Origin: Rhizobium sp. Root708
Lineage (GTDB): Bacteria; Pseudomonadota; Alphaproteobacteria; Rhizobiales; Rhizobiaceae
DNA: 64,000 nucleotides
NCBI RefSeq assembly: GCF_001429725.1
Contig: NZ_LMHV01000012.1
Span: forward strand, 248,875 to 312,874
Reading direction: 5' to 3'
Both the position numbers and the translations under genes were made by a program. Shown one piece after another: positions 1 through 64,000 of this stretch (position 1 is its first letter; every line of letters starts with the position of its first letter). The notes under the pieces are model-generated. The model was not told the origin of the DNA and ran no database searches. It saw only the letters and a list, made by a program, of their open reading frames with translations.

Positions 1-152
1 AACAACTCACAGGGCGATGTTGTCGGCCGCGTGGCGCATATTTGAGCCACTAGCAGACAAATAGGCTCTCGATTTAACCATTGCTCAACTATATTCGGCA
101 AAAGCTCGGCTTCAATTTTTTCCTTCGGCATCAATTACAAAGCAGAGACATC

Positions 153-1652
153 ATGACCACTCAGCCGTCCGACAATGCGCTCAAGCAACGCCTTGACTTC
201 ATCGAGCTGGACGATGATGCGCGGATGGCACTGCGCGAAATGCGTCCTGCCATTTCGGAGCTCCTTGGCGCTGCTCTGGACAAATTCTACGGTAAGCTCG
301 GCAAGACGCCGGCGGTTGCGAAGTTCTTCTCCGACAAGAACCACATGAACCACGCCAAGAAACGCCAGGAAGCCCATTGGGCCAATCTGGCGGGCGGCAA
401 TTTCGATGAATCCTATGTCAACGGCGTCACCGCCGTCGGCCGGACGCACGCACGGATCGGCTTGGAGCCACGCTGGTATATCGGTGGTTACGCGTTGCTG
501 ATGAGTGACCTCATCAAGGGTCTGATGGACAAGCAGTGGCCGTCACGTTTTGCCCGCCCGCAGGGCAAGGTGCTCGCCGAAAAACTCGCTGCCGTCGTAA
601 AGGCGGCAATGCTCGACATGGATTATTCTATCTCCGTCTACCTCGATACGCTCGACGAGAAGCGCAAGCAGCTCGAGGATGAGCGCGCGAAGGCCGAGGC
701 TGACCAGGCGCTGGCGCTCAGCCATCTTCGCCGCGGATTGGAGGCGCTCTCGAACGGCGACCTCGAGGCAACCCTGCCGCCCGATCTGCCGGGCAGCTTC
801 AAGGAGATGGCGGACGACTACAACCGTGCCGTGGCTGCCTTGCGCACGTCCTTCGCATCGGTTCGCGCAACATCCGGCGAAATTCTCCAGGGGACCGACG
901 TCATCGCCAAGGGCTCTGATGACCTGGCACTGCGCACAGCGCAGCAGGCAGCAGGCGTCGAGGAAAGCTCGGCTGCCCTGCAGCAGCTCTCGGTCAGCGT
1001 CGGCCAGACCGCCGCCAATGCCGAGAAAGCTTCGGCAGCCGTGCGTGAAACACAGCAGAAGGCCAAGAACTCCGGCGAGCTCGTCACCAGCGCCGTATCG
1101 GCGATGGCCGAGATCGAAAAGTCCTCGACCGAGATTTCCAAGATCATCGGCGTCATCGATGAAATCGCCTTCCAGACCAACCTGCTGGCATTGAACGCCG
1201 GCGTCGAGGCAGCCCGTGCCGGCGATGCGGGCAAAGGCTTCGCCGTTGTTGCGCAGGAAGTTCGTCAGCTCGCGCAGCGCACTGCTGACGCCGCAAAGGA
1301 AATCAAGAACCTGATTTCGCAGAGCTCGTCGCAGGTCAATGAAGGCGTCGATATCGTCAGCAGCACCGGCGAGGCGCTGAGCGACATGATCAACCGCATC
1401 GATATCATCAACCGCTTCGTCGCCGATATCGCAGCCGCCGCGCGCGATCAGGCAACCGGCGTCAATGAAGTCAGCGTCGCCATCCGCAACATGGATACGA
1501 TCACCCAGCAGAATTCCGGCATGGTGGAGCGGACATCCGAGGAGACCCGCCGCCTGCGCAACGAGGTCGACAGCCTTGTGGGCCTCCTGCAGCGGTTCCG
1601 CACCGGTGCCCCGGAACGCGTCATGCCGACGGCTTCCCGCCGCGCCGCGTAA
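153..1652 (+). CDS. Globin-coupled methyl-accepting chemotaxis protein (HemAT-like)
   Basis: Cytoplasmic chemoreceptor that probably senses oxygen through a haem-globin domain and signals to CheA. From the ATG at 153 the protein is 499 aa. A globin fold occupies about residues 10-150, with the proximal-His motif [23 protein letters not shown]-like helical stretch lies near 190-235 and an MCP signalling hairpin near 270-480, with the tip motif [20 protein letters not shown]. No membrane segment is visible, which fits a soluble HemAT-type receptor. The frame opens earlier at a TTG (81), adding 24 residues unlike the family, so 153 is preferred. It stands alone and is followed by a terminator. 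The C-terminus (RRAA) has no CheR-docking pentapeptide. Confidence 0.9.
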
Positions 1653-1671
1653 CGTAAAGCCAATGAAATTC

Positions 1672-1707
1672 CCGACGGCCGCGCAAAAAAGCGTGGCCGT
1701 CGGCTTT
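1672..1707 (+). terminator. Rho-independent terminator after the globin chemoreceptor
   Basis: A 13-bp stem (one G-T pair) at 1672-1684/1691-1703 encloses an A6 loop and is followed by a short T run. It separates the chemoreceptor from def. Confidence 0.75.
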
Positions 1708-1750
1708 CGGATAATTCCATCGAGCGGAAAGATGCGTTATGGGAACGGCC

Positions 1751-2266
1751 ATGACCATCAAGCCACTTATCATTCTTCCCGATCCGCTGCTGCGCCAGGT
1801 TTCCAAACCTATCGAACGTGTCGACAGCGACCTTCAGCGTCTCGTCGACGATATGCTCGAAACGATGTACGATGCACCCGGCATCGGCCTTGCCGCCATT
1901 CAGGTCGGCGTTCCGCGCCGCATGCTGGTGATCGACGTCTCGCGTGAGGGTGAAGAGAAGCAACCGCTCGTCTTCATCAATCCCGAGGTCGTCAAATCCT
2001 CCGACGAGCGTTCCCTCTATGAGGAAGGCTGCCTTTCGATCCCCGATTATTACGCGGAAGTCGAACGTCCGGCGACGATCGGCGTCAAGTATCTCGACCG
2101 TGATGGCAAAGAGCAGCTGATCGATGCCGACGGATTGTTGGCGACCTGCCTGCAGCACGAGATCGACCACTTGAACGGCGTCCTCTTCATTGATCATATT
2201 TCTCGGCTGAAGCGCGAGATGGTGATCAAGAAGTTCACCAAGGCTGCTAAAGCCAAGGCGATCTGA
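1751..2266 (+). CDS. def: Peptide deformylase
   Basis: Removes the N-formyl group from nascent proteins, using a metal ion at the ribosome exit. From ATG 1751 it is 171 aa and shows all three family motifs: GIGLAAIQ (44-51), EGCLS with metal ligand Cys94, and HEIDH with His136, Glu137 and His140. An in-frame ATG at 1739 would add MGTA and has a GGAAAG about 7 nt upstream, so either start is possible. Rhizobial homologues begin MTIKPL, which favours 1751. It precedes fmt, which makes the formyl-Met-tRNA whose formyl group Def removes, the classic def-fmt pairing. Confidence 0.96.
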
Positions 2267-2412
2267 GCCATGATCTCGGCGCCGGGTGACATCACGTCAT
2301 CTGACGCTATCATTGCCACGGTCAGCAGCCTCGCGGTGTGCCCCAAAGCGGATTGCTCTCCAGCTCGCAAGCCCATTGAGTAACGGCGGATCCTAAGGAC
2401 AGGCGGGAAAGA

Positions 2413-3348
2413 ATGTCTCTACGTATCGTTTTCATGGGGACGCCGGAATTTTCGGTCCCGACATTGCGCAGCCTGGTCGATGCCGGCCATACCATCGCCG
2501 CCGTCTACACCCAGCCGCCACGGCCCGGCGGGCGCCGCGGCCTGGACCTGCAGAAGTCGCCGGTGCATCAGGCGGCCGAACTGCTCGGCATCCCCGTCTT
2601 CACCCCTGTTAACTTCAAGGAGCAGGCGGAGCGCGAGCACTTCATCGCGCTGCAGGCCCATGTTGCCGTCGTGGTCGCGTATGGGTTGCTGCTGCCTGAG
2701 GCCATCCTGAATGGCACGCGATATGGCTGCTACAACGGCCACGCATCGCTTCTGCCCCGTTGGCGGGGTGCTGCGCCGATCCAGCGCGCGATCATGGCCG
2801 GCGACGAAAAGACCGGCATGATGGTGATGAAGATGGACAAGGGCCTCGATACCGGCCCGGTCGCCCTCACCAGCGAAGTCGAGATCGGACCGAACATGAC
2901 CGGCGGCGAGCTGCACGACAAGTTGATGCATGCAGGTGCAAAGGCGATGGCCGAAGCAATGGTGAAGCTCGAGATGGGCGATCTGCCGCTGACGCCGCAG
3001 GCTGCCGAGGGCGTGCTCTACGCCGCCAAGCTCGACAAGGGCGAGACGCGGATCGACTTTTCGAAGAACGCGACAGACGTCCATAATCACATTCGCGGCC
3101 TGGCGCCGTTCCCGGGCGCATGGTTCGAGGTCGAGATCGGCGGCAAGCCGGAACGCGTCAAGGTGCTCGGTTCCGAACTGGCGGAAGGCTCGGGACCAGC
3201 TGGGGAGCTGATTACGAACGATCTCCTCGTCGCCTGCGCCTCCGGTGCGGTGCGGCTGACGAAACTGCAGAAGGCCGGCGGAAAGCCGCTTGCAGCAGCT
3301 GACTTTCTACGCGGTACGCCGCTCGCAGCCGGCACGAGGCTTGGCTGA
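2413..3348 (+). CDS. fmt: Methionyl-tRNA formyltransferase
   Basis: Formylates initiator Met-tRNA with 10-formyl-tetrahydrofolate. The 311-aa protein has the N-terminal formyltransferase fold ([13 protein letters not shown] at 4-16) and the catalytic set Asn108, His110 and Asp146 around [17 protein letters not shown]-terminal OB-like tRNA-binding domain follows. A gap of about 146 bp separates it from def. Its TGA overlaps the ATG of truA, so the two are translationally coupled. Confidence 0.97.
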
Positions 3349-4154
3349 TGCATCGCTACCGAATGACCGTCGAGTACGATGGTGCCCCCTATGTGGGCTG
3401 GCAACGGCAGGACAATGGCGCCTCCGTCCAGGGCGCGATCGAACAGGCGATCTTGTCGGCAAGCGGTGAAACGGTCTCGATCCGCGGCGCCGGCCGCACC
3501 GATTCCGGTGTTCATGCCATGGGGCAGGTGATCCATGCCGACCTCGCCCGGGAATGGGCGCCGTTCAAGCTGCAGAACGCTCTCAACGCTCATCTGAGGC
3601 TCGCCGGGGAACGTGTCGCGATCCTTGAGGTGCTCGCCGCGGACGAATTCTTCGATGCACGCTTCTCGGCGGAGCGTCGTCATTATCTCTATCGCATCAT
3701 CACGCGCCGCGCGCCGCTGGCGATCGAGGCCGGCAAGGCGTGGTGGACTACCAAGGTGCTCGATCACGAGGTGATGCATGCGGCGGCCCAGACGCTCGTC
3801 GGCAAGCATGACTTTACCACTTTCCGCTCCGCGCACTGCCAGGCGAACAGTCCGATACGCACGCTTGACCGGCTCGATGTGACGCGCAGCGGCGAGCTCA
3901 TCGAGATTCGCGCGACCGCCCAGAGTTTCCTGCACAATCAGATCCGCTCCTTTGCGGGGACGCTGAAGCTTGCAGGTGAGGGGAAGTGGACCCCCGATGA
4001 TGTTCGCGCAGCACTGGATGCCCGCGACCGCAAGGCCTGTGGCCCGGTCGCGCCGCCGGACGGTCTCTATTTCATGCAGGTCGATTATCCGCCGATCATC
4101 GTGGACCGGCGAAAGCCCAGGGAGTCTGGCAATGACGACGACGATCTATCATAA
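3348..4154 (+). CDS. truA: tRNA pseudouridine(38-40) synthase
   Basis: Converts uridines 38-40 of the tRNA anticodon arm to pseudouridine. The 268-aa protein carries the catalytic aspartate Asp52 in [11 protein letters not shown] and the family motif near YVGWQRQ. The start overlaps the fmt stop codon. Its last 23 nt overlap the arsC start, making a tight fmt-truA-arsC run. The tail (GNDDDDLS) is acidic and probably dispensable. Confidence 0.96.
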
Positions 4155-4536
4155 CCCGGCTTGCGGCACCTCCCGCAACACCCTGGCGATGATCCGTCAG
4201 TCGGGTGAGGAGCCGGAGGTCATCGAATATCTGAAGACGCCGCCCAGCCGTGAAACCCTGATGGAGATCGTGGCTGCCATGGGCGGTTCGGTTCGGGCGC
4301 TGCTGCGCGAGAAGGGGACACCCTACGCCGAACTCGGGCTCGACGATCTCACGCTTAGCGACGATCAGTTGCTTGATGCGATGCTGGCGCACCCGATTCT
4401 CATCAACAGGCCGATCGTCGTGACGGAGAAGGGCGCGCGCTTGTGCCGGCCTTCGGAAACCGTGCTAGAAATTCTGCCGAATGGGTCCATCGGCAGCTTC
4501 GCCAAGGAAGACGGCGAGGTCGTTTACATCAGATAG
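4132..4536 (+). CDS. arsC: Arsenate reductase, glutaredoxin-dependent (ArsC)
   Basis: Reduces arsenate to arsenite using glutathione and glutaredoxin. The 134-aa protein matches the E. coli-plasmid ArsC type along its length: [13 protein letters not shown] with catalytic Cys11, SVRALLR, and [12 protein letters not shown]. The chosen ATG lies inside the truA 3' end behind GGGAG; longer in-frame starts would translate truA sequence out of frame. There is no arsR, arsB or acr3 nearby, so it seems to have joined the fmt-truA operon without an arsenic operon. A YffB/Spx-like relative is less likely because the arginines of the ArsC site are kept. Confidence 0.92.
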
Positions 4537-4539
4537 AGG

Positions 4540-5136
4540 TCAGACGGGGTAGACGCCGAGGAAGCGCTGGAGATACTCGGAAAGAAGCAGCGTCGGCACC
4601 AGGAGCACCAGCGTCATCGCGCCGACAAGCAGGCCATTGCCGTAGAAGATCATGCGCAGGATGCGAGCGATCGCGAAGATTTGCGCGAGCATGAAGGCGA
4701 GCAGCAGCAGCGATACCAGGCCGACAAGCCCGGGTGCGAAAAACACCACGGCCAGCAGCAGGCCGTTGATGTAGGAGAGCGGCACGCCGAGCCAGTTGAC
4801 GCTCACGACCAAAGGCGCGAAACGCTCGCCCTTGTGGAAGGCAAGAAGCAGAAGCCCGGCCAGCACCAGCGGCACGAACCAGTTCGCGACTTCGACCAAC
4901 CCGAGACGGAAATAGAAGATCATCCCGACGTCGGTATGCGGCGGCATCGTCTGCAAAAAAGCCTGGCGCCACCAGAGCCACGAGATGCCCATCGGCGGCA
5001 GGCACCAGAAGATCGCCCAGAACGATCGATTGACGCCACGCTCGGACACATCGAGAAAGCGAAAGCCGCGTGGATCCATCCGGATCAGCAGCCATAGCCC
5101 CGCCAGATAGTATTGAACCTCCCGAAAGCTAGGCAT
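4540..5136 (-). CDS. Polytopic membrane protein of unknown function
   Basis: A 198-aa hydrophobic protein with about five membrane segments (for example [33 protein letters not shown], and a long hydrophobic run near 125-160). No catalytic or transport motif was recognised. It starts 8 nt inside the 3' end of dapE, so it is probably made from the dapE mRNA by translational coupling. That conserved position may mean a link to cell-envelope precursor supply, but this is inference. Its stop lies 3 nt from that of convergent arsC. Confidence 0.8.
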
Positions 5137-6316
5137 TCGCGAACCAGCGCTCGATGAAGGTCTCGTAAATCGCGGTCAGCTGCTCGAGATCGGCGACCGC
5201 GACCCGCTCGTCGACCATGTGCATCGTCTGGCCGACAAGGCCGAACTCCACGACCGGGCAATAGTCCTTGATGAAGCGGGCATCGGACGTGCCGCCCGTG
5301 GTCGAAAGCTTCGGCGACTGGCCGGTGACGCTCTCGACGGCGGAGGACAGCGAGGCGATCAGCGCATTGTTGCGTGTCAGGAAGACATGGCTCGGGCGCT
5401 CGGCCCAGACGATATCGTACTTCAGCGGCGCGCGACCGGGGCGCAGCATACCTTCAGCTGCGGCCGCGTCGAGACGGCGCAGTATCTCCTGCTGCAGGCT
5501 ATCGGCCGTCCAGCTGTCGTTGAAGCGGATATTGAAGCTCGCCGTCGCCTTGGCGGGGACAACGTTCGTCGCCGGATTGCCGACATCGACAGTCGTGACC
5601 TCGAGGTTCGACGGCTGAAAATTCTCGGTACCGGCGTCGAATGGCGGATGCATCAGCGCCTGCGTCAGCTGCAGGATACCGCGCACGGCGTTGTCTGCCA
5701 GATGCGGATAGGCGGCGTGGCCCTGAACGCCGTGGACCGTGATCTTGCCGGAAAGAGAACCTCGGCGGCCGATCTTGATCATGTCGCCGAGCCTGTCCGG
5801 GTTCGTCGGTTCGCCGACGAGGCAGGCATCCCAGCGTTCGCCCTTTTCGGCGGCCCATTGCAGCAGCTTGATCGTGCCGTTGATCGCCGGACCTTCTTCG
5901 TCACCGGTAATCAGGAAGGAGATCGAGCCCTTCGGAGCGCCGTGCTTCTCGACATGGCGGGCGACGGCTGCGACGAAGCAGGCGATCCCGCCTTTCATGT
6001 CGACAGCGCCGCGACCGAACAGTTCGCCATTCGCGATCTCGGCGCCAAAGGGAGGGTGCGTCCACGCACCCTCGTCACCAACCGGGACCACGTCCGTATG
6101 GCCCGCAAACATCAGATGCGGACCGTCGCCGCCGAGCCGGGCGTAGAGATTTTCGATATCGGGCGTGCCCGCTTCCGTTGCCTTGACCTTGTCCACCTTG
6201 AAACCAAGCGGAGCAAGCATGGCGTCGAGCACCGAGAGCGCACCGCCTTCGGCAGGGGTTACGGAAGGGCAGCGGATAAGGGTCTGCAGATTTGCAACGG
6301 GATCGATAGCGGTCAT
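5129..6316 (-). CDS. dapE: Succinyl-diaminopimelate desuccinylase
   Basis: Hydrolyses N-succinyl-LL-diaminopimelate to LL-diaminopimelate and succinate, in lysine and peptidoglycan synthesis. From ATG 6316 it is 395 aa. It has the M20 peptidase metal site: His73 and Asp75 in [11 protein letters not shown], Asp106 in [10 protein letters not shown], Glu140/Glu141 in GDEEGPA, Glu169 in GEPTN, and the distal His in GQTMHM. An upstream in-frame ATG (6346) adds ten residues with no family match. It lies downstream of dapD on the same strand, separated by about 150 bp. Confidence 0.96.
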
Positions 6317-6463
6317 GGTCGTGGAATTATCCAGCGGGAATGGCAAAGAAATGGCAAGGCGATGCAGTTCGCCGAACCGAAGGGATGCCGTTTTCTACCG
6401 GATCGATCCCCGGCTGTCATCACCGCCGCGCCCGCCATGAAGCGTGGCGCAGCGGAGAAGGAA

Positions 6464-7324
<861 letters not shown>

Positions 7325-7517
7325 GGGAATTCCTTAAACTTCGATCTTTATCGTGGAGACCGAAGCCTCCGGGAATTGTGATAGGCGGGGTGCGATCTGC
7401 TCTATCGCATGCACGGGTAAAATGGAATGATTTTTCGGGACAGGATTACTCTCCCGATCAACGACATCAAACGACATACCGGCAAAGGCTGCCGGCGGTA
7501 CTGAAAGGCATTTCGAC

Positions 7518-8384
7518 ATGGCAAAGGGAAGAAACGGCAGGCTGAGGCGCAAGGATGGCGTCTGGGACCCGTTGAAGACAAGCGAGACCGACAGGCAGCG
7601 CGCCGAGGCGGTGCCGAAGACGCCGCAGACGCTGTCGCCGGCCTATCGCCTTGCCTATGCCGACGAGGATTTCCTTTGCCGAGAAGAGCTGCGCCCGATC
7701 CGTCTGCAGCTTGAATTGATGAAACCGGAAATGCTGCTGACGGAACGCGGCATCAAGTCGACGGTCGTCATGTTCGGTGGCGCTCGTATCCCGGCGCCCG
7801 GCCAAAGTGCCTGGGCCGCGCGAAACGAGACACAGCGCGCCAATCTGGAAGCCGCGTCCGTCTATTACGATGAAGCGCGCAAGTTCGCCCGGCTGTGCTC
7901 TAAATACTCGGCCGGCTTTGATTTCCATGAGTATGTCGTCGTCACCGGTGGCGGGCCAGGCGTGATGGAAGCGGGCAACCGTGGTGCCGCCGACGAGGGC
8001 GCGCCCTCGATCGGCCTCAACATCGTGCTGCCGCACGAGCAGGCGCCGAACGTCTATGTGACGCCGGAACTCAGCTTCAATTTCCACTATTTTGCGATCC
8101 GCAAGATGCACTTCATGGTGCGCGCCAAGGCGATTGCCGTCTTTCCCGGTGGCTTCGGCACGCTCGACGAGTTCTTCGAGTGCCTGACGCTGATCCAGAC
8201 AGGCCGCATGGAGAAGATGCCGCTCATTCTCTTCGGAGAGAAATTCTGGCGCAGCATCGTCAATTTCGACGCGCTTGCCGAGTTCGGCACGATCGCGCCT
8301 GACGATGTCGATCTGATCAGCTTCGTCGATACCGCCGACGCTGCCTGGAAGATCATCCAGGACTTCTACGAACATCACGAATAG
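7518..8384 (+). CDS. LOG-family (TIGR00730-type) Rossmann-fold protein
   Basis: A 288-aa member of the lysine-decarboxylase-like/LOG family, whose characterised members release free cytokinin or cleave nucleoside monophosphates. Signature motifs are GGGPGVMEA (144-152) and PGGFGTLDE (210-218), which form the nucleotide-binding and catalytic site. It is longer than plant-type LOG proteins (about 180-220 aa) because of a roughly 75-residue basic N-terminal extension. The substrate cannot be read from the sequence; AMP or other nucleotide hydrolysis is likely, cytokinin activation possible. It is monocistronic and divergent from dapD. Confidence 0.85.
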   Translation: MAKGRNGRLRRKDGVWDPLKTSETDRQRAEAVPKTPQTLSPAYRLAYADEDFLCREELRPIRLQLELMKPEMLLTERGIKSTVVMFGGARIPAPGQSAWAARNETQRANLEAASVYYDEARKFARLCSKYSAGFDFHEYVVVTGGGPGVMEAGNRGAADEGAPSIGLNIVLPHEQAPNVYVTPELSFNFHYFAIRKMHFMVRAKAIAVFPGGFGTLDEFFECLTLIQTGRMEKMPLILFGEKFWRSIVNFDALAEFGTIAPDDVDLISFVDTADAAWKIIQDFYEHHE

Positions 8385-8412
8385 AAAAAACCCGCCGCGA
8401 GGAGCGGCGGGT
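8385..8412 (-). terminator. Terminator between LOG and EF-hand genes
   Basis: A 9-bp stem ACCCGCCGC/GCGGCGGGT with a 5-nt loop sits between the convergent genes. On the minus strand it is followed by six Ts, so it is strongest for the EF-hand gene. Confidence 0.8.
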
Positions 8413-8431
8413 CGGATTTCGGCAAGGGTGT

Positions 8432-9079
8432 TTACGGGAACGGACGATCGGGCATGTCGTCGATCGTGATGACGCCGTCCTTGTTGCGATCCATCCACGT
8501 GAACAGCTTGTCGAACGCAGCTTCGGCTTCCTGCTTGGAAATCTGGCCGTTTTCGTCGGTATCGATCCGCTGCATCATCATCATGCTTCGCATCATCATT
8601 CCGCCATGTCGCATGCCACCGTGGTCGGGGCCGCCCGGAGGTGGAGGTGGAGCGGGATGGGCGGTGTCGGCATCAGCAGGCGGCGGGCTGGGTGGAGCGG
8701 CTTCATCCGCGCCTGCCTCGTCATCCGGCGCCTTCGCCTTGGCCATCTGCGCTTCGTGATACTTGCGAATCTCACCAGGGGTCAGCGAACCGTCCTTGTC
8801 GATGTCGATCGCCGCAAAGATTTCCTCCATGCCCTTCTTGGCTTCGTCCTTGGAAATCTGACCATCCTTGTTCGTATCGAACTGCTTGAGCATCCGAACG
8901 AAGATCACCTCACGCATGGCCATCTGCGGGCCACCCATCATGCCTGCGTGGCGCATGGCATGCTGCGGGCGAGGCTGATGATGCTTCTTGTCGTGAGGAG
9001 CTGCAAGGCTGGTGCCGGCTGCGCCGCCGAGGATCAGCACCGAGGAGAGTGCGGCCAGTATCAGCTTGTTCCGAGACAT
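8432..9079 (-). CDS. Exported four-EF-hand protein with Met/His-rich linker
   Basis: A 215-aa protein with a signal peptide (residues 1-27, ending SLAA). It has four EF-hand loops: DTNKDGQISKDE, DIDKDGSLTPGE, DTDENGQISKQE and DRNKDGVITIDD. Loops 1 and 2 are separated from 3 and 4 by an acidic-Ala/Pro linker and a segment very rich in His, Gly and Met (about 155-185, including RHGGMMMRSMMMM). Calcium binding in the periplasm is expected. The Met/His patch could bind copper or another soft metal, but that is inference. The start at 9079 has GGAATT upstream; a longer frame to 9154 has no signal-like start. Confidence 0.85.
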   Translation of the reverse strand: MSRNKLILAALSSVLILGGAAGTSLAAPHDKKHHQPRPQHAMRHAGMMGGPQMAMREVIFVRMLKQFDTNKDGQISKDEAKKGMEEIFAAIDIDKDGSLTPGEIRKYHEAQMAKAKAPDDEAGADEAAPPSPPPADADTAHPAPPPPPGGPDHGGMRHGGMMMRSMMMMQRIDTDENGQISKQEAEAAFDKLFTWMDRNKDGVITIDDMPDRPFP

Positions 9080-9189
9080 CTCAATTCCTTTCATTGTGCA
9101 ATCGCGTTTGGGATCGCAACAAAAAAGGTAGGGCAGATGCGTCAATTCGCCCAATTAAACATCTGTAAGCTGGATGAAACTTTTGTAAC

Positions 9190-9897
9190 CTAGCCGGTAA
9201 TCTTCGCAAGAAAATCAGTAAGATCGTCGGTCACGAAGTCGATGTGATCGTCTTCGCCACTGGTCTTTTCCCACCACTCGACAACCGTGTCCTCAAGATT
9301 GTTCGGCACCAGCAGAACAGTCTGCATTCCGAGTGCCTTCGGAACCTGGAGGTTGCGCGGAAGATCCTCGAACATCGCCGCCTTGCCGGTTTCGATCTGC
9401 TGCAGGGCCGCGAACTTGTCGTAGGTCGCCTGCGCCGGCTTCGGTACGAAGTCCGCTGCCACGATGTCGAAGATGTCGTCGAAATGCTCGAGAATGCCGA
9501 GCGCGCCGGCCGCCATCTCCGCATGCTTGACGCTGCCGTTGGTGAAGATGAACTTGCGGCCCGGAAGCGCCTTGATCGCCGCGCCAAGTTCCGGCTGAGC
9601 CGTCAGGCTCGAATAGTCGATCGCGTGCGCCTTCTCGAGAAAGTCGTTCGGATCGACGCCGTGATGGATCATCAGACCCTGCAATGTCGTGCCGTGATCG
9701 AGGTAATACTGCTTCTGCAGCTTGCGCGCCTCGTCTCGCTCCATCTGCAGCAACGTCGCGACGTAGGCCGTCATGTTCTTGTCGATCTGCGCGAAAAGAT
9801 TGACGTGATGCGGGTAGAGCGTGTTGTCGAGGTCGAAAACCCACTCGGTCACATGCGAGAAGTCGGCCTTGGACGGCGTGCGATCTATCTTGGTCAT
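9190..9897 (-). CDS. Pyrimidine 5'-nucleotidase (HAD superfamily)
   Basis: Probably dephosphorylates pyrimidine nucleoside monophosphates. From ATG 9897 it is 235 aa with all four HAD motifs: nucleophile DLDNTLYP, motif II TNGS, the Lys of VPKPAQATYDKF, and FEDLPRN. The helical cap after motif I matches the pyrimidine 5'-nucleotidase (SDT1/TIGR01993) subgroup. An in-frame ATG 14 codons upstream lacks family similarity. Confidence 0.88.
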   Translation of the reverse strand: MTKIDRTPSKADFSHVTEWVFDLDNTLYPHHVNLFAQIDKNMTAYVATLLQMERDEARKLQKQYYLDHGTTLQGLMIHHGVDPNDFLEKAHAIDYSSLTAQPELGAAIKALPGRKFIFTNGSVKHAEMAAGALGILEHFDDIFDIVAADFVPKPAQATYDKFAALQQIETGKAAMFEDLPRNLQVPKALGMQTVLLVPNNLEDTVVEWWEKTSGEDDHIDFVTDDLTDFLAKITG

Positions 9898-9998
9898 GGG
9901 GTCGTTATGCCACGGCTTGCCGAGCAAGGAAATCGGCAAGAAAAAATAGGCGCCCGATTTGCGGCGGACGCCATCGGGAAGGGATGCTAGAAAGTTTC

Positions 9999-11078
9999 AT
10001 GCTCTTCGATCTGCCCAATGACGACGCGCTCTATAATGCGCTGATTGCCCGCAGTGCGGCCTATGAGGGCCTCACCTACGTTTGCGTCAAGACAACCGGT
10101 ATCTTCTGCCGGCTGACCTGCCCGGCTCGCAAGCCGAAGCGCGAGAACACGCTGTTTTACGACACCATCGCCACCTGCATGCAGTCGGGATTTCGGCCCT
10201 GCCAGCGCTGCCGGCCCCTGGAAGAGGCAGGCAGGGAGCCGATCGTCGACCAGCTTCTCTCAGCACTCGATCGCGATCCCGCGGCCCGATGGACGGAAGA
10301 CGATCTCATCGCGCATGGCTACGATCCCTCGACCGTGCGACGGGCTTTCAAGCGATCCCTCGGCATGACCTTTCTCGATATCGCCCGCTACCGGCGTCTC
10401 GGTGAGGCGGCCAAGCAACTGGCGAACGGCGCGCGTGTGATCGACGCGCAGATCGAGGCGGGTTACGAATCGGGCAGTGGCTTCCGCGCCGCCTTCCAGC
10501 GGCTGATCGGCAAGGCGCCTGTCATGTCCCAGAACCGCGATCTGCTGTTTGCCGACTGGTTCGAAACACCGCTGGGCCCGATGGTCGCCGTGGCCGACCA
10601 GACGCATCTGCATCTCCTCGAATTCCACGACCGCAAGGCGTTGCCGGCCGAACTGGAGAAGCTGCAGCGCAAGACGCGTTCCTCGGTGGCAGCCGGACGC
10701 ACGCAGGCGATCGATCAGATCGAAGTCCAGCTCAAGGCCTACTTCGAGGGCCGCTCGGCAACGTTTAGCACACCGCTCGCGCTCGGTTTCGGCACGTCGT
10801 TCGAACGCGAGGTCTGGTCGAAGCTGATTGACATACCAGTTGGCGAGACGCGAGCCTATGGCGATATTGCGCGCGGCATGAACAACCCGCAGATGGTGCG
10901 CGCCGTCGGCCGCGCCAATGGCGCAAACCAGATGGCGATCATCATCCCCTGTCACCGGCTGATCGGCGCCGACGGGTCTTTGACCGGCTACGGCGGCGGC
11001 CTCTGGCGCAAGCAATGGCTTTTGCGGCACGAAGATGAGATGAAGACCAGGACTTTGTTTATGGAGGAGATCCAATGA
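9999..11078 (+). CDS. ada: Bifunctional DNA-alkylation repair protein and activator Ada
   Basis: Repairs methylphosphotriesters and O6-methylguanine by irreversible methyl transfer, and activates its own regulon once methylated. From ATG 9999 it is 359 aa. Zn-binding cysteines Cys37, Cys41, Cys68 and Cys71 (GIFCRLTC and FRPCQRC) match E. coli Ada numbering to within one residue, which supports this start over the ATG at 9984. A compact AraC-type HTH spans about 80-175, and a C-terminal methyltransferase domain has active-site Cys318 in PCHRLIG. Its stop overlaps the next gene (ATGA). Confidence 0.94.
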   Translation: MLFDLPNDDALYNALIARSAAYEGLTYVCVKTTGIFCRLTCPARKPKRENTLFYDTIATCMQSGFRPCQRCRPLEEAGREPIVDQLLSALDRDPAARWTEDDLIAHGYDPSTVRRAFKRSLGMTFLDIARYRRLGEAAKQLANGARVIDAQIEAGYESGSGFRAAFQRLIGKAPVMSQNRDLLFADWFETPLGPMVAVADQTHLHLLEFHDRKALPAELEKLQRKTRSSVAAGRTQAIDQIEVQLKAYFEGRSATFSTPLALGFGTSFEREVWSKLIDIPVGETRAYGDIARGMNNPQMVRAVGRANGANQMAIIIPCHRLIGADGSLTGYGGGLWRKQWLLRHEDEMKTRTLFMEEIQ

Positions 11079-11848
11079 ATCAGGCTGAGAAGGCAAAGGC
11101 GTTCGGCGCGCTGCACCAGAAGGGCAATCCTGTCGTCCTTTACAATGTCTGGGACGCCGGAACGGCAAAGGCCGTGACCGAGGCCAGCGCCAAGGCTCTG
11201 GCGACGGGAAGCTGGTCGGTCGCCGCGGCGCAGGGCTATGGCGACGGCGAGAAGATCCCGATGGAGGCGTTGGTCGCCACGACCCGCCAGATCACCGCCG
11301 TCAACGATCTGCCGCTCTCCGTCGATTTCGAAGGCGCCTATTCCACCGATCCGGCGGGCGCCGCCACCAATGTCGAAAAGCTTGTTGATGCCGGCGCGAT
11401 CGGTATCAATTTCGAAGATCAGGTGGTTGGCGGCGAAGGCCTGCATCCGATCGAGAAACAGGTCGCCCGCATCCGCGCCATCCGCGAGATGGCCGACCGC
11501 CGCGGCATCGCATTCTTCATCAATGCCCGCACCGACCTGTTCCTGCGCGAAGGCGATCTTTCGAAGCACGCCGGCCTGGTTGAAGAAGCGATCGAGCGCG
11601 GCAAGGCCTACGCTGCCGCCGGCGCCAACGGCTTCTTCGTCCCCTGGCTGATCGATGAGGGGCTGATCGAGAAGGTCTGCGCCGCGTCGCCGCTGCCAGT
11701 CAACATCATGATGCGACCGGGCGCGCCCGACGTGAAAACGTTGGCAAAGCTCGGCGTTGCCCGCGTCAGCTACGGACCGGGACCATATCGGGCGATGATG
11801 GAGAAGCTGAAGGAGGCAGCCGCGGCGGTCTATTCCGCCGCGGGCTAA
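11075..11848 (+). CDS. PEP mutase / isocitrate lyase-family protein
   Basis: A 257-aa TIM-barrel protein of the isocitrate lyase/PEP mutase superfamily (VVLYNVWDAGTAKAV at the N-terminus, NFEDQVVGGEGLHP and FINARTDLFL in the core). It is shorter than true isocitrate lyase and lacks the KKCGH loop, so it is more like carboxyphosphonoenolpyruvate mutase/oxaloacetase relatives of unknown substrate. It starts inside the ada stop codon (ATGA) behind GGAGGAG and is therefore coupled to ada. Why an alkylation-repair gene is coupled to it is not clear. Confidence 0.85.
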   Translation: MNQAEKAKAFGALHQKGNPVVLYNVWDAGTAKAVTEASAKALATGSWSVAAAQGYGDGEKIPMEALVATTRQITAVNDLPLSVDFEGAYSTDPAGAATNVEKLVDAGAIGINFEDQVVGGEGLHPIEKQVARIRAIREMADRRGIAFFINARTDLFLREGDLSKHAGLVEEAIERGKAYAAAGANGFFVPWLIDEGLIEKVCAASPLPVNIMMRPGAPDVKTLAKLGVARVSYGPGPYRAMMEKLKEAAAAVYSAAG

Positions 11849-11866
11849 GAGAGGTCAGGCAAAGGC

Positions 11867-12754
11867 TCAGGGAACGATCAGCGTTCCCGCGCCGTGCTCG
11901 GTAAAGATCTCGAGCAGGACCGAATGGGCGGTCTTGCCGTTCAGGATGACGACGCCCTGGACGCCGGCCTTGATCGCATCGATGCAGGTCTCGACCTTCG
12001 GGATCATGCCGCCGGAGATCGTGCCGTCGGCGATCAGCGCGTGTGCCTGCGCGACGGAGAGTTCCTTGATCAGGTTGCCCTGCTTGTCGAGAACACCGGG
12101 AACATCCGTCAGGAAGAGCAGGCGGGTGGCGTTCAGCGCACCGGCGATCGCGCCGGCGAAGGTGTCGGCGTTGATGTTGTAGGTCGCGCCGTCGCGGCCG
12201 GGAGCAACCGGGGCGATGACCGGGATCATCTCTGAACGCGCCAGCAGATCCAGCAGCGTGCGGTCGACTTCAACCACTTCGCCGACGAAGCCGAGATCGA
12301 GCACGCGCTCGATGTTGGAATCGGGGTCCTTGATCTTCTTCTGCGCCTTTTCGGCGAAGACCATGTTGCCGTCCTTGCCGCAAAGGCCGATCGCCCATTC
12401 TCCCGTCTGGTTGATGAGCGCCACGATCTCCTTGTTGATCGAGCCGGCGAGCACCATTTCGACGATCTCGACGGTCTTGGCGTCGGTGACGCGCAGGCCG
12501 CCTTCGAACTTCGATTCGATGCCCATCTTCGTCAGCATGGCGCCGATCTGGGGGCCGCCGCCGTGAACGACAATCGGATTGACGCCAGATTGCTTGAGAA
12601 GCGCGATGTCGCTCGCGAAGGCCTTGCCGAGCTCGGGGTTGCCCATCGCGTGGCCGCCGTATTTCACGACGATCGTCTTGTTTTCATAACGCTGCATGAA
12701 AGGCAGAGCCTGCGCCAGCAGACGTGCCTGAGTTTCGCTTTCGGACTGGTTCAT
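11867..12754 (-). CDS. argB: Acetylglutamate kinase
   Basis: Phosphorylates N-acetylglutamate, the second and usually feedback-controlled step of arginine synthesis. The 295-aa amino-acid-kinase fold shows KYGGHAMG near 31-38, VHGGGPQIG, and a C-terminal [13 protein letters not shown]. The N-terminal helix ([19 protein letters not shown]) is typical of arginine-sensitive hexameric enzymes. It is encoded opposite the sigma module that follows. Confidence 0.97.
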
Positions 12755-12797
12755 GGGATACCCCGCGGAATTGTTCGCGGCCTTTTATCCCAAGTTT

Positions 12798-12826
12798 TTG
12801 ACAGATGGAATAATCCAGATTGTATT
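12798..12826 (+). promoter_or_regulatory. Sigma70-like promoter before the ECF sigma gene
   Basis: TTGACA at 12798-12803 and TGTATT at 12821-12826 are separated by 17 nt. This gives a leader of about 80 nt before the ECF sigma gene. The -35 box is perfect, the -10 box moderate. Confidence 0.5.
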
Positions 12827-12911
12827 AGTTCACCGTATCTGCTGACATTCGAGCGGCTGTCGGGAAAGCCCGGCACCCCTGCCGAACAGACAAGCGGATA
12901 CGAGGCGCGGC

Positions 12912-13451
12912 ATGAACGGCGAGGATATCGCAGAATTGATAGGCCGTGTTGCCCTCGGCGACAGGGAGGCTTTTGTCGGGCTCTATCGCCGCACCAGTCC
13001 GAAACTCTTTTCGATCTGCCTTCGTATATTGAAGGACCGGATCGAAGCCGAGGAGGTCCTGCAGGAAGTCTACATCAAGGTCTGGCAGCGCGCGTCGCGG
13101 TTTGCCGCTGCCGCGGGGCCGCCGTCGCCATGGTTGGCCGCAATCGCCCGGAACCAGTCGATCGATACGCTGCGAAGCCGTAAGCCGGTGGCCGACGAGC
13201 TGGACAGCGCCTATGACCTTGCGGACGACGAACCCAGTCCCGAACAGCAGACAGTAACAAGGGATGAAGGAAGGCGGATTGACACCTGCATGGAAGAGTT
13301 GGAAGCTGACAAGGCGACAGCGGTACGGGAGGCCTATGTCGAAGGATCGAGCTATCAGGAGTTGGCCGATCGGTTCGGCGTCCCTTTGAACACGATGCGC
13401 ACATGGTTGCGACGCAGCCTGTTGAAGCTGAGAGAGTGCATGGAACGATGA
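12912..13451 (+). CDS. ECF (group IV) RNA polymerase sigma factor
   Basis: A 179-aa extracytoplasmic-function sigma factor with region 2 (YRRTSPKLFSICLRILKD, then EEVLQEVYIKVWQ) and region 4 (SYQELADRFGVPLNTMRTWL). It lacks sigma regions 1 and 3. Its TGA overlaps the ATG of the following anti-sigma gene, so the pair is co-translated and probably co-regulated. By neighbour type it resembles the SigK-RskA class. The target promoters are unknown; the fasciclin gene just downstream is the obvious candidate. Confidence 0.92.
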   Translation: MNGEDIAELIGRVALGDREAFVGLYRRTSPKLFSICLRILKDRIEAEEVLQEVYIKVWQRASRFAAAAGPPSPWLAAIARNQSIDTLRSRKPVADELDSAYDLADDEPSPEQQTVTRDEGRRIDTCMEELEADKATAVREAYVEGSSYQELADRFGVPLNTMRTWLRRSLLKLRECMER

Positions 13452-14170
13452 CATCGTCGGATCAAAGCAAGGGAGGCCGCTCTCGCGACGAAGTGCTCGC
13501 AGGCGAGTATGTGCTTGGTGTTCTCTCTTTCAAGGATCGGCGGGTCGTCGAGGAGCGCATGCGCCGCGATCGCCAGTTTGCCGCGATCGTCAGCCGCTGG
13601 GAGGCAAACCTTTCCACCTTCAACGACGACTATGACGCTGTCAGTCCAAACCCGGAAACCTTCAAGGAAATCGAGGCGCGTCTTTTCGGTGTTTCCGAGA
13701 AACCTGCGGCTGCGAGCGGTGGTGGCCTCTGGAATTCGGTCGTTTTCTGGCGCTCGTTGACGGCGGCCTCCGTGGTCGTTGCTGCCGCCTCGCTGGTTCT
13801 GGCCCTTGCCGCGGTCTACCCGTCGAAATCGATCGCGCCGCTGGTCGCCGAACTGACAGCTCCAGGCAGCCAGATGGACCTCCTCGCATCCTACGAGTCC
13901 AATAGTGGCCGGCTGAGGATCATTCCCGTTGCTGCCGGCAAGCCCGAACAGAAATCGCTGGAGCTCTGGCTTGTACCCGGCGCGGGCGCGCCGAAGTCGC
14001 TCGGTATCTTCGCGCCAGGACAGGACGGGGAACTGGTAATCCCGGCCGACATGCGTGCGAACATCGTCGCCGGTACGACGCTTGCCGTCAGTCTCGAGCC
14101 GTTCGGCGGCTCACCGTCGGGCGCGCCGACCGGCCCGGTGGTCGCAAGTGGCCCGGCCCACAGGCCATAA
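13448..14170 (+). CDS. RskA-type membrane anti-sigma factor
   Basis: A 240-aa protein with an N-terminal cytoplasmic helical domain (EYVLGVLSFKDRRVVEER) for binding the sigma factor. One membrane segment lies near residues 98-120 (ASVVVAAASLVLALAAVY), followed by a periplasmic RskA C-terminal domain (LELWLVPGAGAPKSLGIF). It overlaps the sigma gene by 4 nt. No Zn-binding HxxxCxxC is seen in the N-terminal domain, as usual for RskA. It probably holds the sigma factor at the membrane until regulated proteolysis. A longer frame from 13403 would overlap sigma coding. Confidence 0.88.
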   Translation: MTSSDQSKGGRSRDEVLAGEYVLGVLSFKDRRVVEERMRRDRQFAAIVSRWEANLSTFNDDYDAVSPNPETFKEIEARLFGVSEKPAAASGGGLWNSVVFWRSLTAASVVVAAASLVLALAAVYPSKSIAPLVAELTAPGSQMDLLASYESNSGRLRIIPVAAGKPEQKSLELWLVPGAGAPKSLGIFAPGQDGELVIPADMRANIVAGTTLAVSLEPFGGSPSGAPTGPVVASGPAHRP

Positions 14171-14179
14171 ATTTCTTCT

Positions 14180-14206
14180 GAAACTCTTTTGGCAGAGCTT
14201 TCGTAG
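14180..14206 (+). promoter_or_regulatory. Candidate ECF-type promoter before the fasciclin gene
   Basis: GAAAC (14180-14184) and CGTAG (14202-14206) are 17 nt apart, close to the general ECF pattern GGAAC-N16/17-CGTC. This may let the neighbouring sigma factor transcribe the fasciclin gene. The match is short. A 7-bp hairpin (14224-14242) lies in the presumed leader. Confidence 0.35.
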
Positions 14207-14271
14207 ATCCTCATGTCCGCAAACGCAGGCATTCGGCCTGCGGGTGCTGCGGACGCTAGAGGAGAACAATC

Positions 14272-14829
14272 ATGCTCAAGTCCGCATTGCGCGCCGTCAC
14301 CCTTGCCGCCGCCGTTTCCGCGTTTGCCTTGGCTGCGGAGGCCAAGAACCCGATGGTCGGCGGTGCCGCCATGTATCCGACGAAGAACATTGTCGAGAAC
14401 GCGATGAAATCGAAGGATCACACGACGCTGGTCGCCGCCGTCAAGGCAGCGGGGCTTGTATCGACACTCGAAGGCAAGGGCCCGTTCACCGTCTTTGCTC
14501 CGACCAACGAAGCCTTTGCCGCGCTGCCGGCGGGCACCGTCGAAACACTGCTGAAGCCTGAAAACAAGGCGAAGCTGACGAAGATCCTGACCTGCCATGT
14601 GGTCGCGGCGGATGCGATGTCGAAGACTGTCGCCAAGATGATCAAGGATGACGGCGGCGAGCACGACATCAAGACCGTCGGCGGCTGTGTGCTCAAGGCA
14701 AAGGAAAGCATGGGCAAGATCACGCTCACCGATGAAAACGGTGGCACTGCGGATGTGACCATCGCCGACGTCAAGCAGTCGAACGGCGTCATTCACGTCA
14801 TCGACAAGGTTCTGCTGCCGAAGATGTAA
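14272..14829 (+). CDS. Exported fasciclin (FAS1) domain protein, Nex18-like
   Basis: A 185-aa protein with a signal peptide (1-24, ending ALAAEA) and one FAS1 adhesion domain (about 40-185: GPFTVFAPTNEAFAALPAGT, then NGVIHVIDKVLLP). FAS1 proteins mediate cell-surface or matrix contacts; rhizobial relatives include the symbiotically induced Nex18. GAGGAG lies 8 nt before the ATG. It sits directly after a sigma/anti-sigma pair, paralleling mycobacterial SigK-RskA with MPT70/MPT83 fasciclins. Periplasmic or surface location is expected. Confidence 0.92.
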   Translation: MLKSALRAVTLAAAVSAFALAAEAKNPMVGGAAMYPTKNIVENAMKSKDHTTLVAAVKAAGLVSTLEGKGPFTVFAPTNEAFAALPAGTVETLLKPENKAKLTKILTCHVVAADAMSKTVAKMIKDDGGEHDIKTVGGCVLKAKESMGKITLTDENGGTADVTIADVKQSNGVIHVIDKVLLPKM

Positions 14830-14848
14830 GCAAGTTCAGGCAGCCCCT

Positions 14849-14884
14849 AGAGGCGCTCCGTTCCACCCCGGGGCGCCTCTTTCA
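14849..14884. terminator. Bidirectional terminator between fasciclin and engB
   Basis: A 12-bp stem (AGAGGCGCTCCG / CGGGGCGCCTCT, one wobble pair) with an 8-nt loop lies between convergent genes and ends at the engB stop codon. Confidence 0.7.
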
Positions 14885-15541
14885 CTTCCAGTTGGCGACC
14901 CCGACCGTCTGGGCGATGGCAGCGCGCAGATCATCCAGCCCTTCGCTCTTTTCCGACGACGTTGCGATGATTTCCGGAAAGGCAGCAGGGCGCTTCTTGA
15001 TCTTTTCGGCTGTCTCGGCGAGCAGCTTCACCACAGCCGGGGGCTTGATCTTGTCCGTCTTGGTCAGGACGATCTGATAGGAGACGGCGGCCTTGTCGAG
15101 CAGGTCGAGAACCTCGTCGTCGTTCTTCTTCACCCCATGCCGGCTGTCGATCAGCACGTAGACACGCTTCAGCGTGGCGCGGCCGCGCAGATAGTCGAAC
15201 ACCAGCTTGGTCCAGGCGTCCACGTGTTCCTTCGGCGCCTGCGCATAGCCGTAGCCCGGCATATCGACGAGCGCCATCGGCGGAAGGTCGCCACTTTCGC
15301 CGGAATAGCCCTCCGGAACGAAATAGTTGAGCTCCTGCGTACGGCCCGGCGTGTTGGACGTTCGCGCCAGCCCCTTATGGCCAACGAGGGCGTTGATCAG
15401 CGATGACTTGCCGACATTCGAGCGGCCGGCGAAGGCCACTTCCGCCGGCCCTTCCGGTGGCAGGAATTTCAACGACGGCACGCCACGGATGAAGATCCAC
15501 GGGCGTCCGAAGAGCGGCTTGTCGTTCTTGTTGTCGGTCAT
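14882..15541 (-). CDS. engB: Ribosome-biogenesis GTPase EngB/YsxC
   Basis: A 219-aa TRAFAC GTPase needed for assembly of the large ribosomal subunit. G1 is [10 protein letters not shown]3 DMPGYGYA and G4 TKTDK, in the normal order. It is downstream of yidC on the same strand with a 141-nt gap that contains the yidC terminator. In many alphaproteobacteria the block runs rpmH-rnpA-yidC-engB-argB; here argB is separated by the sigma-fasciclin module. Confidence 0.95.
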
Positions 15542-15655
15542 TCGGCCTTTTCCGGAAGCGTCGAGGTACTGTTAGCCTATGGCATTCAGGTTTCGTGTCA
15601 TTTTGTCAACCGCTGGCCGGCCATGCGACGGCGGCGCTGCTTGACCCTATAAAAG

Positions 15656-15681
15656 AAAAGCCCCGCCGAAGCGGGGCTTTT
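15656..15681 (-). terminator. Terminator after yidC
   Basis: An 11-bp perfect stem (AAAAGCCCCGC/GCGGGGCTTTT) with a CGAA tetraloop sits directly after the yidC stop, with a T-rich tail on the minus strand. Confidence 0.85.
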
Positions 15682-15682
15682 G

Positions 15683-17482
15683 TCACTTCTCTGTGGGCGC
15701 CGGCTTTCGTTTGAAGAGACCCTTCAGATTGCTGAAGAGTTCGATCTTCACGCCGTGGCGCTTCATGATCATCGACTGTTGGATGACCGAAAGCGTATTG
15801 TTCCATGCCCAGTAGATCACCAGACCGGCCGGGAAGCTTGCCAGCATGAAGGTGAAGACCAGCGGCATCCAGTTGAAGATCATCGCCTGCGTCGGGTCCG
15901 GCGGGGTCGGGTTCATGCGCATCTGCAGGAACATCGTGACGCCCATGATCAGCGGCCAGACGCCGAGATGCAGGAAGGCCGGAGCGGCGAACGGCAACAG
16001 GCCGAACAGGTTGATGAACGAGGTCGGATCGGGCGCCGAAAGGTCCTGGATCCAGCCGAAGAACGGCGCATGGCGCATCTCGATGGTGATATAGATCACC
16101 TTGTAGAGCGAGAAGAAGATCGGAATCTGCAACGCGATCGGCCAGCAACCGGCGATCGGGTTGATCTTCTCTTCCTTGTAAAGCGCCATCGTCGCCTGCT
16201 GCAGGCCCATCCGGTCGTCGCCGAACTTCGCCTTCAGCTCCTCCATCTTCGGCTGCACGCGCTTCATGTTCGCCATCGAAGCGTACTGCTTGCTGGCGAG
16301 CGGGAAGAACAGCGCCTTGACGACGATCGTGGTCATCAGGATCGCGACGCCGAAGTTGCCGAAGTAACGGAAGAAGAAGTCCATCAGTTTGAACATCGGC
16401 TTCGTGATGAAGTAGAACCAACCCCAGTCGATCAGGCGGTCGAAGCGCGGGATCTGGTACGAAGCTTCGTAGCCGTCGATGACAGGAACTTCCTTGGCGC
16501 CGGCGAAAACGAGGTTCTTCAGCTCGAGCGACTGGCCGGGCGCGACCGTGACCGCATCCTGCTTGTAGTCCGCCTGGAAGCGTGGCTGACCATCGGTAAA
16601 GTGCGTGAAGCGGGCATCATAGGCCGTCTGCTGCGGCGGAACGATCGTCGCGGCCCAGTACTTGTCGGTGATGCCGAGCCAGCCGCCGGTCGCCTTGGCC
16701 GGAACCACGGCTTCCTTCTCGACCGATGCATACTTGCTCTCGACCAGGCCGTCTTCGCCGATAACGCCGATGAAACCTTCATGCAGAACATAGGTCGAAG
16801 CGACCGCCGGTTTGTTGTAGCGCGTGACGCGACCGTAGGAAGACAGAGCTGCCGGAGCCTGGCCGGCGTTGGTGATCTTGTCCGCGACCGTGAACATGTA
16901 GTGGTCATCGACAGAGATCGTACGGGCGAAGGTGATGCCCTTGTCGTTGGTGTAGGTCAGCGTAACCGGCGTCTTGTCGGTCAGCTTCGCGCCTTCAGGA
17001 GCCGTCCAGACGGTCGAGGGACCAGGGACAGCGCCCGTGGCGTCGTTGCCGATATAGCCGAGTTCGGTGAAGTAGCCGTCCTTGGTGTCGGCAGGGCTGA
17101 ACAGCGTGATCGTCGGGCTCGAGTCGTCCACGGTCTCGTGGTAGCCCTTGAGCTTCAGATCATCGAGGCGTGCGCCTGCCAGATTGATCGAGCCCGACAG
17201 AGCCGTCGTGTCGATCGTGACGCGCGGCGTCTTGGCGAGCGCTTCGGCAAGCGTTGTTGTCGCCGGAGCCTGGCCGGAAGGAGCTGCGCCATTCGGCTGT
17301 GCCGTTGTCGCGCCGCCTGCGGCAGGCGTCTGCGTCTGTTCCGTATGCTGCTGCGCCTTCTGGGCGAGCTCGGCCTTGCGCTGCGCTTCGATGCGCGGGT
17401 TCATGTAGAAGAACTGCCAGCCGAGAACGATCAGCACAGAGAGAGCGATCGCAATGAAGTAGTTGCGGTTTTTTTGCATCAT
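15683..17482 (-). CDS. yidC: Membrane protein insertase YidC
   Basis: Inserts and folds inner-membrane proteins, alone or with SecYEG. The 599-aa Gram-negative form has an N-terminal anchor ([18 protein letters not shown]), a large periplasmic beta domain (about 60-370), and the Oxa1/YidC core with five membrane helices (about 380-580). A basic C-terminal tail ([11 protein letters not shown]) contacts the ribosome. It overlaps rnpA by 4 nt. The yidD gene found between rnpA and yidC in many bacteria is absent. Confidence 0.97.
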
Positions 17483-17880
17483 ACGTTCCTGGGACGACCC
17501 TCACCGGGCCGTTTGTGTTTCGGCTTGGTCTGGACGCGAGCGTTGAGCTCTGCGGCTAATTCTTTGAAGGATGCTTGGAGCACGTCCCTTCGCGCGACAA
17601 CCACATAGTCGTGTCCGGGCTGCATTGCAAACCCTGCATGAAGTCGCACCGCCTCTTTCAGGCGCCGCCGCATGCGGTTTCGTTCGACCGAGTTGCCATG
17701 TTTTTTGGTGACGGTGAAGCCGACGCGGGCTTCTGCTTCTGGTTCTTTCCGGTCGAGCACTTCAAGCAGAAAGAAACCACCGCGGCGCTTTTCGCCATTG
17801 CGGACAGCAAGAAACTGCGGGCGGCTTTTCAGCCGCCCGGCAGTCTTTTTTTCATTACTGGTCGTCAATTCGCCCGCCAT
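17479..17880 (-). CDS. rnpA: Ribonuclease P protein component
   Basis: The basic protein subunit that helps the RNase P RNA bind precursor tRNA. It is 133 aa with the RNR signature [18 protein letters not shown] and a basic C-terminal extension. It lies 22 nt after rpmH and its stop overlaps the yidC start (ATGA), so rpmH-rnpA-yidC is one transcript. Confidence 0.95.
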
Positions 17881-17902
17881 CTCTTAATCGGGCAATCCGG
17901 CC

Positions 17903-18037
17903 TTAGGCCGAAAGACGCTTGCGACCGCGTGCGCGGCGAGCAACGATAACCTTACGGCCGCCCTTGGTGGCCATACGTGCACGGAAACCGTGGCGGCGCT
18001 TGCGAACAAGCTTAGATGGTTGGTAGGTACGCTTCAT
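17903..18037 (-). CDS. rpmH: 50S ribosomal protein L34
   Basis: A 44-aa, very basic ribosomal protein. It reads [19 protein letters not shown] at the start and ends GRKRLSA. The size and sequence are typical of L34. It is first in the rpmH-rnpA-yidC run and is preceded by a good sigma70 promoter. Confidence 0.97.
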
Positions 18038-18149
18038 TTATTTTAAACACCGCGGAGTGCGGCCCTTCTTAAGTTTGCATAGTGCAAGGAGCGTTGTTTT
18101 TCGAACGGGCGAGGCCAACGAGAGCCTTATATGACCGGACGTGCGGCGG

Positions 18150-18178
18150 CTTATACGGACGAAGGGCCATAAAGTCAA
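18150..18178 (-). promoter_or_regulatory. Sigma70 promoter of rpmH-rnpA-yidC
   Basis: On the minus strand TTGACT (18173-18178) and TATAAG (18150-18155) are exactly 17 nt apart. The predicted start gives a leader of about 105 nt to rpmH. Strong boxes fit a ribosomal-protein promoter. Confidence 0.75.
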
Positions 18179-18443
18179 TTATCGTAGGCATTTTCCGGAT
18201 TCCGGGCGCTTTTACAAGAACTAGCCGTTTCCGTTAATGTCTATGACAACGCTTAAAACTTGTGCAGAGGTAATATTTTTCCGATACCGCAACCAATGCG
18301 CGCAGTTTGCGGCTCCTCTGCTTGGTCAGAGAGCAAAAAAGCCGACCGGGATCACTAACTACAGGTAATTTTTTGTAGTCTTTGCGTCAAGCCGCCGAAA
18401 TCTAACGTTAATTTATTTCCTCCAATTTGAGCTACCGGCCGGA
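18179..18443. other. Intergenic region between rpmH promoter and chemoreceptor
   Basis: About 265 bp, AT-richer than its surroundings, between divergent genes. It should contain the chemoreceptor promoter but no convincing -35/-10 pair was found. A weak inverted repeat CTACA...TGTAG lies near 18359-18378. No open frame or RNA was recognised. Confidence 0.5.
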
Positions 18444-20486
18444 ATGCTTTCCCGGCCCTTTGTTAGTCTTTTGGGGGGCGTTCTTTTGAAAATTCGAGGT
18501 AAGATCAATCTGCTTGTCTCCGCCATGTGCGGCGTTGCTCTGCTTATCGGCGCGACTGCGCTCTGGGCTGTGCGCCAGTACGAAGACAATCTGTCGGCTT
18601 ATGAACAGGCCTCGGACCGCGCTTATGCCGGAGAACGCCTGAACCGTTTCGTGACCGCAACGGTCATGGAGGCACGCGGCATCTACGGCGCGGCGACAAC
18701 GAAAGACGCTGGCCCGTTCGCCAAGGGCCTGCTGACCAACCTCGATAAGGTTGACGAGGTCATCGCAGCATGGATGCCGCTGGTTCCCGCGAGCCAAAAG
18801 GATTCCTTTGCCAAGCTGACGGATCGGGCCAAGGAATTCCGCAGCTTCCGCTCGGAAACCGCGCGCCTCGGAACCGACGTGAGCCCGGCGGCTGCCAACG
18901 AGCAGGGCAACAACGATGCCAACCGTGCGAACCGCAAGGCATTTCAGGCTGAGATCGATGCGGTCGTCGCGACCGACAAGGCCACGCTGGATGCCGTTAT
19001 CGCCGAGGTCGAAAGCTCCCGTACATCCGTGCTCTGGCTCGTTCTCGCCATAACCGGCATCGGCATCATGGCTGGCATCGGCATGGGCTTCTATATCGGC
19101 ACCGTCCAGCTCAGCCGCCCGATCAAGCGGGTTACGCAGGCGATCAAGGAAGTCGCCGACGGCAATTTCGATGCCGAGGTTCCCTTCGCCGGGCGCCAGG
19201 ATGAAATTGGCGAAATGGCCGCCGCTGTCGCCGTGTTCAAGGAGAATGGCCTCGCCGTTCGCCGTATGAATGCGCAGGAAGCTGCGATGCGCGCCAAGAG
19301 CGACGATCTGCAGTCCAGCATGTCCGTCGTTGTCGCGTCCGCCGCTGCCGGCGATTTCAGCCGCCGTATCGAGAAGGACTATGGCGACGAAAGCCTCAAT
19401 CAGTTCGCGAGCAACATCAACCACCTGCTCTCGAGCGTCGATGGCGGCGTCGGCGAAACCCGCCGCGTGATCGCGAGCCTGGCTGAAGGTGACCTGACAC
19501 AGACGATGCGCGGCAACTTCCAGGGCGCCTTCGCCGAACTGCAGCAGAACGTCAACAGCACGTTTGCGACCCTGCAGACGACAATGCGCGAAGTCCGCGA
19601 GACCGCCGAAGGCTTCCACGGCAACACCAACGAACTGCGCGCTGCCAGCGACGACCTTTCGAAGCGTACGGAACAGCAGGCTGCGGCCCTTGAGGAGACC
19701 TCCGCGGCTCTCGACGAGATCACCGCTGTCGTCAACAACTCGACCGAGCGCGCCCAGGAAGCCAGCGTCATGGTTTCGGAAGCCAAGGACGATGCCGGCA
19801 AGTCGGGCGTGGTTGTCCGCAATGCCGTCGACGCCATGGGCCGTATCGAGCAGGCCTCGCGCGAAATCAGCCAGATCATCAACGTCATCGACGAGATCGC
19901 TTTCCAGACGAACCTGCTTGCGCTCAACGCCGGTGTCGAAGCCGCGCGTGCCGGCGAGGCAGGCAAGGGCTTTGCCGTCGTCGCCCAGGAAGTTCGCGAA
20001 CTGGCACAGCGCTCGGCAACGGCCGCCAAGGATATCAAGGGCCTGATCACCAAGTCGGGCGATGAAGTCCAGGTCGGCGTGAAGCTGGTCCAGGCGACCG
20101 GTGAAGCGCTGTCGCAGATCGAGCGCCGCGTCAACGCCATCAACGACCACATCCATTCCATCGCGACCGCCGCGAAGGAGCAGTCGACGGGCCTCAAGGA
20201 AGTCAACACCGCCGTCAACCAGATGGACCAGGTCACTCAGCAGAACGCCGCGATGGTCGAGGAAACCTCGGCAGCGACCCACAAGCTTTCGGGCGAAGCG
20301 GACAATCTCGTACGACTGATCTCGCGCTTCCGCGTTTCCAACCAGCCGGTAGCCGCCCCCGTGGCCGTCGCCCGGCACGATCAGCACCGTCCGGTTGCTT
20401 CACCTGCACGCCGCGCCATGAGCAACGTCGCCCGGGCATTCAACGGCAACGCAGCCGTGGCCGAGCAGAACTGGGAAGAATTCTAA
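18444..20486 (+). CDS. Transmembrane methyl-accepting chemotaxis protein with CheR-docking tail
   Basis: A chemoreceptor of 680 aa from the ATG at 18444. A TTG at 18486, seven nt after GGGGGG, would start KIRGKINLL and may be the true start. It has a first membrane helix (INLLVSAMCGVALLIGAT), a helical periplasmic sensor domain, a second helix (LWLVLAITGIGIMAGIGMGF), HAMP (SRPIKRVTQAIKEVADGNFD), a second HAMP-like unit, and the MCP signalling domain with [20 protein letters not shown]. The last residues are NWEEF, the pentapeptide that tethers CheR/CheB. The ligand is unknown. A terminator follows. Confidence 0.93.
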   Translation: MLSRPFVSLLGGVLLKIRGKINLLVSAMCGVALLIGATALWAVRQYEDNLSAYEQASDRAYAGERLNRFVTATVMEARGIYGAATTKDAGPFAKGLLTNLDKVDEVIAAWMPLVPASQKDSFAKLTDRAKEFRSFRSETARLGTDVSPAAANEQGNNDANRANRKAFQAEIDAVVATDKATLDAVIAEVESSRTSVLWLVLAITGIGIMAGIGMGFYIGTVQLSRPIKRVTQAIKEVADGNFDAEVPFAGRQDEIGEMAAAVAVFKENGLAVRRMNAQEAAMRAKSDDLQSSMSVVVASAAAGDFSRRIEKDYGDESLNQFASNINHLLSSVDGGVGETRRVIASLAEGDLTQTMRGNFQGAFAELQQNVNSTFATLQTTMREVRETAEGFHGNTNELRAASDDLSKRTEQQAAALEETSAALDEITAVVNNSTERAQEASVMVSEAKDDAGKSGVVVRNAVDAMGRIEQASREISQIINVIDEIAFQTNLLALNAGVEAARAGEAGKGFAVVAQEVRELAQRSATAAKDIKGLITKSGDEVQVGVKLVQATGEALSQIERRVNAINDHIHSIATAAKEQSTGLKEVNTAVNQMDQVTQQNAAMVEETSAATHKLSGEADNLVRLISRFRVSNQPVAAPVAVARHDQHRPVASPARRAMSNVARAFNGNAAVAEQNWEEF

Positions 20487-20514
20487 GAGAATTGCATCTC
20501 TTCTGAAAGCAACC

Positions 20515-20543
20515 AACGCCGCCTTCGGGCGGCGTTGCCATTT
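20515..20543 (+). terminator. Terminator after the transmembrane chemoreceptor
   Basis: A 9-bp stem AACGCCGCC/GGCGGCGTT closed by a TTCG tetraloop (20515-20536), followed by GCCATTTT. Confidence 0.8.
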
Positions 20544-20643
20544 TGGGCCGTGCCGCTGCTCGCGAAGATTTGAAAAACAGCCGGCATGGTCTATTGTAGA
20601 AGCCTAATGTTGACGGCGCGGAGCGCCGATTGGACAGGAAGCA

Positions 20644-22155
20644 ATGCCGGCCGCCGACCAGGGTGAAAAACCTTCGAACAATATAACCGTTGAAGAAGCC
20701 GATGTGGGAAGCCGCCCCTCGGGCCTCTTCGGTGGGCTCTCGGGAAAGCTGCTCTGGCTGACAGTCATTTGCATCATGCTGGCCGAGGTGCTGATCTTCT
20801 TTCCGTCCGTCGCCTCGATGCGGCTGCGCTGGCTCGACGAACGGCTGAGCGGCGCTGCAGCCGCCGCGATCGTGATCGACGGCCTGCAGCCGGTCGAGCT
20901 GCCTCGCTCTCTTCAGAAGGAAACGCTGGAGGCGACGGGCACAAAGGCGATCGTACTCCGCAAGGATGGTACAGCGCGCTTGCTGGCGACCACCGAAATG
21001 CCGGCCTCCGTCGATGAACAGTATGACCTGACGGACGTTCCGCCGCTGACCGCCATCCGTGATGCGCTCGACACGCTGATTTTCGGCGGCAATCGCATCA
21101 TCCGTGTTTACGGGCCGGTGCAGGACACCAACACCGGCGTCGAAGTGGTGATGAAGGACAAGAACCTGCGCAACGCCATGTTGGCCTATTCGCGCAACGT
21201 CTTCCTGCTTTCCATCCTGATCTCGCTGTTTACCGCGACGCTGGTGTTCTTCGCCATCAACCGCATCCTCATCCGGCCTATCCGGAAGCTGACCGGCAGC
21301 ATGCAGACATTCTCCGCCGATCCGGACAATCCACGACATATCTTTGTCGGCGATGGCGGGCGCGATGAACTCGCCGTTGCCGGCCGGCATCTGACGTCCA
21401 TGCAGATGGAACTGCAGAAGACGCTGAAGCAGCAGAAGAACCTTGCCGCACTCGGGCTCGCCGTTTCTAAGATCAACCACGACATGCGCAACATCCTGGC
21501 CTCCGCCCAGCTGATGTCGGACCGGCTCGTCGATGTCGATGATCCCATGGTCAAGAGCTTCGCGCCAAAGCTCCTGCGAACCATCGACCGCGCCGTCGGC
21601 TATACGACCGAGGTTCTGTCCTATGGCCAGGCAACCGAATCGGCTCCGCGCAGGCGTCGCCTTCGGCTGCACACGCTGATCGAAGACGTCAGGGACATGC
21701 TGGCGATCGATTCTCAGGCCGAGATCGAGTTCCTCGATCAGATCGGCGCCGATCTCGAGATCGATGCCGATAGCGAACAGCTCTTCCGTGTCATTCACAA
21801 TCTCTGCCGCAACGCGCTGCAGGCTCTGAACGCCGGGACGGCTGGGCCGGAGGTCGTCAAACGCATCACGGTTTCGGCGCAGCGCGTCGGCAGCGTCGTC
21901 AGCATCATCGTCGACGATACCGGTCCGGGCATGCCGCAGAAGGCACGGCAGAATCTCTTTGCCGCCTTCCGTGGATCGGCGCGTTCTGGCGGCACCGGGC
22001 TTGGTCTGGCGATTGCACGCGAGCTTGTTCTTGCCCACGGCGGAACCATAGCGCTGGTTGAAAAACCGTCGGTCGGAACCCAGTTCCGCATCGAAATTCC
22101 CGATCGCCCCGTGTCGCTGGACGATTACCGCAGCCGCAGCCATGTGGAAAAGTGA
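20644..22155 (+). CDS. Orphan membrane sensor histidine kinase
   Basis: A 503-aa histidine kinase. It has a first membrane helix (LLWLTVICIMLAEVLIFFP, about 37-55), a periplasmic domain of about 130 residues, a second helix (VFLLSILISLFTATLVFFA), a HAMP-like linker, an H box (SKINHDMRNILA), an N box (HNLCRNALQAL), and G boxes (DDTGPGMP, GGTGLGLAIA). All catalytic motifs are present, so it should be active. No response regulator lies on either side, so its partner is encoded elsewhere. AGGAAG precedes the ATG. Confidence 0.9.
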   Translation: MPAADQGEKPSNNITVEEADVGSRPSGLFGGLSGKLLWLTVICIMLAEVLIFFPSVASMRLRWLDERLSGAAAAAIVIDGLQPVELPRSLQKETLEATGTKAIVLRKDGTARLLATTEMPASVDEQYDLTDVPPLTAIRDALDTLIFGGNRIIRVYGPVQDTNTGVEVVMKDKNLRNAMLAYSRNVFLLSILISLFTATLVFFAINRILIRPIRKLTGSMQTFSADPDNPRHIFVGDGGRDELAVAGRHLTSMQMELQKTLKQQKNLAALGLAVSKINHDMRNILASAQLMSDRLVDVDDPMVKSFAPKLLRTIDRAVGYTTEVLSYGQATESAPRRRRLRLHTLIEDVRDMLAIDSQAEIEFLDQIGADLEIDADSEQLFRVIHNLCRNALQALNAGTAGPEVVKRITVSAQRVGSVVSIIVDDTGPGMPQKARQNLFAAFRGSARSGGTGLGLAIARELVLAHGGTIALVEKPSVGTQFRIEIPDRPVSLDDYRSRSHVEK

Positions 22156-22277
22156 CAGTTTTTTCACATTGCATGGATGGTTTGACGAAAGTCGCGATTT
22201 TTTCTGAAACCCTATTGCATTCGTTCAGATGACCCTTTAGAGAACCGCTCACGCCAGCGGGACACACCGCTGCAGAC

Positions 22278-22354
22278 GCACCCGTAGCTCAGCTGGATAG
22301 AGCACCAGACTACGAATCTGGGGGTCAGGAGTTCGAATCTCTTCGGGTGCGCCA
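22278..22354 (+). tRNA. tRNA-Arg (anticodon ACG)
   Basis: A full cloverleaf with acceptor GCACCCG/CGGGTGC, anticodon stem CCAGA/TCTGG and loop CTACGAA giving anticodon ACG, T loop GTTCGAATC, and encoded CCA. The wobble A is presumably deaminated to inosine by TadA. Confidence 0.97.
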
Positions 22355-22539
22355 TTTCCTTCTCATTGAAAAGTTGATGTTTTCGCTCTCCTAGAGAGCA
22401 GCTTTGCTGCGCTCGGCGCTTTGAGCACCCGGCGGCTTTGCGGCTCCACGCCGTTAGCTTGGCGCAATCTTCCCCGGGCATCTTTCCGATCCGCTGCCCG
22501 CGTGGCGGCGGTGTCGTGACGCGTTTCCGGAGGGAATGA

Positions 22540-22869
22540 ATGTTGAGTAAGATGCTTCGGGCCGTGGTGCTCGGCGCGGCGCTGGCGACGCTCGCCGGCT
22601 GCGTCGATCATGCGAACGCGCCGATCATGGTCCCGGTTGCCGCCCAGACGGATCCGCCGCTCAATCCTCCGGGTATCGCTCATACGATCTGCACGTCGGA
22701 TGGAAACTTCATGTATAATGAGGCGCGCAAGCAATTCGAGCTTCGGGCGCAGATGACGCAGACGCCGATCGACCCGAACAACGAGGAAGCGCAGGCGAGG
22801 GCTGCGGCCCGCCGGCAATATGTGACGTGCCTCTCCAGCCAGGGCTACCGCGCCGTCTACGACTACTGA
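22540..22869 (+). CDS. Small lipoprotein of unknown function
   Basis: A 109-aa protein with a signal peptide ending in a lipobox (ATLAGC), so Cys21 is probably lipidated. The mature part has cysteines at about 52 and 98, possibly disulphide-bonded, and an acidic, Ala-rich region (NNEEAQARAAARRQY). GGAGGG lies 5 nt before the ATG. No known family was recognised. Confidence 0.75.
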   Translation: MLSKMLRAVVLGAALATLAGCVDHANAPIMVPVAAQTDPPLNPPGIAHTICTSDGNFMYNEARKQFELRAQMTQTPIDPNNEEAQARAAARRQYVTCLSSQGYRAVYDY

Positions 22870-22996
22870 TCGTCGCGCACTCTTTATATCACGCCCAATC
22901 GCCGGCATTCACGAGTGTTGGAGGTCGCGTGTGATCGAGGAACTTTGCAAGCAGTGACGGCATTCTTCCGAGGTAAATCCGAAAGGAGGATTTATC

Positions 22997-23368
22997 ATGA
23001 AAATGTTCCGCTTCGCTTCAGTGGCGCTCCCTCTTGGTGCATTGCTTTCTCTCTCGAGTGTGGTTCCTGCAAACGCGTTGCCAGCCGCTCCGGGCTTGCG
23101 TCCGGCGGTCACGGATGTAGAGCTCGCGCAATACAAGCCGCAGCCGGGTTATTGGCATGGCTATCGCGGTTCGCGGACAGAACTCCCGGGAACACGCCGT
23201 CACTCTGACGGTCTTTGGTATCCGCTTGCCGCCTTTGGTATCGATCCCGGCTCAACGGGCTCGATTGGCGCGCGCGACGCGATGCCGAAACAGCGGCAGG
23301 GCTATTGTCAGGACACCTTTGGCGGCACCAACGGTGACGGCAGCATGCCCTGCAACAACGGCTTCTAG
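22997..23368 (+). CDS. Small exported Gly/Tyr-rich protein
   Basis: A 123-aa protein with a signal peptide (1-27, ending NALPA). The mature part contains GYWHGYRGSR, HSDGLWYPLAAFGID, and a C-terminal pair of cysteines (GYCQDTF, MPCNNGF) that could form a disulphide. AAGGAGGATTT before the ATG is a near-perfect ribosome site, so high expression is likely. It resembles small rhizobial periplasmic proteins with GYWHGYRG-type repeats (BA14K-like) but no firm family can be named. It is monocistronic with its own terminator. Confidence 0.75.
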   Translation: MKMFRFASVALPLGALLSLSSVVPANALPAAPGLRPAVTDVELAQYKPQPGYWHGYRGSRTELPGTRRHSDGLWYPLAAFGIDPGSTGSIGARDAMPKQRQGYCQDTFGGTNGDGSMPCNNGF

Positions 23369-23377
23369 CTGTGCCAG

Positions 23378-23408
23378 AAAAGGCGGCCCAATCGGCCGCC
23401 TTTTTTTA
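23378..23408 (+). terminator. Strong terminator after the Gly/Tyr-rich protein
   Basis: An inverted repeat AAAGGCGGCC / GGCCGCCTTT with a 5-nt loop, followed by a run of seven Ts. A tract of ten Cs follows at 23413-23422. Confidence 0.85.
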
Positions 23409-23685
23409 ATCTCCCCCCCCCCAAATTTCTCTCGGCTGGCGATTCGCGGAAAGTAGGGATCGCGACGCGTTGATTTGGCCATGTCGTGACCCGAACGGAG
23501 AACTCCGACGCCTCGCAAATCGCAGTACGCCTATATTTTCATCATATGGTTGCCGAAAACATAGCAAAAGATCATGAAACGAGGCGCCGTTCGCACCGAT
23601 ACCCATTGAGATATGCGAAAAACGCATTGCTGCGTTGCGGTAATCTCCCTATTCCTGATCGAAACAATGGGGTATCTAATCTCTC
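23409..23685. other. Non-coding stretch upstream of the small RNA
   Basis: No convincing gene. It holds a C10 tract (23413-23422) and a small hairpin AACGCA-TTGC-TGCGTT near 23619-23634. A weak -10-like TATCTA at about 23672-23677 lies just upstream of the sRNA. One open frame crosses it but lacks a ribosome site and runs through the sRNA hairpins. Confidence 0.5.
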
Positions 23686-23806
23686 GAAGGCAGCGCACTC
23701 CTCCTCCCAGCGCTCCTTCATCGGACTGACAACACTCCTCCTCCCAGTTGTCAGTCAGGATCAAGAGCCCGGTGCACCTCCTCCCGCACCGGGCTCTTTT
23801 CTTTTC
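23686..23806 (+). ncRNA. alpha-r14/NfeR1-like trans-acting small RNA with anti-SD loops
   Basis: About 120 nt that fold into three consecutive hairpins. Hairpin 1: GAAGG-(c)-AGCGC/GCGCT-CCTTC, 23686-23719. Hairpin 2: a perfect 10-bp stem GACTGACAAC/GTTGTCAGTC, 23724-23756. Hairpin 3: a 13-bp stem AAGAGCCCGGTGC/GCACCGGGCTCTT, 23763-23798, followed by a TTTTCTTTT tail and so a terminator. The first two loops are identical (ACTCCTCCTCCCA) and the third is ACCTCCTCCC, so all three expose CCTCCTCCC, complementary to Shine-Dalgarno sequences. This is the hallmark of the rhizobial alpha-r14 family (NfeR1 in S. meliloti), which represses translation of many mRNAs, notably transporters. Its 5' end is estimated. 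Confidence 0.85.
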
Positions 23807-23956
23807 CGGACGATCTCATCGAAATCACTCTGGGCGATCCTCGTCCCTTGAGGCGATGCAAGCGCATTGCATTGCCGGCATGTCCGCGCGATCTTTCCTG
23901 CCCATACGTAGGATTGTCCACCCAGCGAAAATTCGCATAGGCAAACACTCGCGTTC

Positions 23957-23989
23957 TGATATATCACGTCCTCGACTACGTCAGTCGAG
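23957..23989 (+). promoter_or_regulatory. Palindromes upstream of the proline-racemase homologue
   Basis: TGATATATCA (23957-23966) is a perfect 10-bp palindrome. Just after it, CTCGACT-ACGTC-AGTCGAG (23971-23989) forms a 7-bp inverted repeat. Both lie within 60 nt of the gene start and are plausible operator sites, for example for a GntR/FCD regulator. No regulator is adjacent. Confidence 0.4.
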
Positions 23990-24012
23990 ACACTGGAGAT
24001 TGGAGTTCGCCG

Positions 24013-25050
24013 ATGAGATGGAAGCGCACCATTCAGCTTCTGGATGTTCATGCCGAGGGCGAGATCGGCAAGGTCGCCATTGGCGGCGTGCCGAAGATTC
24101 CCGGCAATACGGTTGCCGAGCAACTACACTGGCTGAACACCGATCCCAAGGGCCAGGAGCTTCGCCGCTTTCTCTGCCTCGAACCGCGTGGCGCTCCGAT
24201 CGGCTCGGTCAATCTCCTGCTGCCGCCGAAGCATCCGGAAGCGGATGCCGCCTTCATCATTCTTCAGCCGGATCAGGCGCATGCGAGTTCGGGGTCGAAT
24301 TCGATCTGCGTCACCACCGCTCTCCTCGAAGCCGGCATCGTCGAGATGCAGGAGCCTGAGACCATCGTGACGCTGGAAACGGCGGCCGGCCTTGTGAAGG
24401 CGCGGGCGACATGCCGGGACGGTCGTTGCGAGAAGGTGACGCTGACCATGGTGCCGTCGTTCGTCCACGAGCTTGATGTCCCGGTGGAAACGCCGGAGTG
24501 GGGCAGGATCACCGTCGACCTCTGCTATGGCGGCATTTTCTACGCCCTCGTAGATGTCGGTCAGGTTGGTCTCACCATTGAAAAGGCCAATGCCGCCGAG
24601 CTCGTGCGTGCGGGCATGGTTCTCAAGGATATCATCAACCGCAGCGTTTCGGTCGTTCATCCCGAAATCCCGGCTATCTCGGGCGTTGCCTACGTCATGT
24701 TCCGCGATCTGGAAGCGGACGGCACGGTGCGCACCTGCACCACGATGTGGCCCGGACGCGCCGATCGCTCGCCTTGCGGCACCGGCAACTCCGCCAATCT
24801 CGCCACCTTGCATGCACGAGGCAAGGCAAAGGTCGGCGACGTCTTCAAGTCGCGTTCGATCATCGATTCGGAGTTCGAGGTCGGCCTGCTCGCGGAAACG
24901 ACCGTTGCCGGGCGCCCGGCCATTATCCCGACGATATCAGGGCGCGGCTTCACCTTCGGGCTCTCGCAGGTGGCGCTTGATCCGTTCGATCCTCATCCGG
25001 GCGGTTTCGCGCTGACGGACGTGTGGGGCCCGTCAGCCGGCGAGATCTGA
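24013..25050 (+). CDS. Proline racemase-superfamily enzyme (hydroxyproline epimerase/dehydratase type)
   Basis: A 345-aa member of the proline racemase / 4-hydroxyproline epimerase / trans-3-hydroxyproline dehydratase superfamily. The two catalytic motifs are HASSGSNSI, where the first catalytic cysteine of racemases is replaced by Ser, and DRSPCGTGNSA, where the second cysteine is kept. A Ser-Cys pair points to the hydroxyproline-acting subgroups rather than to proline racemase; whether epimerase, dehydratase or both cannot be read here. It is monocistronic; no other hydroxyproline catabolic gene lies beside it. Convergent to the fucU-frcR pair. Confidence 0.88.
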   Translation: MRWKRTIQLLDVHAEGEIGKVAIGGVPKIPGNTVAEQLHWLNTDPKGQELRRFLCLEPRGAPIGSVNLLLPPKHPEADAAFIILQPDQAHASSGSNSICVTTALLEAGIVEMQEPETIVTLETAAGLVKARATCRDGRCEKVTLTMVPSFVHELDVPVETPEWGRITVDLCYGGIFYALVDVGQVGLTIEKANAAELVRAGMVLKDIINRSVSVVHPEIPAISGVAYVMFRDLEADGTVRTCTTMWPGRADRSPCGTGNSANLATLHARGKAKVGDVFKSRSIIDSEFEVGLLAETTVAGRPAIIPTISGRGFTFGLSQVALDPFDPHPGGFALTDVWGPSAGEI

Positions 25051-25052
25051 AC

Positions 25053-25535
25053 TCAGTAGGTAAAGGGATCGACCTCGGCCTTGTCAGTCGCGCTATCGCC
25101 GGGCTTGGCCGGGTAGATCACCCCCTTGCGCAGGATGATATTGGCGTAAAGCCGAGGCTCGCTGGTCTGGATCAGGGCGTGCGCCTCGCGAACTCGGCCG
25201 TAGAAATCCTGCCCGACCAGGGGGACGACCTTCTGGTGCGGCTCATGCCGCGCGCAGCAGTCGATCATCTCTTCGTGCACCGGGTCGAGCCGGTCGCGAT
25301 CGGCCTTCACCGTTGACCGAAAGATGGCTTCAGGGACGAAATCGTCGATCGGCAGCACGCTCAACACGGCATCGAGCACGGCCACGATCCCGTGGCCATC
25401 CAGGCGGATGAGCCGCCGGGCGTGTTCGACGCCCGGATAATTACCGTCGACAATGGCGATCTCGTCGCCGTGCCCCATGGAGCGCAGCGTCGACAGCAGT
25501 TCTGGTCCGAGAAGCGGATTAAGGCCCTTCAGCAT
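25053..25535 (-). CDS. RbsD/FucU-family sugar mutarotase next to frcR
   Basis: A 160-aa protein of the RbsD/FucU mutarotase family, which interconverts sugar anomers. Conserved residues are His22 and Asp30 in MGHGDEIAIVD and Tyr in RLYANIILRKGV. AAGGAGGT before the ATG lies inside the 3' end of frcR, and the genes overlap by 17 nt, so they are coupled. A role in anomerising fructose or a related sugar entering through FrcBCA is inferred. The short C-terminal tail after VIYP is variable. A second, divergent paralogue occurs at 57736. Confidence 0.88.
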   Translation of the reverse strand: MLKGLNPLLGPELLSTLRSMGHGDEIAIVDGNYPGVEHARRLIRLDGHGIVAVLDAVLSVLPIDDFVPEAIFRSTVKADRDRLDPVHEEMIDCCARHEPHQKVVPLVGQDFYGRVREAHALIQTSEPRLYANIILRKGVIYPAKPGDSATDKAEVDPFTY

Positions 25536-26766
25536 TGTCGACCTCCTTGAAGAGTACGTTCTGGTCCGTCAGGTATCGGGCAAAGATCGGCAGGCTTGCG
25601 CCGCCGATCGCGCGCGCCTGGGCACCGACCGCGCCTTCGATGATATCCGGCATGACGACACCCTGCAGGTCGAGCTTGTCGGCCTCGGCGATGGTCGCTT
25701 TGACGATCCGCTCGCGCACCCAATCCGGAAAGCCGCCATCGATGACAGCGGCGCTGAAGTCGATGATCGAGGCGGCGGCGACGATCGCCTGCGCCAATGC
25801 TCTTGCTGTATCCTGTATCCAGTTCTCCAGCGGTTCGCCGAAATCGATCCAGTCGTCGGCCGAATACCAGAGAGGCTGAGGATCGATGTCGCGCTCGCGC
25901 AGCATGTTCTCGAGGACGAAGATCGATGCGACTTCGAGAAGCTGCAGCGTCTCGCCGTTCTTGCCGCGAACGGGAAGGGGGCCGATGGCGCCGGCCGTGC
26001 CGGTCCGCCCGGAAAAGATCGCCGAATTCAGCACGATGCCGCCGCCGATAAAGGAGCCGATGAAGAAGTAGACGAAGTCGGGGTAGGAGGGCCCATTGCC
26101 GAACACCAGTTCCGCGCCGCAGGCGCTGGTCGCATCGTTCTGCAGGAACACGGGCAGCGAAAGGCGTGCCGCGACCTCCGTTTGCAGGTCCACATCCCGC
26201 CAGACGTCCATCGCGCCCTTGGGAGACCCGACTTCCTCCTCCCAGTTCCAGAGCTCGAACGGAGCAGCGATGCCAACGCCCGCGATGCGGCTGCGCTCTT
26301 CTGCGCTGAGGCGGGCCTCCAGTTCGGTAATGCCCGTCGTGATGAAATCCAGGAATTCGTCGGGCAATGGATAGGCGTAGGTCTTGCGCTTCTGCATGCG
26401 AATCCGGCCGACGAAATCCATTAGCACGAGATCGGCGCTGCGCCGGCCCATCTTGACCCCGAACGAGTAGACGGCATCCGGATTGAGCCGCATCGGAATG
26501 GAAGGCTGGCCGACACGTCCGCGCACCGGCTCGCCCCGGGAAAGCAGCCCTTCCTTCTCCAGTTGCCGCATGATGACCGAAACGGTTTGTGCCGAAAGCC
26601 CGGTTTTACGAGCAATATCCGCCTTCGACTGGGAACCGTGAAGGCGCACCAGCGATAGCACGAGCCGCTCGTTATAGGCGCGCACTCTGATCTGGTTCGC
26701 GCCACCCGCTGGACTGAGAATCGGTTGCTGAACCGCCCCTTGAGTCGGTCCGCCTATCGACGACAT
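25519..26766 (-). CDS. frcR: ROK-family transcriptional repressor of the fructose transporter (FrcR-like)
   Basis: A 415-aa ROK protein with an N-terminal winged helix (about 28-90: SKADIARKTGLSAQTVSVIM) and a ROK sugar-sensing domain (GVGIAAPFELW, FFIGSFIGGGIVLN). It is divergent from frcB with a 235-bp shared region, the usual place for a local regulator, so repression of frcBCAK relieved by sugar is likely. GGGAGGAG precedes the ATG. The kinase active site is not obviously intact. Confidence 0.88.
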   Translation of the reverse strand: MSSIGGPTQGAVQQPILSPAGGANQIRVRAYNERLVLSLVRLHGSQSKADIARKTGLSAQTVSVIMRQLEKEGLLSRGEPVRGRVGQPSIPMRLNPDAVYSFGVKMGRRSADLVLMDFVGRIRMQKRKTYAYPLPDEFLDFITTGITELEARLSAEERSRIAGVGIAAPFELWNWEEEVGSPKGAMDVWRDVDLQTEVAARLSLPVFLQNDATSACGAELVFGNGPSYPDFVYFFIGSFIGGGIVLNSAIFSGRTGTAGAIGPLPVRGKNGETLQLLEVASIFVLENMLRERDIDPQPLWYSADDWIDFGEPLENWIQDTARALAQAIVAAASIIDFSAAVIDGGFPDWVRERIVKATIAEADKLDLQGVVMPDIIEGAVGAQARAIGGASLPIFARYLTDQNVLFKEVDNAEGP

Positions 26767-26850
26767 TGGCCACTCCTCCCGTTTATCGGCCTATGCGCTA
26801 TTTTCTCCAAACATGCCACACGGAATTAATAATTCAATTGGATTTATTTA

Positions 26851-26879
26851 TTGACAAGGCGTTTTCTTTCGATCTTAAT
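26851..26879 (+). promoter_or_regulatory. frcB: Promoter of frcBCAK
   Basis: A perfect -35 TTGACA (26851-26856), a 17-nt spacer, and CTTAAT (26874-26879). It gives a leader of about 115 nt to frcB. An AT-rich block just upstream (26823-26850, AATTAATAATT) may be the FrcR site. Confidence 0.6.
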
Positions 26880-27001
26880 TGCCCTCGTCAAAGGGCACGG
26901 AACGGTCTGGAGGAGGCCGTCGGCGAGACTGCAGGCGTTCTCGTGCTCGTTTAAATCCGGCACCGCCAGGGGGTGGGTCGGCAAATCTCTGGGAGGAGTA
27001 A

Positions 27002-28027
27002 ATGAAGAAATCAGTGCTTTCAGCCGCGCTCGGCGCGCTTGCCCTCGGCGTCGCATTCTCGGCGCCGGCAATGGCCGCGGATGTATCCGCCTGCCTCATC
27101 ACCAAGACCGACACCAATCCCTTCTTCGTCAAGATGAAGGAAGGCGCGACGGCAAAGGCCAAGGAACTCGGCGTAACGCTGAAGTCCTATGCCGGCAAGA
27201 TCGATGGTGACAGCGAAAGCCAGGTGGCTGCGATCGAAAGCTGCATCGCCGATGGCGCCAAGGGTATCCTGATCACCGCCTCCGACACCAAGGGCATCGT
27301 TCCCTCGGTCAAGAAGGCGCGTGACGCCGGTGTCCTCGTCATCGCTCTCGACACTCCGCTCGATCCGGCCGACTCCGCCGATGCGACCTTCGCCACCGAC
27401 AACCTGCTCGCCGGCAAGCTGATCGGCCAGTGGGCGAAGGAAACCATGGGCGACAAGGCCAAGGACGCAAAGGTTGGCTTCCTCGACCTGACGCCGTCGC
27501 AGCCGACCGTCGACGTTCTGCGTGACCAGGGCTTCATGATGGGCTTCGGCATTGATCCGAAGGATCCGAACAAGATCGGCGACGAAGACGACGCTCGCAT
27601 CGTCGGCCACGACGTCACCAACGGCAACGAAGAGGGCGGCCGCAAGGCTATGGAAAACCTTCTCCAGAAGGATCCGAGCATCAACGTCATCCACACGATC
27701 AACGAACCGGCCGCAGTTGGCGCTTATCAGGCGCTGAAGGCTGTCGGCATGGAAAAGAACGTCCTGATCGTTTCGGTTGACGGCGGTTGCCCGGGCGTCA
27801 AGTCCGTCGCTGACGGCGTGATCGGCGCCACCTCGCAGCAGTATCCGCTGATGATGGCGTCGCTCGGCATCGAAGCGATCAAGAAGTTCGCCGACAGCGG
27901 CGAAAAGCCGAAGCCGACCGAAGGCAAGTCCTTCTTCGACACCGGCGTTTCGCTGGTCACCGACAAGCCGGTGTCAGGCGTGAAGTCGATCGACACGAAG
28001 GAAGGCACTGCCAAGTGCTGGGGCTAA
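27002..28027 (+). CDS. frcB: Fructose ABC transporter, periplasmic binding protein FrcB
   Basis: Captures fructose (and, in S. meliloti, ribose and mannose) in the periplasm. It is 341 aa with a signal peptide cleaved after PAMA (about 25) and a ribose-type type I periplasmic binding fold ([20 protein letters not shown] at the N-terminus; [13 protein letters not shown] near 260). GGGAGGAG lies 5 nt before the ATG. It is first in frcB-frcC-frcA-frcK, and a strong hairpin follows. Confidence 0.95.
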
Positions 28028-28049
28028 ATCCCGCAATTTGAACTTGCTG

Positions 28050-28075
28050 CCGGCCGAGGATCGTTCCTCGGCCGG
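28050..28075 (+). terminator. Intercistronic hairpin frcB-frcC
   Basis: An 11-bp perfect stem CCGGCCGAGGA/TCCTCGGCCGG with a TCGT loop lies between frcB and frcC. It has only a short T run, so it probably stabilises the frcB mRNA or causes partial termination, giving excess binding protein. Confidence 0.7.
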
Positions 28076-28177
28076 TTTCGACCGACCAGCCACTGTCTCA
28101 GAAACCGGCGCGCAAAGACCGACACGACATGAGCAGGGCTTCCGCGCGCGGTTTGGCGCGAAAGCGGAGGAGGAAAA

Positions 28178-29242
28178 ATGACCGGAGCACAGGAATTCGA
28201 ACAGACGCTTGAGAGCAGCGACAAGAGTGTCGCGTCATTCGATCACCAGGGCGTACCATTGGTGAAGCGCGCTCAACACTTCCTGCACTCGACGCCGGCG
28301 GCCGTGCCGCTGATCGTGCTGGTGCTGTCAATCATCATCTTTGGCGTCGCGATCGGCGGACGTTTCTTCTCGTCCTACACGCTGACGCTCATTCTTCAGC
28401 AGATCGCCATCGTCGGTATCCTCGGCGCGGCCCAGACGCTCGTCATCCTGACGGCCGGCATCGATCTGTCGATCGGTGTCATCATGGTCATCTCGGCGGT
28501 GATCATGGGCAACTGTGCGATCACCTACGGCATTCCGACGCCGATCGCCGTGCTCGCCGGACTGGTGGTCGGCGGCCTCTGCGGATTGCTGAACGGTTTT
28601 CTGGTGGCAATCATGAGGCTGCCGCCGTTCATCGTAACGCTCGGCACATGGAACATCGTCATGGCGACGAATTTCATCTACTCAGCCAACGAGACGATCC
28701 GCGATACCGATGTCGACGCGCAGGCGCCCCTGCTGCATTTCTTCGCGATCAGCTTCCGGTTCGGAAGTGCCGTGCTGACGCTTGGCGTCATCGCCATGGT
28801 GCTGCTCGTGCTTCTCCTTTGGTACATTCTCAATCACACGGCCTGGGGCCGGCATGTCTACGCGGTCGGCGACGACTCCGAGGCCGCCAAGCTCTCCGGT
28901 ATCCAGACGAAAAGCGTTCTGATGACGGTCTATACGGTTTCCGGCGTCATCGCTGCCTTCGCCGCCTGGGTTTCCATCGGCCGCAACGGTTCGATCTCGC
29001 CGTCTTCGGCGGTCACGGACTACAATCTTCAGGCCATCACCGCGACGGTGATCGGCGGTATCTCGCTCTTCGGTGGTCGCGGCTCGATCCTCGGCACGCT
29101 GTTCGGCGCGATGATCGTCGGCGTCGTCTCCATGGGCCTCAATATGCTCGGCGCCGATCCCCAGTGGAAGGTGTTGCTCACCGGCGTGCTCATCATCGCC
29201 GCAGTCGCAATCGACCAATGGATCAGAAAGGTGTCGGTGTAA
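28178..29242 (+). CDS. frcC: Fructose ABC transporter permease FrcC
   Basis: A 354-aa membrane permease of the ribose-transporter (RbsC/BPD_transp_2) family, with about nine to ten hydrophobic helices and the family signature near LTAGIDLSIGVIMVISAV. The N-terminal 60 residues are hydrophilic. GGAGGAGG precedes the ATG. It ends 1 nt before frcA and forms the channel of the FrcBCA importer. Confidence 0.94.
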   Translation: MTGAQEFEQTLESSDKSVASFDHQGVPLVKRAQHFLHSTPAAVPLIVLVLSIIIFGVAIGGRFFSSYTLTLILQQIAIVGILGAAQTLVILTAGIDLSIGVIMVISAVIMGNCAITYGIPTPIAVLAGLVVGGLCGLLNGFLVAIMRLPPFIVTLGTWNIVMATNFIYSANETIRDTDVDAQAPLLHFFAISFRFGSAVLTLGVIAMVLLVLLLWYILNHTAWGRHVYAVGDDSEAAKLSGIQTKSVLMTVYTVSGVIAAFAAWVSIGRNGSISPSSAVTDYNLQAITATVIGGISLFGGRGSILGTLFGAMIVGVVSMGLNMLGADPQWKVLLTGVLIIAAVAIDQWIRKVSV

Positions 29243-29243
29243 T

Positions 29244-30026
29244 ATGGCAAACGAACCCCTTCTTTCGGCTCGCGGGCTCGTCAAACGCTACGGACGCGTC
29301 ACCGCCCTCGACCATGCCGATTTCGATCTCTATCCCGGCGAGATCCTCGCCGTGATCGGCGACAACGGTGCCGGCAAATCGTCGCTCATCAAGGCGATCT
29401 CAGGCGCGATCAGTCCCGATGAGGGCGAGATCACGCTGGAGGGCAAGACCGTCAACTTCAAGTCGCCGATGGAAGCGCGCGAAGCCGGCATCGAAACGGT
29501 GTACCAGAACCTCGCCCTGTCGCCTGCTCTCTCGATCGCCGACAATATGTTCCTCGGCCGCGAGATCAGACGGCCGGGCATCCTCGGCAGCTTTTTTCGC
29601 ATGCTCGATCGCCCGGCAATGGAAAAACGGGCACGAAACAAGCTCTCCGAGCTCGGCCTGATGACCATCCAGAACATCAACCAGGCAGTCGAAACGCTGT
29701 CGGGTGGCCAGCGCCAGGGCGTGGCGGTGGCGCGTGCCGCAGCCTTCGGATCGAAGGTCGTCATCATGGACGAACCGACGGCGGCCCTCGGCGTCAAGGA
29801 AAGCCGTAAGGTGCTGGAATTGATACTGGATGTCCGCTCGCGCGGCTTGCCGATCGTCCTCATCTCGCACAATATGCCGCATGTGTTCGAGGTTGCCGAC
29901 CGTATCCACATCCACAGGCTCGGTCGTCGCCTCACGGTCATCAACCCGAAGGAATACACGATGTCCGATGCGGTCGCTTTCATGACCGGTGCCAAGGCAG
30001 TTCCGACCGAACCGGTTGCTGCATGA
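29244..30026 (+). CDS. frcA: Fructose ABC transporter ATPase FrcA
   Basis: A 260-aa single-domain ATPase that powers FrcC. Walker A is GDNGAGKSS, the signature LSGGQRQG, and Walker B VVIMDEPTAAL. Most carbohydrate importers of this family use a fused double ATPase of about 500 aa, so the single domain is characteristic of the Frc type and must dimerise. It starts one base after the frcC stop and overlaps frcK by 4 nt. Confidence 0.95.
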   Translation: MANEPLLSARGLVKRYGRVTALDHADFDLYPGEILAVIGDNGAGKSSLIKAISGAISPDEGEITLEGKTVNFKSPMEAREAGIETVYQNLALSPALSIADNMFLGREIRRPGILGSFFRMLDRPAMEKRARNKLSELGLMTIQNINQAVETLSGGQRQGVAVARAAAFGSKVVIMDEPTAALGVKESRKVLELILDVRSRGLPIVLISHNMPHVFEVADRIHIHRLGRRLTVINPKEYTMSDAVAFMTGAKAVPTEPVAA

Positions 30027-30649
30027 GTGTGACGGTCGATGAAATCGCCGGCGACGTCATCCACCGCGCCGGCGATGCAAAACGGTTCCTGATTGCCATC
30101 GCCGGGCCTCCCGGCGCTGGCAAGTCCACGATGGCCGACAACGTCGCTCACGCCCTCAAATCGAGGGGTGAAACGGCCGAAGTGCTGCCGATGGATGGCT
30201 TCCACATGGACAATGCCATCCTCATCGAACGCGGCCTCCTGGCGCGCAAGGGCATACCGGAGACCTTCGATGTGCGCGGGTTTCTCGACATCATCCGCGC
30301 GGTGCGCCCCGCCGATCAGGAAGTGCTCATTCCTGTCTTCGACCGCTCCCGTGAACTCGCCATCGCCTCGGCGCGCGTCGTCTCGCCGGAGCATCGCTTC
30401 ATCATCGTCGAGGGCAACTATCTGCTGTTCAGCCTGGGCAAGTGGGCCGAGCTCGAGGGCATCTTCGATTATTCAGTCATGCTCGCTCCGCCGATCGAGG
30501 TGCTCGAGGAGCGGCTGTGGGCGCGCTGGCGCGGCTACCAGCTCAGCGAAGAGCAGGCGAGCGCCAAGGTCTACGGCAACGACCTGCCGAACGGGCGCCT
30601 CATCCTCGAAAACCGCCGCCGCGCCGACGTGACGCTCGAGATGGCCTGA
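30023..30649 (+). CDS. frcK: FrcK, P-loop kinase-like protein of the fructose operon
   Basis: A 208-aa P-loop protein of the uridine kinase/phosphoribulokinase-like superfamily (GPPGAGKSTMADNV near 31-44, FHMDNAIL, and IIVEGNYLLF). It overlaps frcA (ATGA), so it is part of the operon. FrcK of S. meliloti is named as a putative kinase but its substrate has not been established to my knowledge; a sugar or nucleoside is likely. Confidence 0.9.
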   Translation: MSVTVDEIAGDVIHRAGDAKRFLIAIAGPPGAGKSTMADNVAHALKSRGETAEVLPMDGFHMDNAILIERGLLARKGIPETFDVRGFLDIIRAVRPADQEVLIPVFDRSRELAIASARVVSPEHRFIIVEGNYLLFSLGKWAELEGIFDYSVMLAPPIEVLEERLWARWRGYQLSEEQASAKVYGNDLPNGRLILENRRRADVTLEMA

Positions 30650-30796
30650 GTTTCCAAGGCTTCGGCATTGGTAAGCGCGCTCTACGGTATCGCGGGCCGG
30701 TCGCCTGAGCGGCAGCCAAAGTGTTTGCCATCGAGCGCGTCGGGGTGATAATGCGCAGGGCGAACGTCTACAGCCTTGTCCGCGGAGTTTCAGCCC

Positions 30797-31837
30797 ATGC
30801 AATCGATCACCATCCGTCGCCCCGATGACTGGCATCTGCACCTGCGCGATGGCGCCATGCTGGAAGGCGTGATCGGCGATACGAGCCGCGATTTCGCCCG
30901 CGCGATCATCATGCCGAACCTTGTGCCGCCGGTTGTGACCACGGCCGATGCCCAAGCCTATCGCGGCCGTATCATGGCGGCGCTGCCGAAGGGCGACAGC
31001 TTCCAGCCGCTGATGACGCTTTACCTGACGGAGCATACGAACCCGGATGACGTCGAAGCGGGAAAGAAGAGCGGCCTGATCACGGCCGTCAAGCTTTACC
31101 CGGCCGGTGCGACGACCAATTCTCACGGCGGCGTCCGCGATATCGAGAAGGCGATGCCGGTGCTGGAACGCATGGCCAAGGTCGGCCTCCCGCTCTGCGT
31201 CCACGGCGAGGTCACCACGCCTGACGTCGATATCTTCGATCGCGAGGCGGTCTTCATCGAAACCGTCCTCGATCCGCTGCGCAAGCGGCTGCCAGAGCTG
31301 AAGGTGACGATGGAACACGTCACCACGAAGGACGGCATCGACTACATCAAGTCCTCGAACGGCAATCTCGCAGGCTCGATCACGACGCACCATCTGATCA
31401 TCAATCGCAACGCCATCCTGGTTGGCGGCATTCGACCACATTACTATTGCCTGCCGGTCGCCAAGCGCGAGAACCATCGCCTCGCGCTCCGCGCCGCGGC
31501 AACGAGCGGCGATCCGCGTTTCTTCCTCGGCACCGACTCGGCACCGCACGTCGATCCGCTCAAGGAATGCGCTTGTGGTTGCGCCGGCATCTATACCTCG
31601 ATCAACACGATGAGCTGCCTTGCGCATGTCTTCGAGCAGGATGGCGCGCTCGATAAGCTCGAGGCGTTTGCGTCGCTGAACGGTCCGGCCTGGTACGGCC
31701 TTCCCGTCAACGAGGAGACAGTAACGCTGGTGAAGCGGGATGCTCCCGTCAACTTCCCCGCAAAAGTCGAAACCGGCGCGGGACCCGTTACCGTCTTCGA
31801 CCCAATGTTCCCGCTTCATTGGGATGTTCAGCGCTAG
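30797..31837 (+). CDS. pyrC: Dihydroorotase (class II, E. coli PyrC type)
   Basis: Cyclises carbamoyl-aspartate to dihydroorotate in pyrimidine synthesis. From ATG 30797 it is 346 aa. It has the metal motif DWHLHLRDG, the carbamylated lysine in [13 protein letters not shown], and GTDSAPH near the end. The frame opens at a TTG (30776), but the ATG matches the family start. It is not linked to other pyr genes except that pyrE lies 6 kb away on the same strand. Confidence 0.95.
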
Positions 31838-31849
31838 ACTTTTTCTGGT

Positions 31850-31895
31850 CTCACGTGATTTTTACTGCCGTTCTTCTATGAGAACGGCACGTGAG
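31850..31895. repeat. Compound inverted repeat after pyrC
   Basis: An outer 8-bp repeat CTCACGTG/CACGTGAG encloses an inner 9-bp stem TGCCGTTCT/AGAACGGCA with a 6-nt loop; the two right arms share two bases. It lies 13 nt after the pyrC stop. It may act as a terminator or be a small intergenic element; there is no T run. Confidence 0.55.
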
Positions 31896-32022
31896 TGCTA
31901 TGGGCACGGCAGTACTGATTTAATTGCATGATTTTTTAACGAAAAAAGTAAGACATTCGTCATAGCGGACCCTTAGGCTCCGCACGAATGAGGGGCGCGG
32001 CGATTGCTGCGATTTTTAGAGC

Positions 32023-33201
32023 ATGACGCTTGATTATAATTCCCTATTGATGGCGCTCGCCGTTTCGACGACGTGCCTTGCCGTGACGCTGCTCGGGAGC
32101 TGGTTTGCCCGCCGTGCCGAAACATTCCTCCTGACCGGAACGCTTGGCCTTACGCTGATCGTCAGCGGTATCGTCGTCTATGGCCTGTACGTCGATGATC
32201 CGGCGATAGCCTTTGCCGTTGCCTCGTTCGTGCTTTTCCACGCGGGTTTCGCCGCACTTTGGGGAGCTGGTCGCCAGTTTCTCACCGGCGCCTTGCCGCG
32301 TGGCGCCACCGTCGCCTGCGCACTCGCGGCAATGCTTGTTTCGATACCGCCGATGCTGGTTGGCTATGACGGGCTCGGGTTCATCGCCGAGAACATCGCG
32401 ATCGCCGCCATGCTGTTCGGCACCGCCCATCACTATTGGCGCGCGCGCGCCGAGGCGCCGGCTCCGCTGATGGGAATAACCGCGCTCTATTGCCTCACGG
32501 CGACGTCCTTCGTCATGTGCGCCGGCGTTCTGATCGCCGATGGCAAAATGGTTCTTGGCACTGCTCCAAGCAACTGGGCGGAAGATTTCAGCATTGCTAT
32601 CTCCATCGCCAGCATGACGGGCATCGGTGCCCTGTCGCTGGCGCTGCATCAGTGGCGTCTTGCCGCCCGCCACCGTCTGGACGCGATCACGGATCCGCTG
32701 ACCGGCCTTCTGAACCGGCGAGCGCTTTTCGATCGTCACGGACATGGCACGATGGGGGCAACAACTGCCGTCCTGATTTTCGACCTCGATCACTTCAAGT
32801 CGATCAACGACACCTTCGGCCACGCCGGCGGCGATCGCGTCCTGAAAGTCTTCGCAGCCGAGCTTGCCGCCAATTGCAGAGCCGGCGACATCGCCGCCCG
32901 TCTTGGTGGCGAGGAGTTTGCGCTGGTGCTGACCGAAACGATGCCTGGCCGCGCCGAGCTGGTCGCCGAACGCATCCGCAAGGCTTTCGCCAAGCGTGAC
33001 ATCTATCTCGACGACGAAACGCTGAACTGCACCGTCAGCGTCGGCGTCGCGCCGGGCCGCTCCACGCCTGTCGATTTCGATGCCATGTTGAGCGCGGCCG
33101 ACAAGGCGCTCTATGCTGCCAAGAGGGCAGGGCGAAACAGGATCGAGCTTGCCAGCCACCTGCATGCCGTGCCGGCTGGCGCCGTTCGCACCGGCTCTTG
33201 A
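32023..33201 (+). CDS. Membrane-anchored diguanylate cyclase (GGDEF)
   Basis: Makes cyclic di-GMP. It is 392 aa: about six to seven membrane helices in residues 1-220, then a GGDEF domain (about 225-385) with ITDPLTGLLNRRAL, DLDHFKSINDTFGHAGGD and the active loop GGEEF. No RxxD inhibitory site is evident before the loop. There is no EAL domain. It is a single gene with a weak ribosome site; the signal sensed by the membrane part is unknown. Confidence 0.92.
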   Translation: MTLDYNSLLMALAVSTTCLAVTLLGSWFARRAETFLLTGTLGLTLIVSGIVVYGLYVDDPAIAFAVASFVLFHAGFAALWGAGRQFLTGALPRGATVACALAAMLVSIPPMLVGYDGLGFIAENIAIAAMLFGTAHHYWRARAEAPAPLMGITALYCLTATSFVMCAGVLIADGKMVLGTAPSNWAEDFSIAISIASMTGIGALSLALHQWRLAARHRLDAITDPLTGLLNRRALFDRHGHGTMGATTAVLIFDLDHFKSINDTFGHAGGDRVLKVFAAELAANCRAGDIAARLGGEEFALVLTETMPGRAELVAERIRKAFAKRDIYLDDETLNCTVSVGVAPGRSTPVDFDAMLSAADKALYAAKRAGRNRIELASHLHAVPAGAVRTGS

Positions 33202-33390
33202 TCGGACGGATATCCTCACCTAATGTTGGCGCTGGCCGGATGCGGCCTGCCGCCCCGCGGCGCGAAAGCGCTATGGTGAATGCATCCAGATACATCCTTC
33301 ACATCCCTTGCCGTTTGGCGATTGATGGCGAACGGGTCAGCAGACGCGGGCACTGATCATCCTGTTTGCCGCCAACGGAAGGAATGAACC

Positions 33391-33927
33391 ATGCGCGATT
33401 TTCGCGACGCCAAGCTCATGGCGAAAGCACTGCGGCAGGCACTGGCCGCCCGCGATGTAGATCTCACACACAGCGAAACCCTGGGGATCGTTGCCCGGCA
33501 GTTCGGCTTCGATCAATGGAATATCCTATCGGCCAAGCTCGATGAGCAGGAAACGGTGAAACCCGCGGTGGCCATCGAGCCGCCGATCCCGATCTTCCGC
33601 ATCTTCGACGTCGATAAGGCGAAGGAGTTCTATTGCGGCTTCCTCGGCTTCGCGCTCGACTGGGAGCATCGCTTCGGCGACCACTTCCCGCTTTATTGCC
33701 AGGTGTCGAGAAGCGGTATGATCCTGCATCTCAGCGAGCATTCCGGCGATGCCAGTCCCGGCGCCCGCGCCTTCGTACCGGTCAACGGCGTGCGCGCCTT
33801 CCAGGCCGAACTCGCGGCCAAGCAATACCGCTATATGAAGCCGGGCCTGCAGGAGGCACCCTGGGGCCTCGAAATGGAAGTCGTCGATCCCTTCAACAAC
33901 CGACTGACTTTCTGCGAGCGCAGCTAG
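33391..33927 (+). CDS. VOC/glyoxalase-superfamily protein with N-terminal helical domain
   Basis: A 178-aa protein. Residues 1-50 form a helical glyoxalase-related segment (MAKALRQALAARDVDLTHSE). Residues 60-178 form a vicinal-oxygen-chelate fold (IPIFRIFDVDKAKEFY, VVDPFNNRLTFCER) like bleomycin-resistance proteins and glyoxalases. Possible metal ligands are His and Glu in ILHLSEH and Glu in GLEMEV. Function unknown; binding or detoxifying a small molecule is likely. GGAAGGAA precedes the ATG. Confidence 0.8.
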   Translation: MRDFRDAKLMAKALRQALAARDVDLTHSETLGIVARQFGFDQWNILSAKLDEQETVKPAVAIEPPIPIFRIFDVDKAKEFYCGFLGFALDWEHRFGDHFPLYCQVSRSGMILHLSEHSGDASPGARAFVPVNGVRAFQAELAAKQYRYMKPGLQEAPWGLEMEVVDPFNNRLTFCERS

Positions 33928-33935
33928 GTCTGCCA

Positions 33936-33958
33936 GGCGGGAGACATGTTTTCCCGCC
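33936..33958. terminator. Hairpin between convergent VOC and DUF1772 genes
   Basis: A 7-bp stem GGCGGGA/TCCCGCC with a 9-nt loop lies in the 35-bp gap between two convergent stop codons, so it may terminate both. Confidence 0.5.
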
Positions 33959-33962
33959 GTCA

Positions 33963-34445
33963 TCAGCCAAGCATCAACGCTCGAACAAAAGCGATCGAAG
34001 CCAGCAGTGAGGCGATCGTCCTGACATGGTTCCACCATGTCCAGTCTTTCAGATAGCTCGTCCATAGCGCCGTCGCTTCCGCGCCGTTGCCGCTGACTTT
34101 TGCTAGCGCGTCATTCATCGGCACGTTGAAGACGATGGTCGAGATGAAGGACGCGAAGATGTAGAGAGCTGCGCCTGCCAGCATCCAGAGGCTGGCGCCG
34201 CCGCGCCAGTTGAAGAAAGCCAAAGCAGCGATCGCGAGACACAGCACCAGCGTTGTCAGAAACAGCAGCATGAACGGCGAGCGGACGATGGTGACGTTGA
34301 TGGAATTCATCGCAGCGATCCCCTGTTCCGTCGGGATGCGCGCGAAGGCGGTCATGATGAATGTCGAGAAGGCGAAGAAGATGCCGGCCACGAGGCCGCT
34401 GCCGATCGCCGCGGCGACAAGGGCGATGACGAGAACGATGGCCAT
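33963..34445 (-). CDS. DUF1772-type small membrane protein
   Basis: A 160-aa protein with four membrane helices (VIALVAAAIGSGLVAGIFFA; LLFLTTLVLCLAIAALAFF; LWMLAGAALYIFASFIST; IASLLASIAFVRALML). The family (DUF1772, anthrone-oxygenase-like) is frequent beside TetR regulators. From ATG 34445, GGAGGA lies 8 nt upstream; a frame from 34463 would place that site inside the gene. Divergent from tetR, with a palindromic operator between. Confidence 0.85.
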   Translation of the reverse strand: MAIVLVIALVAAAIGSGLVAGIFFAFSTFIMTAFARIPTEQGIAAMNSINVTIVRSPFMLLFLTTLVLCLAIAALAFFNWRGGASLWMLAGAALYIFASFISTIVFNVPMNDALAKVSGNGAEATALWTSYLKDWTWWNHVRTIASLLASIAFVRALMLG

Positions 34446-34461
34446 CTGAATATTCCTCCAC

Positions 34462-34511
34462 AAATAAGAGAAATTCTCTCATTTGCTAAATGCGATAATC
34501 TCTCTTATTTT
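34462..34511. promoter_or_regulatory. Palindromic operator between DUF1772 and tetR
   Basis: AAATAAGAG-AAA-TTCTCTCATTT (34462-34484) is a palindrome with 11-nt arms, one mismatch and a single central base. A further copy of the half-site in inverse orientation (TCTCTTATTT, 34501-34510) lies 16 bp away. The position between divergent genes is typical for an autoregulating TetR repressor. Confidence 0.65.
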
Positions 34512-34526
34512 CTGCGTCAAGCGAAA

Positions 34527-35189
34527 ATGGAGATCAGGATGGCCGAAGAGGGTGGCGTCAGGCGCAGAAGGCAGCCGGAGCCGACAGGTCAGCCGCGCCG
34601 GATTCCGAAGCAGCAGCGCGGGCGGGAGCGGTTCGAAAAGATCCTTTCGGTGGCGCTTTCCCTGATCGAGAAAAACGGCAGCGATGCGCTGAAGATGAGC
34701 GAGATCGTTGAAAAGGCCGAACTCTCGTTCGGCGCACTTTACCAGTATTTTCCGGACAAGAGCTCGATCATTCGAACGCTTGCCGAACGCTTCAACGAGC
34801 AGGGCCGCGTATGTGTCGAGGCTGAGCTTGCTGGGGTGACTGACGCGGCGACGCTGCGGCAGGCGCTCTGCAATATCGCCGATCAGTACTATGACTTCTT
34901 CCGGCAGGAGCCGGTCATGCGCGATATTTGGGTTGCGACCCAGGCAGACCGGCTACTGCAGGAGGTAGATGCCGAGGATATGGAGTTTCACGCCCAGGCG
35001 TTGTTGACAGTGCTCGTGCGGCTGGAGCCGGAGCGGAGCAAGAGCGAACTTCTCGCCATTGCCAGGCTGACCATGCAGCTCATGGCCGCCGCCGTCCGCT
35101 ACGCCATCTCATTGGAGGATGCTGAAGGGCGCTCGGCGATTGCGCTTTATAAGCGGATGCTGCCCGCCAACATCACGCGGCTGGCTTAG
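34527..35189 (+). CDS. TetR-family transcriptional regulator
   Basis: A 220-aa repressor from ATG 34527; an ATG at 34539 with GGAG upstream is equally plausible. It has a basic N-terminal arm (RRRRQPEPTGQPRRIPKQQR), a TetR HTH (about 35-85: KMSEIVEKAELSFGALYQYF), and a helical ligand-binding domain. It is divergent from the DUF1772 gene and likely controls it and itself. Confidence 0.9.
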   Translation: MEIRMAEEGGVRRRRQPEPTGQPRRIPKQQRGRERFEKILSVALSLIEKNGSDALKMSEIVEKAELSFGALYQYFPDKSSIIRTLAERFNEQGRVCVEAELAGVTDAATLRQALCNIADQYYDFFRQEPVMRDIWVATQADRLLQEVDAEDMEFHAQALLTVLVRLEPERSKSELLAIARLTMQLMAAAVRYAISLEDAEGRSAIALYKRMLPANITRLA

Positions 35190-36088
35190 GCTCGGATGCG
35201 CCGATCTCTGATCGAGGGCGCAACCTCGGCGTGAACCCGGTTGCGGCCGGCATTCTTCGCGGCATAAAGCTTGCGGTCGGCCTCGGTCAGCATGGTCTTC
35301 AGCGTCTCGCTGTTCGGATCCCCGTGGTAGACGCCGAAGCTCGCGGTAATGCGTCCCTTCGGCAAGGCCCCGACGGTCTTTGCCTCCAGCTGCGTACGCA
35401 GGCGATCGGCGATGGCGGTTGCCGCGTCGACATCGGTGCGTGGCAGCACGAGGCAGAATTCCTCGCCACCGATGCGCGCGGCGATATCGTAGGGGCGCAG
35501 GCAATGCTGGATCGTTGCACCCGTCATCATCAGCACTTGATCGCCAACGTCGTGGCCGAACTGGTCGTTGATCTGCTTGAAATGGTCGAGGTCGAAGACG
35601 ACGACGGATAGCGACGTGCGTTCACGCTGCGCCCTGTTGATCTCCAGGGACGCGATCTCCTTCAGCCAGCGGCGGTTGCCGAGGCCGGTCAGGACATCGG
35701 TCGTCGCCTGTCGGCGCAACTGCGAAAGCGTCGCATCGAGTTCGCCAATCAGGACGGAAATGCCATTGGTGACAACGCCGATCTCATCCTTGCGCGAGCT
35801 ATGGACCGCTTGAACGGCTCCGGTCGAGCGATAGGCTTCGACGACGTTGGCGACTTGATGCAGCGGCTTGATCAGCCGCCATACGGACGCGAGGCAGAAG
35901 GCCGTGCCGGCAAGCGTGGCGGCGAGCACGAGCAATAGAACAGGCAGGGCTTCGCTGCGGAAGCCGGTAACCAGATAGACGACCAGCGCCAGCAACGGCA
36001 CATGGGTCGATAGGAAGCAGATTGAAAAGATCTTGAAGGTCAGTGACGCGCTGAATTTTTCGCGGATATCGGACAGGCTCAGGTTCAT
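35186..36088 (-). CDS. Membrane diguanylate cyclase with HAMP-like linker (GGDEF)
   Basis: A 300-aa diguanylate cyclase. Two membrane helices (about 20-70: ICFLSTHVPLLALVVYLV; LPVLLLVLAATLAGTAFCLA) are followed by a HAMP-like segment (IKPLHQVANVVEAYRS) and a GGDEF domain (TTDVLTGLGNRRW, DLDHFKQINDQFGHDVGD, GGEEF). From ATG 36088 a GAGGAAA site lies upstream; a 70-residue longer frame from 36298 reads as non-coding. Its 3' end overlaps tetR convergently by 4 bp. Confidence 0.9.
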   Translation of the reverse strand: MNLSLSDIREKFSASLTFKIFSICFLSTHVPLLALVVYLVTGFRSEALPVLLLVLAATLAGTAFCLASVWRLIKPLHQVANVVEAYRSTGAVQAVHSSRKDEIGVVTNGISVLIGELDATLSQLRRQATTDVLTGLGNRRWLKEIASLEINRAQRERTSLSVVVFDLDHFKQINDQFGHDVGDQVLMMTGATIQHCLRPYDIAARIGGEEFCLVLPRTDVDAATAIADRLRTQLEAKTVGALPKGRITASFGVYHGDPNSETLKTMLTEADRKLYAAKNAGRNRVHAEVAPSIRDRRIRA

Positions 36089-36363
36089 TCCGGATTTCCT
36101 CTCATGTCTCCTCGGAGCGGGAAAATGCCGCCGGAGTTCCGACTGGATTCCTAAGGAAATCATTAGAATTTGAGTGATCCGGCGCCCGTCCACAGGGCTC
36201 GCGCAGGCAAGTATCCGGAAGCAAAGCAGTTTTGCGAAGTATCTGAAATTCAATAGGTATTGCACTTTATTGCATAGTGATATTCGTTTATATCGCAAAA
36301 GTTATCGCAGCACGCGGCGAACTCGCCTTTGGCGCGATTTTCCGGCGCCGGTAATGATTTGCT

Positions 36364-37644
36364 TCAGGCTTCCAGGAAGCCGCGCATGGTGAAGTAGCCG
36401 ATCGCCCCAAGGATGACGGCGACGGCCGAAGCGATGCCAAGCGACACCGCATATTCCCGGCGCCCGGCTGTAAACGCGAGCGCGACCTTCGCTACCATGT
36501 TGACCGTAACGGCGATCAGGATGACATCGGCAGCCGTTTTTACCGCGATCGTCGAGCCGACGAGGCGGGCCGTTGAAAGTGTGATGGCATCGACGTCGAC
36601 TAGGCCTGAAATCGCAGCCACGACAAAGAGCGCCGATGGTCCGACATACTCGATCGCGACTTTCGACACGAGGCTGATCAGGCCGAGCAGCAGCGCGAAG
36701 GAAACGACTGTTTGCAGTTCGAACGGGTTCTTGAGCCCGATGTCAGGCGCCTGCGTCACCGACTTGGAGCGCCAGACCGAAAAGAAACTGGTGGCGAGGA
36801 AGCCGATGATCGCAGGGATGAGGGCGGTGGAAAGCGGCGCGAACATGCTGAAAGACAGCGCACTGGCAATGACGAGGACACGCGCGAAGGAAAGAGCGCC
36901 GGCAACCGCTGCGCCGGCAGCCAACTGCTGCGCGCCCTGCGGCGCTTCGGTGGAGTAGCGAGCGAACGACAGCGTCAACGCCGTGGAGGAGACAAGCCCG
37001 CCCGCAGCGCCCGCCAGCAAGATGCCGCGATTGGTGCCCATCAGGCGGATCGCCACATATCCGGCGAAGGAAAGTGCTGCGATCGTGATGGTCAGCAGCC
37101 AGAGCGAATAGGGATTGAGCGCCCCCCAAGGGTCGAGTGGCTTGTCCGGCAACAACGGCAGAGCAATGACCGTCATCGCAAGCAGCATCAGTGCTGACCG
37201 GAGTTCCACCCAGGTCAGCCCCTCCAGGAAGCCATGCAGGCTCGTGCGCGCCGCAAGCACGACCGTTATCGCAACAGCGCCGGCGCCCGCCGTGACGAGG
37301 TCGCCGACGGCGGCGAGTACGCCAAGCGCGAACACGGCGAGGGCGGCAACGATCGAGGTGATGCCGTAGTCCTTGTCCTCGATCGCCTCCTGCCATTTGC
37401 CGGCGATGTAGACGATGCCGAGAAGGGCTGCGATCGTTGCCGGCAGGAACGGTCCGGTCAGCGGTTGCAACGTGCCGACGACGCCGCCGAGAAAGCCGGT
37501 GAGGCCGAAGGTGCGAATGCCGGCGGTTCGTCCGCCGGCGCGCACCTCGCGCTCCGTCCAGCCGCGCTCGACGCCGACGAGCAGACCAATGGCAAGCGCA
37601 ACGCCGAGACGGCGGAAGACTTCGATATGTTCCATGCCAGGCAC
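36364..37644 (-). CDS. MgtC/SapB-DUF4010 membrane protein
   Basis: A 426-aa integral membrane protein with about twelve helices. The N-terminal third resembles MgtC/SapB (LAIGLLVGVERGW, GIRTFGLTGFLGGV) and the rest is DUF4010 (LLAGAAGGLVSSTALTLSFA). MgtC-like proteins affect magnesium or phosphate homeostasis and acid adaptation, but the DUF4010 fusion type is uncharacterised. It is a single gene divergent from pyrE. Confidence 0.88.
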   Translation of the reverse strand: MPGMEHIEVFRRLGVALAIGLLVGVERGWTEREVRAGGRTAGIRTFGLTGFLGGVVGTLQPLTGPFLPATIAALLGIVYIAGKWQEAIEDKDYGITSIVAALAVFALGVLAAVGDLVTAGAGAVAITVVLAARTSLHGFLEGLTWVELRSALMLLAMTVIALPLLPDKPLDPWGALNPYSLWLLTITIAALSFAGYVAIRLMGTNRGILLAGAAGGLVSSTALTLSFARYSTEAPQGAQQLAAGAAVAGALSFARVLVIASALSFSMFAPLSTALIPAIIGFLATSFFSVWRSKSVTQAPDIGLKNPFELQTVVSFALLLGLISLVSKVAIEYVGPSALFVVAAISGLVDVDAITLSTARLVGSTIAVKTAADVILIAVTVNMVAKVALAFTAGRREYAVSLGIASAVAVILGAIGYFTMRGFLEA

Positions 37645-37843
37645 GATATCGCCGCCGCGCCGCTAAGCAAGCGCAAACATCTGAAACCATTGGCGCATTC
37701 GGATCGCGCGGGCGCAAAAGCAGACAACGGAATGATCGCGCGGCATTCGCAGGCGATGTTTCTGCGGGTGGAAGTGCGGCTCGTTCTGGAAAACCGGCGC
37801 GCTTGCTGCTATTGGCCCATAAATTTGGCCAAAGGAGAGAGCG

Positions 37844-38533
37844 ATGATCCAGACGACATTCACCGACCGTGCCGTAATGGCGGAACTCGTGGCGAAGATG
37901 CTCTGGGAGATCAAGGCGGTGCACTTCAATGCCGCACAGCCTTACAAGTTCGCCTCCGGCATGGCGAGCCCGGTCTATATCGATTGCCGCAAGCTGCTCT
38001 CCTTCCCGCGCGTCCGTTCGACCGTGATGGATTTTGCCGCGAGCGTCGTGCTGCGCGAAGCCGGTTTCGAGCAGTTCGATTGCATTGCCGGTGGCGAGAC
38101 CGCGGGCATTCCCTTCGCAGCCCTGCTCGCCGATCGCCTCAGCCTGCCGATGATCTATGTCCGCAAGCAGCCGAAGGGCCACGGCCGCAACGCGCAGATC
38201 GAAGGCAACATGCCTGAGGGTTCGCGCGTCCTCGTCATCGAGGACCTGACGACGGCCGGCGGCAGCATGTTCAAGTTCATCGATGCCGTCAGGTCTGCCG
38301 GCGGTGTCGTCGATCACGGTATCGCGCTGTTCTACTACGGCATTTTCGATGAAGGCGCGCTGCGCTTTGCCGATGGCAAGGTGAAGCTGCACTACATCGC
38401 GACTTGGCGCGATGTGCTGGCTGTTGCCAGGGCGCAGAAGCTGTTCGACGAGAAGACACTGAGCGAAGTCGAGGCCTTCCTCGATGCGCCGCTCGCCTGG
38501 TCGGGACGCAACGGCGGCATTTCATCACTTTGA
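37844..38533 (+). CDS. pyrE: Orotate phosphoribosyltransferase
   Basis: Joins orotate to PRPP to form OMP in pyrimidine synthesis. The 229-aa protein has the PRPP-binding motif [13 protein letters not shown] and the flexible loop [25 protein letters not shown] precedes the ATG. It is followed by frk on the same strand after about 90 bp. Confidence 0.95.
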
Positions 38534-38624
38534 ATGAAGAATTACGTCGCGGCGCTTTGCTTTTGCCACGAAATTATCTAATCGATTTGAACATCGATGG
38601 ATCGCAATGCCTTGGGAGGCCGGA

Positions 38625-39551
38625 ATGATTTTGTGCTGTGGCGAAGCGCTGATTGACATGTTGCCGCGGGAGACGACGCTCGGCGAAAAGGGCTTTGCTC
38701 CTTACGCCGGCGGTGCGATCTTCAATACGGCAATTGCTCTCGGACGCCTCAACATTCCGACCGCCTTCTTCACCGGCCTTGCCGATGACATGATGGGCGA
38801 AATCCTGCGCGATACGCTGAAGGCGAGCAACGTCGATTTCAGCCTGTGCGCGATCACACCGCGTCCGTCGACGGTCGCCTTCGTCAAGCTCGTCAATGGC
38901 CAGGCGACCTATGCCTTCTATGACGAGGGCACAGCCGGTCGCATGATCACAATCGACGATCTGCCCGCGCTCGGCGACGATTGCGAAGCGCTGCATTTCG
39001 GCGCGATTAGCCTGATCCCCAGCCCCTGCGGCGAAACCTATGAGGCGCTGCTCGATCGCGAAGCCGACAAGCGGGTGATCTCGCTCGATCCAAACATCCG
39101 CCCCGGCTTCATCAAGGACAAGAACGCGCACATGGCGCGCATCAAGCGCATGGCCTCCAAGTCCGATATTCTGAAGTTCTCGGATGAGGATCTGGAGTGG
39201 TTCGGCCTCGAGGGCAGCCATGACGATCTCGCGGCCTACTGGCTGAAGCAGGGCGCCAAGCTCGTCGTCATCACCAAGGGTGCCGAAGGCGCGTCGGGCT
39301 ACACCAGCGAACGCAAGGTCACCGTGCCGAGCGAGCGCGTCACCGTCGTCGACACCGTCGGCGCGGGCGACACTTTCGATGCCGGCGTGCTTGCCTCGCT
39401 GAAGGTCGATGATCTCCTGACCAAGGAAAAGGTCGCCTCGCTCAGCGAAAAGGCGTTGCAGAACGCCCTCTCGCTCGGCGCCAAGGCCGCCGCCGTCACC
39501 GTCTCGCGCGCCGGCGCCAATCCCCCTTGGGCGAAGGAAATCGGCCTCTGA
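38625..39551 (+). CDS. frk: Fructokinase (PfkB family)
   Basis: Phosphorylates fructose to fructose-6-phosphate. From ATG 38625 it is 308 aa, with GGGAGG 6 nt upstream. It has the PfkB N-terminal signature (YAGGAIFNTAIALGRL) and the C-terminal DTVGAGDTFDAG with the catalytic aspartate. With FrcBCA (27-30 kb) and Pgi (42 kb) it completes entry of fructose into sugar-phosphate metabolism. A related sugar (for example mannose) cannot be excluded. Confidence 0.9.
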   Translation: MILCCGEALIDMLPRETTLGEKGFAPYAGGAIFNTAIALGRLNIPTAFFTGLADDMMGEILRDTLKASNVDFSLCAITPRPSTVAFVKLVNGQATYAFYDEGTAGRMITIDDLPALGDDCEALHFGAISLIPSPCGETYEALLDREADKRVISLDPNIRPGFIKDKNAHMARIKRMASKSDILKFSDEDLEWFGLEGSHDDLAAYWLKQGAKLVVITKGAEGASGYTSERKVTVPSERVTVVDTVGAGDTFDAGVLASLKVDDLLTKEKVASLSEKALQNALSLGAKAAAVTVSRAGANPPWAKEIGL

Positions 39552-39559
39552 GAGGAGGC

Positions 39560-40360
39560 TTATAGCCGATCGAGAAAGGCGAGCACTTCACGATTGAAGT
39601 GCTCTGGCCGCTGCAGCGGTGCGAAATGGCTGACCTCGGGAAGCAGGATCAGTTCGGCATCGGGAATGCTGCGTGCCAGATAATCGGCGTGCTCGCGCTT
39701 GATGAACTCGTCGTTCTCCCCGAGTACGACCGCGACCGGCACCTTTATGCCTTCGAGGTCGGCTGCCGTATAGTTCGGCTCGCTCGCCATCATTTTCGAC
39801 ACGTCGCCAACGAAACTCTCAAAGGCATCGGGCGTGGCTGAAAGTGCCTGATAGTCTTTCCGATGGCGGCTGAAGCAGCGATCGATCACTGGTGTCGGCT
39901 TGAATTCAAGCGTGCCGCTCGGATCCATGTTGCAGGCGAAGAAGAACACGCCGGAAGCCCGCTCCGGCTGCTTGTCGGCCAGGATCAGTGCGGTACAGGC
40001 ACCGTCACTCCAGCCGACAAGTGCGGCCTTTGCAAGCTCCAGCCGATCCATGACCGCAAGCACATCGTCTGCCATTTGGGTATAATGATACGGACGCTCA
40101 TCGCGCGTGCTGCGACCGTGGCCGCGACTATCGATGACGACAACCTGCCGGCCGGCTGCGACGAGTGCCGGCACCTGATAACCCCAGTTTCCGGCATTAC
40201 CGAGTCCGCCATGCAGCAGGATTACTGCCGGGCCCGAACCGTAGGTCGCATACCAGATGCGCGCGCCGTCATTCTCCACGAAGCCTTCACGTGCCGCCTC
40301 GGGCAGAGGAGCGGCCCCAATCGCTTCGAATGCCACCAGTTCATCGTCCGTCTCGTTCAT
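39560..40360 (-). CDS. Alpha/beta-fold hydrolase
   Basis: A 266-aa hydrolase with oxyanion-loop HGGLGNAGNW, nucleophile elbow GWSDG, acid residue in GENDEF, and His in EVSHFAP. The catalytic triad is complete. The substrate is unknown; esters or lactones are typical. From ATG 40360 GGGAG precedes; a longer frame reads into the neighbouring terminator. It is convergent with frk. Confidence 0.88.
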   Translation of the reverse strand: MNETDDELVAFEAIGAAPLPEAAREGFVENDGARIWYATYGSGPAVILLHGGLGNAGNWGYQVPALVAAGRQVVVIDSRGHGRSTRDERPYHYTQMADDVLAVMDRLELAKAALVGWSDGACTALILADKQPERASGVFFFACNMDPSGTLEFKPTPVIDRCFSRHRKDYQALSATPDAFESFVGDVSKMMASEPNYTAADLEGIKVPVAVVLGENDEFIKREHADYLARSIPDAELILLPEVSHFAPLQRPEHFNREVLAFLDRL

Positions 40361-40424
40361 GCCTCGCTCCCTTATCATTCTGCAATAGAGACGAAGAGAT
40401 GTAGCCCGTTTCGACAGCTTCAAA

Positions 40425-40460
40425 CAAAAAAGCTCACCCACATGGCATGGGCGAGCTCTT
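40425..40460 (-). terminator. Terminator after pgi
   Basis: On the minus strand a GAGCTCGCCCATG / CATGTGGGTGAGCT imperfect stem is followed by six Ts, 24 nt after the pgi stop. Confidence 0.7.
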
Positions 40461-40483
40461 GATGCGTTCTGTTGTGCGCGGGC

Positions 40484-42109
<1,626 letters not shown>

Positions 42110-42194
42110 GGGAGGCTCCTTTGCAGGGCGAGAGGGTCGCGGAAACTATTCGCTTTGTAGGGCGCAAATCAAGTTCGACGACCTGTCGAAACGC

Positions 42195-42223
42195 AAAAAA
42201 GCCATCCGAACAAACGGATGGCT
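42195..42223 (-). terminator. Terminator after fadD
   Basis: A 9-bp stem AGCCATCCG/CGGATGGCT with a 6-nt loop, followed by six Ts on the minus strand, 24 nt after the fadD stop. Confidence 0.88.
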
Positions 42224-42247
42224 CTCAATTTCACGCAATCGTCAAAA

Positions 42248-43948
42248 TTAACCGCGCAGATCCTTGCGCAGGATCTTTCCCACAGGCGTCTTCGGCAACT
42301 CGGTGCGGAATTCGATGAAACGCGGGCGCTTGTAGTTGGTGAGGTTCGCCGCGCAGTGCGTCTTCACGTCGGCCTCCGTGAGCGTCGGGTCCTTACGCAC
42401 CACGAAGAGCTTGACGGCCTCGCCGGAATGCCCGTCGGGGATACCGACAGCCGCCGCCTCGAGAATGCCGGGATGCATTGCCGCCACTTCCTCGATCTCG
42501 TTCGGATAGACGTTGAAGCCGGAGACCAGGATCATGTCCTTCTTCCGGTCGACGATCTTGGTGTAGCCGCGCGCATCCATGAAGCCCATGTCGCCGCTGC
42601 GGAAATAGCCGTCCGGTGTCATCACGCGGGCGGTTTCCTCCGGCTTGTTCCAATAGCCGGCCATCACCTGTGGACCGCGGATGCAGATCTCTCCGATCTC
42701 GCCGAGCGGCAGCGAATTGCCGTCCTCGTCGCGAATGTCGAGCTCGGTCGAGGGGACAGGCAGGCCGATCGAGCCGGTGAACTCGGCCGAGTCGAAGCGG
42801 TTCGCGGTGGCGACCGGCGACGTCTCCGAGAGCCCGTAGCCCTCGGTGATATGAGAGCCGGTGATCTTCATCCAGCGCTCTGCGACCGGCCGCTGCACCG
42901 CCATACCGCCACCGAGCGACATCACGACGGAGGAAAAGTCGAGCTTGGCGAAATCGGCATTGTTCATCAGCGCATTGAAGAGCGTGTTGAGGCCAGGGAA
43001 GATATGAACCTTCACCTTGCCGAACTCCTTGACCAGGGCCGGAATATCGCGCGGGTTGGCGACGAGGATATTATGGGCGCCAAGCGACATGCCCATCAGC
43101 GAATTCACCGTCAATGCGAAGATGTGATAGAGCGGCAGCGCACAGAGGAAGTTCAGAACATCAGGGCGCGGCTTGTTGTCGAAGGCCGATTGCAGCCAGA
43201 GTTCGAGCTGCAGCTTGTTGGAGAGCAGGTTCCTGTGCGTCAGCATCGCGCCCTTGGCAACGCCGGTCGTGCCGCCGGTATATTGCAGGAAGGCGATGTC
43301 GTCGCCCTTGAGGCTCGTGGGCTTCAAGGTCTTGCCGGCACCTTCGCCGAGCACCTGCTTGAACGTCCTGTGCTGTGGGATCGACCAGGACGGGACGAGC
43401 TTCTTCACTTTCCGCACGAGTAGATTGACGATCAGCCCCTTGGCACCCAGCATCTCGCCAAGCGACGTGACGACGACATGGCGCACATCGGTCTTGACCA
43501 GTACCTGCTCGACCGTGCGGGCGAAATTCTCGAGTACGAAGATGGCTTTGGCGCCGGAGTCGCGCAGCTGGTGTTCGAGCTCGCGGGGCGTGTAGAGCGG
43601 GTTGACATTCACGACCACGAAGCCGGCCCGCAGGATACCATAAACGGCGACCGGATTTTGCAGCACGTTCGGCATCATGACCGCGACGCGATCACCCTTT
43701 TCTAGGCCGATGCTCTGCAGCCAAGCCGCGATCTTGCGCGTCTGGCTTTCAAGATTGCCGTAGGTCAGGGACTTGCCCATGCTGGAGAATGCAGTGCGGT
43801 TGGCGTAGCGCCCACAGGATTTCTCGAGCAGTTCCGCCAGCGATTCGTATTCCAATGCGGGGAGTTCTGCCGGTACGCTGTTGGGATAGGTCGCAAGCCA
43901 GGGCTTTTCGGGCTTCGCACCGTCTGGATGGACGGAAATGCTGTTCAT
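42248..43948 (-). CDS. fadD: Long-chain fatty-acid-CoA ligase
   Basis: Activates fatty acids to acyl-CoA with ATP at the inner membrane. From ATG 43948 it is 566 aa, with GGGAGAGAG upstream. It has the AMP-binding P-loop YTGGTTGVAKGAM, the motif TEGYGLSETSP, and the C-terminal KTPVGKILRKDL with the catalytic lysine. A 23-residue longer frame reads into non-coding DNA. A palindrome covers its promoter. Confidence 0.94.
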   Translation of the reverse strand: MNSISVHPDGAKPEKPWLATYPNSVPAELPALEYESLAELLEKSCGRYANRTAFSSMGKSLTYGNLESQTRKIAAWLQSIGLEKGDRVAVMMPNVLQNPVAVYGILRAGFVVVNVNPLYTPRELEHQLRDSGAKAIFVLENFARTVEQVLVKTDVRHVVVTSLGEMLGAKGLIVNLLVRKVKKLVPSWSIPQHRTFKQVLGEGAGKTLKPTSLKGDDIAFLQYTGGTTGVAKGAMLTHRNLLSNKLQLELWLQSAFDNKPRPDVLNFLCALPLYHIFALTVNSLMGMSLGAHNILVANPRDIPALVKEFGKVKVHIFPGLNTLFNALMNNADFAKLDFSSVVMSLGGGMAVQRPVAERWMKITGSHITEGYGLSETSPVATANRFDSAEFTGSIGLPVPSTELDIRDEDGNSLPLGEIGEICIRGPQVMAGYWNKPEETARVMTPDGYFRSGDMGFMDARGYTKIVDRKKDMILVSGFNVYPNEIEEVAAMHPGILEAAAVGIPDGHSGEAVKLFVVRKDPTLTEADVKTHCAANLTNYKRPRFIEFRTELPKTPVGKILRKDLRG

Positions 43949-44062
43949 CGTGTCTCTCTCCCTGTCGCCGCCGGCCGGTGCCACCGGCAAGCCGTTGGAC
44001 GATCCTCCATCTTCCAACGCAGCAGCTTATGTCATCGCCTGAATGGTTCAAGCTGGAATAGA

Positions 44063-44090
44063 GTTATACTAACCTTGACGTAAACGTCAA
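44063..44090 (-). promoter_or_regulatory. fadD: fadD promoter with overlapping palindromic operator
   Basis: On the minus strand TTGACG (44085-44090) and TATAAC (44063-44068) are 16 nt apart. A palindrome TTGACGT-AA-ACGTCAA (44075-44090) covers the -35 box and spacer. It resembles operators of MerR-family LiuR/AcdR-like regulators of acyl-CoA and branched-chain catabolism. The regulator is not in this window. Confidence 0.6.
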
Positions 44091-44194
44091 TATTCGTCCA
44101 CCTGCGCTTTCTCGCGTCGGATCGGGAACCATGAGTGTGGGGCGACGTTCTGAATTTGTGGACCAACCACGAGGAAACAATAAGGAGGTGCACA

Positions 44195-44587
44195 ATGCTG
44201 CATCAGGACGCTGACAAGACCCGCCGTGACCCCAACGTGAAGGATACGCCGACGCTAATTGCCAGCGACCGCGTGGAAGGCACACGCGTGTATGGGGCTG
44301 ATGGCAAGCATATCGGCTCCATTGAACGATTGATCCTCGGCAAGCAGGATGGACGCGTGGCCTACGCCGTGCTCAGTTTCGGCGGGTTCATGGGCATCGG
44401 CCACGATCACTATCCACTGCCGTGGGAAAAGCTGACCTATGATACCCAGCTTGACGGCTACCGCATCGACCTGACGAAAGAGCAGATCGAAGGCGCGCCA
44501 AGCTATTCGGACGACGATGACAGCTGGTACAACGACAATGGCCGCCGGGTCTACGACTACTATGGCGTGCCGCCCTACTGGATGTAA
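44195..44587 (+). CDS. PRC-barrel domain protein
   Basis: A 130-aa soluble protein with one PRC-barrel (about 25-105: LIASDRVEGTRVYGADGKHIGSIERLI, which continues to HYPLPWEKLTYD). An acidic, Tyr-rich tail follows (SYSDDDDSWYND, then YYGVPPYWM). Related proteins are widespread in rhizobia and often stress-induced; no biochemical role is known. AAGGAGGTG before the ATG is a full Shine-Dalgarno sequence, so high translation is expected. A longer frame from 44135 would bury that site. Confidence 0.88.
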   Translation: MLHQDADKTRRDPNVKDTPTLIASDRVEGTRVYGADGKHIGSIERLILGKQDGRVAYAVLSFGGFMGIGHDHYPLPWEKLTYDTQLDGYRIDLTKEQIEGAPSYSDDDDSWYNDNGRRVYDYYGVPPYWM

Positions 44588-44648
44588 CGTTATTCGCACG
44601 GCGAAAACGGCGGGCCCCGGCGGCCACCGTTGAGCCTTCGCCACCAAG

Positions 44649-44674
44649 ACCTCCGGCGGAAGCCGGAGGTTTTT
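44649..44674 (+). terminator. Terminator after the PRC-barrel gene
   Basis: A 9-bp perfect stem ACCTCCGGC/GCCGGAGGT with a GGAA loop and a T run. Confidence 0.85.
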
Positions 44675-44700
44675 GATACAGCAGGTATCCGGACCGCGAA

Positions 44701-44925
44701 TTACTTGTCCTCGTCGCAGTCCTGTATCTCGCAGATTTCGTCGGTGCGCGCTGTGCACTCATCTAGTGCGCGATCTTCCGCATCGCCTCTCCTGTTGAAG
44801 TCATAGCTATACCCATAAGCGTTGCCGCTGTCTGAGGTTGCGATGCATCCCCATGCAAAGGCATTGGAGACGGGAGCGGCCACGCAGAGCGCGCAGGCCG
44901 CCGCAGCGAGTACAGTCATTCTCAT
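44701..44925 (-). CDS. Small exported DUF4189-like protein
   Basis: A 74-aa protein with a signal peptide (1-24, ending SNAFA). Its short domain (WGCIATSDSGNAYGYSYDF, then DRALDECTARTDEICEI) resembles the DUF4189 fold, with four cysteines that could form two disulphides. It is shorter than most members. AGAGGA lies before the ATG. Function unknown. Confidence 0.7.
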   Translation of the reverse strand: MRMTVLAAAACALCVAAPVSNAFAWGCIATSDSGNAYGYSYDFNRRGDAEDRALDECTARTDEICEIQDCDEDK

Positions 44926-45040
44926 TGGCGGTCCTCTGGAGCGTTTATATCCGGCCCCAGTAGCAGCTTCAGTCTTAAGCCATCAGCAACAGCATCGGCC
45001 CATTTTTGGGGTCAATCGTGCTTCCGAAGAAAGAGCTCTC

Positions 45041-47491
45041 TTAGCCCTGCGTCACAAGGTCGTTTGCACACCGCAGCACGGTCCCGGGCGTGATGTCTGC
45101 CGCCGAGATGCTCCTTGCCGTAGTGACCCGGAACACATGGCTTTCACCCGGCAGCAGCGTGACCAGCATCGAATCCACCACCGCATCGGGATCGAGGCGG
45201 TCCACCATCAGGCAGAGGTCCTTCAGGAAAGAGACCGCCGTGAACCTGACATGATAACCCTCATCGGTTTTAATCACGGAAACCGTAAATTCGGGCTTCG
45301 GCAGCTTGAGATCGATGTCCTCGACGAAATAGTGGAACGCGCGTCGGTCGAGCATCTGCACCACGATGAGTTCGTCGTCGGCATCATCAGGCGTGGCGAT
45401 ATCCGCCGGTAGCGGAAACGCCTTTGCCTCGAAGCGGTCGCATAGAAGCCGCCAGAACTCGAACTCCGCAATCACCGTGCCGTCGAGTTTCAACCGCTGG
45501 CCACTGATCTTGGCGCGCCAGAACAGCGTCCGTTCATTCACTGCCACGGCAGCAAGGCCGTTGTCGCGCGGCTGGATCGTCAGCAGCCTCGGATCGAAGG
45601 CCTGCTGCATCGCATACCACAGCGGCTTCCGCCGTCCCGCCGAGTCGAGTGCCGCCCAGGAGGTCACCGGCCAGCAATCATTGAACTGCCAGACGACGGC
45701 GCCCTTGCAGACATCCCGGTGCGAGCGCATGTGCTCGATCGCGAAGCGGATGGCGCGCGCCTGGTTGAGTTGCGTTGCGAAATGCCAGGCGTCCATCGTC
45801 TGCGGCACCGGCAGATGCCCGGCGAGCCCGCGGATCAGCTTGTCGTTGCCTTGTGTTGCCTTCTGATGGTGGAACACGCCGTTCGAAACGGGCGTCAGCG
45901 GCGCGTCATGCACGCTCTCTTCGATCGTCGCCCAGTTCGGCGGCGCCTGCCAGCCGAATTCCGAGCAGAAGCGCGGGATGTAGTTGCGATAGACCTCGTA
46001 ACCGACATCGTTCCAGACGTCCCAGATGTGCTTGCAGCCGTGCTCGTCCGCGTTCGGCTCGATCTCCATCGTCCCGGAATAGGGGCTGCCGGGATAGTAG
46101 GGCCGATCCGGATCGAGTTCGGCGCAGAGCTTGGGCAGAACATCGAGATAGTAACCGAGCCCCCAGCTGACGCCATCCTTGATGATCGGTCGCCAGCCCC
46201 ATTCGTCGAAGCCCCAGATATTCTCGTTGTTGCCGTTCCAGACGATCAGCGACGCATGCGGCATCAGGCGCACGACGTTGTCGCGCACCTCTGCTTCGAC
46301 CTCGCCGCGCAACGGTTCTTCTTCCGGATAGGAGGCGCAGGCAAACAGGAAGTCCTGCCAGACGAGCATCCCTGCGCGGTCGCAGGCCTCGTAGAAGTCG
46401 TCGCGCTCGAAGATGCCACCGCCCCAGACGCGCAGCAGGTTGATGTTCGCAGCCTTTGCCTCCTCGATCCGCGAGACATAACGCTCGGCGGTCACCCGCG
46501 ACGGGAAGCAATCATCCGGAATCCAGTTCGCGCCGCAGAGGAAAAGCGGCACGTCGTTGATGACGAAGGTGAAGGCCGAGCCGTGTTCGTCCGGTGCCGT
46601 ATCGAGCCGAACCGAACGGAAGCCGATCTCTTTCGAATAGCTGTCGAGTAAGTCATCGCTTACGGCGTCACGCAATTCGATCAGCAGCGGATAGAGCGGT
46701 TGGGCGCCAAGATGATGCGGCCACCAGATCTGCGGCGAGGCAACAGTCAGCTGGAACTCGACCGCATCAGTTCCTTCCGTGAACTCGGCGACATGACGGA
46801 CGCCGGCAATGGTTGCGACAAGCTTTGCCGGAACGCCATCGTGGCGCTCGACGCTTGCACGAACGGTCACGCGCCCGTCGGCGCCGGCAAGCGTTGCGGA
46901 TACCCGCGTTTCCGCAAGTCGCACCCGCTCCCAGCTTTCCAGCCGCACCGGCTTCCAGATCCCCGCCGTCACCAGCGTCGGACCCCAGTCCCAGCCGAAG
47001 TTGCAGGCCATCTTGCGCATCAGATTGCCTGGACCGGGATAGTTGTTCGGCCGGTAGCCGTAATGCGCCTCCATCTCGGCGCCGTAGGCATAGGCAGAGC
47101 GGAAGGTCACGACCAGCTCGTTCGCCCCTTCTTTCAGCCGCTCCGACACGTCGAAGCGATAGGTGCGGTGCATGTTGAAGGTTCGGCCAAGCTCTTCGCC
47201 GTTCAGCACGATCGTCGCGACCGTATCGAGGCCTTCGAACACAAGTTCCTGGACCTTCCCGGCGTCAGGCGATCCATCGAAGCTGCAGCGATAGGTCCAG
47301 TCTTCCTTGCCGATCCAGTCGCTGGTGATCTCGTTGACGTCGAGATAGGGATCGGGGATGAGCCGGTTGGCGAGCAGGTCGAGATGCACGCAGCCGGGCA
47401 CCTGTGCTGGGATTTCAGCCGGCAGGTCGCGGCGGCCTGTAACGTTGCAGGAGAGCGTCCAGCCCCGGTTCAGTTTGGTCTTTTCGATCAT
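45041..47491 (-). CDS. Beta-mannosidase (GH2)
   Basis: Removes beta-linked mannose from oligosaccharide ends. The 816-aa protein has the GH2 sugar-binding N-terminal domain (RGWTLSCN), an immunoglobulin-like domain, and a TIM barrel with acid/base Glu423 in WNGNNENIWG and nucleophile Glu511 in FCSEFGWQ. It has no signal peptide, so it acts in the cytoplasm on imported oligosaccharides. It follows the VOC gene by 9 nt and is probably co-transcribed with it. Confidence 0.92.
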   Translation of the reverse strand: MIEKTKLNRGWTLSCNVTGRRDLPAEIPAQVPGCVHLDLLANRLIPDPYLDVNEITSDWIGKEDWTYRCSFDGSPDAGKVQELVFEGLDTVATIVLNGEELGRTFNMHRTYRFDVSERLKEGANELVVTFRSAYAYGAEMEAHYGYRPNNYPGPGNLMRKMACNFGWDWGPTLVTAGIWKPVRLESWERVRLAETRVSATLAGADGRVTVRASVERHDGVPAKLVATIAGVRHVAEFTEGTDAVEFQLTVASPQIWWPHHLGAQPLYPLLIELRDAVSDDLLDSYSKEIGFRSVRLDTAPDEHGSAFTFVINDVPLFLCGANWIPDDCFPSRVTAERYVSRIEEAKAANINLLRVWGGGIFERDDFYEACDRAGMLVWQDFLFACASYPEEEPLRGEVEAEVRDNVVRLMPHASLIVWNGNNENIWGFDEWGWRPIIKDGVSWGLGYYLDVLPKLCAELDPDRPYYPGSPYSGTMEIEPNADEHGCKHIWDVWNDVGYEVYRNYIPRFCSEFGWQAPPNWATIEESVHDAPLTPVSNGVFHHQKATQGNDKLIRGLAGHLPVPQTMDAWHFATQLNQARAIRFAIEHMRSHRDVCKGAVVWQFNDCWPVTSWAALDSAGRRKPLWYAMQQAFDPRLLTIQPRDNGLAAVAVNERTLFWRAKISGQRLKLDGTVIAEFEFWRLLCDRFEAKAFPLPADIATPDDADDELIVVQMLDRRAFHYFVEDIDLKLPKPEFTVSVIKTDEGYHVRFTAVSFLKDLCLMVDRLDPDAVVDSMLVTLLPGESHVFRVTTARSISAADITPGTVLRCANDLVTQG

Positions 47492-47500
47492 GGGAAACTC

Positions 47501-47896
47501 TTAGAGATAACGGCCGTGGCGCTGCAGGACTTCGATCTTGTAGCCGTCGGGATCGGTGATGAAGAAGAACAGCGCCAGCAGCTTGCCGTCGCGGTTGAGC
47601 TCGGCGATCTTGCCGGGATTGAGGCCGGCCTCCGTCAGACGCTTGTGTTCCGGCGCGATTTCCTCGACCGACAGCGCAAGGTGGCCGTAGCCGTTGCCGA
47701 GATCATAGGGCTCGGTGCGCCCCTTGTTGACCGTCAGTTCCAGCTCGAAGCCGGTTTCCCCGTTGCTCATGTAGATCAGCGTGAAGGTATCGAAGTCGAT
47801 GCGATCGGCGACCTTGAGGCCGAACACCTTGCCGTAGAACTCGACCGATCGCGCCTCCTCGAGAACGCGGATCATGGAGTGGATCATCTTGGCCAA
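47501..47896 (-). CDS. gloA: Glyoxalase I-family protein (lactoylglutathione lyase)
   Basis: A 131-aa VOC protein like glyoxalase I, which converts the methylglyoxal-glutathione adduct to lactoylglutathione. The metal ligands His, Glu, His and Glu are present: IHSMIRV, FELELTV, GHLALSV, YKIEVLQ. It lies 9 nt before the beta-mannosidase and 47 nt after the transporter permease gene, suggesting co-transcription. Confidence 0.85.
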   Translation of the reverse strand: MAKMIHSMIRVLEEARSVEFYGKVFGLKVADRIDFDTFTLIYMSNGETGFELELTVNKGRTEPYDLGNGYGHLALSVEEIAPEHKRLTEAGLNPGKIAELNRDGKLLALFFFITDPDGYKIEVLQRHGRYL

Positions 47897-47943
47897 GGCT
47901 GCCTCCCATTGCCGATATCACGGCAGCCTTGGTAGCCGCCGCC

Positions 47944-48693
47944 TCATGCCGGGCGCAAGCCAATTCTTTGCGTGATGATGTTTTCGACGAGCCCCATCGC
48001 ATCGTAGATCAGGACCGCCATCAGCCCGACGATCAGGCCGCCTTGCAGGATGAAGGCCGTGTTGTCGGAGTTCAGTCCGGCGATGATGACTTCACCGAGC
48101 CCCTTGGCCGCAACGGTGGAGCCGATGGTGGCGGTCCCGATGTTGATGACGGTCGCTATCTTCAGCCCCTCCACGATCAGCGGCAAGGCAAGCGGCAGCT
48201 CGACGCGAAAGAGTTTCTGCGGTCCGTTCATGCCCATCCCGTCGGCGGCGTCCAATACCGAGGAGGGAACCTGTCGCAGGCCGGAGATCGTATTCTCGAA
48301 GATCGGCAGCAGACCGTAGAGGAAGAGCGCGATCAGCGTTGGCTGCGCGCCGAAGCCGGTGGCGGGAACCGCAAGCGCCAGCACGGCGACCGGAGGAAAG
48401 GTCTGCCCCGCATTGGCGATGGCGCGCGATAGCGGCAGGAAATCGGCGCCGCTCGGGCGCGTCACGAAGATCCCGCCGATGACTGCGACGAGCGCGCTTG
48501 CGAAGATGGAAATCGCCACGAGCTCCAGATGACCCGCCGCAAGCCAGGCCAGGCTGTTCTGCCTATAGATCGCGGGAGCACCGTTCTTGGTCAGCGGCTC
48601 CAGCAGAAACGACAGCCACTCGGTTTTGAACAGCAACACGAGCAGCAGCAGAAGCGCGAGTGCGCGAAAGAGGTTCGTAGCAATCAGCTTCAT
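47944..48693 (-). CDS. yehW: Osmoprotectant ABC transporter permease (YehW type)
   Basis: A 249-aa permease with about six membrane helices and the EAA-like loop NGPQKLFRVELPLALPLI. It is the smaller permease of a YehWXY-OsmF importer for glycine betaine, choline or related solutes. It overlaps the ATPase gene by 4 nt. Sizes and order of the four genes match E. coli yehZYXW. Confidence 0.9.
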   Translation of the reverse strand: MKLIATNLFRALALLLLLVLLFKTEWLSFLLEPLTKNGAPAIYRQNSLAWLAAGHLELVAISIFASALVAVIGGIFVTRPSGADFLPLSRAIANAGQTFPPVAVLALAVPATGFGAQPTLIALFLYGLLPIFENTISGLRQVPSSVLDAADGMGMNGPQKLFRVELPLALPLIVEGLKIATVINIGTATIGSTVAAKGLGEVIIAGLNSDNTAFILQGGLIVGLMAVLIYDAMGLVENIITQRIGLRPA

Positions 48694-49634
48694 GCACGGC
48701 GGCCCAGCCGCAGAAGCCGCGACATCGAAATGGATCCGACCGGCGCTTTCCGCTCATCCTGAACCGCAGCCTCGTCGACGCCTTGCCAGATCATCTCGGC
48801 AAGCGCATCGCGGGCGCTCAGCGTTTGCGGCAGGGCGGGCAAGAGGCCAGGCTTCGGCGGCGCCATGCTATCCCTGATCGGCTGCAGCGACAGCAGCTTC
48901 AGAGCCCGGTCGGATGTGCCGGTCAGCTGCTGGACCAGCGGATCGGCAGGCTCCGTCAGGATCTTTTCCGGCGGCGAGCATTGCAGGAGCCGGCCCTTGC
49001 TCATGACGGCGATCTGGTGGCCGAGATGAAAGGCCTCGTCCATGTCGTGGGTGACCAGAACCACGGTTGTCCCGAACTGCTTCTGGATGGCAAGCAGGTC
49101 ATCCTGGGCCTTTGCGCGGATCACCGGATCGAGCGCGCCGAACGGCTCGTCCATGATCAATATTTCAGGCTCGGCTGCCAGCGCCCGCGCGACGCCGACA
49201 CGCTGCTGTTCGCCGCCGGAAAGCTGATGCGGGTATTTGCCGGCGAAGGCGACCGGGTCGAGGTTGAACAGCGACAGCAGCTCCTCGACGCGCGTGTCGA
49301 TACGCGTGGTATCCCATCCGAGCAGCTGCGGCACGGTCGCGATGTTCTCCGCCACTGTTCGATGCGGGAACAGGCCGTGGCTCTGGATCGCATAGCCGAT
49401 CCCCCGGCGCAGCTCGGTGGCCGGCACATCCATGATGTTGCGGCCGGCGACGAGGATTTCGCCTTCGGAGGCGGTAACCAGCCGGTTGATCATCCGCACT
49501 AAGGTCGATTTTCCGGAGCCTGAGGTCCCGACGATCACGGTAATCGTGCCCTTTTCCATCGTCATGGAAACATCGTTCACGACTGCTGTCGTGCCGTAGC
49601 GCTTGGTGACGTGTCTGATATCGATCATGCTCAT
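48690..49634 (-). CDS. yehX: Osmoprotectant ABC transporter ATPase (YehX/OpuCA type)
   Basis: A 314-aa ATPase that drives the permeases. Walker A is GTSGSGKST, the signature LSGGEQQRV, and Walker B ILIMDEPFGAL. The C-terminal region after residue 240 is a short extension without the paired CBS domains seen in some OpuA/ProV proteins. It overlaps both neighbours by 4 nt. Confidence 0.93.
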   Translation of the reverse strand: MSMIDIRHVTKRYGTTAVVNDVSMTMEKGTITVIVGTSGSGKSTLVRMINRLVTASEGEILVAGRNIMDVPATELRRGIGYAIQSHGLFPHRTVAENIATVPQLLGWDTTRIDTRVEELLSLFNLDPVAFAGKYPHQLSGGEQQRVGVARALAAEPEILIMDEPFGALDPVIRAKAQDDLLAIQKQFGTTVVLVTHDMDEAFHLGHQIAVMSKGRLLQCSPPEKILTEPADPLVQQLTGTSDRALKLLSLQPIRDSMAPPKPGLLPALPQTLSARDALAEMIWQGVDEAAVQDERKAPVGSISMSRLLRLGRRA

Positions 49635-50797
49635 GCGGAAGCGCCTCGGAGGGTATCGATGACCGCATCCAGGATGACGGCCGAAGAAAAAGCGAAAAAC
49701 ACGGTCGGTACGGCCCCGAGCAGCACAAGATCCATGGCTGTCTGGCCGAGCCCCTGGAAGATGAAGACGCCGAAACCGCCGCCGCCAACCAGCGCCGCGA
49801 CCGCAACGAGGCCGATGGTCTGCACAAGCACGATACGGATACCGGTCAGAATGACGGGCAGGGCGAGGGGAAGCTCGATGTCGGTAAGAATCTGTCTGCG
49901 CGTCAGGCCCATCCCTGTTGCGGCGTCACGCACCGCAGGGTCGACACCATCGAGCCCGACAACAGTGTTGGCGACGATCGGCAGCAACGCGTAGAGCACA
50001 AGCGCGATCAATGCGGGCGCGGCGCCGATCCCGTGGATGCCGAGCCACGCGGCAAGGGGAAAGTCGGCTGCCAGCGAACCGAGCGGCACCATCAGGAGGC
50101 CAAAGAGCGCAAGGCTTGGGATCGTCTGGATGATGCTCAGCGCCTGCAGCGCGACGGCTCTCACTTTCGGCAGCCAGAAACAGAGAATGCCGAGCGGCAG
50201 GCCGATCAGCGCGGCGATCGCCAAAGAACCAAAGGCAAGACGCAAATGCGCGAGCGCTTCCGTCCAGAACTGGCTGCCGCGGATCGAAAACTCCTTGAGG
50301 ATCGAAAGATCGTCGAGGAGGCCGGAAGCAAGGCAGCCGCCGAGCAGAACCGTGTAGGCAAGCAGCGCCGCGATCCTCTGCCAGGCGGCCAGCCGGATTT
50401 TGACGAGGGCATCGGAGATGATCAGGCCGATCACGGCAAACAGCACCCAGAAAGCTCCGCCGGGCGACATGCGCGCGGCGGTGCTGTTCGGCGGCGTAAA
50501 CGTGCTGGCCGTGATGCCGATCGCGACCATGAGCGCAACAAGGCAGAGCGAGCCGATCGCCAGCCGAATTTCCGCCTTCTGGACAAGGATCGCTGCCGCT
50601 CCGGCCACGACAAGCAGGACGACGAGAGCGATGACGGAAGGCTGGTCGAAAAGCCGGGCGATCGGCATCGGCTTGCCGGCCGCGATCCGGTTCGCCTTGA
50701 CGTATATGAACGGCAGAAACGCCGCAGCGGCCGCGCCGACGGCGGCAAGTACCAGTCCGAGCCGATCCACTTTGTGGACCGCTGAGGTTTCTTCCAT
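49631..50797 (-). CDS. yehY: Osmoprotectant ABC transporter permease (YehY type)
   Basis: A 388-aa permease, longer than YehW, with four extra N-terminal helices and a C-terminal BPD_transp_1 unit (MGLTRRQILTDIELPLALPV). It is the larger permease of the same importer and overlaps yehX by 4 nt. AGGACG precedes the ATG. Confidence 0.9.
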   Translation of the reverse strand: MEETSAVHKVDRLGLVLAAVGAAAAAFLPFIYVKANRIAAGKPMPIARLFDQPSVIALVVLLVVAGAAAILVQKAEIRLAIGSLCLVALMVAIGITASTFTPPNSTAARMSPGGAFWVLFAVIGLIISDALVKIRLAAWQRIAALLAYTVLLGGCLASGLLDDLSILKEFSIRGSQFWTEALAHLRLAFGSLAIAALIGLPLGILCFWLPKVRAVALQALSIIQTIPSLALFGLLMVPLGSLAADFPLAAWLGIHGIGAAPALIALVLYALLPIVANTVVGLDGVDPAVRDAATGMGLTRRQILTDIELPLALPVILTGIRIVLVQTIGLVAVAALVGGGGFGVFIFQGLGQTAMDLVLLGAVPTVFFAFSSAVILDAVIDTLRGASA

Positions 50798-50826
50798 CGA
50801 TACGTCCTAATGCGGGCAGAAAGGAT

Positions 50827-50847
50827 CTCCGCCCGTGAAGGGCGGAG
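50827..50847 (-). terminator. Intercistronic hairpin between binding protein and yehY
   Basis: An 8-bp perfect stem CTCCGCCC/GGGCGGAG with a 5-nt loop lies between the binding-protein stop and yehY. It has no T run; mRNA stabilisation of the upstream gene is likely. Confidence 0.65.
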
Positions 50848-50856
50848 CCAGATTTA

Positions 50857-51765
50857 CTACTTCAGGAATCCCTTTTCCTTCAGATAGTCTTCCGCCACGG
50901 TCTTTGCAGGCTGGCCATCCACTTGGATCTTGCCGTTCAGCTTGCGCAGTTCATCGGCGGTCAGGCCCTTGAAGATCGGCGCCAGGACTTCCTCGATCTT
51001 CGGGTTGGCCTTCAGGATCTCCTCGCGGATGATCGGCGTCGGCGCATAGACCTGCTGCACGCTCTTGTCGTCCTCGAGGACGGTGAGTTCCGCAGCTTCG
51101 ATGGCTCCGTCGGTGCCGTAGACCATGGCGGTGTTCGCGCCGTTGGTCTGGTCCGCCGCAGCCTTGATGGTGGCAGCCGTATCGCCGCCGGACAGGACGA
51201 TCTCCTGCTCGGGCTTCAGCGTGAAACCATAAGTCGTCTGGAACGCCGGAAGCGCGCCGGCGGAGTTCACGAATTCGGCGGATGCGACAAGCTTTGCCGT
51301 GCCGCCGCCCGCAACCCATTTGCCGAAGTCGGACATGGTCTTGAGCTTGTTTTCGCCCGCGACGTCATTCCTGACCGCCAGCGCCCAGGTGTTGTTGGCG
51401 GGCGATGGCGTCAGCCAGACGATCTTGTTAGCATCATAGTCCAGCTTCTTGGCGAGGTCGTAGCCTTGCTGCAGGTTCTTCCAGGCGGCATCATCTGCCT
51501 TGTTGAAGAAGAACCCGGCATTGCCGGTGTATTCCGGATAGATGTCGATTTCTCCGGCGGTGATTGCCTTGCGCACCACGGGGGTTGCCCCGAGTGCGAT
51601 GCGGTCCTGCGTCTTGATGCCATTGGCATTCAGAGCCAGCGCGATGACGTTTCCGAGGAGCGTTCCTTCGGTGTCGATTTTCGAGGAAACGACGACGTCT
51701 GCTGCCTGGGCGACGCCCATGCCAAGAATTGTCAGCGGAGCGGCAAGTGCGAATTTCGTCAGCAT
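50857..51765 (-). CDS. osmF: Osmoprotectant-binding protein (OsmF/YehZ type)
   Basis: A 302-aa periplasmic binding protein of the OpuAC/ProX family. It has a signal peptide (1-21, ending VAQA) and the conserved region EIDIYPEYTGNAGFFF. The aromatic residues that bind quaternary ammonium groups are plausible but not confirmed. It is first in the operon osmF-yehY-yehX-yehW. The frame continues upstream to 52137 but the ATG at 51765 starts the signal peptide. Confidence 0.92.
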   Translation of the reverse strand: MLTKFALAAPLTILGMGVAQAADVVVSSKIDTEGTLLGNVIALALNANGIKTQDRIALGATPVVRKAITAGEIDIYPEYTGNAGFFFNKADDAAWKNLQQGYDLAKKLDYDANKIVWLTPSPANNTWALAVRNDVAGENKLKTMSDFGKWVAGGGTAKLVASAEFVNSAGALPAFQTTYGFTLKPEQEIVLSGGDTAATIKAAADQTNGANTAMVYGTDGAIEAAELTVLEDDKSVQQVYAPTPIIREEILKANPKIEEVLAPIFKGLTADELRKLNGKIQVDGQPAKTVAEDYLKEKGFLK

Positions 51766-51982
51766 GGAGTACCCCCTGAGTAAATCATCGGATGCCGCAA
51801 CACTCTGGCGGAGAGCCCGCGGCGGATAGTATCGGCGGCGGATGCATTCCGCCGGGAAGAACGTGCGTAACGGAAATAGTGTGCGCAATCGAAAAATCGA
51901 TGCAACGATTAAATTTGTCCGAATGTTATCGCATCGCGTGGCGACTCCAAGTAAAAACGCCTGCAAACAGGGAGAAGCGACC

Positions 51983-52705
51983 GTGACGATTTTGCTGGAA
52001 GTATGTGTGGACAGCCCGCGTGGCCTGGCAGCCGCGATCGAGGGAGGTGCCGACCGCATCGAACTTTGCTCCGCGCTCGAGGTCGGTGGTCTGACGCCGC
52101 TCGCCGGCTTGATGAAGGCGGCCGCTTCCGCACCCATCCCGATCTACGCAATGATCCGCCCGCATGCCGGCCCTTTCGTTTTCGACGCAGCCGACGAAGC
52201 CGCGATGATGGCCGACATCGATGCTGTCAGGGCGTTTGGTCTTGCCGGCGTCGTCATCGGAGCCAATCGGGTCGATGGAACGCTCGATCTGCCACTGATC
52301 CATCGGCTGAAGGCCCACGCGGCAGGGCTCGGCTCGACTCTGCACCGTGCATTCGATCTCGTGCCGGATGCGGACGCGGCTCTCGATCAGGCAATCGAGC
52401 TTGGCTGTGAGCGCATCCTGACGTCCGGTTGCGTGCCGAAGGCGTTCGACGGGATCGATACGCTCGCCCGCCTGTCGCGAAAGGCTGCCGGTCGTATTTC
52501 GATCATGCCAGGCAGCGGCGTGCGACCGACCAATGCGGCGGAAATCCTTCGCGCAACCGGTGCGCGCGAGATCCACGGATCCTGCAGCACGCCAGTCGCG
52601 AGCGTCGATGCACGCGCAGTGGCCTTTGGTTTCGAGGCGCCCGCCGCCAACCGAACGGATGCCGCTGTCGTCCGCCAGATGCGACAGACGATCGACGCGA
52701 TTTAG
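51983..52705 (+). CDS. cutC: CutC-family TIM-barrel protein
   Basis: A 240-aa protein of the CutC family, long linked to copper homeostasis though its role is debated. Family motifs are LLEVCVDSPRGLAAAIEGGADRIELC-like, broken here into EVCVDSP and GGADRIELCSALEVGGLTP, and IYAMIRPHAGPF. The start is GTG 51983 with GGGAGA 7 nt upstream; longer frames from 51842 lack family sequence. It overlaps the dehydrogenase gene convergently by 4 bp. Confidence 0.9.
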   Translation: MTILLEVCVDSPRGLAAAIEGGADRIELCSALEVGGLTPLAGLMKAAASAPIPIYAMIRPHAGPFVFDAADEAAMMADIDAVRAFGLAGVVIGANRVDGTLDLPLIHRLKAHAAGLGSTLHRAFDLVPDADAALDQAIELGCERILTSGCVPKAFDGIDTLARLSRKAAGRISIMPGSGVRPTNAAEILRATGAREIHGSCSTPVASVDARAVAFGFEAPAANRTDAAVVRQMRQTIDAI

Positions 52706-53721
52706 TCCGCGATCTTTATCACCGCCTTGATCAGGCCACCCTTTTCGTGCGCCCAGCGCGCCAGGTCTCGTGGCGCGTTCTTGAGCGTGGTTCGGTGCGT
52801 GATCAGTTGCTCGACGGGTACGAGGCCCTTGGCCATCGAATCCGCGACATGTTCGAAGTCGACCTGCGTCGCGTTGCGGCTGCCGATCACCATCATCTCG
52901 CGCTTGTGAAATTCCGGGTCGGAGAAGCGGATGTCGTCCTTCACCACGCTGACCAGCACCAGCGCGCCGCCATGCGCGACGAAGCTGAAGGCCTTTTCCA
53001 TCGACGGGCCATAGCCCGTGGCGTCGAAGACGACGTCGAAACCGTCGCCGCCCGTCTTCGCCTCGACGGCTTCGGCAGCACCATCCCCGGCCACAATGCT
53101 TGAGGAGAAGTCGAACCGGTCGGCTGCCATCTGCAGCCGCTCCTGGCTGGTGTCGAGCAAGGTGACCTCATGGCCGGCAATCCGCGAGAAGATCGCGGCA
53201 CCCAGCCCGATCGGGCCGGCACCGATAACGAGCGAGCGTGATCCCGCTGGCGCCATCGACCGGCGAACCGCATGAGCGCCGATCGCCAGAAATTCAGTTG
53301 TCGCCGCAGCCTCCAGGCTCACGCCCTTTGCGGGATAGAGGTTGCCTGCAGGAACGCTGATCTCCTCGCAGAAGGCACCATCCGTATGGACGCCCAGCAC
53401 CTTGATGTTGGTGCAGCAATTCGGCTTTCCCTGGCGACACGCGACGCAGTTGCCGCAGGACAGGTAGGGATTGACGATGACAGGCGTACCGACCGCCAGG
53501 ACAATACCGTCACCTGCCTCCAGAACCGTTGCCGAGATTTCGTGCCCCATGACGCGCGGATATTCGAGGAACGGATGCTTGCCCTCGAAGATGTGGTAGT
53601 CGGTGCCGCAGATGCCGACGTGGCTGACGGCAAGGCGCACCCAGCCGGCTTCAGGCGTGCCGGGGGAAGGGCGGTCCACGAGTTCGAGGACGCCGGGTTC
53701 TTGGCAAAGCACTGCTTTCAT
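52702..53721 (-). CDS. Zinc-dependent alcohol/polyol dehydrogenase of the sugar locus
   Basis: A 339-aa medium-chain dehydrogenase. Catalytic zinc ligands are Cys38 (GICGTDYH), His60 and Glu61 (VMGHE). The structural zinc site is CGNCVACRQGKPNCC and the Rossmann motif GAGPIGLG. It is last in the operon binding protein-ATPase-permease-dehydrogenase, so it should oxidise a hydroxyl of a pathway intermediate with NAD(P). By analogy to other oxidative fucose pathways it may act on a 2-keto-3-deoxy sugar acid, but the substrate is unproven. Confidence 0.88.
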   Translation of the reverse strand: MKAVLCQEPGVLELVDRPSPGTPEAGWVRLAVSHVGICGTDYHIFEGKHPFLEYPRVMGHEISATVLEAGDGIVLAVGTPVIVNPYLSCGNCVACRQGKPNCCTNIKVLGVHTDGAFCEEISVPAGNLYPAKGVSLEAAATTEFLAIGAHAVRRSMAPAGSRSLVIGAGPIGLGAAIFSRIAGHEVTLLDTSQERLQMAADRFDFSSSIVAGDGAAEAVEAKTGGDGFDVVFDATGYGPSMEKAFSFVAHGGALVLVSVVKDDIRFSDPEFHKREMMVIGSRNATQVDFEHVADSMAKGLVPVEQLITHRTTLKNAPRDLARWAHEKGGLIKAVIKIAD

Positions 53722-53788
53722 GAGGGTCTCGCATTCCTGAAATTGAAGAAGCCGACGTTCAATGCCGGCTTCTTGTCTTGCCGGCCGT

Positions 53789-54763
53789 TTACGGGTTGCG
53801 GCGACGGCGCAGCTGATCGAAGTAGACAATCACGATGATCAGCAGGCCGGTGATGATGCGCTGCCAGAACGAATTGACGTTGAGCAGGTTGGCACCGTTG
53901 TTGATGGTCGCAAGGATGAACGCGCCGATCAGCGGGCCATGGACGGTGCCAACAGCACCGAACAAGCTCGTGCCGCCGATGACCGATGATGCAATCGCCT
54001 GCAGTTCCCAACCATCCGCCTGCGTGGCGTTGCCGATCGCGATACGCGAGGCCAGCAGAACGCCGACGAAGGCAGCGAAGGTCGCCGAGAGAATATAGGC
54101 CATGTAGATGATGCCGTTCACCCGCACGCCCGAAAGACGCGCCGCTTCACGGTTTGAACCGACGGCGAAGAGATAGCGTCCCCAACGGCTGAGATGGAGG
54201 AAGATGTAGGAGGGCACCGCGACGAGGATGACCATCCAGAACAGGCTAGGCACGCCGAGAAAGTCGGCGCGGGCAAAGTTCGTGAACGGCTCGTTGACGA
54301 TATTGATGGTCGAACCGTTGGTGATGAGAAGCCCGATACCGCGCAGCGACGTCAGCGTTGCCAGCGTAATGATGAAGGGCGGCAGTCCCATCTTGACGAT
54401 GCCGAAGCCATGGAAAACCCCGATACCGACACCGATCAGCAGAGTGATCAGGATCGACGCCCAGACCGGAAAACCGGCCTGCAACAGCCAGGCGAGGATA
54501 ACGGTGCAGAAGCCGACGATCGCACCGACCGAGAGGTCGATGCCGGCGGTGATGATCACGAATGTCTGGCCGAGCGCCAGAATGGCGGTCATCGCGCCCT
54601 GACGCAGCAGGTTCGAAATATTCAGCGGCGTCCAGAAGCTGACGGTGACGAAGCCAAGCAGGATCCAGAGGAAAGCCAGAAGACCGATAAGGGTCAGGCC
54701 GAAGAGGATGTTCACTTTCCGGCGCGGCGGCGGTGCGGCGATATCGGTGGGGGTTACGGTCAT
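53789..54763 (-). CDS. Sugar ABC transporter permease (RbsC family)
   Basis: A 324-aa permease with about nine helices and the signature ITAGIDLSVGAIVGFCTVI. GAGGGAGAGAG precedes the ATG. It lies 24 nt after the ATPase gene and 67 nt before the dehydrogenase. It forms the channel for the sugar bound by the protein at 56457. Confidence 0.93.
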   Translation of the reverse strand: MTVTPTDIAAPPPRRKVNILFGLTLIGLLAFLWILLGFVTVSFWTPLNISNLLRQGAMTAILALGQTFVIITAGIDLSVGAIVGFCTVILAWLLQAGFPVWASILITLLIGVGIGVFHGFGIVKMGLPPFIITLATLTSLRGIGLLITNGSTINIVNEPFTNFARADFLGVPSLFWMVILVAVPSYIFLHLSRWGRYLFAVGSNREAARLSGVRVNGIIYMAYILSATFAAFVGVLLASRIAIGNATQADGWELQAIASSVIGGTSLFGAVGTVHGPLIGAFILATINNGANLLNVNSFWQRIITGLLIIVIVYFDQLRRRRNP

Positions 54764-54787
54764 TGGTTCTCTCTCCCTCTTATTCTT

Positions 54788-56335
54788 CTAGACGCCGATC
54801 GCTTCGCTGAGCACTTCTTCATGTGTAGCCGCATGGAAGTCATGGCTCGCCACCAGCTGGCCACGCCGGAAGACATGCAGCCGGTCCGCAAGCTCGTAGA
54901 CTTCGGGCAGGTAGGACGAGATCAGGATGATCCCGGCGCCCTGTTTCAGCAACTTGGCGAACAGCCGGTAGATTTCGGCCTTCGTGCCGACGTCGACACC
55001 CACGGTCGGCTCGTCGAAAATGAACAGACGCGCACCATGGCTCAGCCATTTGCCGATGACGACTTTCTGCTGATTGCCGCCCGACATGGCCGAGACCAGC
55101 ACACGACGGCTTGGCGTCTTGATCGCCAGGTCACGGATCTGTTGGTCGGCGTTCTGCGCTTCCTCGCTATGGCTGATGACGGGGCCCTTGCTCAGCCGCT
55201 TGAAGACCGGGAGGTTGATGTTCAGCCCGATTGGCAGGTTGAGGCAGAGGCCTTGGTCGCGGCGGCTCTCCGGCGCGAGGGCGATCCCGAGTTCCATCGC
55301 CGTACGCTCGTCCTTGATGTCGACCTTCTTGCCCATCCAGTGGATGTCGCCGGTTGTCTTTTCGCGGCCGTAGAGGCCGAGCGCGAATTCGCTGCGACCG
55401 GCGCCAATGAGGCCATAGAGGCCGACGATCTGCCCGGCCTTGACGCTCAGCGAGACATTCTCGAAGCCTGGTCCCGATAGCCCGCGCACGTCGAGGATCG
55501 TCTCGCCGATCGGGATTTCTTCCTTGTGGTAAATCTGCTCGATCGAGCGGTTGATCATCAAGGCGATCAGCTCGTTCTCGTTGGTCTCGCCAATGATCCG
55601 CGTGCCGACATGGGTGCCGTCGCGCAGCACCGAAACGCGATCGGCAAGCTCGAACACCTCTTCCATGCGGTGGCTGATGTAGACGATCGTCACGCCTTCG
55701 CCCTGCAAGCGGCGGATCAGCTTGATGAGCTGTGCAGACTCCTGACGAGTCAAATAGGCGGTCGGCTCGTCGAATATCAGGAACTGCGTACCGCGCATTG
55801 CCGCGCGCGCCGTCGCAACCAGCTGCTGCTGGCCGATCGTCAAATCGCTGAGCGGGGCGCCGGCAGGCAGTCCGAAACCGAGATCGTCGAGAACGGCCTG
55901 CGCCATCTTCTCCATCTCTTTTTTGCGCATCAGGCCGTATTTATTGACCTCGTCGCCGAGAAAGAGATTGGCCGCGACCGTCAGGTGCGGGCAAAGCACG
56001 ACTTCCTGGTGAACGGCGTTGATGCCGCGGGCGATCGCCTCGTTGGGCGTTGCGAGCGCAACCGGCTGTCCGCACCACAGGATCTCGCCTGCCGTGCGGG
56101 TGATCACGCCCGTCAGCAGCTTGATCAGCGTCGACTTGCCGGCGCCGTTTTCGCCGACGATCGCGTGGATCTCGCCGGCGAGGAACGTCATTGTCGCCGG
56201 TTTCAGCGCCTGGACGTATCCGTAATTCTTCTGCAATCCCTTGAGTTCGAGGATCGGGGCGCCCGCTGGAACGCGGTCTCCCTCTTTCCGCGTGGCGCTA
56301 TCATCGTGTCGATGACTGACCTCTTCCAAGCTCAT
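54788..56335 (-). CDS. Sugar ABC transporter ATPase, double domain (RbsA/MglA family)
   Basis: A 515-aa ATPase with two ABC domains. Domain 1 has Walker A GENGAGKST and VATARA near LTIGQQQL. Domain 2 has a degenerate Walker A (YGLIGAGRSEF), signature MSGGNQQKV, and Walker B RLFIFDEPTVGVD. From ATG 56335 GAGGAGGAC precedes; the frame opens 14 codons earlier. In contrast to FrcA it is the usual fused type. Confidence 0.93.
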   Translation of the reverse strand: MSLEEVSHRHDDSATRKEGDRVPAGAPILELKGLQKNYGYVQALKPATMTFLAGEIHAIVGENGAGKSTLIKLLTGVITRTAGEILWCGQPVALATPNEAIARGINAVHQEVVLCPHLTVAANLFLGDEVNKYGLMRKKEMEKMAQAVLDDLGFGLPAGAPLSDLTIGQQQLVATARAAMRGTQFLIFDEPTAYLTRQESAQLIKLIRRLQGEGVTIVYISHRMEEVFELADRVSVLRDGTHVGTRIIGETNENELIALMINRSIEQIYHKEEIPIGETILDVRGLSGPGFENVSLSVKAGQIVGLYGLIGAGRSEFALGLYGREKTTGDIHWMGKKVDIKDERTAMELGIALAPESRRDQGLCLNLPIGLNINLPVFKRLSKGPVISHSEEAQNADQQIRDLAIKTPSRRVLVSAMSGGNQQKVVIGKWLSHGARLFIFDEPTVGVDVGTKAEIYRLFAKLLKQGAGIILISSYLPEVYELADRLHVFRRGQLVASHDFHAATHEEVLSEAIGV

Positions 56336-56416
56336 AGGCGTGTCCTCCTCGCGAATTGCCATGCCTCCACCGGCCATCCGCGCTCCTCATGCGGACGATA
56401 ACACAGGTGAAGGAAA

Positions 56417-56444
56417 GGCCGCGCGGGATTTCTCCCGCGCGGCC
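56417..56444 (-). terminator. Intercistronic hairpin after the sugar-binding protein
   Basis: A 12-bp perfect stem GGCCGCGCGGGA/TCCCGCGCGGCC with a GNRA-type GAAA loop on the minus strand, between the binding-protein stop and the ATPase gene. It is a very stable structure, likely protecting the binding-protein mRNA. Confidence 0.75.
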
Positions 56445-56456
56445 ATCGTCAGATCA

Positions 56457-57443
56457 TTACTTGATCTTCGGGTTCAGCAGAGCGTCGATCTTCGGGTCGC
56501 TCATGTTGGCCTTGGTGACGAGGTTTGCGCCGGTGTCGACGTTTTCTTCAACCTTTTCGCCCTTCGATACGGCGAGCGCCGTCTTCACGCCGTCATAGCC
56601 CATGCGATAGGGATCCTGAACGACGAGGCCGGCAAGCGAGCCGTCCTTGAGGAAACCGACCGTCTTGTCGTCGCTGTCGAAGGCGATGACCTTGATCTTG
56701 TCGCCGAGCTTGTTTTCAGCGATTGCCTGGCCGACGCCCTGGCCGAGGATGAGGTTCGAAGCGAACACACCCACGAGCTTCGGATTGGCGGTGATCAAGT
56801 CGGTCATCATGTTGAGGCCGGTCGTTGCCTGGCCGTCACCATACTTGTCGGCGATGACCTTAAGGCCCGGATGCTTGGTCTTCACCTGATCCAGGAAGCC
56901 TTCGCGGCGCTGCTCAAGAGAGCCGACGCCCGGCAGGTTGGTGAGGATGACGACTTCGCCTTCTTCCTTGCCGGTCATTTCCTTGATGGCAGCGGCAAGG
57001 CCGTCGGCGGCGATGCGGCCACCCTGGACGTTGTCGGTCGTCAGGAACGACTTGAAGGCCTTGGAGTCCGCGCCCGAGTCGATGCCGATGATCGGAACCG
57101 ACTTGGCAGCTTCGTCGATCGGCTTGCCGAGCGCCTTGAATTCGGTCGGCGAGATCACGATCGCAGCCGGCTTGCCGGCGACGGCGTTCTCGAGAATGCT
57201 GATCTGGCCGTTGATGTCGGATTCAGCCTGCGCGCCGAGTTCCGGCACCTTGACGCCGAGATCCTGGCCGGCCTTGCGGGCGCCGGCGAGAACGATCTGC
57301 CAGTAGAAGGACGTCGTGTCCTTGACGATGATCGGAATGGTCACGTCGGCTGCAAAGGTCGTGACCGGCATCGCCGTGGCAATAGCGGCCGCGCCGGCAA
57401 GAGCGGTGAAGGCTCTGCGTGACAGAATGGACTTCATGCGCAT
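56457..57443 (-). CDS. Sugar ABC transporter, periplasmic binding protein
   Basis: A 328-aa type I periplasmic binding protein of the ribose/galactose family. The signal peptide has a twin-arginine-like start (SRRAFTALAGAAA) and ends near TTFAAD. The body shows DTTSFYWQIVLAGARKAGQ and FDSDDKTVGFLKDG. GGAGAACC lies 7 nt before the ATG at 57443. It is first in the transport operon. Its substrate is unknown; the catabolic genes beside it suggest L-fucose or a similar aldose. Confidence 0.9.
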   Translation of the reverse strand: MRMKSILSRRAFTALAGAAAIATAMPVTTFAADVTIPIIVKDTTSFYWQIVLAGARKAGQDLGVKVPELGAQAESDINGQISILENAVAGKPAAIVISPTEFKALGKPIDEAAKSVPIIGIDSGADSKAFKSFLTTDNVQGGRIAADGLAAAIKEMTGKEEGEVVILTNLPGVGSLEQRREGFLDQVKTKHPGLKVIADKYGDGQATTGLNMMTDLITANPKLVGVFASNLILGQGVGQAIAENKLGDKIKVIAFDSDDKTVGFLKDGSLAGLVVQDPYRMGYDGVKTALAVSKGEKVEENVDTGANLVTKANMSDPKIDALLNPKIK

Positions 57444-57505
57444 TTTGGTTCTCCTCTCAGGTGCGTTCTCCTCCAGGAAATCTCTCGCGAACGCGGACGA
57501 GAGAC

Positions 57506-57526
57506 TTTTATCGATAAAAAACATTT
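57506..57526. promoter_or_regulatory. Shared operator motif, copy 1 (transport operon)
   Basis: The 21-bp motif TTTTATC-N7-AACATTT lies 63 bp upstream of the binding-protein start. It contains the perfect 14-bp palindrome TTTTATCGATAAAA. The same motif recurs at 60806-60826 next to the regulator, in the same orientation. It is a probable binding site for the GntR/FCD regulator. Confidence 0.6.
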
Positions 57527-57716
57527 ATCTTTGGAAGCTAGCCGAGCCCCATATCAATTTCAAGTCCGGCGCCTCTAAGCCTTTGGTGCCTGTCCGGCCC
57601 GCCCCGCCGAACGCGTTTGTCGGGAGTTAATGCCGACTGTAGGCGGGGTGACTTTTTCTGGCTGCAGGCACTGCTGTTATTGTAAAATGCAACATAGATT
57701 TCGAATGATTGTCAAT

Positions 57717-57734
57717 ACGGAATGTTTATTCCGT
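57717..57734 (-). terminator. Hairpin after the FucU paralogue
   Basis: A 7-bp stem ACGGAAT/ATTCCGT with a 4-nt loop starts one base after the fucU stop codon on the minus strand. There is no clear T run. The rest of the 57527-57716 gap shows no gene. Confidence 0.45.
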
Positions 57735-57735
57735 T

Positions 57736-58182
57736 TTATCCCGTGAAGACCTCGTGCGGGTGCACGACGCCCTTCTTGAGAATGAGATTGCCATAAAGCC
57801 TGAATTCCGTCGTCGCGACGATGTAGGCCGCCTTGCGCGAGCGTTCGTAGAAAGCGAAGCGCTCGAGCGTGGCAATCGGATAGTCGCCGGCGCGCGCATT
57901 CACGATGGTCTGAAACTCGGTGCAGACCTCCGGCACCGCCTGGGGATCGCCGACGACTTCCATGCGCCAGGCAGTCTCCGGAACAAAGGTATCCAGCGGC
58001 AAGTGCGTCAGGATGGCTTCGGCCATCGTCGTGGCGCTCACGCCGTCGGCGCGGATCACTTCCGGTCCCATGCTGCTGGAGGGGAAATTGGCATCGGCGA
58101 TGACGATTTCGTCGCCATGGCCCATGCGGGCGATCGCCAGAAGGAGATCGGGGCTGAGTACGGGATGAATACCTTTGAGCAT
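57736..58182 (-). CDS. L-fucose mutarotase-like protein (FucU/RbsD family)
   Basis: A 148-aa mutarotase. It has His22 and Asp30 in MGHGDEIVIAD and Tyr in FRLYGNLILKKGV, as in FucU. It converts sugar anomers so that the dehydrogenase gets its preferred form. AAGGACAC lies before the ATG at 58182, and it starts 10 nt after the aldo/keto reductase gene. It is the second RbsD/FucU paralogue in the window. Confidence 0.9.
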   Translation of the reverse strand: MLKGIHPVLSPDLLLAIARMGHGDEIVIADANFPSSSMGPEVIRADGVSATTMAEAILTHLPLDTFVPETAWRMEVVGDPQAVPEVCTEFQTIVNARAGDYPIATLERFAFYERSRKAAYIVATTEFRLYGNLILKKGVVHPHEVFTG

Positions 58183-58192
58183 ACCTGTGTCC

Positions 58193-59215
58193 TTAAACGC
58201 GTACGGCTTCCGCACCGAGCGGTGGTGCGACGAGCGTGAAATTATCGAATTCCGGAAAGATCGAATCCGCAATGGCCGGGGAAAGAAGTTTCATGTTGCG
58301 CTCAAGGCTCGATGCCCTGGCGGTGCCGATCAGCACCGATGAAACAAGCGGATCGCGCAGGGCAAACTGCAGGGCGGGCGCGGCGAGCGGAACGCCATGC
58401 TTGCTGGCGACGGCCTCCATCTGCCCGACCTTGGCAAGCACATCGTCATTGGCCGGCATGTAGTCGAAGTGCGAGCCGGGCACCGGCCCGGTGGCCAGGA
58501 TGCCGGAATTGAACACGCCGCCAACCACCAGCGACGTGCCCTTGCGGCGGCAAAGCGGCAGCAGCTCGGCAACTGCCGTGCGGTCGAGCAGCGTGTAGCG
58601 GCCGGCCAGCAGAATGCAGTCGATGTCGGCGTTGGTCATCACGTCGATGCAGACGGGAACCTCGTTGACGCCAAGCCCGAACGCCTTGATCGCTCCCGAG
58701 GATTTCAGTTCCTCAAGCGCCCGGATGCCGGAGTCCAGGAAATGCCGGAGGTGAACGGCGTTTCTTTCGGCGCCGTGCGTGTAGCCGCCGAGATCGTGGA
58801 CATAGAGGATGTCGATCCTGTTCAGACCGAGGCGCGCATAGCTGAATTCGACCGAGCGCATGATGCCGTCATACGAATAGTCGTAGTCGGCGTCGAAGGA
58901 GAGCGGATCGACATAGCTGTAATCAGGTACGGTCCCCGTCGGCACCGGGCGCAGTAGCCGCCCGACCTTCGTCGAAAGCACCCATTCTGTCTCCGGCTTG
59001 CCGCGCAGGAAGTCGCCGACGTGGCGTTCGCCCAAGCCGAGGCCGTACCACGGCGCGACATCGAAATAGCGGATGCCGGCGTCCCAGGCGGCCGAAAGGG
59101 TTTCCATCGCCTGCTCGCGGGGGCATGCCCGGTAAAGGCCGCCGAGTGCAGCTGCACCGAAGCTTACTTCGCTCACTTCGAGCCCGGTCTGGCCGATCCT
59201 CCTCGTCTTCATCAT
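58193..59215 (-). CDS. Aldo/keto reductase, probable aldose 1-dehydrogenase (L-fucose dehydrogenase type)
   Basis: A 340-aa AKR with the catalytic tetrad Asp52, Tyr57 (APWYGLG), Lys83 (STKVGR) and His140 (LYVHDLG). It belongs with the D-threo-aldose/L-fucose 1-dehydrogenase group, which oxidises the sugar to an aldonolactone. It lies 31 nt after the UxaA-type gene and 10 nt before fucU, forming one operon. No lactonase gene is present, so lactone opening is either spontaneous or encoded elsewhere. Confidence 0.88.
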   Translation of the reverse strand: MMKTRRIGQTGLEVSEVSFGAAALGGLYRACPREQAMETLSAAWDAGIRYFDVAPWYGLGLGERHVGDFLRGKPETEWVLSTKVGRLLRPVPTGTVPDYSYVDPLSFDADYDYSYDGIMRSVEFSYARLGLNRIDILYVHDLGGYTHGAERNAVHLRHFLDSGIRALEELKSSGAIKAFGLGVNEVPVCIDVMTNADIDCILLAGRYTLLDRTAVAELLPLCRRKGTSLVVGGVFNSGILATGPVPGSHFDYMPANDDVLAKVGQMEAVASKHGVPLAAPALQFALRDPLVSSVLIGTARASSLERNMKLLSPAIADSIFPEFDNFTLVAPPLGAEAVRV

Positions 59216-59246
59216 TCCTCCTCTGAAGACCCTATCCGCAGTTGAT

Positions 59247-60752
59247 CTAGAGCGTTGCTCCGAGATGCCACGGCACGAATTCGTTATCGCCGTAGCCGAA
59301 CTCTTCGCTCTTGGTTTTCTTGCCCGAAGCCGTGTCGATGATCAGATCGAAAATCTCGCGGCCCTTGGCGCTGATCGAAATGTCCCCGGTGGCGATCGTG
59401 CCGCAGTCGATATCCATGTCTTCTTCCATGGAAGCATAGAGCGCCGAATTGCTCGATAGCTTGATCGACGGCGCCGGGCGGCAGCCGAAGCAACTACCAC
59501 GACCGGTGGTGAACGCGATCATGTTCGCGCCGCCAGCCACCTGGCCGGTTGCCGAAACCGGATCGTAGCCGGGCGTATCCATGAAAACGAGGCCGGGAGC
59601 CGTGACGCGCTCGGCGTAGCCATAGACCGCCGTCAGAGGCGAACGGCCGCCCTTTGCGACGGCGCCCAGCGATTTCTCGAGAATGGTCGTCAAGCCGCCG
59701 CGCTTGTTGCCGGGCGATGGATTGTTGTCAAGCGAAGCGCCGTGCATGGCGACATACTTCTCCCACCACGCGATCTTCTCGTCGAGCTTCCTCGCAACGT
59801 CGTCGCTGACGGCGCGGCTGCGCAGAAGATGTTCGGCGCCGTAAATCTCCGAGGTCTCGGAGAGGATCGCCGTGCCGCCGGCCGCGGCCAGAAGATCCGC
59901 CGCAATCCCGAGTGCGGGATTGGCGGTGATGCCGGAGAAACCATCGGAACCACCGCATTGCAAGCCGATGATGATATCGCCGATCGGAAGTGCGACGCGC
60001 CGCTCCTTGCCGACATCGGCTGCGATCTCCCGCAGCATGCCCATGGCCCGCTCGACAGCGCGCCGCGAGCCGCCGGCATCCTGGATGTTGAAGTGGCGTT
60101 TCGAGTTGCCTGCGCCGCTCTGGCCGTACAGCGTCAACTGGTTCACTTCGCAGCCAAGACCGATCATCAGCACGCCGCCGAAATTGACGTGGCGCGTATA
60201 GCCGGCGAGCGTGCGGTGCAGAACCGACATGCCATCGCCGGTCGAGCTCATGCCGCAGCCTTGGTCGTGCACGATCGGAACGAAGCCGTCGATGCCCTCG
60301 TAATGAGGCAGGATCGTGCGGTTCGCCTCGTCGGCGATGGCACGACAGACGGTGGTGGAACAGTTCACGCTGGCAATGATGCCGATATAGTTGCGGGTCG
60401 CCACACGCCCGTCGGCGCGCTTGTAGCCCATGAAGGTGCGCGCCTTGTCAGCGGCGCTGGCTTCCTCGGGCGCCGCGTTGGCGGTGGCCGCAAGGCGATC
60501 GTTTTCGAAGTGCAGATTGTGGCTGTGAACGTGATCGCCAGCTTTGACGTCAGCCGTGGTGCGCCCGATCGCCTGGCCGTATTTCACGACTGGCTGCCCA
60601 AGCTCGATGTCTGCGAGCGCGATCTTGTGGCCGGGGTCGATCTTCTCGCGCGTTTCAACTCCGGCAACCATCGCTCCTGCGGGAATGGCAGCCGTCGCGA
60701 CCGCGACATTGTCTCCGGCCGACAGGATGATCCAAGGGTCCTTGTTCAACAA
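59247..60752 (-). CDS. UxaA/GarD-family sugar-acid dehydratase
   Basis: A 501-aa altronate/galactarate dehydratase-family protein. An N-terminal SAF domain (about 1-90) precedes the catalytic domain with cysteine-rich motifs DQGCGMSSTGDG, GLGCEVNQ, GLQCGGSDGFSG and GRGSCFGCRPAPSIKLSSN, likely ligands for iron. It removes water from an aldonate to give a 2-keto-3-deoxy acid. The start is uncertain: TTG 60752 with GGGAG upstream gives a normal length. An ATG at 60824 would add 24 residues and run through the shared operator, so it is disfavoured. The substrate is unknown. Confidence 0.88.
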   Translation of the reverse strand: MLNKDPWIILSAGDNVAVATAAIPAGAMVAGVETREKIDPGHKIALADIELGQPVVKYGQAIGRTTADVKAGDHVHSHNLHFENDRLAATANAAPEEASAADKARTFMGYKRADGRVATRNYIGIIASVNCSTTVCRAIADEANRTILPHYEGIDGFVPIVHDQGCGMSSTGDGMSVLHRTLAGYTRHVNFGGVLMIGLGCEVNQLTLYGQSGAGNSKRHFNIQDAGGSRRAVERAMGMLREIAADVGKERRVALPIGDIIIGLQCGGSDGFSGITANPALGIAADLLAAAGGTAILSETSEIYGAEHLLRSRAVSDDVARKLDEKIAWWEKYVAMHGASLDNNPSPGNKRGGLTTILEKSLGAVAKGGRSPLTAVYGYAERVTAPGLVFMDTPGYDPVSATGQVAGGANMIAFTTGRGSCFGCRPAPSIKLSSNSALYASMEEDMDIDCGTIATGDISISAKGREIFDLIIDTASGKKTKSEEFGYGDNEFVPWHLGATL

Positions 60753-60805
60753 TTTTCTCCCTAGGGAAGCACCCGCTGCCTCGGCGAATGCGCATTGATT
60801 TTGTT

Positions 60806-60826
60806 TTTTATCTACAATAAACATTT
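60806..60826. promoter_or_regulatory. Shared operator motif, copy 2 (between dehydratase and regulator)
   Basis: TTTTATC-N7-AACATTT, the same 21-bp pattern as at 57506-57526, lies between the divergent dehydratase and GntR genes. It includes TTTAT-N5-ATAAA. It fits autoregulation and control of the catabolic operon. Confidence 0.6.
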
Positions 60827-60953
60827 TCAAGTCAACGGGGTTCTTGATCCTGTGGACGAGGGAGGCAAACAGCCGCAGGCGGTCCGGAATTACGATAAGG
60901 ATTGCCGCGAAATACGCTTCTGCCATGCGGCGGAGCAGGAGGGCGGGGCGCGC

Positions 60954-61865
60954 ATGGCAAGGCAAAACACGGTCTTCAAGGAAGCCTACAACCGCTATGT
61001 GGCGACGTTGCGGACCGATGAGGCCCTGCCGTCGGAACCCGAGATCGCAAGCCAGCTTGGGATCAGCCGCAGCACCGCGCGCGCCATTCTTGGACGCCTC
61101 AGCGAGGAGGGCATCATCCGCTGGAACAAGCGCCAGAAGATCGTACTTCGTGATCCATCGCGTGATGATTTCTTCCCGTCGGAAGAAACGGATTCACTGC
61201 ATGACATCATCGAGCGCAGCTTCATGCAGCGCATTCTCTCTGATGATGCAGCGCCCGGCATGCAGATCAACGAGCTCGAACTTGCGCGCGAAATCGGCAC
61301 GGGAACCACGAGCGTCCGCGAATTTCTGATCCGCTTCTCGCGCTTCGGCCTGATTGAGAAGCGGCCGAACAGCCACTGGATATTGAAGGGCTTCACCCGC
61401 GAATTCGCGCTTGAGCTCGCCGATGTCAGGGAGATGTTCGAGCTGCATTCGGCCGCCGAGTTCGGCAGGCTGCCCGCCGATAACGAAGCCTGGGAGGCGC
61501 TTGCAAGGATCAAGGACGACCACCGGGCGATGCTTGTCGATTTCGACAACCGCTACAAGGCGTTCTCGGCACTGGACGAGCGCTTCCATCTTTTGATCCA
61601 CGGGGCATCGAGAAACCGCTTCATTGCCGATTTCTATGATGCGATCGCCATCATCTTCCACTATCACTATCAGTGGAACAAGGCCTTTGCCCGGGAACGG
61701 AACGAGCGCGCCATCCACGAACACCTCGATTATATCGCGGCACTTGAGGCGCGCGATCCAGCGGCGATCGAGCGTGCATGCCGGCTGCATCTGCGCTCCG
61801 CACGCCAGACACTCCTGCAGTCGCTGCCGCAGTCCATGTCGGACGCCGAGGCCCGCACGGCCTGA
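60954..61865 (+). CDS. GntR/FCD-family regulator with two winged-helix domains
   Basis: A 303-aa regulator, about 60-70 residues longer than a normal FadR-type protein. A first winged helix spans about 1-70 (LPSEPEIASQLGISRSTARA), a second about 95-155 (NELELAREIGTGTTSVREFL), and an FCD ligand/metal domain about 155-290 (ERFHLLIHGASRNRFIADF, HEHLDYIAALEARD). From ATG 60954 AGGAGGG lies upstream. It is divergent from the dehydratase operon and probably controls both operons of the locus through the TTTTATC-N7-AACATTT motif. Confidence 0.88.
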   Translation: MARQNTVFKEAYNRYVATLRTDEALPSEPEIASQLGISRSTARAILGRLSEEGIIRWNKRQKIVLRDPSRDDFFPSEETDSLHDIIERSFMQRILSDDAAPGMQINELELAREIGTGTTSVREFLIRFSRFGLIEKRPNSHWILKGFTREFALELADVREMFELHSAAEFGRLPADNEAWEALARIKDDHRAMLVDFDNRYKAFSALDERFHLLIHGASRNRFIADFYDAIAIIFHYHYQWNKAFARERNERAIHEHLDYIAALEARDPAAIERACRLHLRSARQTLLQSLPQSMSDAEARTA

Positions 61866-62044
61866 ACGGCCGAACATTTTCCAAGCGCCGAAATAACTGC
61901 CAAAAGTTGTGAGAGATCATCAGATTTATCCGATGGACTCTACTCTTTGTTAACCAAGGCTTTTCTATTTTGACAGCTATAGGCTGCATGAGGCGCCGAA
62001 GTTCTCGCCACGAATAAATCTCCGGTTTTATCTTCAGGATCTTC

Positions 62045-63010
62045 ATGACTTCCATAGTCACGAACACGTCTGCAGCGAACGCGCTTCAGACGCTTCGATC
62101 GCTCAACTCTGGACTGCATCAGACGCAGGGCCGGGTATCGTCAGGCCTCCGCGTCGAACGCGCCGCCGACAACGCCGCCTATTGGTCGATCGCAACGACG
62201 ATGCGTTCCGACAACAAGGCCCTTTCGGCGGTCAGCGATGCCTTGGGGCTTGGTGCGGCAACGGTGGATACCGCCTATTCGGCGATGTCGCAGGCAATTG
62301 ACGTGATGTCCGAGATCAAGGCTAGGTTCGTTGCCGCGACAGAGGCGGGCGTCGACAAGACGAAGATCAACGAGGAGCTCGATCAGCTGAAGGCGCAACT
62401 GCGCAGCACCGCGGAATCGGCGTCCTTTTCCGGCCAGAACTGGCTCTACATGAATTCGCCTGAAGACAACGTCGATCGGTCGGTCACCTCGGGCTTCACC
62501 CGCGACGCGGACGGCAGCGTGTCGCTCCAGAGCCTGACCTACAGCCTCTATTCCGATTGGGATACGCCGGACGTCTCGTTCCTGGTCGATGATGAAAGCG
62601 GCGATGCCGGCATTGTTACCAACTCCGCCTATGCCGACAGTCTGGGGACCGCCAGTGACTGGGTGCTGTTTAACGGAGAGCGCCATCAGGTCCACCGCGA
62701 GATGGTTCTGACGGATGCGACGACGACCGACGAGATCCAGGAGATGCTGCAGGTAACGGAGACGATGACAGCAAAGATGACCGAGGTCGGTTCCCGCCTG
62801 GGCTCGCTCTCGAAAGGCATTGCGATGCAACAGGCCTTCGCATCCAATCTTCGGGATTCGATTTCATCCGGCATCGGACGTCTCGTTGATGCCGATATGG
62901 AAACAGAATCCAGCAAGCTGGCCGCACTTCAGACTCAACAGCAGCTCGCAACCCAATCGCTATCGATCGCAAACCGTGCGCCGCAGAACATTCTCAGCCT
63001 TTTTCAATAG
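62045..63010 (+). CDS. Isolated flagellin
   Basis: A 321-aa flagellin. The N-terminal D0/D1 region (NTSAANALQTLRSLNSGL, SSGLRVERAADNAAYW) and the C-terminal region (ALQTQQQLATQSLSIANRA, ILSLFQ) are well kept, so it should polymerise. The central part (about 140-230) is acidic and divergent. It stands alone, far from any flagellar cluster in this window, like the minor flagellins of R. leguminosarum encoded away from flaABCD. A recognisable flagellar promoter was not identified. Confidence 0.93.
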   Translation: MTSIVTNTSAANALQTLRSLNSGLHQTQGRVSSGLRVERAADNAAYWSIATTMRSDNKALSAVSDALGLGAATVDTAYSAMSQAIDVMSEIKARFVAATEAGVDKTKINEELDQLKAQLRSTAESASFSGQNWLYMNSPEDNVDRSVTSGFTRDADGSVSLQSLTYSLYSDWDTPDVSFLVDDESGDAGIVTNSAYADSLGTASDWVLFNGERHQVHREMVLTDATTTDEIQEMLQVTETMTAKMTEVGSRLGSLSKGIAMQQAFASNLRDSISSGIGRLVDADMETESSKLAALQTQQQLATQSLSIANRAPQNILSLFQ

Positions 63011-63093
63011 GGAATGATTTCAGGCTGAAGTATGCGGATTCACGAAATCCGAACTGACCTCGAGCTATTTTTGGGATGACCTGAGAGAAAGAA

Positions 63094-63169
63094 TGGTGCC
63101 GCTTGCAGGACTCGAACCTGCGACCCCATCATTACGAATGATGTGCTCTACCACCTGAGCTAAAGCGGC
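63094..63169 (-). tRNA. tRNA-Thr (anticodon CGT)
   Basis: A full cloverleaf on the minus strand with acceptor GCCGCTT/AAGCGGC, anticodon stem CATCA/TGATG and loop TTCGTAA giving anticodon CGT, T loop GTTCGAGTC, and encoded CCA. Confidence 0.97.
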
Positions 63170-63296
63170 AACTTGCGAGAGGAACTATCCGGCCCGCGAT
63201 TTGCATGGCGCTGATACAGGCATTGTTTGCAGATTTCAAGCGCCCTGTCGCGTCTTTGGAAAAAAAGAGTGATGCTGTGGAGAGCAGCGCTCGTTC

Positions 63297-64000
63297 TCAG
63301 GCCAAGAGACGCGCACGGGCGCCATTATACTCCGTCTTGAGGCGATCGACGAGGGCGGCGACGGGTTCGACGGCCTTGATGGCGGAGATGCCTTGGCCGC
63401 TGCCCCAGATGTCCTTCCAGGCTTTCGCGCCGCCGACGGCCTGCTCGAAGTTCATTTTCGAAGGGTCGGCGGCGGGCAGGTTATCAGGATCGAGGCCGAC
63501 TGCCGTGATCGAGGGCTTGAGGTAATTGCCATGCACTCCGGTAAAATAGTTGGAATAGACGACGTCACCGGCCGCGCCTTCGACGATCGCCTGCTTGTAA
63601 GCCTCGGATGCACGCGCTTCGGTGGTGGCGATGAAGGGAGTGCCGATATAGGCCATGTCGGCACCCATTGCCTGCGCCGCGAGGATCGCACCGCCATTGG
63701 CGATCGCGCCCGCGAGCAGCAACGGCCCGTCGAACCACTCGCGAATTTCCTGCACCAGGGCAAACGGCGACAGCGTTCCGGCATGGCCGCCAGCACCGGC
63801 CGCGACGGCGATCAATCCGTCGGCACCCTTGCGAATGGCCGAGTTGGCATGGCGGTTGTTGATGACATCGTGAAGAACGATACCGCCGTAGGAATGCACC
63901 GCAGCATTCACCTCGGGGACCGCGCCGAGCGACGAAATCACGATCGGTACCTTGTATTTCACACAGAGGCCGAGATCATGTTCCAGCCGCTTGTTGGACA
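63297..64000 (-). CDS. Nitronate monooxygenase (partial, C-terminal part)
   Basis: At least 234 residues of a nitronate monooxygenase/2-nitropropane dioxygenase-family TIM barrel. These flavin enzymes oxidise toxic propionate-3-nitronate and related compounds. Visible are the catalytic-His motif AGAGGHAGTLSPFAL, the FMN-phosphate region LLAGAIANGGAILAAQAMGA, and TPFIATTEARASEAYK. The frame is open through the right edge (SNKRLEHDLGLCVKYK precedes the VPIVIS segment), so the N-terminus lies outside the window. A GTG at 63962 is internal, not a start. Confidence 0.9.
   Translation of the reverse strand, partial: SNKRLEHDLGLCVKYKVPIVISSLGAVPEVNAAVHSYGGIVLHDVINNRHANSAIRKGADGLIAVAAGAGGHAGTLSPFALVQEIREWFDGPLLLAGAIANGGAILAAQAMGADMAYIGTPFIATTEARASEAYKQAIVEGAAGDVVYSNYFTGVHGNYLKPSITAVGLDPDNLPAADPSKMNFEQAVGGAKAWKDIWGSGQGISAIKAVEPVAALVDRLKTEYNGARARLLA

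Follow-up and report, generated by a model that had tools for sequence, protein, structure and literature searches.

Rhizobium sp. Root708 carries, within the 64,000-nucleotide stretch of DNA analysed here (the window), a genuine, well-formed and conserved member of the ar14/NfeR1 family of small RNAs, a kind of RNA that has already been described. Very probably it is a trans-acting small RNA under LsrB-type activation, of which the anti-Shine-Dalgarno (aSD) loops block the ribosome-binding sites mainly of ABC-transporter mRNAs. The data on this copy comprise its sequence, structure, covariation, synteny, motif positions and complementarity to possible targets; its expression, the acting regulator and the repressed mRNAs are what we infer, transcription, binding of LsrB and NtrC, and repression through the loops having been described in publications on the Sinorhizobium meliloti relative.

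Identity and structure of the small RNA

The Rfam covariance model of ar14 (RF02344) matches the window over the full length of the model (positions 1–123 of 123; E-value 4.7e-21) with 117.2 bits, which is twice the gathering score of 58.8, and the only other Rfam matches above cut-off in the window are two tRNAs. This search upholds the assignment to the alpha-r14/NfeR1 family that had been made in a first-pass annotation from the sequence alone. The RNA itself also stands, with its extent, originally given as 23686–23806, slightly displaced, as the Rfam match starts six bases further upstream and ends five bases earlier (23680–23801; Table 1).

The region 23686–23806 folds as three hairpins with -57.8 kcal/mol (z -7.96), and none of 200 shuffled sequences was as stable. 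Each of the three loops contains CCUCCUCCC, as had been observed, while the stems are variable. The identity of loops 1 and 2 over 13 nt is equally clear, since ACTCCTCCTCCCA occurs twice and constitutes these two loops; CACCTCCTCCCGC is found around loop 3. The third loop (ACCTCCTCCC) is closed by a GC stem and followed by TTTTCTTTT, the T-rich terminator tail that had been recognized on the last stem. A consensus terminator scan of positions 23370–24012 found no terminator, and missed hairpin 3 because the scan allows loops of up to 8 nt and loop 3 has 10 nt.

The RNA is located in a gap of 644 bp between the end of one ORF (23368) and the start of the next (24013). A coding region was ruled out, since none of the five mechanical ORFs running across the RNA matches a Pfam family at E ≤ 0.001. 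The antisense strand also folds (z -5.78), like any strong inverted repeat, and was discarded as a real feature because it is the forward strand that has the z of -7.96, the Rfam match and the T-tail. A two-loop RNA of the CcsR or AbcR type was likewise ruled out, as ar14 is the sole small RNA family above cut-off. Elsewhere in the gap, at 23381–23408, a terminator-like repeat (AAGGCGGCC...GGCCGCCTT) with a T-run lies just 3' of an ORF of 123 residues; this repeat is absent from the output of the consensus terminator scan of 23370–24012, and the ORF has no Pfam match, yet is conserved beside the ar14 RNA.

Table 1. Features of the ar14 locus and its predicted targets (positions in the window)
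Feature	Position	Strand	Basis
ar14-family trans-acting small RNA (very probable role), three aSD hairpins and intrinsic terminator	23680..23801	+	Rfam, fold
Hairpin 1, loop ACUCCUCCUCCCA	23686..23719	+	Rfam, fold, covariation (helix 1)
Hairpin 2, loop ACUCCUCCUCCCA	23724..23756	+	Rfam, fold, covariation (helix 2)
Hairpin 3 = terminator, loop ACCUCCUCCC, GC-rich, T-tail	23763..23798	+	Rfam, fold, -25.5 kcal/mol
LsrB-type box TGCG-N6-GCAT (predicted)	23614..23627	+	One letter off TGCA-N6-GCAT; motif and position as reported in PMC10746234
Candidate core promoter CCTATTC-N17-GTATCT	23648..23677	+	Weak by letters, conserved by position
frcB start region, predicted target, CTGGGAGGAG before ATG 27002	26989..27004	+	10 nt perfect complement, -20.7 kcal/mol
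frcC start region, predicted target, GGAGGAGGA before ATG 28178	28166..28180	+	9 nt perfect complement, -18.8 kcal/mol
Divergent ROK-family regulator (25519–26766), start region, predicted target	26764..26781	-	9 nt perfect complement, -21.8 kcal/mol

Conservation and covariation

Of 89 loci, 25 have in common with the window one or more of three neighbouring genes, namely the ORFs at 22540 and 22997 and the proline racemase gene at 24013 (Pfam PF05544), and are referred to as window-type. The promoter block and the three hairpins are conserved over these 25 syntenic loci, while the DNA further upstream drifts. Their RNAs have a mean column identity of 95% in the alignment, and in the 17 distinct rows 99.5% of the pair cells form standard pairs. 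Seven of the 33 pairs have changed on both sides, a number as high as in none of 500 shuffles, and slid controls gave 34–46% paired cells with at most one pair changed on both sides.

A wide set, in which the window copy was combined with 61 further loci of the family to give 57 distinct rows, showed 92.5% paired cells and 26 of the 33 pairs changed on both sides, against 29–49% and 6–10 pairs in slid controls. Both-side changes amounted to 277 cells, compared to a shuffled mean of 82.5; for further pair types, the observed value was reached by 5 of 500 shuffles. Helices 2 and 3 are paired in 99.6% and 97.9% of the cells. Helix 1 is the loosest, with 78.2% of cells paired and 22% unpaired, and with one pair broken in 39 of 57 rows. 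Throughout the wide set, loops 1 and 2 contain CCTCCTCCC without exception, although the rows were placed by loop sequence, so that the invariance of loop 1, and partly that of loop 2, is by choice. In loop 3 the invariance is limited to TCCTCCC, because RNAs of the type found on contig 1 of the same genome (see below) have TCCTCCCCC there. The initial impression of equal loops on differing stems extends to relatives, in which the loops are kept and the stems covary; the disappearance of loops or of compensatory stem changes, named beforehand as a refutation, is not seen.

Copies and distribution of ar14

Five ar14 copies score above cut-off in the genome: the window copy, one each on contig 1 and contig 34, and two on contig 41. 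The latter two (L002 and L005, at about 100.8 and 93.7 kb) are 7 kb apart, and both have a fourth aSD hairpin upstream, resulting in a four-loop form. Of the two fourth loops, that of L005 (CCTCCTCCC) is intact and that of L002 (CCTCTTCCC) is degenerate, and a related element, GCAT-x-GCTGCCTTGCA, is found upstream of both. Another 13 of the 18 matches in this genome at E ≤ 10 are below cut-off and were not counted as copies (three were inspected, L006–L008). One of these, L006 (contig 41:160924–161027), combines a weak ar14 match of 35.9 bits with strong hairpins that have CCCCUCCUCG- and CUCUCCUCCCC-type loops, and is possibly a divergent aSD RNA.

At E ≤ 0.001, ar14 matches were found in all 37 genomes of the same genus (including the present one), with 3–9 matches each, and in 46 of the 61 genomes overall, in 38 of which they are above cut-off. 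The 15 genomes without a match all belong to other families of the order. None of the 14 control genomes has a match at this threshold; at a lax E ≤ 10, nine of them give matches, none above cut-off.

Promoter region

Two boxes are reported in the promoter of NfeR1, TGCA-N6-GCAT for LsrB, spanning about -72 to -57, and TGC-N11-GCA for NtrC, spanning about -116 to -101; the NtrC motif is described as not evident in Agrobacterium or Brucella homologs (PMC10746234). In the window, the predicted LsrB-type site spans about -71 to -57 relative to the inferred start at about 23684. No strict NtrC box is present upstream of the window copy, the nearest look-alike being TGC-N10-GCA at 23551–23566. An LsrB-type box at -71 was identified in 25/25 window-type loci, a count biased by those loci that were found with the promoter pattern GCATTGCTGCG (none of the 52 named loci in that set is from S. 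meliloti); the six that came from the Rfam search alone (L014, L017, L026, L028, L029 and L037) all have the box. A strict NtrC box was found in two of the 25 (L026 and L055), which are identical over 400 nt, so that the box occurs in one of 21 distinct loci.

The sibling copy on contig 1 (L003, 343032–343151), flanked by ORFs for a solute-binding protein (SBP_bac_11) and a cytidylyltransferase-like protein, has both an NtrC-type box (TGCTGAATAAATCAGCA) at -114 and an LsrB-type box at -71. Among the loci syntenic with this copy, the NtrC box is present in 11/15, i.e. 10/10 of a first set and 1/5 of the Rfam-search loci (L021), and a strict LsrB-type box in 7/15; the pattern suggests that the NtrC box has been gained or lost within this one syntenic line. 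The loci L011, L016, L024 and L032 have the contig 1 synteny without a strict NtrC box; an LsrB-type box is present in three of them. The difference between the two lines in NtrC boxes (11/15 versus 2/25; Fisher P 3.5e-5) was calculated over genomes that are related and not independent, and is not significant for the 13 loci found without the promoter pattern (2/6 versus 1/7, P 0.56). Of the remaining loci, the NtrC pattern and the LsrB-type box were seen in 3/25 and 23/25 of the first set, and in 1/18 and 12/18 (at -70) of a later-checked set. The other three copies in the genome itself (L002, L004 and L005) have neither box at the LsrB and NtrC places.

The candidate core promoter (Table 1) shares 4/7 and 4/6 letters with the published CTTAGAC-N17-CTATAT. 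A promoter scan of 23370–24012 with a model of the E. coli type found none. The literal published core with a loop behind it occurs in none of 247 genomes of the family and was of no use as a marker.

As far as can be read from sequence, there is a tendency for the window line to have an LsrB-type box without an NtrC box, and for the contig 1 line mostly to have the latter, and the window copy may lie outside the NtrC loop. Since it has no NtrC box, this copy probably responds to the LsrB signal and not to NtrC. The accessible parts of the NfeR1 literature contain no statement that we could find on sibling copies within one genome that are without an NtrC box.

Predicted targets

Near the RNA lie genes that we take to be those of a sugar transporter, frcB and frcC, names adopted from the first-pass annotation, and frcA, assigned in this analysis; the Pfam matches (periplasmic binding protein, BPD_transp_2 permease and ABC ATPase) fit these names. 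The suggestion that the loops could pair with the frcB and frcC leaders is borne out at the level of prediction, by uninterrupted runs of 10 and 9 Watson-Crick pairs, respectively. A comparable match is predicted for the divergent regulator, which belongs to the ROK family according to Pfam. Contiguous Watson-Crick matches to the loops are 5 nt for frcA, 5 nt for the proline racemase gene and 6 nt for ntrB, an ORF that was taken as such because it follows dusB and reads like a histidine kinase. From 600 random ATG contexts in the window, five reach -18.8 kcal/mol and none reaches -21.8 kcal/mol. When 55 window genes from our own gene calling were ranked, frcB was lowest at -23.8 kcal/mol, a value obtained with an in-frame GTG that lies 12 nt into the gene; this ranking is only supportive, as the gene calling was a rough codon-usage script with several start codons per gene.

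A genome-wide search for TGGGAGGAG-N(3-12)-ATG gave 17 matches, including frcB, compared to one for the reversed pattern. Thirteen of the 17 sites open a frame of at least 100 residues, and a Pfam scan of all 13 identified five solute-binding proteins, one ABC ATPase, one ABC-2 permease and five members of other families, with one frame having no match. The three solute-binding families have 51, 38 and 9 genome matches above cut-off, or about 98 of a guessed 6000 genes, in which the Peripla_BP_4 matches may include some regulators. The corresponding enrichment (5/17, binomial 6e-6) refers to families chosen after seeing the matches. With a control Shine-Dalgarno (SD) sequence, TAAGGAGA, 13 matches were found, and 12 frames scanned contained one solute-binding protein; the proportions 5/17 and 1/13 do not differ significantly (Fisher 0.20). 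The pattern GGGAGGAGG-N-ATG (10 matches versus 4 reversed, among which one site is listed double and another is antisense to an ar14 copy of the genome itself) was rejected as too weak alone. In frcB genes of the same genus, GGGAGGA is present in 23/23 and the full TGGGAGGAG in 13/23, the other 10 sites being without the full 9-nt match. To some degree, any strong SD is bound to be complementary to the loops.

One TGGGAGGAG site (L134, contig 6:56267) has an ATG that opens only four codons; a Peripla_BP_4 match, divided between two overlapping frames, begins shortly after it, so either the start is elsewhere or the gene is broken.

Comparison with known small RNAs

The ar14 family and the way in which it acts (NfeR1, SmelA075/SmelA099 and the "cuckoo" RNAs) have been published (PMC10746234, PMC7143759, PMC3927594; see also PMC5596092), and the window RNA shows no family-defining difference from ar14 (RF02344) as tested, with the same full-length match, three aSD hairpins and a 3' terminator hairpin. 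Groups with three and four hairpins and CCUCCUCCC loops have been suggested to be one family acting on ribosome-binding sites (PMC3927594), and SmelA075 was strongly detected after a shift to 40 °C (PMC2873474). The four-hairpin SmelA099 form and the "cuckoo" RNAs are built from the same repeated aSD loop module; the window copy has three modules, not four, whereas the contig 41 copies have four, as in the SmelA099 form.

NfeR1 of S. meliloti (SmelC397/Smr14C2), which we compared by its description, is reported as an Hfq-independent transcript of about 115–123 nt (PMC10746234, PMC8844928). It shares with the window RNA the three-hairpin fold, the aSD loops, a similar length and an LsrB-type box at about -71, but the window copy lacks TGC-N11-GCA and its core departs from CTTAGAC-N17-CTATAT. 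Moreover, ntrB is a proven NfeR1 target in S. meliloti with 8 nt of pairing (PMC10746234), against the 6 contiguous nt between the window RNA and ntrB. AbcR1/AbcR2 (ar15) are described as similar in the aSD silencing of ABC-transporter mRNAs and in LsrB control (PMC10746234, PMC7143759, PMC8844928), and as different in having two aSD motifs and being Hfq-bound. NfeR1 and AbcR are reported to have a common target, SMc03121 (PMC8844928); the term 'frc' is absent from the main text of that paper. A sponge RNA in Caulobacter that acts on aR8-family small RNAs (PMC12559287) represents a different family.

The first-pass annotation had further invoked a role like that of NfeR1 in rhizobia, including nodulation. 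Family membership holds, with the likeness limited in that NfeR1 is one of six S. meliloti copies and the window copy has no NtrC box. The published phenotype concerns salt and nodulation (PMC7143759). Nodulation is a property of a relative: no nifH (TIGR01287) was found above cut-off in the 99.98% complete genome (best score 27.3 bits versus 394), and the nodulation role of NfeR1 should therefore not be carried over to the window RNA.

Proposed mechanism and alternative explanations

We propose that an LsrB-type activator would drive transcription of the RNA on the forward strand, with the transcript starting at about 23684 and ending at the third hairpin, at about 23801. The start of translation would then be blocked by the three exposed CCUCCUCCC loops, through pairing with G-rich ribosome-binding sites that belong mainly to ABC-transporter mRNAs, with the nearby frcB predicted to be among the best-matching targets in the genome.

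Alternatively, the window copy could be a paralog that has been retained by descent and is hardly or not at all expressed, with another copy such as that at contig 1:343032 doing the work. In S. meliloti, only one of six copies was reported to be reliably detected by Northern blot (PMC7143759), and both boxes of the NfeR1 promoter are present at the contig 1 copy; still, the joint conservation of promoter block and hairpins over 25 syntenic loci with drifting DNA further upstream, and the compensatory changes within the window lineage, make a silent copy improbable. It is more improbable still that the main action of the RNA is on ribosomes or that of a decoy, in competition with 16S rRNA for SD sequences in general, and not on chosen mRNAs. 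Its loops do resemble the 16S anti-SD, and any strong SD matches them in part, but pairing of frcB, frcC and the ROK gene is calculated at -20.7, -18.8 and -21.8 kcal/mol for the loops, compared to -11.3, -12.1 and -12.6 kcal/mol for an assumed 16S 3' end sequence, and published target silencing requires the loops (PMC10746234).

A third possibility, compatible with the trans-acting repressor preferred here, is preferential control of the linked frc locus as a local unit of small RNA and target. About 3.2 kb separate the ar14 copy and frcB in the window; at least 17 of 23 genomes from the same genus have some ar14 copy on the contig that carries frcB, no more than 30 kb from that gene; and frcB, frcC and the ROK regulator have matches of 9–10 nt. 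Against this, the linkage count covers any ar14 copy, not necessarily one of the window type in every genome, the distances range from 3 to 28 kb and may reflect general synteny, and among the matches listed the copies are on other contigs in five genomes and far away on the same contig in another (G018). Furthermore, frcA is without a site (5 nt), and the other 16 TGGGAGGAG sites are all on contigs other than that of frcB. Such a local unit is unlikely, if less so than a silent copy.

Significance

What is new lies only in detail, namely the kind of promoter that precedes this copy, the sibling copies, and a strong predicted target, frcB. The supposed mode of action of the family is left unchanged, a clean and syntenically conserved member is added to the published family, and frcB is named as a specific target for testing. 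A more speculative reading, which we regard as rather doubtful though better placed than the alternatives above, is that the siblings are split by promoter, with the contig 1 line mostly keeping its NtrC box and serving the nitrogen feedback loop and the window line (LsrB, no NtrC) serving sugar uptake, with frcB, frcC and the ROK gene among its targets. If true, one and the same three-loop RNA would be linked to a different signal depending on the copy, and promoters that differ in the NtrC box suggest a testable reason why Rhizobium keeps 3–9 copies.
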